From: Anaerolineae bacterium
GTDB lineage: Bacteria > Chloroflexota > Anaerolineae > Aggregatilineales > Aggregatilineaceae
NCBI GenBank assembly: GCA_018432315.1
Contig: JAHDLB010000016.1
Span: forward strand, 62,001-126,000
Direction: 5' to 3'
Length of the DNA: 64,000 bases
In this document: piece after piece, positions 1-64,000 of the stretch
Position numbering within the stretch: the stretch's first letter is position 1
Layout: the number at the start of each line of letters is the position of its first letter
Notes under the pieces: generated by a model
The model's input: the letters and a program-made list of their open reading frames with translations, nothing else
Told to the model about the DNA's origin: nothing
Databases searched by the model: none
Made by a program: the position numbers and the translations under genes

Positions 1-462
1 GTGCCGGAAATGCTGATCGCGGCGCGCGCGATGGCGGCGGCGCTCGACCTGCTCAAGCCGCACCTCGTCGAGCAGGGCGTCGAGCCGATCGGCAAGGTCG
101 CCATCGGCACGGTCAAGGGCGACCTGCACGACATCGGCAAGTCGCTGGTGGCGATGATGCTGGAAGGCGCGGGCTTCGAGATCATGGACCTGGGCGTGGA
201 CGTGGCGCCGGAGAAGTTCGTGAGCGCGCTCAACGACGGGGCGCAGATCGTCGCCATGTCGGCGCTGCTGACGACCACCATGCCCAACATGAAGGCGACC
301 ATTGCCGCCATCGAGCAGGCCGGGCTGCGCGACCGGACCAAGATTTTGATCGGCGGCGCGCCGGTGACCGAGGCGTACGCCAACGAGATCGGCGCGGATG
401 GCTACGCGCCGGACGCGTCCTCGGCGGTGCGCAAGGCGCGCGCGCTGATCGGCGCAGCCTGA
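1..462 (+). CDS. Corrinoid (B12-binding) methyltransferase subunit, 5' end cut by window
   Basis: This is the C-terminal part of a cobalamin-binding protein of the MtaC/MtbC/MetH-like type, which carries a methyl group on cobalt between two methyltransferases. The visible fragment contains the B12 signature DLHDIGKSLV (the His is the lower axial cobalt ligand) near residues 41-50, followed by a Rossmann-like fold with MSALLTTTMPNM and IGGAPVTEAYA, both typical of the family. The full family proteins are about 210 residues. This fragment has 153 and starts inside the helical cap domain, so the GTG at base 1 is probably not the true start and the gene begins outside the window. A strong terminator follows directly, so it is the last gene of its transcript. 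Its partner methyltransferases are not visible. Confidence 0.9.
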   Translation: MPEMLIAARAMAAALDLLKPHLVEQGVEPIGKVAIGTVKGDLHDIGKSLVAMMLEGAGFEIMDLGVDVAPEKFVSALNDGAQIVAMSALLTTTMPNMKATIAAIEQAGLRDRTKILIGGAPVTEAYANEIGADGYAPDASSAVRKARALIGAA

Positions 463-483
463 TCGAGTGGATCACACCGCGAG

Positions 484-513
484 AAAAACCGCAGGCTGAC
501 TGCGGTTTTTTGT
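484..513 (+). terminator. Rho-independent terminator after the corrinoid gene
   Basis: A perfect 11-bp stem (AAAAACCGCAG with CTGCGGTTTTT, loop GCTGA) ends in a run of T. The stem is A/T at its base, so it may work in both directions, but only the plus strand has an upstream gene. Confidence 0.9.
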
Positions 514-593
514 GATCGGGCGCTGGTGCGAAAATGCGCCGGACCCGCTACAATCGGCGTGAGGATTACCTGGCACGGAGGGGAGAGCAGCGT

Positions 594-2792
594 ATGGCAG
601 CCGACATTCACCCCGACGCGATCGCGTCGCTGATCGACGGCGATCACGGCGCTCCATTCGACCTGCTGGGGCCGCACCCGGCGGGTGACGGCGCGTGCTC
701 GATTCGCGTGTTTCGCCCCGGCGCCCGGTCGGCGTCTGTGATGCTCGACGGGTCCGGCGAACAGGTCCCCATGGCGCGCCTGCGCGACGAAGGGTTTTTC
801 GAGGCGACCGTCCCCGCGCCGGAAGGCACGCCCGGCTACCGGGTGGCGGTCGAGACCTACGAGGGCGAGCGCGAGACGTTCGTCGATCCGTATGCCTTCC
901 CGCCGGTGCTCACCGATTACGATCTGTACCTGTTCAGCGAGGGCCGCCACCTGGAGAGCTACGAGAAGCTCGGCGCGCACCTCCACACCCAGGATGGCGT
1001 GACGGGCGTGCGGTTCGCCGTGTGGGCGCCCAACGCCTACCGCGTCAGCGTGATCGGCGGCTTCAACCGCTGGGATGCGCGCGTGCACCCGATGCGCTAC
1101 CACGAGGGCAGCGGCGTGTGGGAGTTGTTCGTCCCCGGCGTGGGGGTGGGCGAGGCGTACAAGTACGACCTGCGCTCGCGCAACGGCGGCTATCACACCG
1201 AGAAGGCCGATCCCTACGGGTTCTACGCGGAGCTGCGCCCGCGCACCGCGTCGATCGTGGCCGACCTGGACGGATACGCATGGGGCGACGACGCGTGGAT
1301 GGCCGCGCGCGCGGCGGGCGGTACCCTGGAGCGCCCGATGTCGATCTACGAGGTGCACCTCGGATCGTGGCGGCGCAAGGACGGGAACGGCTTCCTGACC
1401 TACCGCGAGCTGGCGGACGAGCTGGTCGCCTACGCCCAGCAGATGGGCTACACCCACCTGGAGCTGATGCCGGTGGCCGAGCACCCGCTGGATGCCTCGT
1501 GGGGCTACCAGGTGACGGGCTACTTCGCGCCGACCAGCCGCTATGGGGCGCCCGAGGATTTCATGGCGTTCGTCGACGCCTGCCACCAGAACGGGATCGG
1601 CGTGATCCTGGACTGGGTGCCGGCTCACTTTCCCAAAGACGGCCACGCGCTGAGCTACTTCGACGGCACGCACCTCTACGAGCACGCCGACCTGCGCCAG
1701 GGCGAGCATCCCGACTGGGGCACGTACATCTTCAACTATGGCCGCAACGAGGTACGCAACTTCCTGCTGAGCAACGCGCTGTTCTGGCTGAAGAAGTACC
1801 ACATCGACGGGCTGCGCGTCGACGCGGTGTCGTCCATGCTGTACCTCGACTTTGGCCGCAAAGAGGGCGAGTGGATCCCCAACGAGTACGGCGGCAACGA
1901 GAACTTGCCGGCCATCAGCTTTTTGCAGGAAGCCAACGCCGTGATCCATGCCGAGGCGCCCGGCGCGGTGACCATCGCCGAAGAGTCGACCGCGTGGCCG
2001 ATGGTGTCGCGCCCGACGTACCTGGGCGGCCTGGGGTTCACGCTCAAGTGGAACATGGGCTGGATGCACGACACGCTCGAATACATCAGCCAGGACCCGG
2101 TCTACCGGCGCTGGCACCACCACAAGCTGACCTTCTCGCTGGTGTACGCCTTCAGCGAGAATTTCGTGCTCTCGCTCTCGCACGACGAGGTCGTGCACCT
2201 CAAAGGCTCGATGATCGACAAAATCCCCGGCGATTGGTGGCAGAAATTCGCCACGCTGCGCCTGCTGTTCGGCTACCAGTACACGCACCCCGGCAAGAAG
2301 CTCAACTTCATGGGCGCGGAGTTCGGCCAGTGGCGCGAGTGGAGCGAGCAGCGCAGCCTGGACTGGCACCTCGCCGAGCAGTTTGACACGCACCGCAAGC
2401 TGCAAGCCTGGGTCCGCGACCTGAACCGCGCCTATCACCAGCAGCCCGCGCTCTACGAGCGGGACTTCGACCCGGCGGGCTTTCGCTGGATCGAGGCCAA
2501 CGATGCCGATCAGAGCGTGTTCAGCTACCTGCGCTTCGCCGCCGACCCGTCCGATTTCGTGGTGGTGGTGTGCAACTTCACGCCGGTGCCGCGCCACGAC
2601 TACCGCATCGGCGTGCCGGAGCCGGGCTTCTACGCCGAGATCCTCAACAGCGACGCGGCGGCCTACGGCGGCGGCAACGTCGGCAACCTGGGCGGCAGGC
2701 AGGCCGACTCGCTGGGCTGGCACGGTTTCGCGCACAGTCTCAGCCTGACGCTCCCGCCGCTGGGCGTGATCGTGCTCAAGCCGGCGCGGTGA
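594..2792 (+). CDS. glgB: 1,4-alpha-glucan branching enzyme (GH13)
   Basis: This enzyme makes the alpha-1,6 branches of glycogen in the cytoplasm. The protein of 732 residues has the usual layout: an N-terminal CBM48-type domain with [18 protein letters not shown], a GH13 barrel and a C-terminal beta domain ending [12 protein letters not shown]. The four GH13 regions are clear: DWVPAHF, GLRVDAV (nucleophile Asp410), AEEST (acid Glu463) and LSHDEVVH (Asp531). I chose the ATG at 594 because it follows GGAGGGGAG at a good distance. An upstream in-frame ATG at 534 would put the promoter-like TACAAT (549-554) inside the gene. No other glg gene is adjacent, so it appears to be a single-gene unit, converging with the subtilase gene downstream. 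Confidence 0.97.
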
Positions 2793-2867
2793 TCGCGCCC
2801 CGCGCTCGTTTCTCCCCGCTCGCCAACACCATCGACGTATCGCGCTAGCCCGGTTTCTTCACCGTGG

Positions 2868-2901
2868 AAAACGCACCAGGGGAACCCGAAGGCTCCCCTG
2901 G
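2868..2901 (-). terminator. Terminator of the large subtilase gene
   Basis: On the minus strand an 11-bp stem with one mismatch is closed by a C(TTCG)G tetraloop and followed, after TGCG, by a short T run. It lies 43 bases past the stop codon of the subtilase gene. Confidence 0.6.
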
Positions 2902-2943
2902 CGGCGGTTGAGTGGGCGCGGAGCCTGCGCTCCGGCCCCGCGT

Positions 2944-5900
2944 TTACGGAATGTCGATGATGAAGCTGCGCACGCCGCTCCAGTTCCCGGCGACGCCCAG
3001 GTCGGTCACGGCGCGCACGCGCCAGAAGTACCGGCCCTCGGCCAGCGCGGGCAGTTGCTGCGTGGTGACGGACGTCCCGCTGAGCGTGATCGGGCTGCCG
3101 AAGTTGCGTTGGGCGTCCAACTGGACCTCGTACACCACCCGCCCGTAGCGATCCTTGTTGATCTCCTGCCACGACACCTCGACGATGTTGGTGGCGTGGA
3201 CGCTGCCGCTGGGCGGGCCCAGCAGGCGCGGCGCGGGCGGCACGGTCGTAGTCACGGTGAAGCTGAACACCACGTCGGATATTTGGAAGCCCACCGGCGT
3301 GTCGGGATCGACGCGCCAGTAGTAGACGCCCTCGCCTAGCGCCTCGGTGATGTCGGCGCGATAATTCGTCCGGTCGACGATGTGCTGGATCAGCGGGCTG
3401 CTGAAGTCCGGGTCATTATCGACCAGCAGGCGGTAGTTGGTGATGCCCGTCATCGCCGCCCAGGTGAAGCGCGGGCGCACGGTGTCCCGCGTGCGGAGCA
3501 CCTGCTGGTTGGCGGGCTTCTTCAGGTTGGTGAAGATGAACTGCGACGTTGCAGTCGGCGGGCCGTAGTTATAGGCCGCGTCGCGCGCCCACACGCGCCA
3601 GTAGTAGAAGCCCGGCTCGTACAGGGCCTCGGCTGGCCCGAAGCGGTAGACGTTCTTGTTGCCCACGTCGCCCGAAAAGACGCTCGGCCCGTCGAACGTC
3701 GGGGACATAGACACTTGCAGGAAGTAGCCCTTCGCGCCGGTCACGCGACGCCAGCGGAAGACCGGCGTGTTTTTGTCGATCGACTGGTTTTCGCGCGGGC
3801 TGTTGAGCACGGGCGAGACGGTCGGCGCTTCGTTGTCGATCTCGAACCAGCGCAGCCGGCTCCACGGGCCGGGTTCGGGCTGGCTGACGCGCACCCGCCA
3901 GAAGTACCGGCCATCAGCGGCGAAGTACTGCGTCAGGCTGGACGACGCGGCGAACTCCTCGATCACCGGCGAGCTGAAGTCGCGGTTGTCGTCCACCTGC
4001 AGCTCGTATTCGGTGGCGTTCAGGACCGGCTGCCACATGAAGGTGATGTAGTGGCTCCGCGTGAATGAGCGGTTGGCCGGTTCGATGCTGACTGGGCGCA
4101 GGCCCTCGGGCAGCGGGGTCGAGCCGGGCGCGGCCAGGCTCTGGAAGCGCGCGACGAGCTCGCCGTAGGGGTGTAGCTGTGACGCGTTGCCGTACCCGCC
4201 GATCAGGATGATATACGTGTTGCCGGGCGCCACGTCCACATCGACCAGCGACTGCCGCGAGTAGAGCACGTTGCCCTCGACGATGTCGTCGTTGCAGGCG
4301 ATCTGCGTCAGGCTGCCGCGCGTCCCCAGGAAGACGCCGATGATCGTGTCGAAATCGGAAGCCACGGTGTCGATCCGCAGCCGCTCGTTTTGGGTGGGCG
4401 TGTATTCGTACCACAGGGTATGCGCGACGGCGCCGCAGGTCGTGGTCGGGTCGTCGAGCGCATTGGACGCCGGCATCGTGTCCGGGATCGTGTCGGTGAA
4501 GGGCAGCTCCGTGATCACGGTTGGCGTGTCGAAGTTGTCGTTGGTGAGCGACGACGTGACCTTCGCCGCGCGGAAGTCCAGATCGCCAACCGTGTCCTCG
4601 TCATACTCGAGCGTGCTGATCATGATAGCGTAGTCCGTGCCGGCCACCATCGGGACGGCGAACTGGCTTTCGCCCTGGAGCGCTATGCCGCGATTCGGAT
4701 CGGTGCCGTCCAGCGGCAGGCCGTCCGCGCCGAGGTCCAACTCACCGACCAGGGTGCCGCCGGTGCTGCACGCTTCGGGATATAGGGTTGGTGGGGTAGA
4801 ACTACCCTCCCGCCGGAAGATCCCGATGGCGACGTCCATGGTCTGAGCGTTACCGTCGAGGTCCGTGTTCGACACGTCGAACAGGACCACCTGGGACTCA
4901 GGGGGCGTGTAGGAGTACCACACCGTCTTGTTGCCGGGGTAGGCGCAGTAGTTGAACGGATCGTAGGGCGACCGGGTGGCGTTGGTCAGGCTGACCACGT
5001 CCTGGTAATAGCCGTCGGGATAGGTGCCCGGATCGAGCGTGCCGAGGTCGGGGATCGTCTTGCCGGGATAGTCGTCGTTGTCCGGCGGCCCGATGATCTC
5101 GGTCACGTTCAGGTCGACGCGGCCCGACGAACCGGCCCAGCCATCGACCATGATGTAGTAGGTGACGCCCGCCTGCACGGTCGCCAGCGCGCCCTCCATC
5201 GACTCGTCTTCGGGCGGCAGGCTCAGCGCGCCGGGCTTGTTCGCCGCGCTGGCCGCCATCGCCGCCAGATTCAGGTTGACGTCCACGCCGTAGTAGCCGC
5301 ACGCGACTTCGTTCAGGTTACCGGGTATCCCGGCCCAGACGCTGATCCGCGTGGGGAAGTCATCCCCGGCGCTGAAGCGGACGCGCTGGTCCACGGCGGG
5401 CGTGTACGTCCACCACACCGTTGGGCCGAGCCAGTTGTTGCTGGCGCAGCGCGGCATCGGGTCGGTCGCGACCGTCGTCGCGCCGTGGGTGACGATGTCG
5501 CTGTTGGTGTACGGCAGCGCGTCGATGTTCAGGGCATTGGCGATGTCGTCGTTGACCGGGGTGACGACTTCTTCCACGGTGAGCTGGAAGTCGCCGGTGG
5601 TGGTCCACCAGCCGCCGGTCAGGATGTAGTACGTGGTGCCCGCCGTGACGTTCATGTTCAGCAGGGCGGTGAGCGTGCCGTTGGCGTCGTCGTTGCAGCC
5701 GACTTCGGTCAGGTTGCCGCGCGTGCCGGTATACACGCCGAGCACGCTGTCGTTCGTCGTGGTGATCCCGGTGGTCAGGTGCGAGCCGAAGGTGCTGAAC
5801 GTCACTGGCCCGCTCGTCGTGGGCGTGAACGAGAACCACACCGTATGCTGGAGCGGGTAGCTGCCATACGTGCAGGACGGCGTCGGATCGTCGTGGTAGG

Positions 5901-7854
5901 CGGTGAAGTTGTCGAGATCAATCACGGCCCCCGGCGGCGAGTCGGTCGAGCTGTTATACGGCAGGGCCGGGATCTCGAAAGCGATGTCGATATCGTCGCC
6001 CGCCACCGTCGATGGCGGCTCGGTGGGCAGCGGTGTGGTCGGGGGCTTGATGTGCAGCGCCTCGTCGATCTGGATGCGCGGCGTGATGACGCCGTTGCGC
6101 GTGTCCTGGATCAGCGTGCCCTTGTTCTGGAAGGTGAACAGCACGTCCGCGACGGCCTTGTTGTGGTTGCCCTGGCCGGACTTATACAGCGCCCACGCCC
6201 CGGCGACGTGCGGGGCGGCCATCGAGGTGCCGCTGAAGCTGGCGTAACAGCCATCCGCGCCGCAGCCCCCGTTGTCCGGAATGGACGAGGTGATCGCCAT
6301 GCCGGGCGCCAGCAGGCTGAGGAACGGCGCGCTGTTCGAGAAGCCCGCGACCAGGTCGGCGTCGGTCGTCGCGCCCACGCTGATCGCGCTCGAAATGCAG
6401 GCGGGAGCGGACAGCGCCGTCGTCAGGCCGCCGTTGCCGGAGGCCACCACGGTGGCGATATCCGCCGCGCGCAGCGAGTCGATGATCGCCTTGACCGCGC
6501 GGTTGTCCGCGTCACAGGTCGCCTGGTCGCTGTATTGGCCGCCGCCCAGGCTCAGGTTGACGGCGGCGATGTCGAGCTCGTCGCGCAGGCCGTACACGTA
6601 TTGCAGGCCCGCCACGTAGTCGGATGTCCAGGTGGCGATGTCCGGCGGGCTGATGCCGGGGAAGTAGGTGAACACCTGCACGCCGATGATCTGCGCCTTG
6701 GACGCCACGCCGTTGAACGTAATGGCGGCGCTGCCCGGCACGGCGGCACCGGCGGCAATGCCGGCGACGTGGGTCCCGTGCGAGCAGTTCATGCCGTATT
6801 CGTTGACGCACTTGGTGAACGGATCAGCCGCGCCCGCGCCGATTTGCTGCGTCTGGCCGTTGGGGCACAGCGTCTCGTTGACGTAGCCGTAGACGAGGCC
6901 ATCCGACGAGAAGCAGGCTTCCCGCACGACGCGCGAGCTGCCGAATTCATCTTGCAGGAAGGGGTGGTTCCGGTCGATGCCCGTGTCGAGGATGGCGACG
7001 GTCTGCCCCTCGCCCCAGATATCCTCGGCATGCGCGGCTGCCGCGCCGGTGATCATGGTGGCGTTGTCCAGCGCCACCCGGTTCAGCCGGTCGCGCTCGA
7101 TGCTGACCACGCCGCGCGACGTCGCCAGCCGGGTGATGCCGGCTTGGTCGACGCTGACCGCCATGAACGGCACCGCCCAGAACGTGTTATGCACCCGGTA
7201 GCTGGTCCCGGCCAGCTCGTTGAGAATGCCGGATTGCGCGCTCTGGATGGCCGCGCGCTGCGCGCCGACCTGCGACGCGTCGATCGCGCTCTCGACCTGG
7301 AATGGCACGTTCAGCCCCACGATCACGCGCACCGAGCCCTTTTGCGCGGCTTCGTCGACCAGCGGTTGGTACTTCAGCGGGATCGCCACTTCGGTCGGCG
7401 CCACGACTGTCACTTCGATCGGCGGGGCCGGCATCGGGGCGTCGGTGGGTTTCTCGACGGGAGACTCGGTTGGGGGCGCTGGAGGCAGTTCCTTGGTTTC
7501 AACCGGCGCCGGTTGGGGCGCGTTGATGTCGTCATCCGGTGGACCCGGGTCCTTCCCCTCTACCGGGTCGGTGGGCAGGCCGATCGGGTCCGGCTCGCCC
7601 GGCTCCTCGGTGGGGGGCAGGCCCGGCTCGGGCGTGCTGGGGACGTCGGTGGGCGTTTCCCCCGGCCCCAACTGTACCGGGTCCTCGGTCGGCGGCTGTT
7701 GGGGATCTCCTACCGGCGGGCCATCCGGCGGCGGGGTCTGGGTGAGTTCCTGGGCGATGGCCGGCGAGCCGATCACCGCCAGCGCAACCAACGCGGCTGC
7801 GACGACCAGCGCCAGGCCGATAGCCCGGCGGTCATGCGAGCGTATTACGGACAT
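2944..7854 (-). CDS. Secreted S8 family (subtilisin-like) peptidase with PPC and fibronectin III-like repeats
   Basis: A large exported serine protease of 1636 residues. A signal peptide (hydrophobic core LALVVAAALVALAVIGS, then AIAQ) is followed by a Pro/Thr/Glu-rich linker of about 110 residues and a propeptide-like segment. The S8 domain follows, with Asp290 (AILDTGID), His359 (SHGTHVAG) and Ser544 (SGTSMAAPHVAG). The C-terminal half holds about four PPC-type beta domains (motifs such as GVYTGTRGNLTEVGCNDD), then four to five fibronectin III-like repeats recognised by FRWRRVTGAKGYFLQV-type strands ending YFWRVR. The ATG at 7854 was preferred over one 60 bases upstream because GGAGG lies eight bases before it. 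The tail probably binds the cell surface or a polymer. The substrate is unknown. Confidence 0.95.
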   Translation of the reverse strand: MSVIRSHDRRAIGLALVVAAALVALAVIGSPAIAQELTQTPPPDGPPVGDPQQPPTEDPVQLGPGETPTDVPSTPEPGLPPTEEPGEPDPIGLPTDPVEGKDPGPPDDDINAPQPAPVETKELPPAPPTESPVEKPTDAPMPAPPIEVTVVAPTEVAIPLKYQPLVDEAAQKGSVRVIVGLNVPFQVESAIDASQVGAQRAAIQSAQSGILNELAGTSYRVHNTFWAVPFMAVSVDQAGITRLATSRGVVSIERDRLNRVALDNATMITGAAAAHAEDIWGEGQTVAILDTGIDRNHPFLQDEFGSSRVVREACFSSDGLVYGYVNETLCPNGQTQQIGAGAADPFTKCVNEYGMNCSHGTHVAGIAAGAAVPGSAAITFNGVASKAQIIGVQVFTYFPGISPPDIATWTSDYVAGLQYVYGLRDELDIAAVNLSLGGGQYSDQATCDADNRAVKAIIDSLRAADIATVVASGNGGLTTALSAPACISSAISVGATTDADLVAGFSNSAPFLSLLAPGMAITSSIPDNGGCGADGCYASFSGTSMAAPHVAGAWALYKSGQGNHNKAVADVLFTFQNKGTLIQDTRNGVITPRIQIDEALHIKPPTTPLPTEPPSTVAGDDIDIAFEIPALPYNSSTDSPPGAVIDLDNFTAYHDDPTPSCTYGSYPLQHTVWFSFTPTTSGPVTFSTFGSHLTTGITTTNDSVLGVYTGTRGNLTEVGCNDDANGTLTALLNMNVTAGTTYYILTGGWWTTTGDFQLTVEEVVTPVNDDIANALNIDALPYTNSDIVTHGATTVATDPMPRCASNNWLGPTVWWTYTPAVDQRVRFSAGDDFPTRISVWAGIPGNLNEVACGYYGVDVNLNLAAMAASAANKPGALSLPPEDESMEGALATVQAGVTYYIMVDGWAGSSGRVDLNVTEIIGPPDNDDYPGKTIPDLGTLDPGTYPDGYYQDVVSLTNATRSPYDPFNYCAYPGNKTVWYSYTPPESQVVLFDVSNTDLDGNAQTMDVAIGIFRREGSSTPPTLYPEACSTGGTLVGELDLGADGLPLDGTDPNRGIALQGESQFAVPMVAGTDYAIMISTLEYDEDTVGDLDFRAAKVTSSLTNDNFDTPTVITELPFTDTIPDTMPASNALDDPTTTCGAVAHTLWYEYTPTQNERLRIDTVASDFDTIIGVFLGTRGSLTQIACNDDIVEGNVLYSRQSLVDVDVAPGNTYIILIGGYGNASQLHPYGELVARFQSLAAPGSTPLPEGLRPVSIEPANRSFTRSHYITFMWQPVLNATEYELQVDDNRDFSSPVIEEFAASSSLTQYFAADGRYFWRVRVSQPEPGPWSRLRWFEIDNEAPTVSPVLNSPRENQSIDKNTPVFRWRRVTGAKGYFLQVSMSPTFDGPSVFSGDVGNKNVYRFGPAEALYEPGFYYWRVWARDAAYNYGPPTATSQFIFTNLKKPANQQVLRTRDTVRPRFTWAAMTGITNYRLLVDNDPDFSSPLIQHIVDRTNYRADITEALGEGVYYWRVDPDTPVGFQISDVVFSFTVTTTVPPAPRLLGPPSGSVHATNIVEVSWQEINKDRYGRVVYEVQLDAQRNFGSPITLSGTSVTTQQLPALAEGRYFWRVRAVTDLGVAGNWSGVRSFIIDIP

Positions 7855-7948
7855 AACACCTGCCTCCAAACCATGTTTCACCTTCGAAATAGGGAGACCC
7901 CACGACGAATTCAACAGGCGTCTCCCTGCCGGTGGAACGCATGCGGCA

Positions 7949-7986
7949 CAAAACGAAACACCCGGCCACGGTGGCGCTCCGGGTGT
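7949..7986 (-). terminator. Terminator inside the subtilase 5' leader (possible attenuator)
   Basis: On the minus strand ACACCCGG and CCGGGTGT form an 8-bp perfect outer stem around an inner GCCA/TGGC stem, followed by TTCGTTTTG. It lies 95 bases upstream of the subtilase ATG and about 300 bases downstream of a promoter reading the same way. It therefore either ends a separate small RNA or can switch expression of the peptidase. Confidence 0.75.
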
Positions 7987-8284
7987 GCGTATCGAGTATT
8001 AGATGAAGCGTGGCAACGCAGAGCGGGGCCGCTCGGCGAGGCAGGGTGTAGGGCGCGCGCGGGTCTCATCACGGAGCAGGCTCCCCCCATCCGTGACCGG
8101 GCGGCAAAACCGGCAATACGATCCGTGTACCTGTCATCCCCCGAAGGCTCCCCCTGCTGTACTGCCGGCGAACACGATCGCGATTGGCGCGCTCCCGCCT
8201 GACGGACGTTGTTGGCATCCGTTAGCGGGCCCCGCCAAAGGTTATTCGATAGTTAACAGTTCATTGTGTCCCAACGCTAACCTG
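7949..8284 (-). ncRNA. Candidate structured leader RNA or small RNA upstream of the subtilase gene
   Basis: The stretch between a near-consensus minus-strand promoter and a strong terminator is about 330 bases and contains no convincing gene. It holds long perfect stems: CGCTAAC at 8275-8281 pairs with GTTAGCG at 8221-8227, and TCACGGA at 8069-8075 pairs with TCCGTGA at 8090-8096. I compared it by eye with tmRNA, RNase P, 6S RNA, and cobalamin and c-di-GMP-I riboswitch signatures and recognised none. Whether it is a riboswitch-like attenuator or an independent RNA is open. Confidence 0.4.
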
Positions 8285-8290
8285 TCTCAC

Positions 8291-8319
8291 ATTATAGGCC
8301 ACGCGGCAGGCTTTGGCAA
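8291..8319 (-). promoter_or_regulatory. Promoter for the subtilase leader
   Basis: On the minus strand TTGCCA (8314-8319) and TATAAT (8291-8296) are separated by exactly 17 bases, giving a predicted start near 8284 and a leader of about 430 bases before the ATG at 7854. Confidence 0.75.
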
Positions 8320-8330
8320 TCGGTCAACAT

Positions 8331-8370
8331 GTAAAAAACTGTAAAAATCCTGTGTGAGCCGCCCCGCTCA
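8331..8370 (-). terminator. Terminator of the giant membrane protein gene
   Basis: The stop codon at 8368-8370 is itself part of a TGAGC/GCTCA hairpin (8355-8370). It is followed on the minus strand by two T-rich runs (rc of 8331-8350). Confidence 0.6.
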
Positions 8371-11300
8371 CCGGATCGTGATCGTGTCCGGCAGGATCAG
8401 CCGCTGGTCCGGCAGGGCCCCCGCGCCGGGCGCGTCGATGTCCAGCCGGTCGGCAGTGGGCGGGGCGGTCCAACCCAGCGCCAGGGTGTACTCGCCGGGT
8501 GGCAGGTCGCGCAGGTCGAGCGTCAGCGTGTCCTCGACGACTTCGCCCGCGACCCACAGCGAGGTCGGGTAGGCGTAGTCGCGCGGCATGGTGTCGATCT
8601 GCGCGGCGACGGCGGCCAGGTTGTCCGCCGGGTACAGGTGGACGAACAGCTTGTAATCCGCGTCCAGGTCGTCCAGCGCGCCCCACGCCACGCGGAGCGC
8701 CAGCGCGTCCGGCCCCTGGTCCAGGCTGTAGCCCCACAGCCGGATCTGCCCGCCGAAATCCGCCTGGAGCGCGGTATCCAGGGCGGGGACGTCGAACTGG
8801 CGGTCGCGCGCGATCACGGTCACCGGGCCGATCGTGTACGGGACTGCCAGGGCCGCGCCGTCTTCGTCGATGATCTGGAAGGCCAGCCGGTACTCGCCGC
8901 CGGGCAGGTCGTCGGGGATGGGCAGGCGGTGGTGCGCGACGGCGAACGTCCCGCAGCCGCTGGACGGCGTCCACGCGTGGCCGGGCGCGCCGGGCGCGAG
9001 CGGCGTCTCGGCCTGCCAGATCGTCGCGCCGTCCTGCCGCAGCGCCCAGCGCAGCGCGTAGTCCTGCGCCGGGGGCGCGGTGGTCGTCCATTCGACCGTG
9101 ACCGGCAGCGCCTCGCCCTGGGTGACTTCCGGCGCGGCGGTCACCGCCTCGAACGCCATCTCGCGGTAGAGCACGTGGCGCGGCTCGACGCCGCACGGGA
9201 ACGGCGACGCCACCGGCTGGATCACGTCCTCGATGGTGGCCTCGCCCACGGTCACCAGGGTCAGCGGGTCGTAGAGCGCGGCGCGCAGGCGGTACGCCCC
9301 CGCCGGGATGCCCCGCGGCAGCGTGACGGTGTACGCGTCCGGCACGATCTCGCCCGGCGACCACAGCGCGGTGGGGTACTGCCCGCCGCCGCCCGCGATC
9401 GCGTTGAAGCGCAGCCACTCGTTGCCGTCGGCGTCCAGCAGCGCGAAGTCGATCCCGTAGTTGAGCGGCGCTTCGCGCAGCGTCTCCCACCACAGGGTCA
9501 GCGTCAGGCGGTCGCCGGTGTGCTGCGTGGTCAGCCCGCGCAGCAGCAGCGGGCCGATCGCCGTCTCGTCGCGGTAGCGGATTTCGCCGGGCGCCCCGCT
9601 GGTGGGCGGCACGATGACCGGCGCGAGGTGCAGCGCCCCACGCTCGCGATCCGCTGCCGCCCGCGCGCGCAGCGTGTTGGGGGCGGCGTTGGCGGTCGGC
9701 GCCAGCGTCACGCGCGGGAAGTACAGGCCGGGAGTGACGTGGTCGACCACGTAGCTCCCGGTGATCGTCGGGTCGAGCGGCTTCGCCGTGGCGACCGGGT
9801 ACTCCGGCGCGTGGAGGAACGTCTGCTGCGGGCCGGGGACCAGCGCCAGCGACGCGACCGGCTCCGGCCCGGCGTGCCAGGCCAGCCGGTAGCCGAAGAC
9901 GTCGCCGGTGACGTTGGTGCTGGCGTTCAGCAGGCGCGTCCCGTCGGTGAACGGGACGCCGTTGGGCGCGGCCTGGAAATAGGGCCGCAGGTCGAAATCG
10001 GCGTGCAGCAGGGCATCGCTGGCGCGGCGTTCCGGCCAGAGCTGGATCGCGGCGACGATCGCGACCGCGCCGCCCACCATCACCAGCAGGACGCCCCGCC
10101 CCGGCCACGACCGGCCAGGGCGCAGCAGCGCCAGGGCGATCGCCGCCGCGCCGAGCGAGAGCAGCTCCATCGACAGGCGCAGCGGCGTGCGGCCCAGCCA
10201 CAGCCGGACCGTGTGCGCGCCCTGCGGAACGGTGAGCTGGACGTAGCCCGGCCCCTCCAGCGCGGTCAGCTCAACCGCCGCCCCGTCGATCGCCGCGCGC
10301 CAGCCGGGCCAGTACAGCAGCGGCAGCGCCACTTGCGCGCTCTCGCCCGTCACGGTGATCGCCCATTCCTGGCTCGCCGCCCCGGCCTCGATCCGCCGGG
10401 CCGACCCCGCGCCGCTCAGGAACTTGGCTCGCGGCTCGCGGCCCAACAGGATGTCGGACGTGTACGGGCGTGGCTGCGTCTGGGCCGGCAGGTACTCGTG
10501 GCGGACGGTCGTCCCGATGTTGTTGGTGAACGCCTCGTACCACATCAGCCGCTGAGGGGTCACGTCCTGGTCGGCCACGCGGATGAAATCCGTCTCCAGC
10601 GACCACAGCCCGGCGACGCCGAGCGCCGCCGCCACGAGCAGCGCGACGGCCAGCGAGATCGAGCGGTGGGCGTTGTGCCGGTCGTGCAGGAACAGCCGGC
10701 GCAGGATGGCGTCCACGTCCACCAGGGCGGCGGTCGCCGCTGCGCCGAAGACCGCCTGCCCCGACAGGAAGCGCCAGGGAAACTGGGTGTATTCCAGCAG
10801 CGGCAGGTTGGCCCACACCGGCTCCGAGCCGGGCGTGATCATCCACGTGCTGAGCGCCAGCCCGGCCAGGATCGCGCCGTCGCGCAGCCACGCCCGCCGC
10901 CGGATCATCCGGGCGATCAGCGCGACCGCGCCGAGCGCGATCCCGATCGCCTGGGCGAGTCCCATGCTGAACGGGTTGGCCTGGGGGCTGAAGACGTCGT
11001 AATCGAAGGCGAGCGTGTCCTGCACGAGGTCGCTGCCGCGGAAGTGCCCGCCATAGAAGAAATAGCCGCTGGTCTGGTCGCCGAGCTGCACGGCGTCCTG
11101 ATCGGCCAGGGCCGGCACCCAGAACCACGCCGCCAGCGCCAGCCCCAACGCGCCCGCCGCCCCCAGCAGGGCGGCGCGGCGCAGCCGGACGCTCCGTGCC
11201 GGGCGTGAATCGGTGGCGGGCAGCGCGACGTGGTGCGGCGCCCCGGCCACGCACGCCAGCGCGTACAGCGCGACGAACGGCGAAAACAGCAGCGCCGAGA

Positions 11301-11901
11301 TGTTGTGCGTCAGCACCAGCGCGCCATAGCTCAGGCCCACCGCGGCCAGCCGCCGCCGGGTGGGGCGCTCGGCGGCGCGGACCAGCGCCCACAGAATGAC
11401 CGGGTACCAGCTCATCGCCCAGAACTCGGCCAGCGAGTCGCCGCGCAGGTAGACGTTGACCAGGTGGTACGGCGCGAAGGTGTACGCCCCCGCGGCCAGC
11501 AGGCCCGCGCTGCGCCGCCCGGTGATGGCGCGCACCCAGCCGAACATCCCGCCGCTGGCGACGATCGCGCCCGCCACCACGGCCAGTTTCAGGCTCAGCA
11601 CGAAGGACGCGCCCAGCGCGTGAAACAGCGCCGCCAGATAATAGGGCAGCGCCGCGTAATAGTGAAAAAACGGGTAGCCCAGGCCAAACGCCGCGTCCGG
11701 CATCCAGCGCACGGGGAAGGCACCGTCGGCCAGCGCCGCGCTGAGCTGGTGGAGCCGGAACAGCAGGAACGGCGAGTCCCCGGCCTGGCGGGTGTTCAGA
11801 AAGCCCGGATCGATCACCAGCGGGGCGGCGGCGGCCAGCGCAAACAAGACCGGCAGCGCCCACAAACTCCACCGGGGCTGGATGGTGCTGCGCGTGAGCA
11901 T
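8368..11901 (-). CDS. Giant multi-pass membrane protein, PTPS_related / YfhO-like, with large extracytoplasmic C-terminus
   Basis: A protein of 1177 residues. The first 600 or so residues contain about ten or more hydrophobic helices in the arrangement of GT-C-like glycosyltransferases. An early RQAGDSPFLLFRLHQL segment and GYPFFHYYAALPYY resemble the membrane family Pfam calls 6-pyruvoyl-tetrahydropterin synthase-related. Residues from about 640 on are a beta-rich soluble region with repeated segments of the type LTLWWETL and LRVAWGALD. The enzymatic role is not established. Transfer of a lipid-linked sugar is plausible but inferred. The ATG at 11901 follows GGAGAGG at a suitable distance, so an upstream start at 11931 is less likely. 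The gene stands alone between two terminator or repeat regions. Confidence 0.85.
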   Translation of the reverse strand: MLTRSTIQPRWSLWALPVLFALAAAAPLVIDPGFLNTRQAGDSPFLLFRLHQLSAALADGAFPVRWMPDAAFGLGYPFFHYYAALPYYLAALFHALGASFVLSLKLAVVAGAIVASGGMFGWVRAITGRRSAGLLAAGAYTFAPYHLVNVYLRGDSLAEFWAMSWYPVILWALVRAAERPTRRRLAAVGLSYGALVLTHNISALLFSPFVALYALACVAGAPHHVALPATDSRPARSVRLRRAALLGAAGALGLALAAWFWVPALADQDAVQLGDQTSGYFFYGGHFRGSDLVQDTLAFDYDVFSPQANPFSMGLAQAIGIALGAVALIARMIRRRAWLRDGAILAGLALSTWMITPGSEPVWANLPLLEYTQFPWRFLSGQAVFGAAATAALVDVDAILRRLFLHDRHNAHRSISLAVALLVAAALGVAGLWSLETDFIRVADQDVTPQRLMWYEAFTNNIGTTVRHEYLPAQTQPRPYTSDILLGREPRAKFLSGAGSARRIEAGAASQEWAITVTGESAQVALPLLYWPGWRAAIDGAAVELTALEGPGYVQLTVPQGAHTVRLWLGRTPLRLSMELLSLGAAAIALALLRPGRSWPGRGVLLVMVGGAVAIVAAIQLWPERRASDALLHADFDLRPYFQAAPNGVPFTDGTRLLNASTNVTGDVFGYRLAWHAGPEPVASLALVPGPQQTFLHAPEYPVATAKPLDPTITGSYVVDHVTPGLYFPRVTLAPTANAAPNTLRARAAADRERGALHLAPVIVPPTSGAPGEIRYRDETAIGPLLLRGLTTQHTGDRLTLTLWWETLREAPLNYGIDFALLDADGNEWLRFNAIAGGGGQYPTALWSPGEIVPDAYTVTLPRGIPAGAYRLRAALYDPLTLVTVGEATIEDVIQPVASPFPCGVEPRHVLYREMAFEAVTAAPEVTQGEALPVTVEWTTTAPPAQDYALRWALRQDGATIWQAETPLAPGAPGHAWTPSSGCGTFAVAHHRLPIPDDLPGGEYRLAFQIIDEDGAALAVPYTIGPVTVIARDRQFDVPALDTALQADFGGQIRLWGYSLDQGPDALALRVAWGALDDLDADYKLFVHLYPADNLAAVAAQIDTMPRDYAYPTSLWVAGEVVEDTLTLDLRDLPPGEYTLALGWTAPPTADRLDIDAPGAGALPDQRLILPDTITIR

Positions 11902-11994
11902 GGATTGCCTCTCCGTTGCATCCGGCGGCACAGGCCGGGCGCAAGCCAGCGATTATAAGGAGTTTTCGGCCAGGGGCAAAAGGACCGCATTTGA

Positions 11995-12131
11995 GACCGT
12001 TTGAGAACCCCCATCCCCGCGCACCCTCCGGGTCCGCTTCCCTTCCCCAACGAGGAGGAAGGGTGAAAAAGACAGACGTTCGTCCCGTTGAGTGCTCTGC
12101 CAGCGAGAATAAAAGTGCTTCTCGAATGGTC
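11995..12131. repeat. MITE-like element, copy 1 (137 bp)
   Basis: Most of this stretch recurs at 63824-63963 with scattered differences. Its ends are imperfect inverted repeats (GACCGTTTGAGAA at the left, GACCATTCGAGAA as the complement of the right end). Inside are two hairpins, ACCC/GGGT with a 3-base loop and CCCTTCC/GGAAGGG (12040-12063). It holds no gene and lies in the 337-base gap upstream of the sugar-binding protein gene. Confidence 0.75.
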
Positions 12132-12238
12132 TTTTACGCGCCGGAAGTGGCGAACAACGCCCGCGTGTTATAAACTTTCTAATTGATCGGCGAGTGCGTC
12201 GTATCACGTCAAATTTTTATAAGCCAGGAGAAGCTACG

Positions 12239-13552
12239 ATGTTCAAGACACGACATAGTTTGATGGTATTGGTGATCGTCTTGCTGATGTCCGCGCTTGC
12301 CATGCCGGTCTACGCTCAGGATGGCGGCGAGCCGGTCATTGCCGCGCAGCCCTGCGACGAGCCCGGCGAGCTGACCATGTGGGTGTGGGACGAGGTCTGG
12401 GCCGGGATCATCGGCGAGTCGATCGAAGCCTGGAAGGCGGATTACTGCCCCGGCGCCGAGGTGACGCTCGAAGTCCAGCCGTGGGGCCAGTACTGGGACC
12501 TGCTGAAGACCAACGCCGCCGGTGGCGACCTGCCGGACGTGTTCAACATGTCGCAGACCAACTACTTCTTCTACGCCGAGAACGAAGCCCTGCTCAACCT
12601 CCAGCCCTACTGGGACGAGTACGGCGTGGATACGACGATCTGGGGCTCGGGCATGGTCGATCCCTATCGCTGGGGCGAGGACGGCGATCTCTTTGCTGCC
12701 CCGGTGAACTGGGACACCATCGCGATCTTCTACAACAAGGACATGTTCGATGCCGCCGGGCTGGACTACCCGACCGCTGACTGGGACTGGAACGACTTCG
12801 CCGAGATGGCTGCCGCGCTGACCGACCCTGAGGCGGACGTTTACGGCGCTGCGGTGTACGCCGAATACCAGGCCGGGTACCCGAACTGGATCGCGGCGAC
12901 GGGCGTAACCCCGGTGGCCGAAGCAGGCCGTGCCGGCTGCACGCTGGAAGAGCCGGGCAGCCTGGAGGCGCTGAACTTCCTCAAGGGCCTGCTGGACGAA
13001 GGCATCATGCCGGACGTCTCGACGGTGGGCGGCGCGTCGCCGGATGACGCGTTCAACTTCTTCGCGTCCGGCAAGCTGGCGATGGTCGCCGGCGGTTCGT
13101 GGAAGCTGAGCCAGGCGCTGGACGAGGTGCCCTTCAACTGGGATGTGGTCCAACTGCCCAGGCACCCCGAAACCGGGCGCAGCCGCTCGATCCTGCACGC
13201 GGTGGGCTACGTGGCCTCGGCGCGCACCGAGAATCCCGACCTGGCCGCCAACCTGATCCTCTTCCTGGCGAGCGACGAGGGACAGCGGTTCTTCGCCGAG
13301 GGCGGCAACGTGGCCCCGGCCAACCCCTCGCCCGCGATCCAGCAGTTGTGGATCGACTCGTTCGGCGAAACCGACATCAACATCCAGACGTTTGTGGATG
13401 CGACCATCGACTCGCAGGGCGTGACCGTGTTCGATGAAATCTGGGATGCCATCAACAGCGAGATCGTGGTCCAGATCTTCGACCTGGGCATGGATGTCGA
13501 GGACGCTGCCGCGGCGGCCTGCGACGTCGTCGAGCCGTACATGGTCCAGTAG
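12239..13552 (+). CDS. Sugar ABC transporter substrate-binding protein (family 1)
   Basis: This is the exported binding component of a carbohydrate importer. The 437-residue protein begins with a typical signal peptide (SLMVLVIVLLMSALAMPVYAQD) and then has the family 1 fold, with MWVWDEVWAGIIGE at the start and AIFYNKDMFDAAGLDYP in the N-lobe, a segment found in maltose/multiple-sugar binding proteins. The ATG at 12239 has AGGAG just upstream. No lipobox is visible, so it is soluble or held by an uncleaved signal. It is the first gene of an operon with two permeases, a GH4 glycosidase and two sugar kinases, which suggests a glycoside or disaccharide as substrate. A terminator hairpin follows, allowing more binding protein than permease. 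Confidence 0.95.
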   Translation: MFKTRHSLMVLVIVLLMSALAMPVYAQDGGEPVIAAQPCDEPGELTMWVWDEVWAGIIGESIEAWKADYCPGAEVTLEVQPWGQYWDLLKTNAAGGDLPDVFNMSQTNYFFYAENEALLNLQPYWDEYGVDTTIWGSGMVDPYRWGEDGDLFAAPVNWDTIAIFYNKDMFDAAGLDYPTADWDWNDFAEMAAALTDPEADVYGAAVYAEYQAGYPNWIAATGVTPVAEAGRAGCTLEEPGSLEALNFLKGLLDEGIMPDVSTVGGASPDDAFNFFASGKLAMVAGGSWKLSQALDEVPFNWDVVQLPRHPETGRSRSILHAVGYVASARTENPDLAANLILFLASDEGQRFFAEGGNVAPANPSPAIQQLWIDSFGETDINIQTFVDATIDSQGVTVFDEIWDAINSEIVVQIFDLGMDVEDAAAAACDVVEPYMVQ

Positions 13553-13610
13553 CGAATGCTGACCCGCTGGCCCCCGGTGTGACGCGCCGGGGCGCCGGCT
13601 GGTCCGGTCC

Positions 13611-13650
13611 GGCCCCGTCCTGCGCTGGTGGGACGGGGCTGTTCGTTTGT
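13611..13650 (+). terminator. Hairpin after the binding-protein gene, probably partial terminator
   Basis: GCCCCGTCC (13612-13620) pairs perfectly with GGACGGGGC (13631-13639), followed by a weakly T-rich stretch. In the position of the malE-malF type intercistronic hairpin it may lower expression of the downstream permeases. A TATACT at 13686-13691 could restart transcription. Confidence 0.55.
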
Positions 13651-13741
13651 GCCGGGCCGGATCGTGTCCCGCCTCGGATTGGTGGTATACTCGCCGGCAA
13701 GTGACTCGATCCGGTCCTCGATTCGCTCAAAAAGTGTGATC

Positions 13742-14674
13742 ATGACGACTGCTATTTTGAACTGGCTCGGCCCCACGCCGCTCAGCCGCCGCAAAGCCCT
13801 GTGGGGCATGGCGCTGGTGGCCCCCAACGTGCTCGGCCTGATGTTCTTCTTTGGCCTCCCGGTGCTGATGGCGTTCGGCACTTCGTTCAACGAGTGGAAC
13901 GCGATCAAGCCGCCCCGCTTCGTCGGCCTGGACAACTTCGAGCGGCTGCTCTATGAAGACAGCTTCGAGCAGGCGCTGACCAACACCTTCAAGCTGATCG
14001 CGCTCGTCGTGCCCGCCGAGATCCTGCTGGCGCTGGGCGTGGCGCTGCTGCTCAACCTGCCGCTGCGCGGGCGCGGCGTGCTGCGCGCGCTCTACTTCCT
14101 GCCGGTGGTCACCTCGACGGTGGCCGCGTCCGTCGTCTGGACCGGCATCTTCCAGCCGCGCTACGGCATTTTGAGCCAGGTGCTGGAGCCGTTCGGCCTG
14201 GGCGAAACCAAGTGGCTGGTCGAGCCGGGGCTGGTGCTGATCCCGGTCGCGGTGGTCGCCGTCTGGCAGCGCGTCGGCTTCGACATGGTGATCTTCCTGG
14301 CCGGGCTCCAGACGATCCCCGGCGTGCTGTACGAGGCGGCGCTGATCGACGGGGCGGGGCGCTGGCAGCGCTTCCGCCACGTGACGCTGCCCATGCTCTC
14401 GCCGACGACGTTCCTGGTGGTGGTGCTGGCGGTCATCAACAGCTTCCAGATCTTCGACCAGGTCTACGTGATGACGCTGCGCACCGTGCCCGGCGGCGTG
14501 GGCGGCAGCGCGACCACACTCACCTATTACCTGTACCGCCGCGCGTTCACCAACTCGGAGTTCGGCTATGCGTCGGCGGTGGCGCTGGTGTTGTTCGCGA
14601 TCATCCTGCTGGTGACGGTGTTCCAGTTGCGAATCCAGCGCCGCTGGGTCTACTACGAATCAGAGGAAGGCTAG
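13742..14674 (+). CDS. Sugar ABC transporter permease (MalF-type)
   Basis: One of two inner-membrane subunits of the sugar importer. The protein of 310 residues has six predicted helices and the EAA loop YEAALIDGAGRWQRF, which contacts the ATPase. The start ATG at 13742 was chosen because the family typically begins about 20-30 residues before the first helix (GMALVAPNVLGLMFFFGLPVL). The SD is weak here, so the start is less certain than its neighbours. It is followed after 8 bases by the second permease gene. No ATPase gene is present in the operon, as is common for systems using a shared MsmK/UgpC-type ATPase. Confidence 0.93.
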   Translation: MTTAILNWLGPTPLSRRKALWGMALVAPNVLGLMFFFGLPVLMAFGTSFNEWNAIKPPRFVGLDNFERLLYEDSFEQALTNTFKLIALVVPAEILLALGVALLLNLPLRGRGVLRALYFLPVVTSTVAASVVWTGIFQPRYGILSQVLEPFGLGETKWLVEPGLVLIPVAVVAVWQRVGFDMVIFLAGLQTIPGVLYEAALIDGAGRWQRFRHVTLPMLSPTTFLVVVLAVINSFQIFDQVYVMTLRTVPGGVGGSATTLTYYLYRRAFTNSEFGYASAVALVLFAIILLVTVFQLRIQRRWVYYESEEG

Positions 14675-14682
14675 GGCGCGCG

Positions 14683-15528
14683 ATGCTGACATCTTCCCGC
14701 GACCTGACGGTGCCGATTCAAATCCTGTGCTACGCGATCCTGCTGGCCGGGGCGGTCGTGATGATCATGCCCTTCGTGTGGATGACCTCGACCGCCTGCA
14801 AGCCGGATATCGAGCTGAACAAGCTGCCGGTGCGCTGGGTGCCCGATAACCCGGTGTGCGGCGACAACCTCGACAAGCTGTACGACACGTCGCCCAACTT
14901 CAACCGCTACCTGCTCAACTCCGCGATCGTGACCATCGGGCGCACGCTCGGCCAGTTGGTGACGTGCTCGCTGGCGGCCTACGGGTTCGCGCGGTTTCAA
15001 TTTCCGGGGCGCAACGTGATCTTCGCGCTATGCCTGGGCCTGCTGATGGTGCCGTTCCAGGCGATCCTGATCCCCGAATACATCCTGATCCGCGAGCTGG
15101 GCTGGCTGGACAGCTTTCGCGCGCTGATCATCCCCGGCTCGTTCAGCGCGTTCGCGCTGTTCCTGCTGCGCCAGGCGTTCCTGCAGATCCCGCTGGAGAT
15201 CGAAGAGGCGGCGACCATCGACGGGGCGAACCCGCTGCGCGTGTTGTGGCACGTCACGCTGCCGATGTCCGTCCCGGCGCTGGCGGCCTTCGCCGTGATC
15301 ACGGTGCAGGCGGCGTGGAACGACTTCCTGTATCCCCTGGTGGTGTCCAGCACGCCCGACACGCGCGTCGTGACGATCGGCATCGCCCTGCTGCAAGGCG
15401 AGCGCCGCACGCCCTGGAACCTGCTGATGATGGGCTCGTTCCTGGCGACGGTGCCCATGATGGTCCTGTTCCTCATGCTCCAGCGCTATTTCATCGCGGG
15501 CATCTCGATGGGCGGCGTCAAGCGCTAG
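14683..15528 (+). CDS. Sugar ABC transporter permease (MalG-type)
   Basis: The second permease of the importer, 281 residues, with six predicted helices. The EAA motif is EEAATIDGANPLRVLWH and the C-terminus ends ISMGGVKR, as is usual for MalG-type subunits. After the first helix a loop with CKPDIELNKLPVRW is the family's periplasmic loop. ATG 14683 lies 8 bases after the stop of the first permease and has AGGAAGG upstream, inside the end of that gene, so the two are translationally linked. It lies 49 bases before the GH4 gene. Confidence 0.94.
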   Translation: MLTSSRDLTVPIQILCYAILLAGAVVMIMPFVWMTSTACKPDIELNKLPVRWVPDNPVCGDNLDKLYDTSPNFNRYLLNSAIVTIGRTLGQLVTCSLAAYGFARFQFPGRNVIFALCLGLLMVPFQAILIPEYILIRELGWLDSFRALIIPGSFSAFALFLLRQAFLQIPLEIEEAATIDGANPLRVLWHVTLPMSVPALAAFAVITVQAAWNDFLYPLVVSSTPDTRVVTIGIALLQGERRTPWNLLMMGSFLATVPMMVLFLMLQRYFIAGISMGGVKR

Positions 15529-15577
15529 AGTGCGTTATGCTTGGGCTTTCGACGGGTTTTCGAAACGAGGGTGACTC

Positions 15578-16954
15578 ATGAAACTGGCATTGATCGGCGG
15601 CGGCAGCGTGCGCGCGCCGGAGTTCGTGCGCGGGGCGCTGGCCTTCGCCCGCGATCTCGACCTGCAAGAGCTGTGGCTGATGGATGTGGACGCGGCGCGG
15701 CTGGAACGCATGGCCCCGCTGTGCGCCGAGATCGCCCGCGAGGCGGGCGCGCCGTTCCGCGTGCTGCACACCCAGGACCTGGACGAGGCCCTGCGCGACG
15801 CGGCGATCATCGTCACGACGATCCGCGTGGGGGTCGAGCGCGGGCGCGTGCTCGACGAGCGGATCGCGCTGCGGCGCGGCGTGCTCGGCCAGGAGACGAC
15901 CGGCCCCGGCGGGTTCGCGATGGCGATGCGCAACGTGCCGGAGCTGCTCAAGGTGGCGGCGCGGGCCGAGGTGCTGGCGCCCCGCGCGTGGACGTTCAAC
16001 TTCACCAACCCGGCGGGCCTGGTCGCCGAGGCGCTGCACCGGGCCGGGTTCCGGCGCGTGGTGGGCATCTGCGACAGCGCGAACATCGCCCAGCACGAGA
16101 TCGCGCGCTGGCTGGGCCAGCCGGTCGACTCGGTCAAGACCGAGGTCTTCGGCCTCAACCACCTGTCGTGGACGCGCCGCGCGCTGATCGAGGGGCGCGA
16201 CGTGCTGCCGCGCCTGCTGGCCGACGACGCCTTCATCGACGACACGCACCTGCGCTTCTTCGGGCCGGAGCTGGTGCGGCGGATCGGCATGTTCCTCAAC
16301 GAGTACCTGTTCTACTACTACTTCCGCGACGTGGCCGTCGAGCGCATCCAGGCCGAGGAGCTGACGCGCGGCGAGGAGATCGAGGTGCTCAACCGCGACC
16401 TGTTCGCGGCGCTGGCCGGCAAGCCGCCCGCCGAGGCGCTGCGCCTGTACGACGCTTACAACCACCGCCGCAGCGCCAGCTACATGGCCTACGCGGAGAC
16501 GGACGAGGCCCTGCGCGAGGCGCGCTCGCACCCGTCCGAAACGACCGAGTCGGTCCACCGCCAGCAGGAGAACGTCGGCGGCTACGCAGGCGTGGCGCTG
16601 CGGGCCGGGCTGGCGCTCACCCAGGATCGTCCGCTGCGCATCGGCCTCAACGTGCCCAACGGGACGGCCATCGACGGGATAGACCCGGAGGACATCGTCG
16701 AGGTGACGTGCGAGGTGGACGGGCGCGGCATCCGCCCGATCCGGATCGGCGCGGTGCCCGAAGGACCGTACCTGTTGATGCGCACCGTCAAGCAGTACGA
16801 GCGGCTGGGCGTCGAGGCGATCCTGGCGCGCGACCGCGCTCTGGCCGTGGACGCGCTGGCCGCGCATCCGCTGGTCGGGTCGGTGGCGCTGGCGCGGGCC
16901 CTGTTCGACGATTACCTGGAAGCGCACCGCGACAGCGTGGGGGAGTGGGCATAG
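15578..16954 (+). CDS. Family 4 glycosidase (6-phospho-glucosidase/galacturonidase type)
   Basis: GH4 enzymes hydrolyse glycosides, often 6-phosphorylated, using NAD+ and a divalent metal by a redox-elimination mechanism in the cytoplasm. The 458-residue length is normal. The N-terminus has the NAD-binding strand LALIGGGS; the family metal site is visible as Cys165 (GICDSAN) and His195 (GLNHLSW). A TNPAG motif (N of FNFTNPAG) binds substrate. ATG 15578 follows CGAGGGTGACTC. It is co-transcribed with the importer before it and the kinases after it. Whether it prefers phosphorylated or free glycosides cannot be told. The PfkB kinase next door could make or use the phosphorylated product. Confidence 0.93.
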   Translation: MKLALIGGGSVRAPEFVRGALAFARDLDLQELWLMDVDAARLERMAPLCAEIAREAGAPFRVLHTQDLDEALRDAAIIVTTIRVGVERGRVLDERIALRRGVLGQETTGPGGFAMAMRNVPELLKVAARAEVLAPRAWTFNFTNPAGLVAEALHRAGFRRVVGICDSANIAQHEIARWLGQPVDSVKTEVFGLNHLSWTRRALIEGRDVLPRLLADDAFIDDTHLRFFGPELVRRIGMFLNEYLFYYYFRDVAVERIQAEELTRGEEIEVLNRDLFAALAGKPPAEALRLYDAYNHRRSASYMAYAETDEALREARSHPSETTESVHRQQENVGGYAGVALRAGLALTQDRPLRIGLNVPNGTAIDGIDPEDIVEVTCEVDGRGIRPIRIGAVPEGPYLLMRTVKQYERLGVEAILARDRALAVDALAAHPLVGSVALARALFDDYLEAHRDSVGEWA

Positions 16955-16955
16955 C

Positions 16956-17915
16956 ATGCGGCCTCAATACGACATTTTCCTGCCGGGCGATTACTTCTTC
17001 GACATGATCTACACCGGGCTGGGGCAGTTCCCGGTGTTGGGCGCCGAAGTCTACAGCCAGGACCTGATCGCGACCGGCGGCGCGATGTACATCACGGCGC
17101 TGGCGCTGCGGCGGCTGGAGGTCCGGGCCGGGTGGGCGGCTTGCTTCGGCAACGACTATTACAGCGAGTACGTCCACCGGCTGGCCCGCGAGGCCGACCT
17201 CGACCTGACGCCGGCGGTGCGCGTCGACCAGCCCTACCGCCGCGTGACGACCTCGATCCCGTACCAGGGCGAGCGCGCCTTCGTGACCTACGTCGATCCG
17301 CCGCCGATCGACCTCGAGGCGCACTGGCGGCGGAGCATGGCCGCGTCGGCGTTCAAGCACCTGCACCTGGGCGGCCTGCTGTCGATCGAGCGGCTGGGCC
17401 CGCTGTCCGAGATCGCCAGGGCCCAGGGCGCGACGATCTCGATGGACTGCCAGGACAACCCCGATCTCAAGAACGTGTGCACCTGGCCTGAATTGCTGTC
17501 GCTGGTGGACGTCTTCATGCCCAATGCCCGCGAGGCGATGCTGATCACCGGGACGAGCACCGTGCAGGGCGCCGTCGAGCAGCTCGCCGCGTGGATCGAC
17601 CCGATCATCGTCAAGGATGGTGCCAACGGCGTGTGGCTCGGCCACGCGGGCGAGGTGATCCACGTGCGCGCCATCGACGCCGGGCCGGTGGTCGATACGA
17701 CCGGCGCGGGCGACTGCTTCAACGCCGGGTTCCTGTACGGCTGGGTGATCGAACGTGCTCCGCTGAGCCAGGCGGCGGTCTACGGCAACATCTGCGGCGG
17801 GCTGTCGGTGACGCAGGTCGGCGGCGCGACCGCCGCCCCCACGCGGGACGAACTGCTGGGCTGGTACGCGCGGCTGCGCACGCAGCCGGACGCGGGAGGC
17901 GAGCCCAACCCGTGA
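16956..17915 (+). CDS. PfkB-family carbohydrate kinase
   Basis: A ribokinase-type ATP-dependent sugar kinase of 319 residues. The C-terminal signature [13 protein letters not shown] contains the catalytic Asp and the anion hole, and the mid-protein [12 protein letters not shown] is the family's nucleotide-side motif. The N-terminus ([15 protein letters not shown]) replaces the usual GE.L.D motif with GDYFFD. The start ATG comes one base after the TAG of the GH4 gene, with GGGAGTGGG as SD, so the pair is tightly coupled. The stop overlaps the start of the FGGY kinase (GTGA). The substrate is not clear from sequence; a ketose, a nucleoside or a sugar acid derivative are all possible. Confidence 0.93.
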
Positions 17916-19471
17916 CGGACGAGGTCGTGCTGGCGATCGACAACGGCACGCAGAGCGTGCGCGCGCTGCTGTTCGACCTGGGCGGGAACCTGGTCGCCAA
18001 GGCACAGGTGCCGATCCAGGCGTACGTTTCCGAAAAACCGGGCTGGGCCGAGCAGCGCCCGGACTACTTCTGGGACTCGCTGTGCCAGGCGTGCCAGCAG
18101 CTTTGGCAAACCACCGCGATCCCCAAGGCGGCGATCAAAGGCGTGGCGCTGACCACCCAGCGCGCGACGGTGATCAACGTCGACCGCGACGGCCAGCCGC
18201 TGCGCCCGGCGATCGTCTGGCTCGACCAGCGGCGGACGGACGGGCTCAAGCCGGTCGGCGGGGCCTGGGCGCTGGCCTTTCGCGCCGCGCGCGTCGCCGG
18301 GACGGTCGCGTACTTCCAGGCCGAGGCCGAAGCCAACTGGATCGCAACGCACCAGCCGGAGATCATGGCGCGCACGCACAAATTCCTGCTGCTCTCCGGC
18401 TACCTGACCTACCGCCTCACCGGGCGGTTCGTCGATTCGGTGGGCAGCCAGGTGGGCTACATCCCGTTCGACTACAAGCGGCTGGCCTGGGCGCGTGGCT
18501 ACGATTGGAAGTGGCAGGCGGTCGCCATCAACCGCTCGCAGCTTCCCGAGCTGGTGCCCCCGGCGGGCCGCCTGGGCGAGGTCACGCGCGAGGCCGCCGA
18601 GGCGACCGGCATTCCCGCCGGGCTGCCGGTGATCGCTGCCGCCGCCGACAAGGCGTGCGAGGTGATCGGCTCCGGCTGCCTGGAGCCGCACATCGGCTGT
18701 TTGAGCTTCGGCACCACGGCCACGATCAACACCACGCACCGCCGCTACATCGAGGCGATCCCGCTGGTGCCGCCCTATCCCGCCGCCGTGCCGGACGCCT
18801 ACAGCCTGGAGATCCAGGTCTATCGCGGCTATTGGATGGTGAGCTGGTTCAAGAATGAGTTCGGCCTGCGCGAGATTCTGCTGGCCGAGGAGCAGGGGGT
18901 CGAGCCGGAGGAACTGTTCGACGACCTGGTGCGCTCGGTGCCGCCCGGCTCGATGGGCCTCACCGTGCAGCCGTATTGGTCGCCGGGCGTGCGCTTTCCG
19001 GGGCCGGAGGCGCGCGGCGCGATCATCGGCTTCAACGACGCCCACACACGCGCGCACGTCTACCGGGCGATCCTCGAAGGGCTGGCCTATGCCCTGCGCG
19101 AGGGCAAGGAGCGCACCGAGAAACGCAGCGGCGTGCCGGTCACGGAGCTGCGCGTGTCGGGCGGCGGCTCGCAGAGCGACGCGGCGCTGCAACTGACCGC
19201 CGACGTATTCGGGCTGCCCACCGCGCGCCCGCACACCTACGAAACGTCCGGCCTGGGCGCGGCCATCGATGCGGCGGTGGGCCTGGGGCTGCACCGCGAC
19301 TTCGAGACGGCGATCCGGTCGATGACGCGCCTGGGGCAGGTCTTCGAGCCGGACGCGGCCAACCAGGCCGTCTACGACGCGCTGTACACCCAGGTCTACA
19401 AGCGCATGTACCGCCGCCTGCAACCGCTGTACGAAAAGCTGCGCGCCATCACGTCCGGCCCGCCGGGCTAG
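17912..19471 (+). CDS. FGGY-family carbohydrate kinase (xylulo/glycero/gluconokinase type)
   Basis: A second ATP-dependent sugar kinase, 519 residues, of the hexokinase/actin fold. It begins [18 protein letters not shown], the FGGY phosphate-binding loop. The later [23 protein letters not shown] is the adenosine-binding signature. The start is the GTG that overlaps the PfkB stop (GTGA) with GGGAGG upstream. It is the last gene of the sugar operon and converges with the RIO kinase gene after 46 bases, with no obvious terminator between them. Two kinases of different folds in one operon suggest either two sugars or two successive steps. The specific sugar is not recognisable. Confidence 0.93.
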
Positions 19472-19517
19472 CGAGCGGCAGCACGCAGTCGCGCCGCCGC
19501 TCGTCCGGTCGAGTCGC

Positions 19518-20498
19518 TCACGTCAGCAGCGATATATCGGTCCAGTTGCCGCCAAAGCGATACCACAGATCGTCCGCCAGCGCGTCCGCGTCGCGGGGCA
19601 GGCCCATCCGCGCGAAGTACTCGCAGATGCGCGCCACGTCGCGCCGCAGGATGCCGTAGGCGTCCGGGTTGGTTTCCAGCGCCGTCACCTGGGGGAAGTC
19701 GATCAGCGTGATCGCCCCGTCCCAGTACAGGATGTTGTAGGCCGACAGGTCGCCGTGGATCCAACCTTGAGCGAGCATCAGCTCGACGTTGCGCAGCACC
19801 TCGTCGAACAGCGGGCGCGTTTCGTCGGCGCCCAGCCGCACGTCGTTGAGCAGCGGGGCGGCCATGCGCTCGTCGCCCACGTAGTCCATGATGATCGTGT
19901 TGTCGTTGGCCGCGAACGGCTGCGGGACGGCGGCCCCGGCGCGGTGCAGCGTTTGCAGCGTCGTGTATTCGTGCATCAGCCACGACGTATGCTCGACCTG
20001 CACGCCGAACGCCGATTTCTTGCCGATGGCGCGCATCAGGCGGTGATCGGTTTTCTTCACCGGGCGGCCTTCCGCCGTCAGGATGGTCCGGCCCTGCCGG
20101 TACTGCTTGTCGTTGCGAAGCTGGCGGAACATCCGCGGGCGGTAGACCTTCGCCGCGACGAGTTCCACGCCGGTGGCCGGGCCCGCAGCGCAGCGGTAGA
20201 CGCTGGCCTCCTTGCCGCCTTTCACCAGCGCCAGCACGTCGGTGATGATCTGCTGGTCGTAGAACTGCTCAAGCGATCCCATCAGCCAGCCGGCCTCGTA
20301 CTCCGACGGCTGGTAGGTCGGGTCGAACCCGCCTTCCAGCCCTTCGGCAGCGTCCACCACATCGGCGATGATCTCGCCGGGGGCTTTCTTGGGCACGTGG
20401 CGCGGCTTGGGCTTGCGGCGGCGCCGCGCGCTGCGGTCGTGGCGCATCGGGTCAAACAGGTCTTCGTACTCCTCGAACCGTGATTCGTGATCGGTCAC
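19518..20498 (-). CDS. RIO-family serine/threonine protein kinase
   Basis: A RIO-type atypical protein kinase of 326 residues, related to the archaeal/eukaryotic Rio1 ATPase-kinases of late small ribosomal subunit maturation. Visible motifs are the flexible ATP loop KGGKEASVYR, the catalytic loop IHGDLSAYNILYW (Asp and Asn present) and the metal-binding LIDFPQ. The first 40 residues are basic (RSARRRRKPKPRHVPKK) and could contact RNA. The start is GTG at 20498 with AAAGGGA upstream. It follows rsgA on the same strand after 131 bases, and both families are tied to small-subunit biogenesis, so a shared role is plausible. Bacterial RIO kinases are sporadic and poorly studied, so the target is unknown. 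Confidence 0.92.
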   Translation of the reverse strand: MTDHESRFEEYEDLFDPMRHDRSARRRRKPKPRHVPKKAPGEIIADVVDAAEGLEGGFDPTYQPSEYEAGWLMGSLEQFYDQQIITDVLALVKGGKEASVYRCAAGPATGVELVAAKVYRPRMFRQLRNDKQYRQGRTILTAEGRPVKKTDHRLMRAIGKKSAFGVQVEHTSWLMHEYTTLQTLHRAGAAVPQPFAANDNTIIMDYVGDERMAAPLLNDVRLGADETRPLFDEVLRNVELMLAQGWIHGDLSAYNILYWDGAITLIDFPQVTALETNPDAYGILRRDVARICEYFARMGLPRDADALADDLWYRFGGNWTDISLLT

Positions 20499-20629
20499 GT
20501 TGGGTTGTCCCTTTCATGTGTTCAAGTCGATCGTGGGCGTGAATGCCGAAAAACGGGTTGGTCTGAGCGTGATCGAGGTCGTTGGACATCATGAAAGCCT
20601 CCTTTCGTCTGCGGCTTGCTGGCCGCAGA

Positions 20630-21799
20630 TCACTCCGGCAAGGTGAGCAGGATTTTGCGATAGGCGTGGTAACGCATCGGGCTGAGCCGCCCGGCGCGCA
20701 CGCCGTCGCGCACGGCGCAGTCCGGCTCGTGCAGGTGCAGGCAGTTCGAGAAACGGCAGCCCTGCCCGTCGAACTCCGGGTAGAACGCGGCCAGCTCGGC
20801 GCGGTTCAGCCCGGCCAGCCCGAACTCGCGGATGCCGGGCGTGTCGATCACGTGCCCGTCCGGGCCGAAGGGCAGCATCACCGCCTGGGTGGTCGTGTGG
20901 CGACCCTGTCCCTCCTCGTGGTTGACCTCGCCGGTGCGCAGCGCGAAATCCGGCTGGATGGCGGTTAGCAGGGTCGATTTGCCCACGCCGGACAGCCCGG
21001 CCAGCACGGTGACCGATCCGGCCAGCGCGGCGCGCAGCGCGTCCAGGCCCTCGCCGGTGGCGGCGCTGGTCAGCAGGACGCGATACCCGAGCGCCCGGTA
21101 CGGGGTGATCTTGTCGTCGATGGCCTCGCGGCTCTCGGCCAGGTCCACCTTGTTGATACAGATCAGCGGGGCGATGCCGTGCCGCTTGGCGGCGATCAGG
21201 TAGCGGTCGATCAGCTCCGGCCAGATGTGCGGCTCGCGCCACGCGGCCACGATCAGCAGTTGGTCGACGTTCGCCACCAGGATTTGCTGGAGGTTCGGGT
21301 TGGACGGATCGGGCCGGGCGATCAGCGTGCGGCGCGGCAGGACTTCCTCGACGGCGGCCCCGCCGGTCGAGTCGTCTTCGCTGATGATCACGCGATCCCC
21401 GACGGCGACCACGCCGCTGAAGCGGGTGTCTTCGCTGGTCAGCGCGCCGCGCAGGTGGCACAGCCGGACCTGTCCATTGAGGGCCACGCGGCACAGGCCG
21501 GTGCTCACCTCGACGACGAGGCCGGTTTTCACGTCGGGCGGCGGCTGGCCCGGCCCGTTGTCGCCGGGCAGGTGCTCGACCGCGGCCTGCTGGCGCGCGC
21601 GCTCGTCGCGCGGCATGATGCGCTGGTCGGTGACGTATTCGCTCCAGGCGTCTTCGCCCTGGTCGACCAGGTCCATCCAGTCGTTCCGGCGCGGCGGGCG
21701 CGGCTCGCGGTTGCGCTTGGTGGCGCGCCCGGCTTTCTGAAGCTCGCGGCGGCGGCGGTCCTTGCCGAAGATGTTGTCGTAGGTTGGTTTTCGAGACAA
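20630..21799 (-). CDS. rsgA: Ribosome small subunit-dependent GTPase A
   Basis: RsgA is a circularly permuted GTPase that checks late 30S assembly. The 389-residue protein has an extra basic N-terminal region of about 85 residues rich in Arg (RRRRELQKAGRATKRNREPRPPRR), then an OB fold. The G domain follows in the order NKVDL (G4), GLSGVGKST (G1) and DTPG (G3). A C-terminal zinc knuckle has GCRFSNCLHLHEPDCAV with its Cys/His ligands. The start is TTG at 21799, with AGGGAGA about eight bases upstream. It is preceded by a 256-base leader and a promoter-driven 20-codon reading frame, and followed by the RIO kinase gene. Confidence 0.95.
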   Translation of the reverse strand: MSRKPTYDNIFGKDRRRRELQKAGRATKRNREPRPPRRNDWMDLVDQGEDAWSEYVTDQRIMPRDERARQQAAVEHLPGDNGPGQPPPDVKTGLVVEVSTGLCRVALNGQVRLCHLRGALTSEDTRFSGVVAVGDRVIISEDDSTGGAAVEEVLPRRTLIARPDPSNPNLQQILVANVDQLLIVAAWREPHIWPELIDRYLIAAKRHGIAPLICINKVDLAESREAIDDKITPYRALGYRVLLTSAATGEGLDALRAALAGSVTVLAGLSGVGKSTLLTAIQPDFALRTGEVNHEEGQGRHTTTQAVMLPFGPDGHVIDTPGIREFGLAGLNRAELAAFYPEFDGQGCRFSNCLHLHEPDCAVRDGVRAGRLSPMRYHAYRKILLTLPE

Positions 21800-22054
21800 C
21801 GCAGGTTCTCCCTGTTCTCGTGATGGTTGGTGTGTGCTGGGCCTGCGCGGGGCAGGCGGGCGGAACCGTCACGGGTGAGGCGAGAACGGGGATTCGCGGC
21901 GCGCCGTCCGGATCGACGGCACGGGGCAGCATGCGGCCACCCGGCGCGAATCACCGCACCACCTCAGCCCTCGCTGAGTGGATGGGGACGGGGCACGCCG
22001 CTGGCGCTGAAGATGCTTTTACAGGGGAATCAGGTCAGAAGATTCGGGAAAGCG
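21800..22054 (-). other. Structured leader between the small reading frame and rsgA
   Basis: This stretch has no convincing gene. On the minus strand it would form several hairpins: CTCAGC/GCTGAG with flanking CCA/TGG (21958-21981) and GCCGTC/GACGGC (21903-21920). I see no T-run terminator in it, so transcription from the promoter at 22157-22186 could reach rsgA. It may be an ordinary long 5' leader or an attenuator region. Confidence 0.4.
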
Positions 22055-22117
22055 TCACGCAGCACGGACAGGCGTACCCAGGCCCGCAAGCCCGTTGGCA
22101 GTCTTCACTTGTGCCAT
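22055..22117 (-). CDS. Putative 20-residue peptide (leader peptide or small protein)
   Basis: This short frame is supported by its signals rather than by homology. A near-consensus promoter (TTGACA, 18 bases, TATAGT) reads toward it. Thirty-odd bases downstream comes a strong AAGGAGG SD, nine bases before an ATG that opens a frame of exactly 20 codons beginning MAQVKTANGL and ending with TGA. The peptide is mildly basic, Ala/Gly-rich and has no membrane segment. It lies just past the stop of the BTAD regulator gene, whose last codons overlap the -35 box, and 256 bases before rsgA. It could be a leader peptide for rsgA, a free small protein, or the start of a longer gene lost by mutation. I do not recognise it. 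Confidence 0.5.
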   Translation of the reverse strand: MAQVKTANGLAGLGTPVRAA

Positions 22118-22156
22118 ACAGATACGCCTCCTTCGTGTGTCGCGGACGATGCCAGC

Positions 22157-22186
22157 ACTATAGCACGACTGCCCGGCGGTTGTCAA
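22157..22186 (-). promoter_or_regulatory. Near-consensus promoter upstream of the small frame and rsgA
   Basis: On the minus strand TTGACA (22181-22186) and TATAGT (22157-22162) are 18 bases apart. The -35 box overlaps the stop codon of the BTAD regulator gene (22183-22185). Predicted start is near 22150. Confidence 0.75.
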
Positions 22187-25100
22187 TCGCCAGCCAGCGC
22201 CAGCGCGACGACCTCGTCCAGCGTCCGGCCACGGCCCCGCTGCTCCGCCGTCCGGACCGTTCGCGCCGGCAGGTCCGCCGCGATGGTGCCGGCCAGCTCG
22301 GCGGCGCGCTCGCGGGCTTCGCGCCACGTGGCCGGGTGATTCTGCACGCAGGCGAGAATCTCGATCGCCTGCTCGGTGCGCCCGATCTGCGCCCACAGCC
22401 GCGCCACGCCGATCAGAAACCGCGTGAGCAGCATCACCGACTGGCAGCGCGCGCCGATCTCGACGGCGGTCCGCAGGTGGTCGCGGGCGGTGACGAGATC
22501 GCCCTGGGCGCACGCGGCCTCGCCCAGGCAGTAGAAGGCCACCGACTGGCCCCACGGCTCGATCTCCGGATCGATCACCGACAGCGCCAGCTCGGCCAGG
22601 GTGGCGGCTTCCGCCGCGTCGCCCTGCGCCAGCGCGATCCGGCTCTCGTGGATGCGCAACCAGGCCGCCATGTGCAGCGAGCCGGCCTCGGCGAAATAGG
22701 TCAGGCTGTCGCGGCAGTGCTGGGCCGACGCGGCGTAATCGCGCCGGGCATACGCGATCTCGGCCAGGTTGAACAGGTTGCTGGCGATCTTGTACGGGTC
22801 GCCGAGCTGGTGGCCGAGCTGGATCGCCTGCCCGATCAGCGCCTCGGCTTCGGCGTGCCGCCCCTGGATGCTGGCCAGATTCGCCAGCCGGTCCAGCGTG
22901 AAGGCGATCTCGTTGTCGTCGCCGATCGTTTCGCTGAGCGCCAATCCCTCGCGGTACAGCCGCTCGGCTTCGGCGTACTGGCCGAGCGAGTAGGCGACTT
23001 CGCCCAGGGCTTTGAGCGCGACGCCCGACATCCACCGGTCGCCAATCGCCCGGCTGATGTCCAGCGCCCGCTGGTAGAACGCGCCGGACTCGGCGTAGCG
23101 GATGTTCACGTGGGCCACGTCGCCCAGGTTCTGGTAGCCCCACGCGATGCCCCACGAATTGCCCTCGGCCTCGAACAATTCGATCGCGCGCCGCGCCATC
23201 CGCTCGGAGGTGTCCAGGTCGCGCAGCGGCCAGTTCGCCAGCGTGGACAGCACGTTGAAGGTGGTGGCGGCGTCCGGATGATCGCGCGCGTCGAGCTGGC
23301 TCAGGACCGGGTAGGCTTCGTGGAACAGGTCCGCCGCCAGCGGGCTGCGGCCCAGCACGCGGTAGGTCATCGCCAGCACCGTCTTGACCTGCGCCAGCAC
23401 AACCTGCTCCTCGGCGGTCAGGTTGGCATCCTTGAGGTAATCGACCGTGCCGCCGAACATCTCTTTGCTCTCTTGCAGGCGCGGGCGCATGATGTAGAAC
23501 AGCCGCAGCCCGGCCAGCAGGCCGCCCAACCCGGCGGCGTCGCGCTGGCTCACGGCCAGCATCCACGCGGCGCGGACGTTGTCGATGTCGTCCTTGATCT
23601 GGTCGAGCACGGCGATCTGGTCCGGGCCTTTGAGTCGCGGCTCCAGGCCGCGCAGCGTCTGCGCGTAGTAGGTCACGTAGGCGCGGTGGGTGCGGTCGCG
23701 CTCGTCGGGCGTGGCGTCGAGCTTCTCCCCGGCATACTGGCGCAGCAGCTCGTGAATGTAGAACCGGCCATCCGGCAGCCGGTGCAGCAGCGATTTGCCC
23801 GCCAGCGCCAGCAGCACGGGCAGCGGCGCGTCGGCCACCGCCTGGGCCGCCTCGCGCGTGAAGCGCCCGCGGAAGATCGACAGGCGGCTGAGCACGCGCG
23901 CCTGGGCCGGGTCGAGCCGTTCCCACGACGATTCGAACACGGCGCGGATGCTGCGGTGGCGCGGCGGCAGGTTGCGCAGCGAGACGGTCAGGAAGTCGAG
24001 CGAGCGCTCGATCTCCTCGGCGATCTCCTGCGGAGACAGCACCTGGAGCCACGCCGCCGCCAGCTCGACGGCCAGCGGCATCCCGTCCACCAGGCGGCAA
24101 ATGCGCGCCACCGCCGGGCGAGTCGCCGCGTCCAGCGCGAAGCCGGGCTGGATGCGCTGCGCGCTGTGCACGAACAGGGCGACCGCGTCGTATGCCTCCA
24201 GGGAGGTCATTTCGCCGTCTTGCGGAAAGCTCAGCCCGTGGATCTCGTACAGCCATTCCTCGCGCAGGTTCAGCCGCTCGCGCGATGTCACCAGCACGTT
24301 GACCTGCGGCGCGAAGCTCAACAGGTCGCCGATCAGGTCCGCGCCGTCGAGCAGGTGCTCGAAGTTGTCCAACACCAGCAGCATGTGCTTGCGGCGCAGG
24401 TACGACCAGAGCTGGCTCTGGGGATCGCCCTGGCGGGTGGCTTTGAAGTGCAGCGCGTCGGCCAGCGCCGGGACCAGGTACTCCGCCGCCGAAACCGGGG
24501 CCAGCGGCACGAAAACTGCCCCGTCGCGGTAGCCGGCGCGCATGTCGGCGGCGGCCTGGAGCGCCAGCCGCGTCTTGCCAATCCCGCCCTGGCCGATCAC
24601 GGTCAGCAGGCGGCAGTCGTCGCCGCTCAGCCGGGCGTGGATCTCGTGCAGCTCGCGCTGTCGCCCGATGAGGGGCGTCGCCGGCGTGGGGAGCGCCTCG
24701 GCGGGCGGCGACGGGGCGGGCGAGGGCCGCGCGGCGGGTGTGGCCGGGGCGCGCGCCGCCTGGATCGACTCGTAGAGCGCGGTGGTGTCCGGCTCCGGCT
24801 CGATCCCCAGCTCGTCGTGCAGCAGGCTCGCGCATTCCTGGTACTGGCGCAGCGCCGCCGCCCGCTGACCGGTGGCGTGATAGAGCGCCATCAACTGGCG
24901 GTGGGCCGCCTCGTCGAGCGTATCCAGCGCCAGCCAGCGCCGCGCGTAGGGGATCGCCGCTTCCGGGTCGCCGCCGGCCACGAGCTGCCCGGCCAGGGCT
25001 TGCAGCGCCGCGCCCATCGTCCGGCGCAGGTCCTCCGCGACGAAAAACTGCCACTCGTCGAAGTCCGGCGCGTCGGGCAGGGTGAACCCGGCCATGAAAT

Positions 25101-25476
25101 CGTCCTGGTAGAGCGCGGCGGCTTCGGCCAGGACGTCCGCCGCCTGCGAGGCCGGGTCGCCCTTCAGCAGCGTCCGGAAGCAGGCCACGTCCAGCCACCA
25201 GCCCTCACCGGGCCGCAGCCCGACCGCGTCGCCCCCGGCGTCGAGCCAGTCCTCGCCCAGCGCCTTGTGCAGCGTCCACAGCGACGTGCGCAGGTACGCG
25301 AACGCGCGGCCCTGGTCAGCCTCGGGCCACAACAGCGCGGCCAATGACTCGCGGCTGTGCGGCTGGCCGGTCACCGCCAGGTAGGCCAGCAGCGCGGTCG
25401 CTTTGCGCCGGCTGATCTCGACGCGGGCCTGGTTCAGCTCGACTCGGGGCGTGCCGAAAAGGTACACGCGTAACAT
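22183..25476 (-). CDS. BTAD/SARP-type transcriptional regulator with NB-ARC ATPase and TPR repeats
   Basis: A large AfsR-like regulator of 1097 residues. Residues 1 to about 95 form an OmpR-like winged helix DNA-binding domain (MLRVYLFGTPRVELNQ, then RKATALLAYLAVTGQPHSR). Residues 95-245 are the BTAD helical domain. After a Pro/Ala linker comes an NB-ARC type STAND ATPase with Walker A VIGQGGIGKTRLAL and Walker B MLLVLDNFEHLLD. From about residue 600 to the end there are TPR-like helical repeats (ALDISRAIGDRWMSGVALKALGEVAYSLG and similar). Such proteins couple a signal sensed by the TPRs to activation of target promoters. The gene diverges from the ParB-like gene across a 165-base gap that contains repeated GAGAC sites. 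Confidence 0.93.
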   Translation of the reverse strand: MLRVYLFGTPRVELNQARVEISRRKATALLAYLAVTGQPHSRESLAALLWPEADQGRAFAYLRTSLWTLHKALGEDWLDAGGDAVGLRPGEGWWLDVACFRTLLKGDPASQAADVLAEAAALYQDDFMAGFTLPDAPDFDEWQFFVAEDLRRTMGAALQALAGQLVAGGDPEAAIPYARRWLALDTLDEAAHRQLMALYHATGQRAAALRQYQECASLLHDELGIEPEPDTTALYESIQAARAPATPAARPSPAPSPPAEALPTPATPLIGRQRELHEIHARLSGDDCRLLTVIGQGGIGKTRLALQAAADMRAGYRDGAVFVPLAPVSAAEYLVPALADALHFKATRQGDPQSQLWSYLRRKHMLLVLDNFEHLLDGADLIGDLLSFAPQVNVLVTSRERLNLREEWLYEIHGLSFPQDGEMTSLEAYDAVALFVHSAQRIQPGFALDAATRPAVARICRLVDGMPLAVELAAAWLQVLSPQEIAEEIERSLDFLTVSLRNLPPRHRSIRAVFESSWERLDPAQARVLSRLSIFRGRFTREAAQAVADAPLPVLLALAGKSLLHRLPDGRFYIHELLRQYAGEKLDATPDERDRTHRAYVTYYAQTLRGLEPRLKGPDQIAVLDQIKDDIDNVRAAWMLAVSQRDAAGLGGLLAGLRLFYIMRPRLQESKEMFGGTVDYLKDANLTAEEQVVLAQVKTVLAMTYRVLGRSPLAADLFHEAYPVLSQLDARDHPDAATTFNVLSTLANWPLRDLDTSERMARRAIELFEAEGNSWGIAWGYQNLGDVAHVNIRYAESGAFYQRALDISRAIGDRWMSGVALKALGEVAYSLGQYAEAERLYREGLALSETIGDDNEIAFTLDRLANLASIQGRHAEAEALIGQAIQLGHQLGDPYKIASNLFNLAEIAYARRDYAASAQHCRDSLTYFAEAGSLHMAAWLRIHESRIALAQGDAAEAATLAELALSVIDPEIEPWGQSVAFYCLGEAACAQGDLVTARDHLRTAVEIGARCQSVMLLTRFLIGVARLWAQIGRTEQAIEILACVQNHPATWREARERAAELAGTIAADLPARTVRTAEQRGRGRTLDEVVALALAGD

Positions 25477-25524
25477 GGCGTCATCCGTCCTGTGATTGCT
25501 CCGTTTCAGGATACCACATAACGC

Positions 25525-25612
25525 ATCTCAGGCGAGATTTTCCGGTCGAGACGTGTGAGACGCTTCTTGAGACGCTCCCTGCCACGTTGGTGAGACACCC
25601 GCCGCCTATGAT
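25525..25612. promoter_or_regulatory. Repeated GAGAC sites between the BTAD regulator and the ParB-like gene
   Basis: GAGACG occurs at 25548, 25557 and 25569 and GAGACA at 25592, all in one orientation, next to an ATCTC/GAGAT inverted repeat (25525-25538). A TATGAT at 25607-25612 is a -10 candidate for the plus-strand gene. SARP-type regulators bind direct repeats near the -35 region, so these are candidate sites for the adjacent regulator. The spacings (9, 12 and 23) are irregular. Confidence 0.4.
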
Positions 25613-25641
25613 GAAGGTAGATCAACTGAGGAGAGGCCGCG

Positions 25642-26127
25642 ATGTTTCAACCCATAGCGCTGCAGAATGACATCACTCGACGACTGGATTCGACGGGCAC
25701 CAATTCGCCCCGCGCCCACCGGCTGTTCGACCGGGCGCTGAACACGGCCAGGGTCAGGCGGCTGTGGGCCACCCTGAGCGCTCGCTCGCGCCGCCTGCTG
25801 GACCTGGCGACGGTCGAGGCCGGGGTCACGATCACCGGGCGGCATGTGGCCGGCGCGCAGATCGTGCCGCTCGACGCCATCCGGGGCAGCCTGGACAGGG
25901 CGGGCGATTTCGACTGCGAGTTCTACCCGCTCAACGAGCACAGCGCGAACCGCTGGATCCGCGTGGCGACGGCCATGCTGCGCGACGTCACCCTGCCGCC
26001 GGTGGAGTTGATCCGGGTAGGGGATGTGTACTTCGTGGTGGACGGCCACCACCGGATCTCGGTGGCGCGGGCGCTCAAGCACTCGCACGTCGACGCCATC
26101 GTGACGGAATGGACGGTAACCGGGTGA
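25642..26127 (+). CDS. ParB/sulfiredoxin-like domain protein
   Basis: A protein of 161 residues whose C-terminal half carries the ParB N-terminal-like signature: LPPVELIRVGDVYFVVDGHHRISVAR is the region, with DGHHRISVAR as the conserved core. The N-terminal half is helical and basic and not recognisable. ParB-like proteins of this small type are not plasmid partition factors. Some are CTPases or nucleases, and many have no known role. A strong SD (GAGGAGAGG) precedes the ATG at 25642. It is transcribed away from the BTAD regulator and is the likely local target of that protein. The gene ends 62 bases before the convergent threonine synthase-like gene. Confidence 0.75.
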   Translation: MFQPIALQNDITRRLDSTGTNSPRAHRLFDRALNTARVRRLWATLSARSRRLLDLATVEAGVTITGRHVAGAQIVPLDAIRGSLDRAGDFDCEFYPLNEHSANRWIRVATAMLRDVTLPPVELIRVGDVYFVVDGHHRISVARALKHSHVDAIVTEWTVTG

Positions 26128-26188
26128 GCGGGCGCGATAACCAGCATAGCCGCGTGACCGGGCGGCGCCAGCGAGCGCCGTCCGTGCT

Positions 26189-27286
26189 TTATGCGCCCGG
26201 CGCGCCGGCCAACAGCTTGAGCCCGTTGCCGGTCAGCATGACGACCAGCTCGCCTCGCTCGCGGAGGGCGGGCAGCGCCGCCACCGCCGCCGCGCTGGTT
26301 GGCTCGATGACGAAGCCCCGCGCCGTCATGGCCTCGCACGCGGCCAGGATCGCCGCGTTGTCCACGCGCCGCGCCGCGCCGCCCGTCTCGCGGATGGTCG
26401 CCAGGATTTCGCGGCCCCGCACGGCGGGCGTGTTGATCAGGATGCCGTCGGCCACGGAATAGGACGGCGTCACGGCTTCGGGGGCGTCCGCGCCGCGCTC
26501 CCAGGCGCGCACGATCGGGTCGCAGCCGGACGACTGCACGGCCACCATCGCCGGCAGGTGGGCGATCAGGCCCGCCGCGTGCAGCGCGCGAAAGCCGCGG
26601 GCCAGCCCCAGGAACAGGCAGCCCTGGCCCACCGGGCAGATCACCGCGTCCGGGGCGCGCCCGCCGAGCTGCTCCCAGATTTCCCAGGCCGCGGTCATCT
26701 GGCCCAGGATGAAATACGGGCTCCAGGTGTGGCTGGCGTAGGGCGTGGACTTGGCCGCCTCGACACACGCCGCCGCCCGGTTGCGCTGCGGCCCATCCAC
26801 CTCGACCAGCGCCCCGCCGAAGGCCGCGATCAGCGCCTTCTTGCCGGGCAGCGCGTCCGCCGGGATGAAGATTCGCGCGCGAATGCCGCCCGCGCTGCTG
26901 TAGGCGGCGACCGAGGCCCCGGCGTTGCCCGACGAATCCTCGACGACCTCGCCCGCGCCGTGAGCCAGCAGGTGGCTGATCATCGTCGCGGTGCCGCGAT
27001 CTTTGTACGAGCCGGTCGGGTTGAGGTATTCGAGCTTGGCGCGGAACGCGATCCCGTCCAGGTGGGCGTGGGCCAGCGGCGTCATGCCCTCGCCGAGCGA
27101 TACCCGGCGCTGGACGGGCAGCATCCGCGCATAGCGCCACAGCGACCATTCACGCGGCACGATGGCCCCCTCGTCGAACGGCGGCAGGCTCTCGATCTCC
27201 AGGGGCGCGCCGCACTGCGGGCAGCGCCAGGCCAGCGGGCCGGGCCGGTGCTGGCATTCGGGGCAGATCACGCTCGGTGTCGTCAT
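26189..27286 (-). CDS. Threonine synthase-like PLP enzyme with N-terminal zinc ribbon
   Basis: A fold type II pyridoxal phosphate enzyme of 365 residues. The N-terminus has a zinc-ribbon (ICPECQHRPGPLAWRCPQCG, C-x2-C and C-x2-C), seen in many archaeal-type threonine synthases. The PLP lysine is in NPTGSYKDRGT, the phosphate loop SSGNAG follows, and a C-terminal MLTGNGLK closes the domain. The usual role is conversion of O-phosphohomoserine to threonine. Related enzymes include cysteate synthase and diaminopropionate-type lyases, so threonine synthase is the best but not the only reading. No other threonine pathway gene is adjacent. The gene diverges from the ROK kinase gene across about 155 bases. 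Confidence 0.85.
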   Translation of the reverse strand: MTTPSVICPECQHRPGPLAWRCPQCGAPLEIESLPPFDEGAIVPREWSLWRYARMLPVQRRVSLGEGMTPLAHAHLDGIAFRAKLEYLNPTGSYKDRGTATMISHLLAHGAGEVVEDSSGNAGASVAAYSSAGGIRARIFIPADALPGKKALIAAFGGALVEVDGPQRNRAAACVEAAKSTPYASHTWSPYFILGQMTAAWEIWEQLGGRAPDAVICPVGQGCLFLGLARGFRALHAAGLIAHLPAMVAVQSSGCDPIVRAWERGADAPEAVTPSYSVADGILINTPAVRGREILATIRETGGAARRVDNAAILAACEAMTARGFVIEPTSAAAVAALPALRERGELVVMLTGNGLKLLAGAPGA

Positions 27287-27440
27287 GGCAGGCCTTCGCT
27301 TCGGGTGGGTGGGCGGTCACGTGCCGCCGAGTCTACCGCCGGATCGCGCTGCCGACCAGCCTGCCCCCGGCGGCAGGTGCATTGCATGGCGGCCCGGTTG
27401 CGTCTATGATCGAGAATATCGGCCAGACGCGGGGGGTATC

Positions 27441-28460
27441 ATGGGCAAGAAAGACAAATCGTCCAAGAAGAACAAGCGCAATCCCGGCACCTCGATGACG
27501 CTGGGAATCGACCTGGGCGGGACGAAGATCCTGGCCGGGGTGGTCGACGAGCACGGCCACATCCTGGGCACGGCCAAGCGCAAGACGCGCCCGGAGCGCG
27601 GCGTGGACGCCGTGATCGAGCGCATCGCCAGCACGGCGTTCGACGCGGTCGAGGATGCGGGCCTGTCGATGGACCTGATCGACGCGGTGGGCATTGGCGC
27701 CCCCGGCGTGGCGGACTACAACACCGGCGTGATCGAGTTCGCGCCCAACCTCGCCAACTGGGTGAACGTGCCGCTCGGCCCGCGCTTGCAAAACCTGCTG
27801 GGAACGCCGATTTACGTCGAGAACGACGTGAACGCCGGGACGTTCGGCGCGGCAACCGCCGGGGTGGCGAAGGGCTTCCGCTCGGTGGTTGGCATCTTCC
27901 CCGGCACCGGCATCGGCGGCGGGCTGGTGCTCGATGGGCAGTTGTGGCGCGGGGCGCGGAATGCCGCCGCCGAGTTCGGGCACATGGTCGTGCTGATCGA
28001 CGGCCCGCTGTGCGGCTGCGGGCGGCGCGGCTGCATCGAGGCGCTGGCGAGCCGGTCCGCCATCGAGCGCGACATCGCCGGCGAGCTGCGCGGTGGGCGG
28101 CAGAGCCTGGCGACCGAATACACCGACTCCGAGGGGCGGATCACCAGCGGGGCGCTGGCCGAACTGCTCGACAAGAAAGACGCGCTGGTGACCGAGGTGG
28201 TCGGGCGCGCGGCGCGGCACCTGGGCATCTTCACGGCGGCGCTGGTCAACGCCATCGACCCGGAATGCGTCGTCTATGGCGGCGGGCTGATCGAAGCGTG
28301 CGGCAGCTTCATGATGCCGATCATCCGGGGCGCGACGTACCGCTACCTGATCCGCCCGGTGGAGCCGGAGAACCTGCCCATCTTCGAGGCCATGTTGGGC
28401 GACAACGTGGTGCTGGTGGGGGCGGCGATGCTCGCCAACGCCAGCCTCAAGACCCCGTGA
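27441..28460 (+). CDS. ROK-family sugar kinase (glucokinase-like)
   Basis: A cytoplasmic hexose kinase of the ROK family, 339 residues. The phosphate motif is LGIDLGGTKILAGVV. The catalytic Asp lies in VENDVNAGTFG, and the zinc site is CGCGRRGC with the preceding His in EFGHMVV. The ATG at 27441 follows a G-rich SD. A longer frame upstream is open only by chance and would include the TATGAT-like -10 near 27405. An unusual Lys-rich N-terminus (GKKDKSSKKNKRNPG) precedes the domain. No helix-turn-helix is present, so this is a kinase rather than a ROK repressor. Glucose is the most likely substrate and fits with the glycogen and sugar import genes. It converges with the histidine kinase gene, with four bases between the stop codons. 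Confidence 0.9.
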   Translation: MGKKDKSSKKNKRNPGTSMTLGIDLGGTKILAGVVDEHGHILGTAKRKTRPERGVDAVIERIASTAFDAVEDAGLSMDLIDAVGIGAPGVADYNTGVIEFAPNLANWVNVPLGPRLQNLLGTPIYVENDVNAGTFGAATAGVAKGFRSVVGIFPGTGIGGGLVLDGQLWRGARNAAAEFGHMVVLIDGPLCGCGRRGCIEALASRSAIERDIAGELRGGRQSLATEYTDSEGRITSGALAELLDKKDALVTEVVGRAARHLGIFTAALVNAIDPECVVYGGGLIEACGSFMMPIIRGATYRYLIRPVEPENLPIFEAMLGDNVVLVGAAMLANASLKTP

Positions 28461-28464
28461 GCGG

Positions 28465-31050
28465 CTAGCTGGGGCGCTCTTTCTTCGCCAGGTCCGACAG
28501 GTCGAGCCGGACGGTCGACTGCGCGGGCGCTTTGCGGGGCGGGCGCAAGCCGAGCGGCAGGAACAGCCGGAACGTGCTCCCCTTGTCGAGGGCGCTGTCG
28601 ACCGAAACGTGGCCGCCGTGCGCCTGCGCGATCGTCCTGACGAGGCTCAGGCCCAGCCCGGTCCCCGGAATGTGGCGCGTGCGCCGGTCCTGCACGCGGA
28701 AGAACTGGTCGAAGACGTAAGGCAGACTCTCGGCGGGCATCCCGTAGCCCGTGTCTTTGACCTCGATCACGGCGTAGTCGTCCGCTATCTTCAGCGTGAC
28801 GTCGATGCGCCCCCCGGCGGGCGTGTATTTGATCGCGTTGCTGATCAGGTTGTCGATGGCCTGCCCGACCAGCACCGAGTGCCCCATGAGGAGCTGGGCT
28901 GGCGCGCTGAGCTCGTGGTACGCCAGCGCGATCGCGTGCTGGCGGGCTTTGTCCTCGTTGCGCTGGACGACACCCTCCACCAGGCTGGAAAGCCGGTACG
29001 GCTTGGCCGACTCCTCGCCGAGCGACTGCGCCATTTCCAGGTCCACCACATCCTGAATGAGCTGCTCCATCCGGTCGAGGCTGTTGATGATCATGCTGCG
29101 CAGTTGATCGCGCTGATCGGGCGGGATGTCCGGCTCGTCGACCAGGTCCATCGAGCCGCGCGCCAGCCCCAGCGGGTTGCGCAGGTCGTGCGAGAGGATG
29201 TGGATCATGTCGGATTTCAGCCGGTCGAGCCGCCGCAGTTCGGACACGTCCTGCCCGACGGCAACGTAGCGGTCGATGGTGCCGTCGGACTTGGTGATCG
29301 GCGCGATGCGTACCAGGTATTCGCCGATTTCACCGAGATTGACGTCGATGATGGCGTCGGGTTTATCCAGCGTGATCTCCCGATCCGGCATCCACTGGCG
29401 CAGCAGGTCCGCGACGCGGTGGTTCAGCACGTCCTTGACCTTGATGTTCAGCCGCTTGAGCACGGCCTGGGCTTCGGGGTTGAGCATCAGCACGCGCCCG
29501 TGAATGTCGCACACGGCCACGCCCGCCGCCGTGTGATCGAGGATGGCGCGGAGCTGCTGGCGGTCCTGCTGGATCGTCTCGTGGAGCTGGGCCTTGGCGA
29601 TGGCGGTGGCGGCCTGGGGCGCGAGCATCATCAGCACGTCGAGGTCGTCCTGAATCTCGTCCTGGTTGGCGTTCGTCTTGATGACCTGCAGCACGCCCAG
29701 CACGGTCCGCCGGTAGTCGAGCGGGACGCCGTACAGGATGGCCCCTTCGGGCAGCGACTGCTTCATGGCGGGCCGGGCCTGCTCCCACTCGCCGTAATTG
29801 GTCACCACGCTGGGCTTGCCGCTGCGCGCGATCATGCCCGCCTGGCCCTCGCCCGCGTTCACGCGCGTGCCGATGGCGCGCGTGTGTTCCATGTTCAGGT
29901 GGTGCGCCGCGCTCACCGTCAGGCTGCCGTCCGGCTGGACCAGCAGCAGCACGCCCGTCTGGGCCGCGACCAGCCGGACGGCCTCTTCGACGATCCGGCT
30001 CAGCACGGCGTCGAGCGTCAGGTCTTCGGCGATCAGGCGCGCGACCTTGCTCACCGCCTGCTGGCGTTGTTCGGCCCGGTTGAGGCGCAGATACAGCCGC
30101 ATGTTCCGGACCGCCGTCGCCACCTGCGAGGCGAACAGCCGCCCCAACTGGAGATGCGCGCCGTGGAACTGGTTGGGCTGCTGCGAGAACAGCGCGACGA
30201 ACCCGATCAACTGCTGGTCGATGGTCAGCGGCAGCCGCATGTACGACTGGGCGCCGGCAGCCTCCGCCTCGCGCACGCGGGGCGCGGACGCCTGGGCGTC
30301 CCGTGGGCGCTCGCGCAGCAGCACTTCGTCGCCCAGGTAGATCGGGCGCTCCTCAGCCGAGCAGGCGGCCAGGTACGCCCGGCACACGTCCAGAAACGTG
30401 CCGGGCACGCCCAGGTCGAGCGCGTCCGACAGGTCGGTGTATTGCGCGTCGGTGAGCAGCACGGCGATGTCGTCGGCGTCGACGGCGATGCGGGCGACGG
30501 CGTGCAGATCCCCCAGAATGTCGCCCTCGTCCGCCGTGCGCCCGATGGTGAACGACGCCTGGACCAGCCCTTCCAGGTGGCGCAGGCGCTCTTGCAGCTT
30601 GTCCGGCGCTTCCTGGGCGGCGGAATCGTGGCGCGGGCCGGGCGCGGCCAGCCGGCGCGTGGTTTCGGTCGTGAGGTGTTGGAGCGCAGCGATCAACTCG
30701 TGGTGGGATGTGGTGACCGGCAGCACGCGGTCGATCTCCGGGTGGGTCGCGTCGGGGTGGTCGCCATTGGCGGGCACCAGCGCCAGCACGCCGGTGTGTG
30801 GGGCCAGGTCGCGGATCGCGCGCAGCAGCGAGTCGAGATCGCTGTCGAGCCAGGCCAGGTCGAGGACGACGCAGGCCGCGAGGTTCTGCCGGAGCGCGTG
30901 CAGCAGGGCCGTGGGACCGGTGACGTGATACACCTCGGCCAGCGGCCAGATCGCCTCAAGCAGGGCAGAATGCCCGCCCAGCCAGATGAAGGTACAGACT
31001 GGCGACGGTGGCTCCTGTCCTGCTAGTACGGCCTTGTCAGAGTGACTCAT
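28465..31050 (-). CDS. Sensor histidine kinase with receiver-like, two GAF and PAS domains
   Basis: A soluble sensor kinase of 861 residues. Rough domain order: receiver-like domain 1-125, GAF 165-320, GAF 335-490, PAS 500-605, HisKA 620-690, HATPase 730-845. The phospho-acceptor His is in ILSHDLRNPLG. The ATP-binding N box is NLISNAIKYTPAGG, with DTGYGMP and GTGLGLSLV as the G boxes. The receiver-like domain keeps the Asp of VVLDLAW but lacks the N-terminal acidic pair and the C-terminal Lys, so it is probably not phosphorylated. There is no transmembrane segment. No response regulator gene is adjacent. The likely -10 (TATACT, minus strand) lies at 31159-31164. The GAF ligands are unknown. 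Confidence 0.93.
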   Translation of the reverse strand: MSHSDKAVLAGQEPPSPVCTFIWLGGHSALLEAIWPLAEVYHVTGPTALLHALRQNLAACVVLDLAWLDSDLDSLLRAIRDLAPHTGVLALVPANGDHPDATHPEIDRVLPVTTSHHELIAALQHLTTETTRRLAAPGPRHDSAAQEAPDKLQERLRHLEGLVQASFTIGRTADEGDILGDLHAVARIAVDADDIAVLLTDAQYTDLSDALDLGVPGTFLDVCRAYLAACSAEERPIYLGDEVLLRERPRDAQASAPRVREAEAAGAQSYMRLPLTIDQQLIGFVALFSQQPNQFHGAHLQLGRLFASQVATAVRNMRLYLRLNRAEQRQQAVSKVARLIAEDLTLDAVLSRIVEEAVRLVAAQTGVLLLVQPDGSLTVSAAHHLNMEHTRAIGTRVNAGEGQAGMIARSGKPSVVTNYGEWEQARPAMKQSLPEGAILYGVPLDYRRTVLGVLQVIKTNANQDEIQDDLDVLMMLAPQAATAIAKAQLHETIQQDRQQLRAILDHTAAGVAVCDIHGRVLMLNPEAQAVLKRLNIKVKDVLNHRVADLLRQWMPDREITLDKPDAIIDVNLGEIGEYLVRIAPITKSDGTIDRYVAVGQDVSELRRLDRLKSDMIHILSHDLRNPLGLARGSMDLVDEPDIPPDQRDQLRSMIINSLDRMEQLIQDVVDLEMAQSLGEESAKPYRLSSLVEGVVQRNEDKARQHAIALAYHELSAPAQLLMGHSVLVGQAIDNLISNAIKYTPAGGRIDVTLKIADDYAVIEVKDTGYGMPAESLPYVFDQFFRVQDRRTRHIPGTGLGLSLVRTIAQAHGGHVSVDSALDKGSTFRLFLPLGLRPPRKAPAQSTVRLDLSDLAKKERPS

Positions 31051-31491
31051 ATATGGTCTCGCCCGCTAATAGGACCAGACAAACAAGGGCAAGAGGACCG
31101 GCAAGGATGTGTTATTTGTGATGCTCCGTCTTCCCGTCATACCCCCCACGGTGCGCCTAGTATACCATGATCGAGCGGCTGGCTGGCTTTCCTAACTGAT
31201 TCCTAACGTGCCGCGTGTGATGCGCACCGCGCAGGTCGTCCGATGGCTGAGCGATGGACGAAAAGAGCTGGACCCACCCCTGGCTTGTCCTATGCCATCT
31301 CCCTTAATGGTAACTCTATCTAGTCTTAATTAAAATGGGATAAAACTCTGTCAGTATTTTGTGTTGCTGGGTGTCCGTTCCGGTGACCGGCGCGGCGAAT
31401 TTACGAAAAGTTTACGTCTGCGCGTGGCGTAAATGGTCGCGCCGCAGGTATAATCTGGACAGGTTATCTTCGGTGTAGGAGTGCAGTCGAA
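31051..31491. other. Intergenic region with divergent promoters
   Basis: This 441-base gap holds no gene I can support. It contains a minus-strand TATACT (complement of 31159-31164) for the histidine kinase and a plus-strand TATAAT (31449-31454) for the BI-1 gene, with TAGGAGTG as the SD before 31492. An A/T-rich patch around 31310-31350 stands out from the GC-rich surroundings. TTTACG occurs at 31400 and 31411 and inverted (CGTAAA) at 31428, just upstream of the BI-1 -10 box. Confidence 0.5.
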
Positions 31492-32199
31492 ATGGATATT
31501 TACCGGCCACAACCTCAAGCTTCAGCGTTAGGCGAGCGCATCAACATGCGCCAGGTGATGCAGCAGGTCTATCTGTGGATGACGATCGGCCTGATCACCA
31601 GCGCAGTCGTCGCCGGCTTTTTTGCCACGACCGGCCTCACGGAGGCGCTGGCCCCCGTGTTGATGATTTTGATGTTGGCGCAAGTCGGGATGGTCTGGTA
31701 CCTCGCGGCCCGGCTGACCCGGATCAGCCCGGAGCGCGCCACCACGTTGTTCATGGTCTACGCGGCGCTCAATGGCGCGACGCTGTCCACCGTGTTCTAT
31801 TGGGCCAGCCTGTCGAATATCGCGGTGGCGTTGTTCGCCACGGGCGCGATGTTCGCGGCGATGAGCATCATCGGCTATACGACCGAGATCGACCTGTCCC
31901 GCTTCGGCGGCATCCTCCTGATGGGGCTGATCGGGCTGATCGTGGCGAGCGTCGTCAACCTGTTCCTGGCGAGCTCGGCGCTCTACTGGCTGATCACCTA
32001 CGCGGGCGTGGCCCTGTTCATCGCCCTGACCGTGTACGATACCCAGTGGATCAAGCGCCAGGCCGAGAGGTTGGAGTTCCAGGGCGTGAGCAGCGGCGCG
32101 GCAGCCGTGCGCCAGGTCGCGATCATCGGCGCGCTCAAGCTCTACCTGGACTTCGTGAACCTGTTCCTGTACATCCTGCGCATCGTCAACAACCGCTAA
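31492..32199 (+). CDS. Bax inhibitor-1 / YccA family membrane protein
   Basis: A seven-helix inner-membrane protein of 235 residues in the TMBIM/BI-1 family. The helices run almost the whole length from VYLWMTIGLITSAVVAGFFA to the last segment YLDFVNLFLYILRI. The family signature YDTQ in LTVYDTQWIK carries one Asp of the pH-sensing di-aspartyl pair; a second acidic residue lies in the last helix (LDFVNLF). Homologues such as BsYetJ conduct calcium and E. coli YccA modulates FtsH. Which function applies here is not known. The ATG follows TAGGAGTG and a TATAAT lies 38 bases upstream. It is a single-gene unit. No terminator is clear after it. Confidence 0.93.
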   Translation: MDIYRPQPQASALGERINMRQVMQQVYLWMTIGLITSAVVAGFFATTGLTEALAPVLMILMLAQVGMVWYLAARLTRISPERATTLFMVYAALNGATLSTVFYWASLSNIAVALFATGAMFAAMSIIGYTTEIDLSRFGGILLMGLIGLIVASVVNLFLASSALYWLITYAGVALFIALTVYDTQWIKRQAERLEFQGVSSGAAAVRQVAIIGALKLYLDFVNLFLYILRIVNNR

Positions 32200-32279
32200 C
32201 GCGGTTGCGCGCCGTGCGAATTTGGTGAGGCGGGCGTCCGGACCCGGGCGCCTGCCTCGCTGTGTGCCGGCGGCGCATT

Positions 32280-32339
32280 GTAAAAAACTGTCAAAAACGC
32301 CCCCAAACCGCGACATCCCCGCGTATCGTGCGGTATAGT
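32280..32339 (+). promoter_or_regulatory. Promoter region of the second subtilase with A-tract element
   Basis: TATAGT at 32334-32339 is the likely -10 box. About 15 bases upstream of the weak -35 region lies GTAAAAAACTGT followed by CAAAA (32280-32296). The same 12-mer lies at a matching distance upstream of the first subtilase promoter, at 8330-8347. Confidence 0.4.
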
Positions 32340-32412
32340 GAATGAAGCCGGTGTGCCGGAAACGCGCGTCCCGAACCACCGGCTGCGTACCATGGGGTTG
32401 GGGAGGTGACCT

Positions 32413-34161
32413 GTGAATCGATGGACAACACTGGCCCGCGCGGGCGCGATCGCCGGACTGCTGCTCGTGTCGCTCGTCCCGGCGGCGCTCGACGCGGCGG
32501 GCTCGCCGCCCGCTGCCGGACCGGCCCTCCTCCAGACCTCTCCCGACCAGGTCATCATGCGCTACCAGCCCGATACCCCCTACGCCGACGTCGCGAACGC
32601 CGTCCGGGCGCAGGGCGGGAGCATCGTCGAGCATATCCCGCAGCTCAACGCCGTCGTCGTGCAGCTCCCGACCGGGCCAATCGGGCCGCTGTCCGCGCAG
32701 AGCGCGGGCGAGCCTGAAGGCCCCTTCGTGCACGTCGAGCCGAACCGCCTGCGATATCCCACCCTCGACCCGAATGATCCCTATTACGCGCCCACCGGCA
32801 GCGATCCGCGCCAGTGGGGGCTGGAGCGCATCAACGCGCCCGCCGCCTGGGACGTGGCGAAGGGCCAGGGCGCCGTGATCGCCGTGCTCGATACGGGCGT
32901 GGACCTCGACCATCCCGACCTGGAGGCCAACCTGCTGCAAGGCTATGACCTGGTGGGCAAGGACAACCGGCCCCAGGATGCGGGCGTGGCGCGCGGCCAC
33001 GGGTCGCACGTCGCCGGAATCGCCAACGCCGTCACCGACAACGCGACCGGCATCGCGGGCGTGGCCTGGGACGCGAAGACGCTGCCGGTGCGTGTGGTCA
33101 ATTTGCAGGGCTTTGCCACGGCGGCCAACATCGCCGGGGGGATCGTCTGGGCGACCGATCACGGCGCGAACGTGATCAACCTGAGCCTGGGCGCGCCGGG
33201 GTGGATGAAGATCGAGCGCGACGCGGTGAACTATGCCGCTGCGCGCGGCGTGGTCGTGGTGGCGTCGGCGGGGAATGACCAGGCAGAGCGCGATTATTAT
33301 CCCGCCTCGTACGACCACGTGATCAGCGTCGCCGCCACGCGCCAGGATGACGTCGTCACGTATTATTCGAACATGAGCGAGTACGTCGACGTGGCCGCGC
33401 CGGGCGGCGGCAATTACTATGGGGATCCGGCGTCGAACATCTGGAGCACGGTCGATGGCGGCGGCTACGGCTACAAGGCCGGCACGTCGATGGCGACGCC
33501 GCACGTCGCCGGGGTGGCCGCGCTGGTCTGGTCGGCGGGCCACGCCACCACGCCCCAGCAAGTGACCGAGGCGATCCTGTGCAGCGCGCTCGATCGCGGT
33601 GCTGCCGGGTACGACACGTCCTACGGCTACGGGCTGGTCCAGGCCGACGCCGCCGTGACGTACGATCCGGCGCTGGCCGCGTCGTGCCTGCCGTCGGTGC
33701 CGCACGACGATTTCGACGACGCGCGCGCCATCGACACGTTCCCCTACGCCGACTCGATCGATACGACCTACGCGACGTCGTGGGAGGACGACCCGGTTTT
33801 CTGCGAGGGAGACGGCTCGCGGACGGTGTGGTACCGCTTCACTGCCGAAGAGAGCGGCGCCCTGACGGTGAGCACGGCGGGCAGCACGTACGACACGGTG
33901 CTGGGCGTGTACACGGGATCGCGCGGCAGGCTGAACCAGCGCGCGTGCAACAACGACTACGCGGGGACGGCGTCCCAGGTGCGGACGAACGTCTTCAAGG
34001 GCGAGACGGTGCACGTGGCGGTGTCGTCCTACGGCCACGACGACCTGCCGCCCGACACGGTCTACCGGGGCACGCTGGCGATCAGCGCGACGTTCGAACT
34101 GTACCCGGCGCCCGGCTGTCACGTCCTGGAGAACGGCGTCGTTGTCTGCACGGCGGAGTGA
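32413..34161 (+). CDS. Secreted S8 family (subtilisin-like) peptidase with one PPC domain
   Basis: An exported serine protease of 582 residues. The signal peptide (AGAIAGLLLVSLVPAALDAA) leads into an I9-like propeptide (DQVIMRYQPDTPYADVANAV). The catalytic domain has Asp160 (AVLDTGVD), His196 (GHGSHVAG) and Ser359 (AGTSMATPHVAG), with the oxyanion Asn in ASAGND. A single PPC beta domain follows from about residue 440 (TVWYRFTAEESGALTVST, YDTVLGVYTGSRGRL), similar to the repeats of the larger peptidase at 2944-7854. The last 16 residues (GCHVLENGVVVCTAE at the end) form a short two-Cys tail that resembles the tail of the secreted protein at 44091-45371. The start is GTG with an excellent GGGAGGTGA SD. 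Confidence 0.95.
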   Translation: MNRWTTLARAGAIAGLLLVSLVPAALDAAGSPPAAGPALLQTSPDQVIMRYQPDTPYADVANAVRAQGGSIVEHIPQLNAVVVQLPTGPIGPLSAQSAGEPEGPFVHVEPNRLRYPTLDPNDPYYAPTGSDPRQWGLERINAPAAWDVAKGQGAVIAVLDTGVDLDHPDLEANLLQGYDLVGKDNRPQDAGVARGHGSHVAGIANAVTDNATGIAGVAWDAKTLPVRVVNLQGFATAANIAGGIVWATDHGANVINLSLGAPGWMKIERDAVNYAAARGVVVVASAGNDQAERDYYPASYDHVISVAATRQDDVVTYYSNMSEYVDVAAPGGGNYYGDPASNIWSTVDGGGYGYKAGTSMATPHVAGVAALVWSAGHATTPQQVTEAILCSALDRGAAGYDTSYGYGLVQADAAVTYDPALAASCLPSVPHDDFDDARAIDTFPYADSIDTTYATSWEDDPVFCEGDGSRTVWYRFTAEESGALTVSTAGSTYDTVLGVYTGSRGRLNQRACNNDYAGTASQVRTNVFKGETVHVAVSSYGHDDLPPDTVYRGTLAISATFELYPAPGCHVLENGVVVCTAE

Positions 34162-34167
34162 GGGCGA

Positions 34168-35145
34168 TCACAGCTCGCGGGCGTCGACGTAGATCGGCGT
34201 GTCCTGCCATTCCGGCGTCCAGCCCGGCTTGAGCGATTTGAACACCATCCAGTAGTCCATCTGCTTGTACGCTTCCGAGAAGAAGAAGATGGGAACGCGG
34301 TCCATGCGGTCGATCAGCAGGGTGAGCTTGCTCACGTTGCTGGTGACGGCGAGATCGCGCAGCGTGTCGAACACGGACTGCAGCAGCGCCGGGCTGTGAA
34401 TCCCGACCTCGTCGAACAGGCGCAGGCTCTTTTCACCGCGCCGCTGCATCTCCTCCTCGCTGAGAAAGGGCAGCTCTGCCGGCCACTGCTGGAAGACGAA
34501 GCTCTGGTCGAACAGGCTCATCCCGGCGAACTTCGCGTTGCCCAGGTCCACCGACCACCGCTCGAAGCCGAAATCCTTGACGCGCTCCGCCACATCCGGC
34601 ACGTACAGGTCGCGCGAGCTGTGGACCGCGGCGACCAGGTCGTGATCGCTGGCCGGGTCGCCGGTGTGGCGCGGCATCCAGTCCGGCACGTCGAAGGCGG
34701 GGAAGGGCTGGAAGACCAGCAGCAGAATCTGGCGCAGGCGCTGGTAGCCGAGCTTGGCGAACAGCTTGAGCGAGGGCACGTTCGAGGCAACGATGTGCGC
34801 GTACACGCCGTCCACGCCGCGCCCGATCAGCACGTCGTCGATCGCGTTCAGCAGGCTCAGGCCGATGCCGTGACGGCGCAGCGCGGGGGTGGTGCGCACG
34901 TCGAACACGTAGCCCAGCGACACCGGCTGCCCGCCGACCTGGGTGCGCTTGACGATGACCGCCGCCACGCCGACGATCGCGCCGTCGTGCTCGGCCACCA
35001 GGAGCTGGTGATCGGGAAAGAGCGCGGCGCGGTCGATGAAGCGCCGCCGGTAGTGGACGAACGGCTCGGGCAGGCCGCGCGGGCATAGCCGTTCCAGGTC
35101 CATCAGTACGGGGTCATCTTCGGGCCGGTAGAAGCGAATGTGCAT
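34168..35145 (-). CDS. GNAT-family N-acetyltransferase
   Basis: A cytoplasmic acetyltransferase-like protein of 325 residues. The N-terminal 150 residues form a GNAT domain with the acetyl-CoA loop RRHGIGLSLL and a following LFAKLGYQRLRQ. The second half (residues 160-325) is less clear. It contains another beta-alpha pattern (VSKLTLLIDRMDRVPIFFFSEAYKQMDYWMVF spans the region) that may be a degenerate second GNAT domain. The substrate is not predictable. The gene converges with the subtilase gene, six bases separating the two stop codons, and has its own upstream region of nearly 500 bases shared divergently with the V4R gene. Confidence 0.85.
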   Translation of the reverse strand: MHIRFYRPEDDPVLMDLERLCPRGLPEPFVHYRRRFIDRAALFPDHQLLVAEHDGAIVGVAAVIVKRTQVGGQPVSLGYVFDVRTTPALRRHGIGLSLLNAIDDVLIGRGVDGVYAHIVASNVPSLKLFAKLGYQRLRQILLLVFQPFPAFDVPDWMPRHTGDPASDHDLVAAVHSSRDLYVPDVAERVKDFGFERWSVDLGNAKFAGMSLFDQSFVFQQWPAELPFLSEEEMQRRGEKSLRLFDEVGIHSPALLQSVFDTLRDLAVTSNVSKLTLLIDRMDRVPIFFFSEAYKQMDYWMVFKSLKPGWTPEWQDTPIYVDAREL

Positions 35146-35360
35146 GTGTCGGTGTGTGTTTAGGACAGGACCAGGCGCTAATTCATCCTATCTTAATACG
35201 AAGTTCAGCATATTCACAACTCGCCGCGATCCGTCAAAACGCCATCCGGACAATCGCGCGCCGGTCATCCGGATCGCGCCCGGCAGAGGCTGGCTCGCAA
35301 AGAGATAACGAAGCCCAAACGATTCGTTAAACCTCAATTCGCCAAACCGCCAAATTTCCC

Positions 35361-35546
35361 TATAATTGACGTCGTGTGCTGGTGAAGACGTCTCATTTCA
35401 ACCTGTGACCGGCGCTCCGACGCCGCCAGGCGCACCGGTCAGAAGGGCTGCTTCTGCCGTTGGTCGGGGGCTCGAGTCCCGGCCAGCGCTGGTGGGGCGC
35501 CCGGTATGGCGAGCGATTATGGCGCGGTGACCGTTTTGGCGTATAC
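35361..35546 (+). other. Structured region between two -10 boxes upstream of the V4R gene
   Basis: A TATAAT (35361-35366) and a second -10-like TATACT (35541-35546) bracket about 175 bases with three consecutive perfect or near-perfect stems: 35406-35412 with 35435-35441, 35440-35445 with 35451-35456, and 35462-35468 with 35478-35484. The first two share two bases, so they compete slightly. No gene is visible. It may be the 5' leader of the V4R gene or a small RNA. The remaining upstream part (35146-35360) is A/T-rich and I see only weak promoter-like boxes there. Confidence 0.4.
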
Positions 35547-35629
35547 TGGTACCATCCTTGTGCAGCGCGCCCGCTGATAACTGTGGCTACAACGGTCAGG
35601 CAGCTTCACGGATTGGAGGAACAGGCACG

Positions 35630-36259
35630 ATGCCACCCGAGAAAAGCGGATTTTATTACCCGAACAAATTCGCCCGGATCACCATCGAAGCGTTGGAAGA
35701 GGTGATGGGCAAGAACGGCCTCAACGCCATTTTGCACCTGGCGGGGCTGTCGGAATATATCAACAATTACCCGCCCAACAACCTCGAAAAAGAGTTTGAT
35801 TTCGCATACTTTACCGCGCTGTGTGCCGCGCTGGAAGAGATGTACGGGCCGCGTGGTGGCCGCGGCCTGGCACTGCGGGCGGGCCGGGCGACGTTCGCCG
35901 ATGCGCTGCGCGGATTCGGCGCGCTGGCCGGGGTGGGCGACCTGGCCTTCAAGGTGCTGCCGCTGGCGGCCAAGCTCAAGATCGGCCTGCCCGCCATGGC
36001 GAACATCTTCACCCAGTTCTCCGATCAGATCTCCAACGTGCACGACGAAGGCGACAAATACATTTACACGCTGGAGCGGTGCCCGATGTGCTGGAATCGC
36101 AAGTCGGATCGCCCGGTGTGCTTCGTCGGCCAGGGCCTGCTGCAAGAGGGCCTGCGCTGGGTGTCCGGCGGGCACGAGTTCAAAGTCGACATCTCCACCT
36201 GCATCGCCAAGGGCGACGACATGGGGCGTTACATCATCTACAAAGAGCCGATCGACTGA
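35630..36259 (+). CDS. V4R (4-vinyl reductase) domain protein
   Basis: A protein of 209 residues with a C-terminal V4R domain, a predicted small-molecule binding fold found in BchJ and in regulators such as XylR/DmpR. The cysteines are arranged as CPMCWNRKSDRPVC and later STCIAKGDD, as in other V4R proteins, and could bind zinc. The N-terminal part is helical. The ATG at 35630 follows TTGGAGGA. The gene stands alone, with a strong terminator 30 bases downstream and a long structured region upstream. There is no photosynthesis gene near it, so a role in chlorophyll synthesis is not supported. Ligand sensing is a more general reading. Confidence 0.8.
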   Translation: MPPEKSGFYYPNKFARITIEALEEVMGKNGLNAILHLAGLSEYINNYPPNNLEKEFDFAYFTALCAALEEMYGPRGGRGLALRAGRATFADALRGFGALAGVGDLAFKVLPLAAKLKIGLPAMANIFTQFSDQISNVHDEGDKYIYTLERCPMCWNRKSDRPVCFVGQGLLQEGLRWVSGGHEFKVDISTCIAKGDDMGRYIIYKEPID

Positions 36260-36288
36260 TCGCCTCGCCCCGGTGATGAGCTTCCACG

Positions 36289-36322
36289 CAGCCCCCGAAC
36301 GAGCCGGGGGCTGGTTGTTTTT
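36289..36322 (+). terminator. Rho-independent terminator after the V4R gene
   Basis: CAGCCCCCG (36289-36297) pairs with CGGGGGCTG (36305-36313), followed by GTTGTTTTTC. Confidence 0.9.
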
Positions 36323-36446
36323 CGGCAGCCCACCGGTTCCCCTGCTGCCGGTCGGCGTCTTGCCCGCGTTCGTTTGCGCGCCCCCCAAGTTGCATTACAA
36401 TCCAGATTAGACCACGTGCATCACAGCGAGCCAGGAGCGCGCTAAC

Positions 36447-38801
36447 ATGCAGAACCGAACTGCTCATTCACGGACCGCGTTGGTCATTGTGGCGCTGGTG
36501 CTGGCCGCGCTGGCCTGCAACCTCGCCCGCCAGAGCGATGTTTCGCCGACCACCGCGCCGATACCCACCTTCGAGCGCCCCACGGTGACGATCCTGGAGC
36601 CTGCCGAAGGCGCGACCTTCAACAAGGGGCAGACCATCGCCGTCAAGGCCCAGGCGACCGGCGGGTCGGGCGTGACACTGGTCGAGCTGTTGGTCAACGG
36701 CGTGCGTGTCGCCAGCCAGCCGCCCGCCGACGCGGTCAGCCCGACGACGCTCGACGTGGTGCTCGATTACACGCCGCAGCAGGCCGGCAGCATCACGCTG
36801 GGCGTGCGCGCGTACAGCAACAACGTGGTGAGCGATCCGGCGCAGCGCAGCGTCACCATCACCGATCCGCTCGATCCCGGCAGCGGGGGGCAGCCCGGCG
36901 TCACGCAGGCAGCGCCCACCGCCACCGTCTACAACCCGCAGTGCCGCGCGCGCATCAACACCGGCCTGAACTTCCGCACCGGGCCGGGGACCAACTACGA
37001 CCGGATCTCGGCCTTCTCCGCCGGGCAGGAACCGCCGATCACCGGCTATGCCGACCGGCCCGATGGCCGCTGGTGGCAGGTGATGTGGGGCGGCCAGGTC
37101 GGCTGGATCAGCGCGGCGTACAGCACCACGCTCGGCGACTGCAGCGCGATCAGCCCGGCGGCGATCCCCGCCTCGCCGACGCCCGTGCCCAGCGAGACGC
37201 CGATCCCGACGCAGCCGGGCACCACCGCCACGCCCACGCTGCCCGATCTCCAGTTCAGCCTGCTCGAAGGCGTCTCGGAGATCCAGCTTGGCGCGGACGG
37301 CACCGCCCAGGCGACGTACATCATCGAGATTCGCAACAATGGCGGCCAGCCGACCGGGCAGTTCCGGATCGCCGTCGCCCGCCCGTCGGGGCAGATCGAG
37401 TATTACGACGTCCCCGGCCTCAACCCCGGCCAGACGTTCCGCGTGCCGAGCAGCGGCCTGCAGGTGACGTTCAACACGCCGGGCATCGTGCGCCTGCTGG
37501 TGACCGCCGACCCGGACAACACCATCCTGGAGAGCAACGAACTCAACAACCAAGCGTACATCGATATCACGGTGAACCCCGGCCCCCAGGCGCTCCAACA
37601 GCCGCCGCCCGGCGCTGACGAGCCGCCCCAGGCCGCGGCCATAGCGCCGCAACAGGACGTCGCGCCGCCGCCCGCTCCGACTGACGCGCCGCCGCCGGCC
37701 CCAACCGACGCGCCGCCGCCCGCCGAAGAGGCGGTCCCGCTGGCGGAAGCCGACGGGCAGGGCGCGCCCCCGGCTGGTGAGGCCGCTCCCCTGGGCGAAT
37801 CGGCGCCGTCCGCGGCCCAGAGCATACCCGCCGCGTCCGCGGTCATCGAGCCGGGCAACGCGGGGGCCGTCACCGGGCTGGCCACATTGCAGGGACACGC
37901 CGGGACGGTCGAAGGGCTGGCCTTTGGCGGGAACAACCTGCTGGCGTCGGCCAGTTGGGATGGCACGGTGCGCGTGTGGGACACGGCAACCGGCGCCGAG
38001 CGGCTGGTCTTGATCGGCCACGTGGACCGCGTGGTGACGGTCGCCTTCAGCCCGGATGGCGCGCTGGTGGCGTCCGGCAGTTGGGATGGCACCGTGCGCC
38101 TGTGGGACGCGAACAGCGGCGCCGAGATGCGCACGCTCGATCACGGGGCGGAAGTGTATCACATCGCCTTCAGCCCGGACGGCGCGCGGCTGGTGTCCGG
38201 CGGCGTGAATCCGGACGCTGCCGGCGGGCTGCAGGGGCTGGTCGCGGTGTGGGACATCGCCAGCGGCAGCCGCGTCGCTGGCATCGAGACGTTCGGCGTG
38301 GTCAGCGGCGTGGCGATGACCGACAACGACATGGTCGCCGCGTCCACGCTGGGGCAGTCGTGCGACCTGGGCGGCGGGGCCGTCGAGGCGTACAACGTGA
38401 ACAGCGGCGAGCTGCACCGGACCTTCGGCGGGACGAGCGCCTGGGTCGACACGCTGGCGATCAGCGCCAACCGGGGGCGGCTCGCGGCCAGCGGCCAGCA
38501 GGCGCTGTGTGAGGGCAACGAGGTCGTCTGGGTGTGGAACGGCGGCGGCGAGCTTCAGGCCACGTTCGATCACGGCAGCGATTACCAGGTGGACGGGATC
38601 GCGTTCACCCCGGACGGCAACGTGATCGCCAGCGCCAGCAACGAGGGCGTGGTCCGGCTGTGGGCGGTGGGCAGTGATGCCCCGCTGGCGACGCTCACCG
38701 GCCACGCGAACGAGGCCAAGAGCGTGGCGTTCAGCGCGGATGGCCGCTGGCTGGCGTCGGGCGGCGCGGATGGCACCGTGCGGCTGTGGGGCGTGCCCTG
38801 A
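36447..38801 (+). CDS. Lipoprotein with Ig-like, SH3, CARDB-like and WD40 repeat domains
   Basis: A predicted surface lipoprotein of 784 residues. The N-terminal signal ends in a lipobox (VLAALAC, Cys at about residue 24). Then come an Ig-like domain (VTILEPAEGATFNKGQTIAV, 45-140), a bacterial SH3 domain (GLNFRTGPGTNYDRI, 165-230), a CARDB-type beta domain (LPDLQFSLLEG, 262-375) and a Pro/Ala linker with repeated PAPTDAPPP. About seven WD40 repeats follow from residue 485 (LASASWDGTVRVWDTATG, VASGSWDGTVRLWD, LASGGADGTVRLWG). The architecture suggests a scaffold between cell wall and another protein. The ATG follows CCAGGAG, and TACAAT at 36396 is a likely -10. Confidence 0.9.
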   Translation: MQNRTAHSRTALVIVALVLAALACNLARQSDVSPTTAPIPTFERPTVTILEPAEGATFNKGQTIAVKAQATGGSGVTLVELLVNGVRVASQPPADAVSPTTLDVVLDYTPQQAGSITLGVRAYSNNVVSDPAQRSVTITDPLDPGSGGQPGVTQAAPTATVYNPQCRARINTGLNFRTGPGTNYDRISAFSAGQEPPITGYADRPDGRWWQVMWGGQVGWISAAYSTTLGDCSAISPAAIPASPTPVPSETPIPTQPGTTATPTLPDLQFSLLEGVSEIQLGADGTAQATYIIEIRNNGGQPTGQFRIAVARPSGQIEYYDVPGLNPGQTFRVPSSGLQVTFNTPGIVRLLVTADPDNTILESNELNNQAYIDITVNPGPQALQQPPPGADEPPQAAAIAPQQDVAPPPAPTDAPPPAPTDAPPPAEEAVPLAEADGQGAPPAGEAAPLGESAPSAAQSIPAASAVIEPGNAGAVTGLATLQGHAGTVEGLAFGGNNLLASASWDGTVRVWDTATGAERLVLIGHVDRVVTVAFSPDGALVASGSWDGTVRLWDANSGAEMRTLDHGAEVYHIAFSPDGARLVSGGVNPDAAGGLQGLVAVWDIASGSRVAGIETFGVVSGVAMTDNDMVAASTLGQSCDLGGGAVEAYNVNSGELHRTFGGTSAWVDTLAISANRGRLAASGQQALCEGNEVVWVWNGGGELQATFDHGSDYQVDGIAFTPDGNVIASASNEGVVRLWAVGSDAPLATLTGHANEAKSVAFSADGRWLASGGADGTVRLWGVP

Positions 38802-38865
38802 GCGCCCCTTTTCGCCCGGCGCGCCCGGTTTTGTTAGACTCGGCCCATCGACGAATGGATGAGCT

Positions 38866-39561
38866 ATGCCCATGACCAACCGTCATTTGGGGATCGTCCT
38901 GGCGTGCATGGCGCTGGCGCTGCTGGCCTGCACCCTGAGCTTCAGCGAGGACGTCGGCACGCCCGTGTCGGACGCTGGCGGCGCGGTCGCTTCGCCCGAC
39001 GTGCTGACCGGCAGCGCGCCGTCGGTGCGCATCGTCGAGCCGGGGGATGGCGCGGTCGTCCCGGTCAACCAGCGGCTGAACCTGACCGTCGAAACCGACT
39101 CGACCGCCACCCGCTTCCAGTTGAACGTCGAGGGCCGCGTGGCGAGCACGATCGCCATGCCGCCGGAGCAGTCCGGCCCGACCAGCGCGATCCTGAGCTG
39201 GCAGCCGCCGCGCGCGGGCAGCTACCGGCTGGAAGTGGTGGCGTTCAACGGCAACCTGCCGAGCGCGCCCGCCGCGATCCAGATCGAGGCGTCCGGCCTG
39301 GTGAGCGCGCCGACCGGCGGGGATGGAAGCTGCACCGGGCGGGTGCTCGTGTCGCAGTTGAATTACCGGTCCGGCCCCACTACCGGCGCGACCCGGCTGG
39401 GCAAGTTCGAGGTCGGCGAGACGGTGACCGTCATCGGGCGCAACGAGGCATCCACGTGGTACCACGTCCAGCGGGCCAACGCGCAGCAGGTCTGGGTGAT
39501 CAACAACGGGCAGTGGTTCGAAACCGAGGGCGCGTGTGACGCGCTCCCGGTGGCCGAATAG
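38866..39561 (+). CDS. SH3-domain lipoprotein
   Basis: A lipoprotein of 231 residues that looks like a short version of its upstream neighbour. The lipobox is LALLAC at about residue 22. It has an Ig-like domain (VRIVEPGDGAVVPVNQRLNL, residues 52-145) and a C-terminal SH3-like domain (LNYRSGPTTGATRL, 165-225), but no WD40 repeats. The gene begins 64 bases after the WD40 lipoprotein, so the two are probably co-transcribed and may come from a partial duplication. A second in-frame ATG lies two codons downstream. A clean terminator follows 20 bases after the stop codon. Confidence 0.88.
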   Translation: MPMTNRHLGIVLACMALALLACTLSFSEDVGTPVSDAGGAVASPDVLTGSAPSVRIVEPGDGAVVPVNQRLNLTVETDSTATRFQLNVEGRVASTIAMPPEQSGPTSAILSWQPPRAGSYRLEVVAFNGNLPSAPAAIQIEASGLVSAPTGGDGSCTGRVLVSQLNYRSGPTTGATRLGKFEVGETVTVIGRNEASTWYHVQRANAQQVWVINNGQWFETEGACDALPVAE

Positions 39562-39581
39562 GTCCGTGCCGCCGCCAACCG

Positions 39582-39602
39582 ACGCGCTCCGGCGCGTTTT
39601 TT
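39582..39602 (+). terminator. Rho-independent terminator after the lipoprotein pair
   Basis: ACGCGC and GCGCGT form a perfect 6-bp stem with loop TCCG, followed by a run of T. Confidence 0.88.
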
Positions 39603-39766
39603 GATCGCGCCCGCCGGGGCATTTCCCGCGAATCGGTGCGACCTTTGGGCCGGTTCTGCGTATAGGTGTATGGACCCCAGTCAAGCGGTCGCTCGCGCCT
39701 GCACGTCCAGGCGGCGAGCCGTTGAACGGTTTCCCCGGAAGACAAGCACAAAAGGACGTTGACTCG

Positions 39767-40681
39767 ATGCCTGCAATTACCGTATCGAACCTGCGCAAGA
39801 CGTATCAAGGCGTTCCGGCAGTGGACGGGATCAGTTTCGAGGTGCGCGAGGGCGAGGTCTTTGGCCTGCTCGGCCCCAACGGCGCCGGCAAGACGACCAC
39901 CGTCGAGTGTATCGAAGGGCTGCGCGAGCCGGACGGCGGCGAGATCGCGGTGCTCGGCAACTCGCACGTCACCAACGGCAACGGGATCAAGGAACAGATC
40001 GGCATCCAGCTCCAGACGACCGGCCTGTACCCGCTGCACACGGTGGCCGAACTGCTGCGGCTGTTCGGCTCGTTCTACCGCCGCGCCGTCCCGCCCGACG
40101 AGCTGATCGGGCTGGTCAGCCTGGAAGACAAGCGCAACACGCGCAGCAAGGATCTCTCCGGCGGGCAGCGCCAGCGGCTGTCGCTGGCCCTGGCCCTCGT
40201 CAACGATCCGGACCTGGTCTTCCTCGACGAGCCGACGACCGGCCTCGATCCCCAGTCGCGCCGCCAGATCTGGGGCATCGTCAAGGACCTGAAGGGGCGC
40301 GGCAAGACCGTGATGCTGACCACGCACTACATGGAAGAAGCCCAGACGCTGTGCGACCGGGTGGCGGTGATGGACGGCGGCGCGATCATCGCGCTCGACA
40401 CGCCGCACGACCTGATCGAGCAGCACTTCGAAACCACGGCGATCGAGTTTGAGGATCGAAACAGCGCATCGCTGGACTTGCTGAACGGGCTGGCGGGCGT
40501 GAAAGACGCCAAGCGCGACGGCGGGCTGGTGACGCTCTATTCGCTCGACACGCCGCGCACCATGGAGGCGCTGCTGGCGGCGGCGCGCGCCGGGCACCTG
40601 CACTTCGACGATCTGCGGGTGCGCAGCGCCACGCTCGAAGACGTGTTCCTCAAGCTCACAGGCCGCCGTATTCGGGACTGA
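39767..40681 (+). CDS. ABC-2 type exporter, ATP-binding subunit
   Basis: The ATPase of a drug/lipid-type exporter, 304 residues. It has Walker A GPNGAGKTTT, Q-loop region IGIQLQTTGLY, signature LSGGQRQR and Walker B LVFLDEPTTGLDP, plus the C-terminal extension typical of DrrA/CcmA-like subunits. The ATG at 39767 follows AAAGGA. An upstream TTG in the same frame (39722) lacks an SD. It begins a two-gene operon with the membrane subunit 19 bases downstream. The transported molecule is not predictable from sequence. Confidence 0.95.
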   Translation: MPAITVSNLRKTYQGVPAVDGISFEVREGEVFGLLGPNGAGKTTTVECIEGLREPDGGEIAVLGNSHVTNGNGIKEQIGIQLQTTGLYPLHTVAELLRLFGSFYRRAVPPDELIGLVSLEDKRNTRSKDLSGGQRQRLSLALALVNDPDLVFLDEPTTGLDPQSRRQIWGIVKDLKGRGKTVMLTTHYMEEAQTLCDRVAVMDGGAIIALDTPHDLIEQHFETTAIEFEDRNSASLDLLNGLAGVKDAKRDGGLVTLYSLDTPRTMEALLAAARAGHLHFDDLRVRSATLEDVFLKLTGRRIRD

Positions 40682-40700
40682 ACCAGGGGAGAACTAGACA

Positions 40701-41834
40701 ATGCGTTCGTTTATCCATCTCTATATTGCCACCGTGCGCGAGTTCCGGCGCGACATCAGCGCGCTGTTTTGGACGCTGGCCTTCCCGATCATCTTCATCG
40801 TCATCTTCGGGATCATCTTCTCCAACGAGGGTGATATCAGCTTCGACCTGGGGATCGTCAACGAGGACGGCGCGGCCAGCCAGCAGCTCATCGACGGCTT
40901 CGAGGGGATCGATGCGTTTGACGTGAGCATTGGCAGCCGCGAGGACGAGCTGGCCGCGCTCGAAGATGGCGACCGTTCGGCGGTGATCATCATCCCCGAG
41001 GGGACGGGCGCCATCCTGGGCCGGTACGCGTCGCAGGTGCGCACGGCGGGATCGGCGCCCGATCCCGACCAGGCCGTGCTCGAAGTGGTCTATGACGCGG
41101 CGAATCAAAGCTCGGCGCAGATCGTGTTGAACATCGTCGATAAGGTCGTGGCGGGCATGAACGAGGGCATCACCGGGATCGCGCCCGCGATGACGGTCCG
41201 GACCCGGCAGGTGACCGCCGACGACCTGCGCAGCATCGACTACCTGCTGCCGGGGGTGATCGGCATGAGCCTGATGCAGTTGGGCCTGATGGCGACCGCC
41301 GGGCCGCTGGTCAGCCTGCGCGAGAAGCAGGTGCTGCGCCGCATGGGCGCCACCCCGCTCAGCAAGACGACCATGCTCGCCTCGCAGGTGTTGTTCCGGC
41401 TGACGGTCGCGTTCGTCCAGACGGTGGTGCTGCTGGCCCTGGGCGCGATCCTGTTCGACGTGCACATCGAGGCCAGCCGGCTCCCGGCGACTGCCGGGGT
41501 GGTGCTGCTGGGCGCGACCATGTTCATCGTCCTGGGGTACTTCCTCTCCGGCCTGGCGAAGACCGAAGAAGCGGTCGAGAGCCTCGTGTCGCTGCCCTAC
41601 TTCATCTTCATGTTCCTGTCGGGCATCTTCTTCCCGATCGAGATGATGCCGGACTGGATTCGCCCGCTGGTCGACGTGATCCCGCTGACCTACCTGGGCG
41701 ACGCGCTGCGCAAGACGCTGCTCGACGCCGGTTCGTACTTCAGCATGACGACCAACCTGGTGGTGATGGTCGGGTGGCTGGTGGCGAGCGCGGTGCTGGC
41801 GGTGCGCTTCTTCCGCTGGGAGCCGCAGGGCTGA
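40701..41834 (+). CDS. ABC-2 type exporter, membrane subunit
   Basis: The membrane partner of the preceding ATPase, 377 residues. One helix near the N-terminus (LFWTLAFPIIFIVIFGIIF) is followed by a large extracytoplasmic domain of about 150 residues, then five helices in the second half, including YFIFMFLSGIFFPIEMMPDWI, the ABC-2 signature. This one-plus-five helix layout with a large outer domain is that of YhfM/YbhS-type subunits. The ATG follows AGGGGAGA. The operon ends here. A weak GC hairpin (CCCGC/GCGGG at 41882-41895) followed by TTTT may be the terminator. Confidence 0.94.
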   Translation: MRSFIHLYIATVREFRRDISALFWTLAFPIIFIVIFGIIFSNEGDISFDLGIVNEDGAASQQLIDGFEGIDAFDVSIGSREDELAALEDGDRSAVIIIPEGTGAILGRYASQVRTAGSAPDPDQAVLEVVYDAANQSSAQIVLNIVDKVVAGMNEGITGIAPAMTVRTRQVTADDLRSIDYLLPGVIGMSLMQLGLMATAGPLVSLREKQVLRRMGATPLSKTTMLASQVLFRLTVAFVQTVVLLALGAILFDVHIEASRLPATAGVVLLGATMFIVLGYFLSGLAKTEEAVESLVSLPYFIFMFLSGIFFPIEMMPDWIRPLVDVIPLTYLGDALRKTLLDAGSYFSMTTNLVVMVGWLVASAVLAVRFFRWEPQG

Positions 41835-41931
41835 CCCACCCCTCGCCAACGTGAATGCTCCGCTCCGGCCTGTACGGCGCCCCCGCCCGTGCGGGCCGGA
41901 TGCTTTTGGGCGCGCTCCCCTCGAAACGCCG

Positions 41932-41960
41932 TTGACAACCGGCGCATTTGGATCGAAAAT
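41932..41960 (+). promoter_or_regulatory. Promoter of the mgtE-rdgB operon
   Basis: A consensus TTGACA (41932-41937) is followed after exactly 17 bases by GAAAAT (41955-41960, four of six matches). Predicted start near 41967 gives a leader of about 160 bases before mgtE. Confidence 0.6.
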
Positions 41961-41966
41961 AGCCGC

Positions 41967-42122
41967 GGTTCCACCCATTTGGTAGAGATGAGCGATGGAA
42001 AGCGACATTCACTTATCTGACCTGGGCGCAGCGGCCCAGGCGACCCCAACCAATCGGATAACGTAGGCTCTCCGGACCGCCCTCTCTGCGCGCCTCCGCG
42101 AGGGCCCACCATCACGGAGGCG
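41967..42122 (+). promoter_or_regulatory. mgtE 5' leader with mutually exclusive hairpins, candidate riboswitch-like element
   Basis: The SD of mgtE (GGAGG within 42115-42122) can pair perfectly over 8 bases with CGCCTCCG at 42091-42098, hiding the ribosome site. That same CCTCCG lies in the loop of an alternative perfect hairpin, GCCCTC (42079-42084) with GAGGGC (42100-42105). The two folds cannot coexist, which is the layout of a translational on/off switch. Further upstream CCTGGG (42021-42026) pairs with CCCAGG (42035-42040). I do not find the conserved sequence of the known M-box. The ligand, if any, is unknown; magnesium is the obvious guess from the gene. Confidence 0.5.
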
Positions 42123-42127
42123 TTGTC

Positions 42128-43477
42128 ATGGAAACCCCCATCCTCGATGCCATCTTGCTGCGCCTGCGCGCGGCACTCGAACGCGACGATCTGGCCGGCG
42201 CTGCGTCGATCATTGCCGGGCTTCGCGCGCCCGATCAAGCCAATGTGTTCGCCGATCTAGGCGATCGCGACCAACGTGCGCTGTTGCCAGAGCTGACCCC
42301 CGAAACCTCCGCCGACATCCTCGAAAAACTGGACGAGGCCGAAGTGGCCGAGTTGGTGGCCGATTTGTCGACTCAAACCCTGATCGAGATCGTCGACGAG
42401 ATGGAGCCGGACGAAGCCGCCGACCTGCTGGGCGATCTGGCGCCGCACCAGGCCGAGGCGGTGCTGGCCGGGCTGGACGATCCCGACGAGGTTCGCCCGC
42501 TGCTGCTCCACCCGGACGACAGCGCGGGCGGCCTGATGACGTCCGACTATCTGGCACTGCGCCGGCACATGACCGCCGCCGACGCCATTCGCGCCATTCG
42601 CGAGTGGCAGCCGGAAACCGAATCGATCTATTATCTCTTCGTGGTGGACGCGCGCGGCAAGCTGTGCGGCGTGGTGAGCCTGCGCCAGCTCGTCGTGGCC
42701 GACCCGGCAACGTTGATCGCGACGATCATGGATCCGGACGTGATCTCGGTGACGGTCGGCGTCGATCAGGAGGAATGCGCCCGGCTGATGTCGCACTATG
42801 ACCTGCTGGCGCTGCCGGTGGTCGATACCGACAATGTGCTGGTGGGCGTCGTGACGATCGATGACGTGGTGGACGTGCTGGTCGAGGAAGCGACCGAGGA
42901 CATCCAGCGTTTCGGCGGCGCGTCGCCGTTGGAGCGCTCGTACCTCGACAGCTCGGTGCAGTGGGTCATGCGCAAGCGCATTAGCTGGCTGGTGCTGCTG
43001 TTCGTGACCGACAGCCTGACCGGGACCGTCCTGCGCCATTTCGAGGACGAGCTGGCGACGGTCGTCGCGCTGTCGTTCTTCGTACCGCTGCTCATCGGCA
43101 CGGGCGGCAACTCCGGCTCGCAGACGACCAGCACGATCATTCGCGCGCTGGCAGTGGGCGATGTCCGCCTGGGGGACGGCCTCAAGGCGCTGTGGCACGA
43201 AACGCGGGTCGGCTTTCTGCTGGGGGCGGCGATGGGCGTGCTCGGGCTGATCCGCGCCTTGACGTGGGGATCGTCGATCGAGCTGTCGGTCACGGTTGGC
43301 GTCACCCTGCTGACGATCATCCTGTGGGCCAACATCCTGGGATCGCTTCTGCCGCTGGTGGCGACGCGGCTGCGCATCGACCCGACGGTTGTTTCCGGCC
43401 CGGTGATGAGCACGCTGGTCGACGTGACGGGCCTGTATATCTATTTCTCGCTGGCACGCATCATTATGGGGTTATGA
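42128..43477 (+). CDS. mgtE: Magnesium transporter MgtE
   Basis: A magnesium channel of the inner membrane, 449 residues. An N-terminal superhelical domain (residues 1-130, with MEPDEAADLLGDLAPHQAEAVL) is followed by two CBS domains (about 135-255) that sense cytosolic magnesium. Five transmembrane helices follow from about residue 285. The pore signature PLLIGTGGNSGSQTTS is intact. The ATG at 42128 has GGAGG eight bases upstream, a site that lies in a potential hairpin. The stop codon overlaps the start of rdgB (ATGA), so the two are translated from one message. Length and motifs are normal for the family. Confidence 0.96.
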   Translation: METPILDAILLRLRAALERDDLAGAASIIAGLRAPDQANVFADLGDRDQRALLPELTPETSADILEKLDEAEVAELVADLSTQTLIEIVDEMEPDEAADLLGDLAPHQAEAVLAGLDDPDEVRPLLLHPDDSAGGLMTSDYLALRRHMTAADAIRAIREWQPETESIYYLFVVDARGKLCGVVSLRQLVVADPATLIATIMDPDVISVTVGVDQEECARLMSHYDLLALPVVDTDNVLVGVVTIDDVVDVLVEEATEDIQRFGGASPLERSYLDSSVQWVMRKRISWLVLLFVTDSLTGTVLRHFEDELATVVALSFFVPLLIGTGGNSGSQTTSTIIRALAVGDVRLGDGLKALWHETRVGFLLGAAMGVLGLIRALTWGSSIELSVTVGVTLLTIILWANILGSLLPLVATRLRIDPTVVSGPVMSTLVDVTGLYIYFSLARIIMGL

Positions 43478-44094
43478 TGACACTACTCTATGCGACCGGT
43501 AACCCGGGGAAGGTGATGGAGCTCCGCAAGATCGTCGCGGTCCTGGGGCTGGAGATCGTCGCACCGCACGAGATCGGGCTGGCGCTCGATGTGCCGGAGA
43601 ACGGCGACAGCCTGGAAGCCAACGCCGCCGCCAAAGCAGCGGCCTACGTGGAACGCCTGGGCGATCCGGACGTGATCGTGCTGGGCGACGACACCGGCGT
43701 CGAGATCGACGCGCTGGGCGGCGAGCCGGGGATTCACGTCCGGCGCTGGATCGGGCGGCGCATGACCGACCAGGAGATCCTCGACACCTGCCTGGCGCGG
43801 ATGGCGCACGTTCCACCCGGCGAGCGCGGGGCACAGTTCCGCACGGTGTTCGCCGTGGGGCAGGTGGGCCGCCCGATCGCGCTGTTCGACGGCACGCTGC
43901 GCGGCGAGATTTTGCCCGAGGCCGACCCGCTGCGGATCGAGGGCTTCCCGTTCGAGTCGATCTTCTACGTGCCGGACTGGGGCCGGCTGCTGGGCGAGGT
44001 GTATCATCTGCCGCCGGCGGAGAAGATGCGCTTCGTCACCCACCGCGAGCGCGCGCTGCGCCACGCGCTGCCGTATATCCGCAGCCTGATCTAG
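43474..44094 (+). CDS. rdgB: Non-canonical purine NTP pyrophosphatase (RdgB/HAM1-like)
   Basis: Members of this family hydrolyse dITP, dXTP and XTP to the monophosphates and so keep damaged purines out of nucleic acid. The 206-residue protein has the N-terminal LLYATGNPGKVMELRKI, then ENGDSLEANAAAKAAAY and LGDDTGVEIDALGGEPG, which carry the metal and substrate residues. The C-terminal HRERALRHAL is a weaker version of the usual SHR motif. The spacing PGIHVRRWIG differs from the usual PG.YSARY..G, so substrate preference could differ. Starts at 43474 and 43477 (ATGATG) are both possible. The stop codon overlaps that of the convergent gene within one CTAG. Confidence 0.85.
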   Translation: MMTLLYATGNPGKVMELRKIVAVLGLEIVAPHEIGLALDVPENGDSLEANAAAKAAAYVERLGDPDVIVLGDDTGVEIDALGGEPGIHVRRWIGRRMTDQEILDTCLARMAHVPPGERGAQFRTVFAVGQVGRPIALFDGTLRGEILPEADPLRIEGFPFESIFYVPDWGRLLGEVYHLPPAEKMRFVTHRERALRHALPYIRSLI

Positions 44095-45371
44095 TCGGTC
44101 ATGCAGACGACCAGTCCGGGGCCGACGATCACGCAGCCCGACGGCGTGTAAAACGGGTCCGGCGTTCGCGTGGCCGTGTTGGTAGCCGTTGGCGTGGGCG
44201 TCTTGCTGGGCGTTGGCGTCGGCGTGTGGGTGGCGGTCGGGGTGAACGTGGAATGGGGCTCGCTCGCCGTATCGAGGGCGAGGGTACAGCGATCCTCGAC
44301 CGTGAGCGACGTGCCGGCCATATCGCCCGCGACGTAGCCCTGGTCACCGAGCGGAGTCGTGACGCCGTCGAAGTCGAACCAGACGAAAACGGCGTGTCCG
44401 GGCAGGACTGAAGCGACGGTGTACCAGCCAGGAGCGCCGCCGGAGGCGGATGCGCTGACGGGCGGCGTGGAGCCCTCGCCATCCCAGATGGTGACGTTCG
44501 ACTGGTGGAACGGGATCGCGATGCCCACCGACACGAAATCCAGCGCGATGGGGGGCAGGCCGGTGGTGTTCCAGTTGCCGGTGAAGCCTGTGATCTGGAC
44601 GATCTCCGGGCTCTGGTTGGTGAACACTGCGCGCACGACGGCATCGGTATCGAACGACTGGAACTGAAACGCGAAATCGTCGCACGAGGGCACGGAGGTC
44701 GGCGTTGCGGTGAGCATGGGCGGCGTGGGCGCGAGGAGCGTGAGCGCGATAGAGCAGTTCTGATTGCCCCCGTTCCATTCCGTGCCGAAATACAGCGTGG
44801 TGCCGGTGAAGTCGTGGAGCGTATAATACGCGCTCAGGTCCGGTGGGCCGTTGAGGAACTCGATCTGCCAGGGGGCGGTGGTGCCGGCGTCGACCACGCG
44901 AAGGCGCCAATCATCGATCCACCCCGGCGCGGTGTTGTCGAGGTCGGTGCCGGGCGTCAGGTCGATCCCGTCCCAGAACGAGTTCCAGCCCGCGAAGCGC
45001 ATCCGGGCCGCGTACATGCCGGGGAACAGGGTGTGCTTGTGCCAGGGGACGGCGGCGCGGGTGAGGAACACCGGCGCCAGCGCGTTGTCGTTGCGGACGC
45101 GAATCACGAGCCTGTTCCCCTCCAGGCCGGCATCGACGAGGGCGAGCAGGGCGCAGTCCGGCGTTGGGGTGGCCGTGGGCGTGTACGATGGACGCGCGGT
45201 GCTCGAAGGTGTGAACGTGGCTTGCAGGGCCGGTTGGAATTCGGAGTGGATAACGGGAGCGTCGGTTTTGGCGGCCTGCGCCGTCCACCGGAAAGCGGAA
45301 TAGAGCCCCAGGATGATGGTGAACGTGACGAACAGGGAGACTGCAAAGCGAATTCGAATGCGCATGTGCAC
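44091..45371 (-). CDS. Secreted protein of unknown function with Thr/Pro linkers and two-Cys C-terminal tail
   Basis: An exported protein of 426 residues that I do not recognise. A signal anchor or signal peptide (FAVSLFVTFTIILGLYSAF) is followed by a Thr/Pro/Ser-rich linker (TATPTPDCALL region), a beta-rich domain (residues 75-215), a second short linker and another beta-rich domain (230-365) that may bind carbohydrate. A long linker of repeated TPTPT type follows. The protein ends GCVIVGPGLVVCMTD, a two-Cys tail resembling that of the subtilase at 32413-34161. The start is GTG at 45371 with GGGA seven bases before it; an ATG two codons later is possible. A good promoter lies at 45410-45439. 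Confidence 0.8.
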   Translation of the reverse strand: MHMRIRIRFAVSLFVTFTIILGLYSAFRWTAQAAKTDAPVIHSEFQPALQATFTPSSTARPSYTPTATPTPDCALLALVDAGLEGNRLVIRVRNDNALAPVFLTRAAVPWHKHTLFPGMYAARMRFAGWNSFWDGIDLTPGTDLDNTAPGWIDDWRLRVVDAGTTAPWQIEFLNGPPDLSAYYTLHDFTGTTLYFGTEWNGGNQNCSIALTLLAPTPPMLTATPTSVPSCDDFAFQFQSFDTDAVVRAVFTNQSPEIVQITGFTGNWNTTGLPPIALDFVSVGIAIPFHQSNVTIWDGEGSTPPVSASASGGAPGWYTVASVLPGHAVFVWFDFDGVTTPLGDQGYVAGDMAGTSLTVEDRCTLALDTASEPHSTFTPTATHTPTPTPSKTPTPTATNTATRTPDPFYTPSGCVIVGPGLVVCMTD

Positions 45372-45409
45372 GAATAGGTCCCTGGCAAAGACTTGAACAG
45401 TTAATATAG

Positions 45410-45439
45410 AGTATACATGAGCATCTGATCATAAGTCAA
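45410..45439 (-). promoter_or_regulatory. Promoter of the secreted protein gene
   Basis: On the minus strand TTGACT (45434-45439) and TATACT (45410-45415) are 18 bases apart, in an A/T-rich stretch. The predicted start is about 30 bases upstream of the GTG. Confidence 0.65.
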
Positions 45440-45514
45440 TCTGCACATATTCATTTTTGTTCTATGAATTACTCATTTACTTGCGTGTGGTTTCATGTCC
45501 GAAAGGAGAGACTC

Positions 45515-45997
45515 ATGTCCAATTCACTCAGTTCCAGCGCCCAGCGGGTGCAGGATGCCCTGGCCGCGCTGGGATTCGGCGCGTTCACCGTGGTCGAGCT
45601 GCCGGACTCGACGCGCACGGCGGTCGAAGCGGCCCAGGCCATCGGCTGCACGGTCGAGCAGATCGTCAAGTCGCTGGTCTTCAAGGGGCGCCAGACCGAT
45701 CAGCCCGTTCTGGTCGTCGCCAGCGGGCCCAATCGCGTCAACACGCAGACCGTCGCCGCGCTGCTGGGCGAGCCGGTCGACAAGCCGGACGCCGATTACG
45801 TCCGCGCGCGCACCGGGTTCGTGATCGGCGGCGTGCCGCCGGTCGGCCACAGCGAGCCGCTGGCGACGTTCATCGACCAGGACCTGTTGCAGTACGACAC
45901 GATCTGGGCGGCGGCAGGCACGCCGCGCGCGGTCTTCGAGCTGACGCCGGACGACCTGGTGAAGATGACCGGCGGGCAGGTGATCGACGTCGGTTGA
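45515..45997 (+). CDS. YbaK/EbsC-type aminoacyl-tRNA deacylase
   Basis: A protein of 160 residues in the YbaK/ProX family, which clears mischarged tRNA (for example Cys- or Ala-tRNA Pro). Conserved elements are AAQAIGCTVEQIVKSLVFKG, in which the Lys is part of the active site, a central VASGPNRVN, and GFVIGGVPPVGH near the C-terminus. This small single-domain form is common in bacteria. The ATG at 45515 has AAGGAGAG upstream, and a possible start at 45464 has none. It is not linked to a tRNA synthetase here. The gene stands alone between two A/T-rich promoter regions. Confidence 0.9.
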   Translation: MSNSLSSSAQRVQDALAALGFGAFTVVELPDSTRTAVEAAQAIGCTVEQIVKSLVFKGRQTDQPVLVVASGPNRVNTQTVAALLGEPVDKPDADYVRARTGFVIGGVPPVGHSEPLATFIDQDLLQYDTIWAAAGTPRAVFELTPDDLVKMTGGQVIDVG

Positions 45998-46125
45998 TCG
46001 CGGGTTGATTGCGAGGCGATCGCGCAAACGACAGCGCGAGAACGGGGCAGCCGGGGCGGGCCGCAGGGCGCGCCCCCTGTGATTCACCCCAATTGCACGA
46101 TCTCCAAAAATTAATTAAAAATTAA

Positions 46126-46155
46126 TTGACTGTAGAGACTGGGTCAACTTATAAT
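46126..46155 (+). promoter_or_regulatory. Promoter of the first duplicated-domain protein
   Basis: TTGACT (46126-46131) and TATAAT (46150-46155) are 18 bases apart, with an A/T-rich stretch (AATTAATTAAAAATTAATT region) directly upstream that could be an UP element. Confidence 0.75.
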
Positions 46156-46194
46156 GAAGCTGCTTGTTCGCGTTTTATGTATTTGGGGGTGACC

Positions 46195-47118
46195 ATGTTC
46201 TCTCGCCATGCAGTATCGGCCATCGTAGCTTTCGCCATCGTGATTAGCCTGCTGGCAACGTTCGGTTCGGCGTCTGCCGAATCCATCTTCATCGATTTCG
46301 AGCAGTACCCGCACGGCACGCCCCTCTCGGGGATCAGCGAGCCGGGTGTGAACTTCCAGGCCAGCGCAGGGATCATGATCTCCGAAGTGGAGAGCGGCGG
46401 CCCTACGGGTAACGTCCTCGCCACGACGTGGATCGCGGAGTCCGCATCACTGACCGTCACGACCAACCCGAGCGCATCCGCGATCGCGTTCGACTACGTT
46501 GCCTTTCCCTTTCAGGCGACGACCGTGACGTTCTACCATCAAGGTGCGGTGGTACACTCGGCGCAATTGACCGCCGTCATGATGCTCACGGGGGTCAGCA
46601 CGCCAGCTTTCGAAACGTTCAGGTACGAAGGGTTATTCGATAAGTTCGTCATCAGCATGGAGATGGTGCGTCTTCGGGATGAGGTGCGCGATCCGGATAT
46701 GTTTGCTCTGCCGCTCGCGATTGTGCTGGACAACATCGCCATCACGCTGAGCGGCTCGCCTTCCACCGCGCCCGACGACCGGCTGAACTGGGGCTACTGC
46801 GACCTGAAGGCGGCGATCTACCAGCGGACGGGGCCGGATGGCACGCCGGCGCTGCACGTCTACGGGGTCGACGGGGCCAGCGACGGGCACTTCCTGCTGG
46901 ACGTGACCGGGCCGGACCTCGCGCCGTACGTCGCCGAGCCGCCGCAGGGGCAGAACGTGCTGATCGAGGAGGCGGGGAACGTGCAGCTCTACGCGCTGAT
47001 CTCGGGCGAGTTCTCGCTGCACATCCACATGGACGATCAGGGGAACGTGTGCGCGTGGGTGTTCGACGGCCTGCCGCCGGTCAACACGCACATCGTCAAC
47101 TACAACATGGTCCAGTAA
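46195..47118 (+). CDS. Secreted protein with C-terminal domain duplicated in the next gene
   Basis: An exported protein of 307 residues with no recognised function. A signal peptide (AIVAFAIVISLLATFGSASAES) precedes a beta-rich domain of about 170 residues (FIDFEQYPHGTPLSGISEPG, like the PEP-CTERM-associated or concanavalin-like folds of other surface proteins). The last 115 residues, from PDDRLNWGYCDLKAAIYQ to HIVNYNMVQ, are nearly the same as those of the following gene at both protein and DNA level. This C-terminal domain has two Cys. The ATG follows GGGGGTGA. The N-terminal domains of the two proteins are unrelated, so the shared domain is a module that has been copied. Confidence 0.8.
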   Translation: MFSRHAVSAIVAFAIVISLLATFGSASAESIFIDFEQYPHGTPLSGISEPGVNFQASAGIMISEVESGGPTGNVLATTWIAESASLTVTTNPSASAIAFDYVAFPFQATTVTFYHQGAVVHSAQLTAVMMLTGVSTPAFETFRYEGLFDKFVISMEMVRLRDEVRDPDMFALPLAIVLDNIAITLSGSPSTAPDDRLNWGYCDLKAAIYQRTGPDGTPALHVYGVDGASDGHFLLDVTGPDLAPYVAEPPQGQNVLIEEAGNVQLYALISGEFSLHIHMDDQGNVCAWVFDGLPPVNTHIVNYNMVQ

Positions 47119-47150
47119 AGCACCTTCTCCCTGGAGGGTGTTTGCCGGGG
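46769..47150 (+). repeat. 382-bp direct repeat, copy A
   Basis: It matches 47758-48139 at an offset of 989 bases, with about ten differences by eye. It spans the last 115 codons of the gene and continues some 30 bases past the stop codon into a small hairpin and T run. The near identity points to recent duplication or gene conversion. Confidence 0.95.
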
Positions 47151-47294
47151 AGGGCCGATGCGCTCGCCCTGGTGTAATATGAGGAGTGACCAGCCGGGTG
47201 TGATTCGCGCACCCGGCTGTAGGGCATCTGGCGGATGTCCACTGAATCCGTTTTCGCCGTTTGGCGAATTCCTCTATTCAAAAGGATGGCTAAG

Positions 47295-48107
47295 ATGTTT
47301 TTTCGGGGCCGCTCGACATGGAGTCTTGTGTTGGTTGGGTTGGTCATGGTCTTGCTCGCGTCCGGCTGCGAGTTCCGCTATAAGTCGTTCACCATGGACC
47401 GTACGGGATTCACCGTAAACGGCATTGGCGACAACGCTGCAAACTTAACCACTTTCATTGAACCCGTCATGGGACCGGTAGAACGGATCGGGTTGCGCGC
47501 ATTCGATGGGGCGGGCAACGTGATTTACTGGGAAGACATATATGCGCAGGTGCCCATCGGCATGCGCCCTTCTGATCTTGGGTTCAATTCTGACTCTATC
47601 ACGTGGGATCCGGCGCCACGCTATAACCCGATCACGGTCGAGTACTTCAATCCGCCCACGGACCTGCTGCCCGCCGAGATCCTCATCGCCAGGTTCAAGG
47701 GCGAGATCCCCGGCCTGCCGTTCTTCGGAGCGCAGGCTCCGGGCGAGCCGGCGCAGCCGCCCGACGACCGGCTGAACTGGGGCTACTGCGACCTGAAGGC
47801 GGCGATCTACCAGCGGACGGGGCCGGACGGCACGCCGGCGCTGCACGTCTACGGGGTCGACGGGGCCAGCGACGGGCACTTCCTGCTGGACGTGACCGGG
47901 CCGGACCTCGCGCCGTATGTCGCCGAGCCGCCGCAGGGGCAGAACGTGCTGATCGAGGAGGCGGGGAACGTGCAGCTCTACGCGCTGATTTCGGGCGAAT
48001 TCTCGCTGCACATCCACATGGACGGCCAGGGGAACGTGTGCGCGTGGGTGTTCGACGGCCTGCCGCCGGTCAACACGCACATCGTCAACTACAACATGTA
48101 CGAGTAA
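47295..48107 (+). CDS. Lipoprotein sharing its C-terminal domain with the preceding gene
   Basis: A predicted lipoprotein of 270 residues. The signal ends in the lipobox LLASGC (Cys about residue 25). The N-terminal half (residues 26-155: FTVNGIGDNAANLTTFIEP and following) is a beta-rich domain I do not recognise. The C-terminal half, from about residue 157 (PDDRLNWGYCDL), copies the domain of the gene before it. I chose ATG 47295 because AAAGGA lies nine bases upstream; a second ATG at 47286 overlaps that SD. A TAATAT box near 47174 may be its -10. The tandem arrangement suggests that both proteins present the same domain by different anchoring: one soluble, one lipid-bound. Confidence 0.8.
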   Translation: MFFRGRSTWSLVLVGLVMVLLASGCEFRYKSFTMDRTGFTVNGIGDNAANLTTFIEPVMGPVERIGLRAFDGAGNVIYWEDIYAQVPIGMRPSDLGFNSDSITWDPAPRYNPITVEYFNPPTDLLPAEILIARFKGEIPGLPFFGAQAPGEPAQPPDDRLNWGYCDLKAAIYQRTGPDGTPALHVYGVDGASDGHFLLDVTGPDLAPYVAEPPQGQNVLIEEAGNVQLYALISGEFSLHIHMDGQGNVCAWVFDGLPPVNTHIVNYNMYE

Positions 48108-48139
48108 GGCACCTTCTCCCTGGAGGGTGTTTGCCGGGG
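47758..48139 (+). repeat. 382-bp direct repeat, copy B
   Basis: The second copy of the repeat at 46769-47150. It covers the 3' half of the lipoprotein gene and about 30 bases after its stop codon. Confidence 0.95.
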
Positions 48140-48162
48140 CGAGCGCGTTGGCCCGCCCCGGC
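48133..48162. terminator. Hairpin between convergent genes
   Basis: GCCGGGGCG (48133-48141) pairs perfectly with CGCCCCGGC (48154-48162). T runs are weak on both sides, so it is a possible bidirectional terminator between the lipoprotein gene and the VOC gene. Confidence 0.5.
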
Positions 48163-48168
48163 GCGGTG

Positions 48169-48558
48169 TTACCCTACGAACTGGACGATTCCCAGGAAGT
48201 TGCCTTCGGGGTCTTTGAACCACGCGGCCCGTTCGTTGGCTACGTCGGCAATCCCCTGCCGGTTGGTTTTGAGTCCCGGTAGATCGTAGTGCTCGAATTC
48301 GATGCCTCTGGCATTCAGCTCGCGCACCGCCTCCTCGATATCATCGACGATCCAGATCACTGCCGTGTGATCGGCCTGCGTGGGCGTCGCCCGGCGATAG
48401 ATGCCGAGCTGGGTGCCGTATCCACACTCAAACATGAGGGCTTCCTCGCTGGATATGGCCTCGTTCACCGGCAGGCCGAGTTTGTTCTCGTAGAAGCTGC
48501 GGGCACGTTCCAAACTGACGACGGGTAACATAGGGGCGATCGGTGAATGGGCTAGCAT
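48169..48558 (-). CDS. VOC superfamily (glyoxalase/bleomycin resistance-like) protein
   Basis: A single-domain metal-binding protein of 129 residues with the paired beta-alpha-beta-beta-beta modules of the vicinal oxygen chelate family. It begins IAPMLPVVSLERARSFYENKLGL and ends AAWFKDPEGNFLGIVQF, the C-terminal metal ligand region with Glu in DPEGN. Such proteins include glyoxalases, dioxygenases and drug-binding proteins. The specific reaction cannot be told. The start ATG follows GGGAGA. It is a single-gene unit, converging with the duplicated-domain genes. Confidence 0.88.
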   Translation of the reverse strand: MLAHSPIAPMLPVVSLERARSFYENKLGLPVNEAISSEEALMFECGYGTQLGIYRRATPTQADHTAVIWIVDDIEEAVRELNARGIEFEHYDLPGLKTNRQGIADVANERAAWFKDPEGNFLGIVQFVG

Positions 48559-48747
48559 GGTATGTCTCCCTGTGCGTCTATTCTTTCATTATTGAAGATA
48601 TGCTATAAGTATATTTGAAATAATGTCAGGTGGGAAGTGCCTGCGGGCGGCATGTGCTGTATAATGGCGGCCACGATCACGACAGCGCCTGTCGTTCGTT
48701 CTCCGCGCGTCGATCCCGGATCACGCGTGCCACGAGGAGCCACGAGT

Positions 48748-50010
48748 ATGGTTCGAATTGCCCTGGTTGTGTGTATGGCTGTCGCGATTTTCGCCGCGAG
48801 CGTCGGCCCGGCGGCGGCGCAGAGCGGCCCGGATGCCTGGACCGCCTATGAGCTCAATCTGCGCGCCGGGCCGGGCGGGGATCACGCCGTGCTGGCCGTG
48901 CTGCCGCCCAGCACGCCGCTGGTCGCCGAGGCGCGCAGCGCGGACTCGACCTGGCTGCTGGTCCGGACGGCGGACGGGGCGCGGCGCGGCTGGGTGGCCG
49001 CCGGGTACCTGGAATATGGGCCGGGGATCGTGGTAGCGCGGCTGCCGGTGAGCGAGGCGCTCGCGGGCGACTCGCCGCCGCCGCCGGACAACGCGCCCGC
49101 CGAGGACGATCCCGCCGCCGTGGACGTGCCCCCCAACGGTGCGCTCGACGGCATGGAGCTGCTCTACGACTCCGGCCACTCGCGCTATTACCGGATCGCG
49201 TATTGGAGCGACGGCCTGCGCGTGATCGGCTACCTCGGGCTGCCGATCGGGCCGGGGCCGTACCCGGTGATCATCTACAACCGGGGCGGGTCGTGGAACC
49301 AGGGCGCGCTGGACGGGCACGAACTGGTTCCGCTGGTCGAGGCGGGATACCTCGCGGTCGGGTCGCAGTATCGCGGCAACGGGGGCAGCGAGGGCAGCGA
49401 GACGTTCGGCGACGGCGACGTGAACGACGTCCTCAACCTGATCCCGCTGGTGGCGCAGTTTCCGGAGGCCGACATGGGCCGGATCGGGATGCTCGGCTAT
49501 TCGCGCGGGGGTATGGTGACGTACATGGCGCTCAAGGAAGACACGCTGCGCGGCACCGGCGCGATCAAGGCCGCGGTGACGGTCGGCGGGCTGGCGGACC
49601 TGTTCATGTGGCGCAACGATCGCCCCGAGATCGCGTATGCGGCCTATCTGGCGCTGATCGGCACGCGGCCCGAAACGGCGCCCGACCTGTTCAAGGCGCG
49701 CTCGGCGGTGTTCTGGCCGGAGCTGATCAACGCGCCGCTGCTGCTGCTCCACGGGGAAGCCGACCAGGAAGTCTCGGCGGACCAGTCGCGCGCGCTGGCC
49801 GGGCACCTGCAAAACGCCGGGAAGACGGTCAGGCTGGTCGTCTACGAGGGCGGCGACCACGGGCTGAGCGGCCAGGCCATGGGCCTGCCCGCCGCGCTGG
49901 ACTGGTTCCAGCAGTGTTTCGGATGGGATGGGGCCAACCGCACCTTCGACGCCCACCTGAGCGACATCCAGGCGGTCAGCACGTGGTTCTGGGAGCGCGG
50001 CTGGCGTTAG
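48748..50010 (+). CDS. Secreted serine hydrolase (S9/dienelactone hydrolase-like) fused to an SH3 domain
   Basis: An exported alpha/beta hydrolase of 420 residues. A signal peptide (ALVVCMAVAIFAASVGPAAAQ) is followed by a bacterial SH3 domain (ELNLRAGPGGDHAVLAVLPPS, residues 30-90), a Pro/Asp-rich linker and a hydrolase domain from about residue 130. The nucleophile is Ser in GYSRGG, the acid is in HGEADQEV and the His in GGDHGL, as in prolyl oligopeptidase-type S9 enzymes. The SH3 domain could tether it to the wall. The ATG at 48748 follows GAGGAG; TATAAT at 48660-48665 is the likely -10. Substrate (peptide or ester) unknown. Its stop codon overlaps the stop of the convergent gene. Confidence 0.9.
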   Translation: MVRIALVVCMAVAIFAASVGPAAAQSGPDAWTAYELNLRAGPGGDHAVLAVLPPSTPLVAEARSADSTWLLVRTADGARRGWVAAGYLEYGPGIVVARLPVSEALAGDSPPPPDNAPAEDDPAAVDVPPNGALDGMELLYDSGHSRYYRIAYWSDGLRVIGYLGLPIGPGPYPVIIYNRGGSWNQGALDGHELVPLVEAGYLAVGSQYRGNGGSEGSETFGDGDVNDVLNLIPLVAQFPEADMGRIGMLGYSRGGMVTYMALKEDTLRGTGAIKAAVTVGGLADLFMWRNDRPEIAYAAYLALIGTRPETAPDLFKARSAVFWPELINAPLLLLHGEADQEVSADQSRALAGHLQNAGKTVRLVVYEGGDHGLSGQAMGLPAALDWFQQCFGWDGANRTFDAHLSDIQAVSTWFWERGWR

Positions 50011-51560
50011 GCGTATCCCGGCAGCGGCGGCACGTTGACCCGGTACGCGCCCGCGTGCACCGTCCCGATGACGAACAGCGTCGCGCCGCCCCACAGCCCC
50101 AGCAGCGCCAGCCCGGCCAGCACGGCGTAGACCACCGCGCCGGTTTCGGCCAGCTCCACGTCATCCGGATCGGCCTGGGCATCGCTGAAGCGTTCCTCGA
50201 ACAGCGTGACGGCGGGGTAGGCTTCGCGCAGGGCCGCCTGGTAGCGCTCCTGGGTGAGCACGATGCCCGCCACGGCGATCAGCACCACCGCCAGCCCCAG
50301 GCTCAGGAACAGCACCACCAGCCCGAAGATGCTCCAGCGTCGACCGGCCCGCGCGCGCTGGTGGCGGATGTGCGCCGCGCCGGGACCATCTTCGTAGACG
50401 CGGCCATCCGCCTCTAGCACCAGGTAGGCCATGTCCGGCTTGAAGCCGCTCACCAACACGATCAGCAGGTACCATAGGAAGCCGATCACCGACACCAGCG
50501 CCAGCATCCAGCCCCCCACGCCGAGCTGCTTGCCCTGCGAGAGCGTCGCCTCGTGCGGCGCGTGGACGTGCAGCCGATAGCCGCCGTATACGTACGCCTG
50601 GACCCGCTGCTGCAAATACGCCACGCCCGGATCGGGCATGTAGGCGGGCATGGGCTGCGGGACCGGCCCCGGCGGCGGGGTGTACGGCGCGGGCGGCACG
50701 CGGGGCGTGGCGGCGGCCTCTTGCGACTCGCGGACGAGCGTCGACTCGTCGGGGATGCCTGGCTCGTCGAGGTGCTGGCGAAACTGCGCGGTCGGCATCT
50801 CGGAGTCGTCCAGGCCGGCGTCGCCCATCTCGTCCGCGGGATGCACGAGGTCCTCAGTCAGGCGCGGCATGGTCTTCTCGGCGGCGAAATCCACCGCGGG
50901 CCCGGCTGGCTCCGGTTCCTGGGCGTTCGTGTCCGCGTCCTGCGGCGGCGCTTCCGGCTCCGGCTCTGTTTCCGGCTCAGCCCCCGGGCCGGAATCTTGA
51001 CGGCTGCCGGCAGGCTCCGGCGCGGCTTCTTCTGGGACCTCGTCACCGGCGCGGTCTTCCGGTTCATCGGGGACGTCCGGGGGCGGCGGCGGCATGTTGG
51101 CGCGCGTCGCGTCGGGCAGGCCGGGCACGGCCAGGTCAGTCAGATCGTCGTGCGGCGCGGGCTCGTCCGCCTCCGCGAGTGGTGCCGGCTCGGAGGGGAC
51201 GGTATGGGCACGCGTCGCGCCGGGCGCCTCGGGCCCGTCCGCCGGTTCCTCTTCCTCAGGGGGCGCCGGCTCGCGCTCGCCGGGGGATTCCGGCCCGGCG
51301 GGTTCGGCGGCGAAGACGGGTTTCGCCCAGGGCAGGCGCGTCGTCGGCTGGTCGATCTCGCCCACGATCTCGATCGGGCTGTCGCTGCCGGGCTCCTCGG
51401 CGGGCGGCTCCGGCGGGGACGCGTCCGATTCGGGGGCGGGCTCAGCCGCCGCCGGTTGGGGCGGCGGATCGTCGAGCGGAAAATCGCAGCGCGGGCAGTG
51501 CCGGTCCTCGCTCAAGACATACGCGCCACAGTTGGGACACTCGCGGATGTTGTCGGTCAA
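50007..51560 (-). CDS. Membrane protein with N-terminal zinc ribbon and long acidic Pro-rich linker
   Basis: A protein of about 517 residues of unknown function. Near the N-terminus lies a zinc ribbon (CPNCGAYVLSEDRHCPRC). Then comes a long Glu/Pro/Ala-rich disordered region (to about residue 300) with two Leu-rich patches at TR-containing motifs. The C-terminal part has about four hydrophobic helices in two pairs (MLALVSVIGFLWYLLIVLVSG and WSIFGLVVLFLSLGLAVVLIAVA). The start I prefer is the TTG at 51560, which has AAAGGA eight bases before it. An ATG at 51596 is in frame but overlaps the promoter-like TACAAT (complement of 51595-51600) and lacks an SD. Zinc-ribbon membrane proteins of this kind are often regulatory. 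Confidence 0.75.
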   Translation of the reverse strand: MTDNIRECPNCGAYVLSEDRHCPRCDFPLDDPPPQPAAAEPAPESDASPPEPPAEEPGSDSPIEIVGEIDQPTTRLPWAKPVFAAEPAGPESPGEREPAPPEEEEPADGPEAPGATRAHTVPSEPAPLAEADEPAPHDDLTDLAVPGLPDATRANMPPPPPDVPDEPEDRAGDEVPEEAAPEPAGSRQDSGPGAEPETEPEPEAPPQDADTNAQEPEPAGPAVDFAAEKTMPRLTEDLVHPADEMGDAGLDDSEMPTAQFRQHLDEPGIPDESTLVRESQEAAATPRVPPAPYTPPPGPVPQPMPAYMPDPGVAYLQQRVQAYVYGGYRLHVHAPHEATLSQGKQLGVGGWMLALVSVIGFLWYLLIVLVSGFKPDMAYLVLEADGRVYEDGPGAAHIRHQRARAGRRWSIFGLVVLFLSLGLAVVLIAVAGIVLTQERYQAALREAYPAVTLFEERFSDAQADPDDVELAETGAVVYAVLAGLALLGLWGGATLFVIGTVHAGAYRVNVPPLPGYA

Positions 51561-51715
51561 GAGATCGGTCCTTTTCCACAGCAGGCGTGTTCTCATTGTA
51601 CCCTGCTTTGGCCGGGCTGCCCCATGCTCACCGGGCGGTTACCACGCGCTTGCACGACTGCCCGGCGATCCGCATCTCACCGCGCCCCGGTTTGAGGAGA
51701 ACGCGCGCAGCAGGC

Positions 51716-51745
51716 TTGACAGGCGGCCAAAAAGGATTATATACT
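51716..51745 (+). promoter_or_regulatory. Promoter of the LacI-family regulator gene
   Basis: TTGACA (51716-51721) and TATACT (51740-51745) are 18 bases apart. Predicted start near 51752, inside the operator. Confidence 0.8.
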
Positions 51746-51750
51746 GTTTA

Positions 51751-51764
51751 TGGAACCGGTTCCA
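51751..51764 (+). promoter_or_regulatory. LacI-family operator 1 (autoregulation)
   Basis: TGGAACCGGTTCCA is a perfect 14-base palindrome with the central CG typical of LacI/GalR operators. It covers the predicted transcription start of the regulator gene. Confidence 0.8.
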
Positions 51765-51808
51765 TTTTTTCGCCTGATATTTCTATCACGCTTACGTTAG
51801 TTTTCTTG

Positions 51809-52810
51809 ATGCGCTCACCAACGATTCGAGATGTGGCCCGGCGGGCCGGTGTAGGAGTTGGCACAGTGTCGCGGGTGCTGAACGGCAGCGCCCAGGTCCG
51901 CGAGGAAACGCGGCAAAAGGTGCTGGCGGCCATAGACGAACTGAACTTCAGCCCCAACATGGCCGCGCGCCAGCTTTCGGGCGGCAAAACCTTCACGATT
52001 GGCGTCATGACGCCCTTCTTCACTTACCCGTCGTTCGTCGAACGCCTGACCGGCATTCAAGACGTGCTTCACGAGTCGGCCTACGATCTGGTGCTCCACA
52101 GCATTCGCTTCCCCGAGCAGGTCGGGCGCCAGCTTCACACCTTGCTCACCCGCAACCGCGTCGATGGCCTGATTGTGCTGTCGCTCCCGTTCTCCGAGGA
52201 AGAGACGCGCCGCATCAACCCGGACCTGCCGATCATTGTGATCGACGACACGCAGGCGATCACGCACTACCCATCGATCACAATCGACAACGTGGCGGGG
52301 GGCGAGCTGGCGACGAACTACCTGATCGAGCGCGGGCACCGGACGCTGGGCTTCGTCGGTGACCGGATCGACAACCCGTTCGGGTTCGTCAGCACGCGCC
52401 GTCGCTACGAGGGCTTCCGCCGCGCGATCGATCAGGCCGGGCTGCGCCTGGTCGATGACTGGGTCCGCTTCGGCGAACACACCCAGGAAGCCGCCCGCCA
52501 GAATGCCCGCGAGATTCTCAGCATGGAGCGGCGGCCCACCGCGATTTTCGTGTCGATCGACACCCTGGCGCTGGGCGTGCTGGCGGCCATCGACGACCTG
52601 AAGCTGCGCGTGCCGGACGATGTCGCGGTCATCGGCTTCGACGACATCCAGGCGGCGACCTACATGCACCTGACGACCGTGCGCCAGCATCTGGTGTACA
52701 GCGGGCAGTTGGGCGCCCGCTGGATGCTCGATTGGCTCGATCGCAAGGACCTGCCCGATCCGGCGAGCGTGGCGCTGCCGCTGGAGATCGTCGAGCGGGC
52801 GACCGTATAG
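51809..52810 (+). CDS. LacI/GalR-family transcriptional repressor
   Basis: A sugar-responsive repressor of 333 residues. The N-terminal helix-turn-helix reads TIRDVARRAGVGVGTVSRVLNG, with the hinge region FSPNMAARQLSGG, followed by a periplasmic-binding-protein-like sensor domain ending GFDDIQAATYMHLTTVRQ. It probably represses its own gene and the adjacent glycosidase and sugar import genes until a sugar binds. The ATG at 51809 lacks a clear SD; the length from the HTH start supports it. Two matching operators flank the gene. Confidence 0.94.
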   Translation: MRSPTIRDVARRAGVGVGTVSRVLNGSAQVREETRQKVLAAIDELNFSPNMAARQLSGGKTFTIGVMTPFFTYPSFVERLTGIQDVLHESAYDLVLHSIRFPEQVGRQLHTLLTRNRVDGLIVLSLPFSEEETRRINPDLPIIVIDDTQAITHYPSITIDNVAGGELATNYLIERGHRTLGFVGDRIDNPFGFVSTRRRYEGFRRAIDQAGLRLVDDWVRFGEHTQEAARQNAREILSMERRPTAIFVSIDTLALGVLAAIDDLKLRVPDDVAVIGFDDIQAATYMHLTTVRQHLVYSGQLGARWMLDWLDRKDLPDPASVALPLEIVERATV

Positions 52811-52831
52811 TTTCGTTTTTTTCTCACGTGG

Positions 52832-52845
52832 TGGAACCGTTTCCA
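52832..52845 (+). promoter_or_regulatory. LacI-family operator 2 upstream of the GH32-like gene
   Basis: TGGAACCGTTTCCA matches operator 1 at 13 of 14 bases and lies between the regulator gene and the GH32-like gene, 20 bases after a TATAGT box (52806-52811). Confidence 0.75.
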
Positions 52846-52869
52846 TCACGGTGATGTTTACAGGATGAG

Positions 52870-54357
52870 TTGATTTTGTTGTACATGCCACCCGATCCGA
52901 CGAAGGGCCTGTGGGACACCTGGCTGCTGCGGCAAGGCGATGTCTATCACCTGTTCTACCTCCAGCGCGAGCGCACCGAGGTAGGGTGTTCCGCCATCGG
53001 CCACGCCGTCACGCGCGACTGGCGCCACTGGGACACGCTGCCCCTCGTGCTCGAACGGGGCACCGGCGCCGCCTGGGACAACGGCCCACTGATGACCGGC
53101 ATGGTCGTCGAGCACGCCGGGCGCTTCTACCTGTTCTACGGCGCGATGGTCGACCGCGTCCAGCGCATCGGCCTCGCCGTGTCCGACGACCTGATCCACT
53201 GGGAAAAACTGGGGCAGAACCCGGTCCTGGAGCCGGGCGGCCCGTGGTACGAAACCGATCCGCTGCGGGCCAACAACTACGAAACGGCGTGGCGCGATCC
53301 GTACGTGTTCTACCACGCGCCGGACGAGCGCTTCTACGCGTTTCTGTGCGCCCGCGCGGCGGACGCCGGCGACACGGGCGGCGGGTGCATCGGCGTGGCG
53401 TCGAGCCGCGATCTGCTGGATTGGACCCTGCTGCCCCCGGCCTACGTCTCGGATTCGCTGACGTGCCTGGAAGTGCCCGAATATTTCGCGCTGGACGGGC
53501 GCCATTACATCACCTACACGACCAGCTACCATTTCGGCACGCCGTACCCGGTCGACGATCCGCACCAGGCGACGGGCACCTTCTATCTCGTGTCCGACGC
53601 GATGCTGTCCGGCTACGACGTCCCGCCGCACGGGAATACCCTGATGGCGAGCCTGCCCAATGCCATGGCGAATTACGTCGGGCGCTCCATTAATCACGAC
53701 GGGACAGCCACGCGCCGCCTGTTTTACTACCAGAACGTCCTGCCTCACCAGCTTGGCTACAGCCACATCGGGTCGGTGGCAGCGCCCAAAGCGCTGCGGG
53801 CCCTGCCCGGTGGGCGGCTGCAGGTGGGCTACGCGGCGGACCTGCTCGATCCCCTGTTCGAGGACGTGGCCGCGCCGCCCGCCGATCTGGGGCTCGACAC
53901 GCTGATCGCCCTGGCGGGTGACACGCTGGCCGAGGGCCAGATCGAGGCGACAATTCACGCGCCGTATGCGGGGATCTGCCTGCACATGGGGCCCCAGCGC
54001 GAAGGGATGCTCGAAGGGCTGGCGGTGTGGACCGCGCCGGATCGATCCGGGGGCACGCGGCGCTGGGTGATGCTGGGCACGATCCATTTTTCGGACGGGC
54101 CGGGCGGGCTGCGGCCCGCGCTGGGCAGCCCGGTGGCGCTGCGCGAGCTTGACGCGTTCCGGGCCGGGGAGGCGGTTCGCCTGCGCGTCATGTGGCGCGG
54201 CCCGTTCATCGACGTGTACGCGGGCGATGCGCTGTGCCTGTCGCACACCGTCGAACCAAACGGCCTGCCGTCCGAGCACCTGGCCGGCGTGTTCTACGCG
54301 GGCGTGCCCAAAGCGTCCCCGGCCACCGGGGTCGCGGTGCGCCGCATGAAACCATAG
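52870..54357 (+). CDS. GH32-like glycoside hydrolase (five-bladed propeller)
   Basis: A putative fructosidase-like enzyme of about 495 residues with no signal peptide. The N-terminal motif GLWDTWLL resembles the WMNDPNG position of GH32 with Asp kept. WRDPYVFY corresponds to the RDP motif and LEVPEYFAL to the EC motif with the acid Glu. The C-terminal half is a beta sandwich as in GH32. Several motifs are changed, so the sugar may not be fructose, and GH43/GH68 relatives are possible. The start is uncertain: TTG 52870, just after AGGATGAG, or ATG 52885. An operator of the upstream LacI protein lies in its promoter. It begins a cluster with an importer. Confidence 0.8.
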   Translation: MILLYMPPDPTKGLWDTWLLRQGDVYHLFYLQRERTEVGCSAIGHAVTRDWRHWDTLPLVLERGTGAAWDNGPLMTGMVVEHAGRFYLFYGAMVDRVQRIGLAVSDDLIHWEKLGQNPVLEPGGPWYETDPLRANNYETAWRDPYVFYHAPDERFYAFLCARAADAGDTGGGCIGVASSRDLLDWTLLPPAYVSDSLTCLEVPEYFALDGRHYITYTTSYHFGTPYPVDDPHQATGTFYLVSDAMLSGYDVPPHGNTLMASLPNAMANYVGRSINHDGTATRRLFYYQNVLPHQLGYSHIGSVAAPKALRALPGGRLQVGYAADLLDPLFEDVAAPPADLGLDTLIALAGDTLAEGQIEATIHAPYAGICLHMGPQREGMLEGLAVWTAPDRSGGTRRWVMLGTIHFSDGPGGLRPALGSPVALRELDAFRAGEAVRLRVMWRGPFIDVYAGDALCLSHTVEPNGLPSEHLAGVFYAGVPKASPATGVAVRRMKP

Positions 54358-54500
54358 TGTGAGTCATCAGCGCCACGCGTTGGTGTTCAATAGCGAACGA
54401 CCTACAGAGAAAGGAGGGTGCTCATCGTTCCGAAAGCTCAAACCAATTCAACGACAACCCTGTTTCGAAAATTGATCGAGTGTTCAAATGGAGGAGTACG

Positions 54501-55775
54501 GTGAAATCAGTGAAGTTGTTTGTGTTCGTAGTTCTCGTGTTGGCCCTGGCTATGCCGATGACGGCATTGGCCCAGGATGGCAAGCAGCAGGTCACGCTCT
54601 GGTTCCATTCGGGCCAGGGGAGTGAGCGCGACGCGCTGGGCGAATTGATCGACCAGTTCAACGCGGAATCGATGGAATACGAGATTGTCCCGGTGGAAGT
54701 GCCGGAAGGCAGCTATGCCGAGCAGGTGAAGGCCGCCGCGCTGGCGGGCGATCTGCCCTGCGTGCTGGACTTCGACGGCCCGTTTGTCTACGACTACGTG
54801 TTCTCCGGTGACCTGATCCCGCTCGACGACTACGCGAGCGAGGAACTGCTGGCGGACGTGCTGCCCTCGATCATCGACCAGGGCACGGTCGACGGCCAGC
54901 TCTGGAGCCTGGGCCAGTTCGACAGCGGCCTGGCGCTCTGGGGCAACAAGGCCATGTTGGAAGAGGCCGGCGTGCGCATCCCCGAAGGGATCGATGACAC
55001 GTGGACGCTGGATGAATTCAACAGCGCCATCGAAGCCCTGGCCGGTGTCGTTCCTGAAGGTGGTTACGTGCTCGACCTGCAGTTCCAGCTTACCGGCGAG
55101 TGGTTCTCTTACGCGTTCGGCCCGTGGGTCCAGAGCTTCGGCGGCGACGTGATCGACCGCGAGACGATGGAGACGGCGGAAGGCGTGCTGAATGGGCCGG
55201 AAGCGGTCGCGTTTGGCGAGTGGTTCCAGTCGCTGTTCGAGCAGGGCTACACCACCGCGACGCCCGTCGATCCGATTGCCGACTTCACCGAGGGCCGGGT
55301 GGCCCTGAGCTACGTCGGCCACTGGATGTACAACACCTACAAAGACGCCCTGGGCGACGACCTGGTCCTGATCCCGCAGCCGGATCTCGGCGCGGGGGCG
55401 GTGACCGGCATGGGCTCGTGGAACTGGGGCATCACCAGCAACTGTGACGTGCCCGAAGGCGCGTGGGCGTTCATCGAGTTCATGATGCAGCCCGCCAGCA
55501 TCAAGCTGATGACCGATGCCAACGGCGCGGTTCCCGCGTCACTCACCGTGCTGGAGCAGGATGAGCGGTACGCCGAAGGCGGCGACATGTACATCTACTC
55601 CCAGCAGTTGTCCGGTGGTGTGGCGCTGCCGCGCCCGGCGACTGCGGCCTATGCCGGCATCCAGACCGGCATGGAAGATGCCATGAACGCCATCGCGCGG
55701 GGTGAGGATGTCCAGGCTTCGCTGGATGCCGCCGTCGATACCATCGACTCGGCGATCGAGAACCTGGCCCAATAA
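54501..55775 (+). CDS. Sugar ABC transporter substrate-binding protein (family 1)
   Basis: The exported binding protein of the second importer, 424 residues. The signal peptide (LFVFVVLVLALAMPMTALAQ) is followed by a family 1 fold starting VTLWFHSGQGSERDALGELIDQFN and later ALWGNKAMLEEAGV. The start is GTG 54501, with GGAGGAG in front; an upstream GTG at 54480 has no SD. The gene lies 143 bases after the GH32-like gene and 69 before the permease gene, with a strong hairpin in the second gap. Its substrate is likely the oligosaccharide cut by the GH32-like enzyme, an inference from context. Confidence 0.94.
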   Translation: MKSVKLFVFVVLVLALAMPMTALAQDGKQQVTLWFHSGQGSERDALGELIDQFNAESMEYEIVPVEVPEGSYAEQVKAAALAGDLPCVLDFDGPFVYDYVFSGDLIPLDDYASEELLADVLPSIIDQGTVDGQLWSLGQFDSGLALWGNKAMLEEAGVRIPEGIDDTWTLDEFNSAIEALAGVVPEGGYVLDLQFQLTGEWFSYAFGPWVQSFGGDVIDRETMETAEGVLNGPEAVAFGEWFQSLFEQGYTTATPVDPIADFTEGRVALSYVGHWMYNTYKDALGDDLVLIPQPDLGAGAVTGMGSWNWGITSNCDVPEGAWAFIEFMMQPASIKLMTDANGAVPASLTVLEQDERYAEGGDMYIYSQQLSGGVALPRPATAAYAGIQTGMEDAMNAIARGEDVQASLDAAVDTIDSAIENLAQ

Positions 55776-55797
55776 ACGCCCATCGTCAAGATAGTGT

Positions 55798-55825
55798 GTC
55801 CGGGGAGGTCCCTGCCTCCCCGGAC
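55798..55825 (+). terminator. Intercistronic hairpin between binding protein and permease genes
   Basis: GTCCGGGGAGG (55798-55808) and CCTCCCCGGAC (55815-55825) form a perfect 11-bp stem with a 6-base loop and no T run. It is more likely an mRNA-stabilising or processing site that keeps binding protein in excess than a full terminator. Confidence 0.6.
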
Positions 55826-55844
55826 ATCATGCGGAGGCAAGGCT

Positions 55845-57068
55845 ATGCACGCGCTGTTTGAACGAACTTTTCGGGGGCGGCAGGGGCGTGAGTTCTGGAC
55901 GGCGATGCTCATGGGCGGCCCGGCTTTCTTGATGCTCGTCCTGTTCATGATCTGGCCGTTCATCCGCGGGATCGACCTCAGCACCACCAACCAGCGATTC
56001 GATGGCTCGGTGGCGACGCGGCTCGATCCCTGGTATCGCAATTTCGACCAGGTGCTGAGCGTGAACGCGATCAAGCTGCCCGATCTGCCCGACGTCGTGC
56101 CCTATCGCGCTCCGGCAGTCGGATGGTACCGCGAGCGTACCCCGGCGTGTAACCAGTGCCAGTCCAACTTTAGCTGCGACATCACCGACCCGGATGATGC
56201 TGTGTGTGCGGAGAACTGCGCGCAGATCTGCGAGCGCGGCGATTTGATCTTCCGCTGGCGCGGGCGCAATCTGGACGAGATCGGCCTGGGCGAATACAGC
56301 GAATACGAGATCGCGCGCCAGGTTTCTTTCGGTGGCAACCACTACGCCATCATTGCCAAAGATCCCCTCTTTTGGAAGGGCCTGCTCAATAATTTTTATT
56401 TCGCGCTGGTCGTCGTGCCGGTGCAGACCGGGCTGGCGCTGCTGTTAGCGATCGTGGTGAACCAAAAACTGCCCTACCGCAACGTGTTTCGCACGATGTA
56501 TTTCAGCCCGGTGGTCACGGCGATGGTCATCATCGCGGTGGTCTGGAAGTTCCTGTACAACCCCGACTTCGGCCTGATCAACGAGATGATCCAGTTCGTC
56601 ACGTTTGGGCAGGTGGAAGGCTTCCGCTGGCTGCAAAGCCCGGACATGGCGATGCCCGCCATCATGATCATGTCGATCTGGCAGGGCGTCGGCTTCCAGA
56701 TGATCATCTTCCTGGCCGGGCTGCAGGACATCCCCGAAGACCTGTACGAAGCGTCGTCCATCGACGGGGCCAACATCTGGCAGCAGTTCCGCTTCATCAC
56801 GCTGCCGATGCTGCGCAACACCATGATCTTCGTCGTCCTGACCACGACGATCCTGGCCTTCCGCCTGTTCGACCAGGTGAACGTGATGACGCCCGACGGC
56901 GGGCCGAACGAATCGACGGCGACGATGGTCTGGTACGCGATCCGCCGCGGCTGGACCCAGAGCGAAGTCGGGTATGCGTCGGCGATCTCGGTGGTGTTCG
57001 TTGTCATCGTGTTGATCGTGTCGCTGATCCAACGCACCGTGGTCAAGTCCGAGAGCGCAATTGAGTAG
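55845..57068 (+). CDS. Sugar ABC transporter permease with a Cys-rich extracytoplasmic insertion
   Basis: A MalF-type permease of 407 residues, about 100 longer than usual. After the first helix (AFLMLVLFMIWPFIRGIDLS) there is a loop of roughly 150 residues that is not found in typical sugar permeases. It includes six Cys in 30 residues (CNQCQSNFSCD, then CAENCAQIC). The remaining five helices and the EAA motif YEASSIDGANIWQQF are normal. The ATG at 55845 follows GCGGAGG. The loop would lie outside the membrane, where the Cys could form disulfides or bind metal. The gene is followed by the second permease after nine bases. Confidence 0.93.
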   Translation: MHALFERTFRGRQGREFWTAMLMGGPAFLMLVLFMIWPFIRGIDLSTTNQRFDGSVATRLDPWYRNFDQVLSVNAIKLPDLPDVVPYRAPAVGWYRERTPACNQCQSNFSCDITDPDDAVCAENCAQICERGDLIFRWRGRNLDEIGLGEYSEYEIARQVSFGGNHYAIIAKDPLFWKGLLNNFYFALVVVPVQTGLALLLAIVVNQKLPYRNVFRTMYFSPVVTAMVIIAVVWKFLYNPDFGLINEMIQFVTFGQVEGFRWLQSPDMAMPAIMIMSIWQGVGFQMIIFLAGLQDIPEDLYEASSIDGANIWQQFRFITLPMLRNTMIFVVLTTTILAFRLFDQVNVMTPDGGPNESTATMVWYAIRRGWTQSEVGYASAISVVFVVIVLIVSLIQRTVVKSESAIE

Positions 57069-57077
57069 GGGGCGACG

Positions 57078-58205
57078 ATGACAACTCAAACCTTGAACGA
57101 ACAACAGTTGGCCGCGGCTCAGCGACAGGCGGCCATCGCGCGCGCCGTGAAAATCATCCGCCGGACGATTGCCTACAGCTTCATGACGTTCCTGGGGTTT
57201 CTGTTCCTGTTCCCGATCGTGTTCATGGTGGTGGCGGCCTTCAAGCCCAACGAGCGCGTGATCGCCGACCTGGCGAGCATCCGGGCGTTTCTGCCCAACC
57301 CGTCGCAACTCACGCTGGAGAATATCCGCGACGTGTTCGACAGCGTTCGCTTCGGGCGGCTGGCGTTCAACTCGCTGTTCATCACGCTGGTCACGGTGAT
57401 CAGCGGCCTGTTCGTGAACAGCATGGCGGCCTTCACGCTGTCGCGGCTGCGCTGGCCGGGCCGGACGCTCATGTTGAGCATCATCGTGTCGCTGATCATC
57501 ATCCCGCTGGAGGCGATCGCCGTCCCGCTGCTGATGCAGGTCAACCAGATGAGCGACGCGATGAACATCATCGTGTTGGCGCTGCTGCTGCTCCTGACCG
57601 GGCTGCTGTGGGTGATCGTCTGGAGCGCGTCGGGCAAGATGTTCCGCGAGTGGCCAGTGCTGCGGAACCTGCCGGAGCCGGCGCTGTACCTGCTCCAGGC
57701 GCTGGTGGTGGCGGTGATCGCGCTGCCGCTTGAGGTGCTGGTCTATTTCATGCTCCAACAGGCGCAGGAGGGCGGCACCTGGCTGAACAGCTACCACGTC
57801 CAGATCCTGCCGTTCATCGCCGAGCCGTTTTCGATCTTCCTGTTCTACCAGTTTTTCATCGGCATCCCGAAGGACTTCGACGAGGCGGCTTACGTGGACG
57901 GCGCCGGGCCGTTCCGGATCTACTGGCAGGTGATGGTGCCCCTTTCGCGCCCGGTCTTCGCGACGGTGGCGATTCTCAAGTTCCTGCAGTTCTGGTCGTT
58001 CTACCTGTGGCCGCTGATGGTCACGCGTGGGGACGAGTTCCGGCCCTTGATGGTCGGCATGGACTTTTTCCAGACTCAACTGCCGATCCGGTGGGGCAGC
58101 ATCATGGCGTACGCCGCGATGGTGACGATCCCGGTGTTGATCACGTTCCTGTTGTTCCAGAAGTGGTTCGTCCAGAGTGTGAGCAGCAGCGGTGTGAAAG
58201 GCTGA
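57078..58205 (+). CDS. Sugar ABC transporter permease with an inserted helix pair
   Basis: A MalG-type permease of 375 residues, about 90 longer than usual. The first four helices are normal. After VPLLMQVNQMSDAMN comes an inserted region of about 85 residues containing two extra hydrophobic segments (IIVLALLLLLTGLLWVIVW and LYLLQALVVAVIALPLEVLVYF) before the EAA motif FDEAAYVDGAGPFRIYW. The C-terminal SSSGVKG is the normal ending. ATG 57078 follows AGGGGGCG. Both permeases of this importer thus carry insertions, which suggests they were acquired or evolved together. No ATPase gene follows; a terminator does. Confidence 0.93.
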   Translation: MTTQTLNEQQLAAAQRQAAIARAVKIIRRTIAYSFMTFLGFLFLFPIVFMVVAAFKPNERVIADLASIRAFLPNPSQLTLENIRDVFDSVRFGRLAFNSLFITLVTVISGLFVNSMAAFTLSRLRWPGRTLMLSIIVSLIIIPLEAIAVPLLMQVNQMSDAMNIIVLALLLLLTGLLWVIVWSASGKMFREWPVLRNLPEPALYLLQALVVAVIALPLEVLVYFMLQQAQEGGTWLNSYHVQILPFIAEPFSIFLFYQFFIGIPKDFDEAAYVDGAGPFRIYWQVMVPLSRPVFATVAILKFLQFWSFYLWPLMVTRGDEFRPLMVGMDFFQTQLPIRWGSIMAYAAMVTIPVLITFLLFQKWFVQSVSSSGVKG

Positions 58206-58252
58206 TCCGCTCGCAAATCCGGCGCCGCGCTGAGGGGTGGCGCGTGCAGCAG

Positions 58253-58295
58253 ACAGGCCACGCTCCTGTGGGAGGAGGCGTGGCCTGTTTGTGTT
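58253..58295 (+). terminator. Rho-independent terminator of the second sugar importer operon
   Basis: ACAGGCCACGC (58253-58263) pairs with GCGTGGCCTGT (58278-58288), followed by TTGTGTT. Confidence 0.85.
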
Positions 58296-58307
58296 CCGGG
58301 CCATGCA

Positions 58308-58344
58308 TAACAACAGGGACACGCCAGCGCCAAGTGCGTGTCCC
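58308..58344 (-). terminator. Terminator of the DUF1328 gene
   Basis: GGGACACGC and GCGTGTCCC (58316-58344) form a perfect 9-bp stem, followed on the minus strand by CTGTTGTTATG. It lies 28 bases past the stop codon of the small gene. Confidence 0.65.
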
Positions 58345-58372
58345 CGGTGGACGTGCTACACCGCGCCGTGGT

Positions 58373-58540
58373 CTATACCGCGGGGGTGCGCCGCCCCAAA
58401 ATCAGGGACACGACAAACAAGATCAAGAATAGTACGAACAGGATTTTGGCGATCGAGGCCGCTGTACCTGCGACGCCGCCGAAGCCGAGAATGCCAGCGA
58501 GAATGGCTACGACCAGGAAGATGATAGCCCATCTTAACAT
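58373..58540 (-). CDS. DUF1328 (YtjA-like) small membrane protein
   Basis: A 55-residue inner-membrane protein. It reads [19 protein letters not shown] at the start, followed by a glycine-rich turn (FGGVAGTAA) and a second helix ([18 protein letters not shown]), ending with RR. This two-helix hairpin with that exact opening is the DUF1328/YtjA family, common in proteobacteria and elsewhere and often stress-induced, with no known function. The start ATG at 58540 has AAGGAGAGAAGG in front, and a TACAAT-like -10 (complement of 58578-58583) lies upstream. It has its own terminator. Confidence 0.93.
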
Positions 58541-58676
58541 GGTACCTTCTCTCCTTATGTGGCAAGGCGCATAACTTATTGTAGCACAATTTTCATGATA
58601 GCGACCATTTTATTACGATGGTGCCGATTGCTCTTTCTCTCCCATGAGCATGAGTGTTGCAGGTGAGGACTGTGGA

Positions 58677-58840
58677 TAGTGGCGAAGTCTTGACTGATGC
58701 CTGTTTTGCCCCCCATCCTCAATCCTTCCCCCACAAGGTGGGGAAGGACGTTTTTCCCCTTCCCTCCGCTTGGCGTGGGGGAAGGGGCCAGGGGATGGGG
58801 GGCAGTTGAGCAGCCGCTATCAGTCAATCGTTCACCACTA
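58677..58840. repeat. 164-bp imperfect palindromic element
   Basis: The outer arms are inverted repeats with gaps: TAGTGG with CCACTA, TTGACTGAT (58690-58698) with ATCAGTCAA (58819-58827), and CCCCCCATCC (58709-58718) with GGATGGGGGG (58793-58802). Two inner hairpins follow the pattern CCTTCCCC/GGGGAAGG. The whole would fold into one long cruciform. It fills most of the gap between the DUF1328 and radical SAM genes and ends about 30 bases before the latter's TATAAT (58871-58876). I see no gene in it. Confidence 0.7.
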
Positions 58841-58908
58841 CCGAGACTGTGGGATGCGCCGCCCTTACGGTATAATCCCCACGCAGCGATACCGACAAGG
58901 ACGGGACA

Positions 58909-60210
58909 ATGCCGAAACGACCCAGCCCGCCCGCCTTTCACGTCATGGTCAAACCGCGCGGGCCGATCTGTAACCTGGACTGCGAATACTGCTACTTCCT
59001 CTCCAAAGAGCGCCTCTATCCTGACAGCGACTTTCGCATGTCCGTCACCCTGCTGGAAGAGTACACCCGGCAGTACATCGAGGCGCAGCGCGTGCCGGAG
59101 GTGACCTTCGCCTGGCAGGGCGGCGAGCCGACGCTGATGGGCCTCGACTTCTTCCGGCGGGCGGTTGGCTACCAGCAGAAACACAAAAAGCCGGGGATGC
59201 GCGTCACGAACGCGCTGCAAACCAACGGCACCCTGATCGATGACGAGTGGGCGGCGTTCTTTCGCGACAACGGGTTCCTGATCGGCGTCAGCATCGACGG
59301 CCCGCCGCACCTGCACGACGCCTACCGGCGCGACAAGGGCGGGCGCCCCACCTTCGAGCGCGTGCTGCGCGGCGTGGAGGCCCTCAAGCGCCACCGCGTC
59401 GAGTTCAACGTGCTGACGTGCGTAAACGCGGCCAACGCGCCCTATCCGTTGGAAGTCTACCGCTTTCTGCGCGACGAGATCGGGGCGCAGTTCATCCAGT
59501 TCATCCCGATCGTCGAGCGCGACAACGACACCGGCTTTCAGGAGGGATCCGCCGTCACGGCGCGCACGGTGACCGGCGAGCAGTACGGGCGCTTCCTGAC
59601 CGGCGTGTTCGACGAGTGGGTCCGACGCGACGTGGGCCGCGTCTTCGTGCAAATCTTCGACGTGGCGCTGGCGGCGTGGTCCGGCCAGCGACCGGGGCTG
59701 TGCGTGTTCGAGGAGACGTGCGGCCTTGCCCTGGCGATGGAACACAACGGCGACGTGTATTCCTGCGACCATTTCGTCGAGCCGCGCCACAAGCTGGGCA
59801 ACATGAACGTGATCCCGCTGGCCGATCTCGTCGCGTCGGACCAGCAGCGCCAGTTCGGCCTGGACAAGCGCGACACGCTGCCGCGCATGTGCCGCGAGTG
59901 CGAGGTGCGTTTCGTGTGCAACGGCGGTTGTCCCAAGAACCGCCTGCTGACCACGCCGGACGGCGAGCCGGGCCTGAATTTCCTGTGCGCGGGGTACAAG
60001 GCATTCTTCACGCACATCGACCGCCCGATGCAGTTCATGGCCGCCGAGCTGCGCGCCGGGCGCCCGCCCGCCAACATCATGCTGGCCCTGGCCCGCGAGG
60101 AAGCCGAGCGCGCGCGCCGGTTCGCCAACGTGGGCCGCAACGACCCGTGCCCGTGTGGCAGCGGGCGCAAATACAAAAACTGCTGCGGCAGCCCGGCCCG
60201 CCGCCATTGA
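58909..60210 (+). CDS. Radical SAM protein, anaerobic sulfatase-maturating enzyme (anSME) family, with SEC-C tail
   Basis: A radical SAM/SPASM enzyme of 433 residues. The cluster motif is CNLDCEYCYF (Cys21, 25 and 28). The SPASM domain holds ECEVRFVCNGGCPKNR and further Cys for two more FeS clusters. The Gly/Glu region FAWQGGEPTLMG binds SAM. Family members convert a Cys or Ser of sulfatases to formylglycine. The C-terminus has an added SEC-C zinc motif (GRNDPCPCGSGRKYKNCCG). No sulfatase gene lies in the window, so the substrate is elsewhere or is another peptide. TATAAT at 58871 and AAGGACGGG before the ATG are clear. Confidence 0.93.
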   Translation: MPKRPSPPAFHVMVKPRGPICNLDCEYCYFLSKERLYPDSDFRMSVTLLEEYTRQYIEAQRVPEVTFAWQGGEPTLMGLDFFRRAVGYQQKHKKPGMRVTNALQTNGTLIDDEWAAFFRDNGFLIGVSIDGPPHLHDAYRRDKGGRPTFERVLRGVEALKRHRVEFNVLTCVNAANAPYPLEVYRFLRDEIGAQFIQFIPIVERDNDTGFQEGSAVTARTVTGEQYGRFLTGVFDEWVRRDVGRVFVQIFDVALAAWSGQRPGLCVFEETCGLALAMEHNGDVYSCDHFVEPRHKLGNMNVIPLADLVASDQQRQFGLDKRDTLPRMCRECEVRFVCNGGCPKNRLLTTPDGEPGLNFLCAGYKAFFTHIDRPMQFMAAELRAGRPPANIMLALAREEAERARRFANVGRNDPCPCGSGRKYKNCCGSPARRH

Positions 60211-60295
60211 GGAAAATAGGAAAAGAATCCTCTTGTATTAATGCTCCATTGATTATAAACTAATGGTAATGGTAGCGCGCGAAGGATTCGACCCC

Positions 60296-60685
60296 ATGAT
60301 CAAGAGACTGCTTCTGCTGACGCTGATTCTGGCGGCGCTCGCCGTGCAGAGTGGTGACGTCTACGGCCAATACAACGTCTATCCCAGCGACCTGCACATC
60401 ACCCTCGCGCCCCGGCCCGCCGGCCAGACTCAGGGATTCGTCGAGAACGTCGAGAAGATCTACCCCATGAACCCCGGCCAGGCGTATCTGCCGATTGCCG
60501 GCAACACCCGCCCTGGCACGCTCAAAACCGTGCGGATCGAGTTGGAGCGCACCGGGATCACGGTCGATGTGCCGGTGGCGCCCAACGGCCTTTTCCTGTT
60601 CAATTTCCCGCTCGAGGGCTTCCCCCCTGGCGTCTATCGCCTGCTGATCAACGGGTTCCACGTCTCGACGATCCGGCTGGTGTAA
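60296..60685 (+). CDS. Small secreted protein of unknown function
   Basis: A protein of 129 residues with a signal peptide (LLLLTLILAALAVQSGDVYGQ). The mature part is a single beta-rich domain (NVYPSDLHITLAPRPAGQTQG up to PPGVYRLLINGFHVSTIRLV). I do not recognise it. The ATG at 60296 has GAAGGA ahead; an earlier ATG in the same frame (60263) has no SD. It is the first gene of a four-gene cluster for exported or membrane proteins and is followed after 16 bases by the gene for a large membrane protein. Confidence 0.75.
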   Translation: MIKRLLLLTLILAALAVQSGDVYGQYNVYPSDLHITLAPRPAGQTQGFVENVEKIYPMNPGQAYLPIAGNTRPGTLKTVRIELERTGITVDVPVAPNGLFLFNFPLEGFPPGVYRLLINGFHVSTIRLV

Positions 60686-60701
60686 CATCCCTGGGGCGCG
60701 T

Positions 60702-62231
60702 GTGACCCGCATTCCCCTTCATTCGACTGACCGCCTGCTGCCCGGCTGGACCGCGTGGGCCGCGCTGGTGACGGTGGGGCTGGCCGCGCTGTTGGTGCGC
60801 GGCTATGCGTATTGGGGGCGGCCCTACCTCTCCGGCACGGACTACGGCCAGATCGTGCTCCAGGCCCAGCTCTACCTCGATGGCGGCACGCTGCCCGACC
60901 GGGTCCCCTATTTCCAGCTCGGCCAGACGGACTGGGCGCCCCAGCCCGGCGCGGCGATGGTGTTCGCCATGCTGGCGAAGCTGGCCGGGCGCCCGGTAAT
61001 GGACGTGCTGCCGCTCGTGCTGCTGTTCGCGCTGGTCGAGGTGGGCGGCGTGTACCTGCTGGCGTGGAGCATCTTCCGGCGGGCGGACGCGGCCCTGATG
61101 GCGGCCAGCGTGGCTGCCGTGCTGCCCGGCCAGCCAGAGATGATGGCCTGGTCCGGCTATCCCAACCTGATGGGGCTGGCGGTGATGCCGCTGGTGTGGT
61201 GGGTGTGGCTGGCCTACTGGCGCCAACCGGACCGGCGGCGGCTGATCCTGGCGGCGGTGGTGCTGGCCGGGGCCGCGTCGATCCACCACCTGACGACGCT
61301 GTGGATGGGCGCGACGCTGGGCCTGTTCGGGATCGCGCACGTGGTCGCGCAGCCGCGGCGCAGCCTGGGCAAGCTGCTGCCGGTCGGCGCGGCAGCGGCG
61401 ATCATTGGCCTGCCGGTCGTCTGGCAGATCGTCGACCGGTACATCGCGTCGGGCATGGTCGACGCGCTCGCCGGACAGCCGGACCGCTTCGAGTCCGTCC
61501 GCGTGAACTGGGAAGGCTGGGCCCGCGTGGTCGAGCCGGTGTCGTTGGCGGTGCTGGCCGCCGGGTTCGCGGGCTTTCTGCTGGCGCGGAGCATCCGGGG
61601 CGATGCGCGCGTGCTGATCGGCGCGTACGGGCTGGTGAGCGTCCTGCTGGGCTGGGGCTGGCTGTGGGGCGTCGAGTTCTATTACACGCGCGCGCTCTAT
61701 TTCCTGGCGGTGCCGGTCGCGCTGGGGGCGGCGGCGCTGCTCTACCGCTGGCGCGAGGGCTGGCTGCGGATCGGCGTGGCGGCGGCGCTGGTGGTGGTGC
61801 TGAGCACGAGCGCGATCGTGCGCGTGCACCAGGCGTCCGACTATTACCAGGTGCTCTCGCCCGAAACCATGCAGGCCGTCGATTGGCTGGCGGAGAACAG
61901 CGCGCCGGACGATGTCATCGTGGTCAGCACGTTTCTCGGCTTCCAGATGGCGCACCTGTTGGAGCGCCCGCTGCTGGTGGCGATGACCCCGGTCCTGGTC
62001 GGCAACGTCCAGGAGAATCCGCTGGCTGAGGACGCGGTCGCGATCATGCTGGGGCTGCACAACATGGACGAGGTGATCGACCGGCGCGGCGTGCGCTTCG
62101 TCATGGTCAAGGCGACGTTCCCGGACGTGCCCAGCCCGTTCCGCTCGCTCACCGTCATGGAAGCCAACCCGCGCCTGGAGCAGGTCTTTCGCAACGCGCA
62201 GGTCGTCATCTACGAGGTGATCGATGCGTAG
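60702..62231 (+). CDS. Multi-pass membrane protein, GT-C glycosyltransferase-like
   Basis: A protein of 509 residues with about ten to twelve predicted helices in the N-terminal 400 residues and a small soluble C-terminal domain with a Rossmann-like pattern (YYQVLSPETMQAVDWLAEN, VVSTFLGFQMAHL). The early SGTDYGQIVLQAQLYLDGG, with an acidic residue after the first helix, is as expected for GT-C-type polyprenyl-phosphate-sugar transferases, but no firm family call is possible. The start is GTG 60702. Its last codons overlap the start of the next gene by 8 bases, so translation is coupled. Confidence 0.75.
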   Translation: MTRIPLHSTDRLLPGWTAWAALVTVGLAALLVRGYAYWGRPYLSGTDYGQIVLQAQLYLDGGTLPDRVPYFQLGQTDWAPQPGAAMVFAMLAKLAGRPVMDVLPLVLLFALVEVGGVYLLAWSIFRRADAALMAASVAAVLPGQPEMMAWSGYPNLMGLAVMPLVWWVWLAYWRQPDRRRLILAAVVLAGAASIHHLTTLWMGATLGLFGIAHVVAQPRRSLGKLLPVGAAAAIIGLPVVWQIVDRYIASGMVDALAGQPDRFESVRVNWEGWARVVEPVSLAVLAAGFAGFLLARSIRGDARVLIGAYGLVSVLLGWGWLWGVEFYYTRALYFLAVPVALGAAALLYRWREGWLRIGVAAALVVVLSTSAIVRVHQASDYYQVLSPETMQAVDWLAENSAPDDVIVVSTFLGFQMAHLLERPLLVAMTPVLVGNVQENPLAEDAVAIMLGLHNMDEVIDRRGVRFVMVKATFPDVPSPFRSLTVMEANPRLEQVFRNAQVVIYEVIDA

Positions 62232-63003
62232 CGCCGTGCTCGCCATCCTCATCGCCGGGGCGGTGCTGGCCGCCACGCTGGCGGGCGGCGCGCTGTTCAG
62301 CCGCCTGCCGTTCGAGCAGGCGCCCGTCGAGGTGGTGGGCGTGACGTTCGACGAGGTGGACGGCAGCCCCGTGATCGACGCGCGCGTGCGCAACAACGAG
62401 AGCAATACCCTCACCGGCGAGGTCTGGTACGTGATCACCCGCACCGCCGACGCCCGCCCGGTCTACGAGCATCCCCCGGTCGCGTTCGGCCCCCTGGACC
62501 CCCGGCAGAGCATCGTGATCCGCCTGGAGCGCCCCGGCTGGGCGCCCGCCGACGGCTTCGCGATCGACGTGTGGGTGCGCGAGACGTTCAACGCCCTGCA
62601 GGAACCGGTCCCCCAGGTGGTGCCCAGCTCGGTGACGCTGCGCGAACAGGGGATCGAGGTCACGCTGCGCGACGTGGGGCTGGACCGGCTGCAACTCACG
62701 CCCGATTCGGCGCGGCTGGCGGTGGCGCTGGCCCTGGCGAATCGCGGCGACGAGGCGCACGATTACCGCGTGATCTTCACGCTGCGGCCCGTGCAGGACC
62801 CGCAGGGCGCGTTCTACCAGAGCCCGTTCCAGGACCTGGCGCTGGGCCCAGGGCAGAGCACCGTGCTGGAATTCGAGGACCAGGTCGCGCTCGCGCCCGG
62901 CGATTACGTGCTCTCCGGCTGGCTGCAGGTCATGAACGACGAGGGCCTGTACGAGCACGTCGTCAAGGTGGACGCGCCGCAGATTCTCACGGTGGGCAGT
63001 TGA
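62224..63003 (+). CDS. Exported or membrane-anchored beta-rich protein of unknown function
   Basis: A protein of 259 residues. The N-terminus has a signal anchor (AVLAILIAGAVLAATLAGGALF). The rest is two Ig-like beta domains (VEVVGVTFDEVDGSPVIDARVRNN, and LAVALALANRGDEAHDYRVIFTLRP) resembling CARDB or FxLYD-type surface modules. The start ATG at 62224 lies inside the end of the preceding gene. No function can be given. The arrangement suggests it acts with the upstream membrane protein. Confidence 0.75.
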   Translation: MRSAVLAILIAGAVLAATLAGGALFSRLPFEQAPVEVVGVTFDEVDGSPVIDARVRNNESNTLTGEVWYVITRTADARPVYEHPPVAFGPLDPRQSIVIRLERPGWAPADGFAIDVWVRETFNALQEPVPQVVPSSVTLREQGIEVTLRDVGLDRLQLTPDSARLAVALALANRGDEAHDYRVIFTLRPVQDPQGAFYQSPFQDLALGPGQSTVLEFEDQVALAPGDYVLSGWLQVMNDEGLYEHVVKVDAPQILTVGS

Positions 63004-63007
63004 CGCC

Positions 63008-63799
63008 ATGCAAACGCCGCTTCAGCTTCTGCGCGATTGGTGGGACCGCGGCGCGACGCTCTGGAACGCGCTCGGCTTGCTGCTGATCCTCGCCAGCGCG
63101 ATCAATTTCGCCGCCGACGTGGGCAGCCGCCCGCCGGATGCCGTGTGGTACGCCGTCGCGGATAACCTGTTCGTGACCTGCGCGGCGCTGGGGATTGCGC
63201 TGGCCGCGCTGTCTCCACCGGCGCGGCTGGCGGGCGTCGCGGAGCCGTGGGCGCGGCGGACGCGGCTGGCGGCGGGCGCGGTCCTGGGCGTGGGAACGCT
63301 GCTGGCCGTCCTGGGCGCGATCCGCGCGATCTGGGGGGGGCCGGGCCTCCACGACCTGGCCGTGAGCGCGGCGCTGGGGAGCGGCGTGGGGCTGCTGGCG
63401 CTCACGCTGGCGCGCCCGGACGAGGCTCCCCCGCGCGACGAACCCGCCTCGCTGCGCCCTGAGTGGGCGTACGGGCTGCTGGCCGTTGCGCTGATCGCGG
63501 GCGTCGCCCTGCGGCAACTGGCCCCCGGCTCGACCGTCCAGGCCTGGATCGTCGCGCCGGTTCAAGTCCTGGTCGCGCCCGGTATCGGGCTGGGGCTGGC
63601 GCTGCTGCCGCGCGCGCTCGGCTGGCCGGAGCGAGTCATCGCGGCGCTGCCGCTGGGCATCACGGCGCAGCTCGTCGGGCTGCTGTGGTGCGATCTGCTC
63701 GGCATCCCGGCGGGCTGGCTGACGTTCACCGCCCTCGGAGCGCTGGTGACGTTCGGCGGGCTGATCGCGGAAACCCTCGCCCGGCGGCGCGGGGCGTGA
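63008..63799 (+). CDS. Hypothetical membrane protein (DUF1616-like C-terminus)
   Basis: A protein of 263 residues with about eight hydrophobic segments. The last hundred residues, with APGIGLGLALLPRALGWPERVI and LGITAQLVGLLWCDLLG, look like DUF1616-type domains found near polysaccharide genes, but the match is only by eye. The ATG at 63008 lies four bases after the preceding stop codon. It is the last gene of the cluster and is followed by copy 2 of the MITE-like repeat. Confidence 0.7.
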   Translation: MQTPLQLLRDWWDRGATLWNALGLLLILASAINFAADVGSRPPDAVWYAVADNLFVTCAALGIALAALSPPARLAGVAEPWARRTRLAAGAVLGVGTLLAVLGAIRAIWGGPGLHDLAVSAALGSGVGLLALTLARPDEAPPRDEPASLRPEWAYGLLAVALIAGVALRQLAPGSTVQAWIVAPVQVLVAPGIGLGLALLPRALGWPERVIAALPLGITAQLVGLLWCDLLGIPAGWLTFTALGALVTFGGLIAETLARRRGA

Positions 63800-63823
63800 C
63801 GGCGACCTCGCCCGCGCGGCCTC

Positions 63824-63963
63824 AAAGACTGTTTGAGAACCCCCATCCCCGCGAACCCTTCGGGTCCGCTTCCCTTCCCCAACGAGGGGGAAGGGTGAAA
63901 AAACGAGGGTCGTCCCCTTGAGTGCTCTGTCAGCGAGAAAAAAGCGCTTCTCGAATGGTCTTT
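63824..63963. repeat. MITE-like element, copy 2 (140 bp)
   Basis: This is the second copy of the element at 11995-12131 in the same orientation. Its terminal inverted repeats are AAAGACTGTTTGAGAA at the left and AAAGACCATTCGAGAA as the complement of the right end (three mismatches in 16). The hairpin ACCC/GGGT has a changed loop but an intact stem. Confidence 0.8.
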
Positions 63964-64000
63964 AAGCCCGCTCCACCGCCCGGAAGGCCTCCATCATCTC
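63962..64000 (-). CDS. Possible C-terminal end of a minus-strand gene (partial)
   Basis: The last 39 bases read on the minus strand as 12 codons (EMMEAFRAVERA) and a TAA stop. The stop lies at the edge of the MITE-like repeat. The helical, charged end is plausible for a real protein, but the fragment is too short for any family assignment and could be chance. Confidence 0.35.
   Translation of the reverse strand, partial: EMMEAFRAVERA

Follow-up and report, generated by a model that had tools for sequence, protein, structure and literature searches.

The M-box (ykoK leader, RF00380) controls mgtE from its 5' leader in response to Mg2+. In Salmonella, mgtQ is an 8-aa upstream ORF (uORF) located between mgtC and mgtB and controlling a P-type ATPase; its acidic codons reduce translation of the uORF, and a stem between regions 2 and 3 then frees the mgtB ribosome-binding site (PMC8092293). 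In the mgtL-mgtA leader of E. coli and Salmonella, which is EttA/bL31 dependent, the acidic codons 2 and 4 of mgtL (EPDP motif) destabilise ribosomes in low Mg2+, and bL31 counteracts the destabilisation of ribosomes on acidic leader peptides (PMC11282234, PMC11552253). The mgtE motif of Thioalkalivibrio, in which the Shine-Dalgarno sequence (SD) of an mgtE leader lies in a hairpin, is presented as a strong riboswitch candidate; the accessible part of that report describes it from Thioalkalivibrio only and mentions no uORF, and by this description it is set apart from the leader reported here (PMC11109978). In the open-licence literature, no description of an mgtE leader peptide, nor of a leader peptide from Chloroflexota, was found.

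The window, i.e. the whole stretch of 64,000 nt of Anaerolineae (Chloroflexota) DNA analysed, contained an mgtE gene at 42128..43477, on the plus strand like all window features given below, encoding a protein of 449 aa with the Pfam domains MgtE_N, CBS, and MgtE, the sole MgtE of the genome. As claimed in a preliminary description of this DNA, the leader was preceded by a TTGACA promoter-like site of sigma-70 type (TTGACA - 17 nt - GAAAAT, 41932..41960) scoring 10/12, against 0.1 expected from shuffling. Promoter-like sites scoring at least 9/12 were found within 100 nt 5' of the uORF in 27 of the 46 relatives described below, whereas shuffled sequences gave a mean of 3.6 and a maximum of 7. 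A few bases 3' of mgtE, on the same strand, lay a gene for a Ham1/RdgB-like NTP pyrophosphatase (the two genes spanning 42128-44094), and the switch may govern both.

The leader contained a uORF at 41995..42066, a feature absent from the preliminary description, which encoded the putative leader peptide MESDIHLSDLGAAAQATPTNRIT, ended with TAG (42064-42066), carried acidic residues at E2 and D4, and was preceded by a weak SD (GAG); an ATG at 41987 could possibly open a shorter, overlapping ORF. Among the upstream regions of MgtE homologues drawn from named genomes and from 396 genomes of the same class, a short ORF was located at a fixed position in the mgtE leaders of Anaerolineae, and its start and stop were homologous in 46 of them (e.g. 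MEDGSASSSKGHKSRPLPANRIA, MDEIKPEDGPPSSRKGHLSRLRPANRIV, MDDISASSILGQLSRQKSTNRIL, and MNEKAEPGGSHRQMPPLSTE, each followed by a stop codon). In these 46 leaders the start codon was ATG in 20, GTG in 20, and TTG in 6, the stop codon was TAA in 27, TAG in 16, and TGA in 3, and frames +1 and +2 over the uORF were closed in 42 and 41, respectively. Codon 3 encoded D/E in 41 and codon 2 D/E/N in 43 of the 46; at codon 3, position 1 was G in 42 and position 2 was A in 44, with a nearly random third base (C16, A14, T9, G7). Counted by a fixed rule that was drawn up after the family had been seen, uORFs with an acidic start and an SD were present in 36 of 117 Chloroflexota mgtE leaders, versus 3.7 +/- 1.9 in dinucleotide shuffles. 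Third-position bias across the whole uORF was not significant (62/166 changes, p 0.28); thus, selection on the peptide is concentrated at its start, and the evidence for coding consists of codons 2-3, the placement of start and stop, and the reading frames. Past codons 2-3 the peptide is weakly constrained, much of the conservation of the uORF being at the RNA level. Such conservation at the nucleotide level was observed for the motif AAYNNNATA beside the uORF stop, present in the window as AATCGGATA (42052..42060) and kept even out of the uORF frame (among the relatives L009, L027, L128, L133, L139, and L152); the motif is hence an RNA-level signal, for which a model based on the peptide alone gives no account. 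Its out-of-frame copies also led us to reject the idea that the uORF ends in a conserved arrest peptide (NRI).

Reading the window leader directly, CGCCTCCG (42091-42098) is perfectly complementary over 8 bp to CGGAGGCG (42115-42122), which contains the mgtE SD GGAGG, and GCCCTC (42079-42084) is perfectly complementary over 6 bp to GAGGGC (42100-42105), forming a competing hairpin with the anti-SD inside its loop. Both pairings had been pointed out in the preliminary description together with a further hairpin upstream, which is present within the uORF as P1 (CCTGGGC/GCCCAGG, 42021-42027/42034-42040). On this basis and by covariation in relatives, the 3' part of the leader was divided into region 2 (anti-anti-SD, 42068..42084, including GCCCTC), region 3 (anti-SD CGCCTCCG plus GAGGGC, 42091..42105), and region 4 (CGGAGGCG with the mgtE SD, 42115..42122; helix paired in 94% of cells). 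Region 2 began directly 3' of the uORF stop, with a weak pairing register starting 2 nt past it. When the single sequence was compared with composition shuffles, the SD hairpin had a z of -3.2 and the competing stem one of only -0.7, while the z of -1.5 for the fold of the whole leader was uninformative by itself; these statistics are modest, and what goes beyond chance is the conservation and covariation in relatives. The 2:3 stem of the window, at -10.1 kcal/mol, was weaker than 3:4 at -16.0 kcal/mol, and no recognisable copy of the 1:2 stem was present in the window leader; with a weaker 2:3, an unclear 1:2, and a weak uORF SD, the window's copy is a diverged member of the family.

In the relatives, four segments recurred, with mutually exclusive pairings 1:2, 2:3, and 3:4: region 1 close to where the uORF ends, region 2 just past the stop and typically CCCCCGG, region 3 as the anti-SD (CCTCCGGGGG), and region 4 as the SD (CCCGGAGG). 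In a partner-swap test, cognate partners bound better than swapped ones for 3:4, 2:3, and 1:2, with none of 20,000 permutations as good, and with GC-matched partners the p values were 0.004, 0.0008, and 0.0007, respectively. Covariation by pair counting was 0.271 versus 0.211 for shuffled sequences in an unfitted alignment, and 0.255 versus 0.180 (0/500) in an alignment fitted to the model, in which slid pairings gave 0.06-0.10. Compensatory changes were observed in P1 (e.g. AU/GC/CG/UA at one pair) and in 1:2, and for 2:3 swaps of sequence were directly visible, as CCCCUGG:CCAGGGG and UUCAGAGG:CCUCUGGA. RNAalifold on a MAFFT alignment detected the SD hairpin only; the remaining stems emerged only with the partner-swap test and a covariance model. 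Beside mgtE in three loci (L088 of genome G278, L016, and L010), repeat-like inserts split or replaced the leader element, the one in G278 apparently breaking the SD hairpin.

The covariance model of the whole element, R1, matched 41987..42130 with 51.9 bits (E 1.9e-10), the window's leader being one of the 33 sequences from which R1 was built. R1 elements were found in 42 of the 396 class genomes, almost always 5' of mgtE, the matches including one beside a more distant mgtE left out of model building (L231). When 400 genomes were drawn from across the phylum, 4 matches were obtained, and the one outside the class was at mgtE too. A second match in the genome of the window (17 bits, E 1.25) was dismissed as noise. 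In two genomes, G015 and G080, neither of which had an MgtE match at E 1e-60, the element was located about 200 nt upstream of corA (L229, G015:C39:34885-35042; L230, G080:C133:5264-5421), with uORFs starting MDDESASRS. The adjacent CorA proteins possessed the GMN motif; the gap between the SD of the element and corA is unexplained. Because the element also precedes corA, a gene for a non-homologous Mg2+ transporter, the inferred link to Mg2+ is strengthened. Two further copies (L225, G013:C5:282626-282775; L227, G254:C583:8105-8238) preceded an ABC transporter operon for a two-part permease and an ATP-binding protein, in L227 after a truncated MgtE remnant; this transporter is possibly an uncharacterised Mg2+ importer.

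The Rfam search of the leader proposed in the preliminary description gave no family matches, with nothing meaningful at gathering or permissive thresholds in the window or at 20 related loci. The absence of M-box sequences, noted there by eye, was borne out, as the RF00380 model had no match in the window, at the 20 related loci, or elsewhere in the genome; as a positive control, the same model detected M-boxes at 10 of 20 mgtE loci outside Chloroflexota, mostly in Bacillota. The enterobacterial mgtA leader (RF01056), part of the Rfam library, likewise had no match in the window leader or the 20 related loci. The element resembles the M-box in being a 5' leader of mgtE with a presumed response to Mg2+, but differs in having no match to its model and in never sharing a genome with it: M-boxes occurred in 27 of the 396 class genomes, none of which also had the element, whereas chance alone would predict about 2.9 genomes with both, phylogeny being uncontrolled in this figure. 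In two Lederbergia leaders (L049 and L053), a uORF with an acidic start (MMDEDPDN and MDDEPDNN at the N-termini) was located 3' of a strong M-box and 5' of mgtE, and two Mg2+ controls may thus act in series. In metagenome-assembled genomes of Bacillota, M-box-less mgtE leaders (L042, L058, and L062) had uORFs starting MDGDPGS with good SDs 5' of them, in RNA unlike the Anaerolineae element.

The translational switch with mutually exclusive SD pairings first suggested for this leader is supported, since the 2:3 and 3:4 stems covary in related mgtE leaders, as the covariation test proposed with it showed, and no known riboswitch was recognised; that is, neither a lack of stem covariation or conservation nor a confident match to a known riboswitch, the findings named in advance as contradicting it, was obtained. 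We propose, with a probability of about 0.6, that translation of mgtE is attenuated by its leader according to the progress of a ribosome on the uORF at 41995-42066, in response to Mg2+. On translation of the uORF to its stop, the terminating ribosome would mask region 2, leaving region 3 to pair with region 4 and mgtE OFF. Pausing or drop-off of the ribosome at the acidic codons near the uORF start would let region 2 capture region 3 ahead of SD transcription, turning mgtE ON. The precedents of MgtL and MgtQ suggest that the signal may be low cytoplasmic Mg2+, weakening the ribosome on the acidic nascent chain, and so reducing uORF translation and raising synthesis of the transporter.

The placement of the stop fits this attenuator: region 2 started at a median of +1 nt past the uORF stop, the exceptions being uORFs that read on through region 2, so that a terminating ribosome would always cover it. 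When 41 leaders were modelled at the stage preceding synthesis of the SD, anti-SD capture by region 2 came to 0.65 without a ribosome, and 0.70 with a ribosome at codon 4 versus 0.17 with one at the stop, a contrast partly by construction, as a masked region 2 cannot pair. Capture was larger with the ribosome at codon 4 in 37 of the 41 (0.57 vs 0.23 in the window). At equilibrium, the modelled cost of opening the SD was 10.5-10.8 kcal/mol with the ribosome on the last two sense codons, against about 7.5 kcal/mol when it stood 5-9 codons upstream of the stop; that these positions are only about 3 kcal/mol apart counts against the attenuator. So do the non-significant third-position bias, the out-of-frame copies of AAYNNNATA, and, in the window, the weaker 2:3, the unrecognisable 1:2, and the weak uORF SD.

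With a short ORF 5' of a Mg2+ transporter gene and acidic early codons, the leader is, judging by sequence, a candidate mgtL/mgtQ-type attenuator. It shares with mgtQ-mgtB a short uORF with acidic residues near its start, apparent control of translation of a Mg2+ transporter, and the same topology of stems, 1:2 and the SD-hiding 3:4 versus 2:3 (PMC8092293); the likeness is one of topology between different phyla, and the Anaerolineae uORF differs in its length of about 20-35 aa, its location in a 5' leader, and its presumed control of MgtE (CorA in two genomes). As in mgtL, acidic codons are found at positions 2 and 4 in the window (E2, D4) and efficient translation of the uORF would go with the OFF state; unlike mgtL, which acts by Rho-dependent transcription termination, the leader has an SD-sequestering hairpin, and its prolines are less regular. 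bL31 is encoded in the genome.

Among the alternatives, a new metal-sensing riboswitch survives best, though we consider it unlikely: P1, the AAYNNNATA loop, and the 1:2 hairpin would bind Mg2+ or another ion and shift the balance between 2:3 and 3:4, with the uORF incidental or secondary. RNA-level conservation with compensatory changes in P1 and 1:2, the tie of the element to Mg2+ transporters, and the retention of AAYNNNATA out of frame in several members agree with it, and this motif, being conserved as RNA and unexplained, leaves room for a direct RNA sensor. However, an aptamer would not be expected to show interchangeable start codons, retention of D/E at codon 3 despite its free third base, or a uORF stop at a fixed place relative to region 2; moreover, the conserved nucleotide core is small, lacks the multi-stem junction typical of ion riboswitches, and matches nothing in Rfam. 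With the uORF conserved, its codons 2-3 acidic, and its stop at a set position, the translating ribosome is a more likely sensor than an RNA aptamer, and the suggestion of a new RNA class, in the sense of a riboswitch, was for the same reason not upheld. We regard as improbable a uORF encoding an arrest peptide that stalls close to the NRI-stop end on sensing a different signal, be it an antibiotic, an amino acid, or some other ligand of the nascent chain. N-x-I is common at the uORF's C terminus, but it is sometimes out of frame and has a free middle codon, and hence does not represent peptide-level conservation. The modelled SD-opening cost is lower when a ribosome sits about 5-9 codons upstream of the stop, but the acidic codons are at the start of the uORF and the downstream genes encode Mg2+ transporters. 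Least credible is an absence of sensing, in which the SD hairpin, very stable in the window (-16 kcal/mol), only couples mgtE translation to that of the uORF, as short uORFs commonly do, or serves as an RNA thermometer or constitutive damper, because the conservation and covariation of 2:3 and 1:2 require an alternative structure and a static hairpin would keep neither.

If the ribosome-read attenuator is correct, a translating ribosome would serve as a magnesium sensor in a deep-branching phylum, and would do so for MgtE, a transporter family for which the M-box is regarded as the main control. Considering the Anaerolineae mgtE/corA attenuator together with the similar M-box-less uORFs at some Bacillota mgtE genes, it is tentatively suggested, as a conjecture we hold with less than even confidence, that Mg2+ sensing via destabilisation of ribosomes on acidic leaders is a widespread and repeatedly evolved alternative to the M-box rather than an enterobacterial speciality. 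The attenuator itself, if correct, would represent convergent evolution of the MgtL/MgtQ principle, and R1 combined with an acidic-start uORF would provide a handle for unrecognised Mg2+ transporters, including the ABC transporter of L225 and L227.
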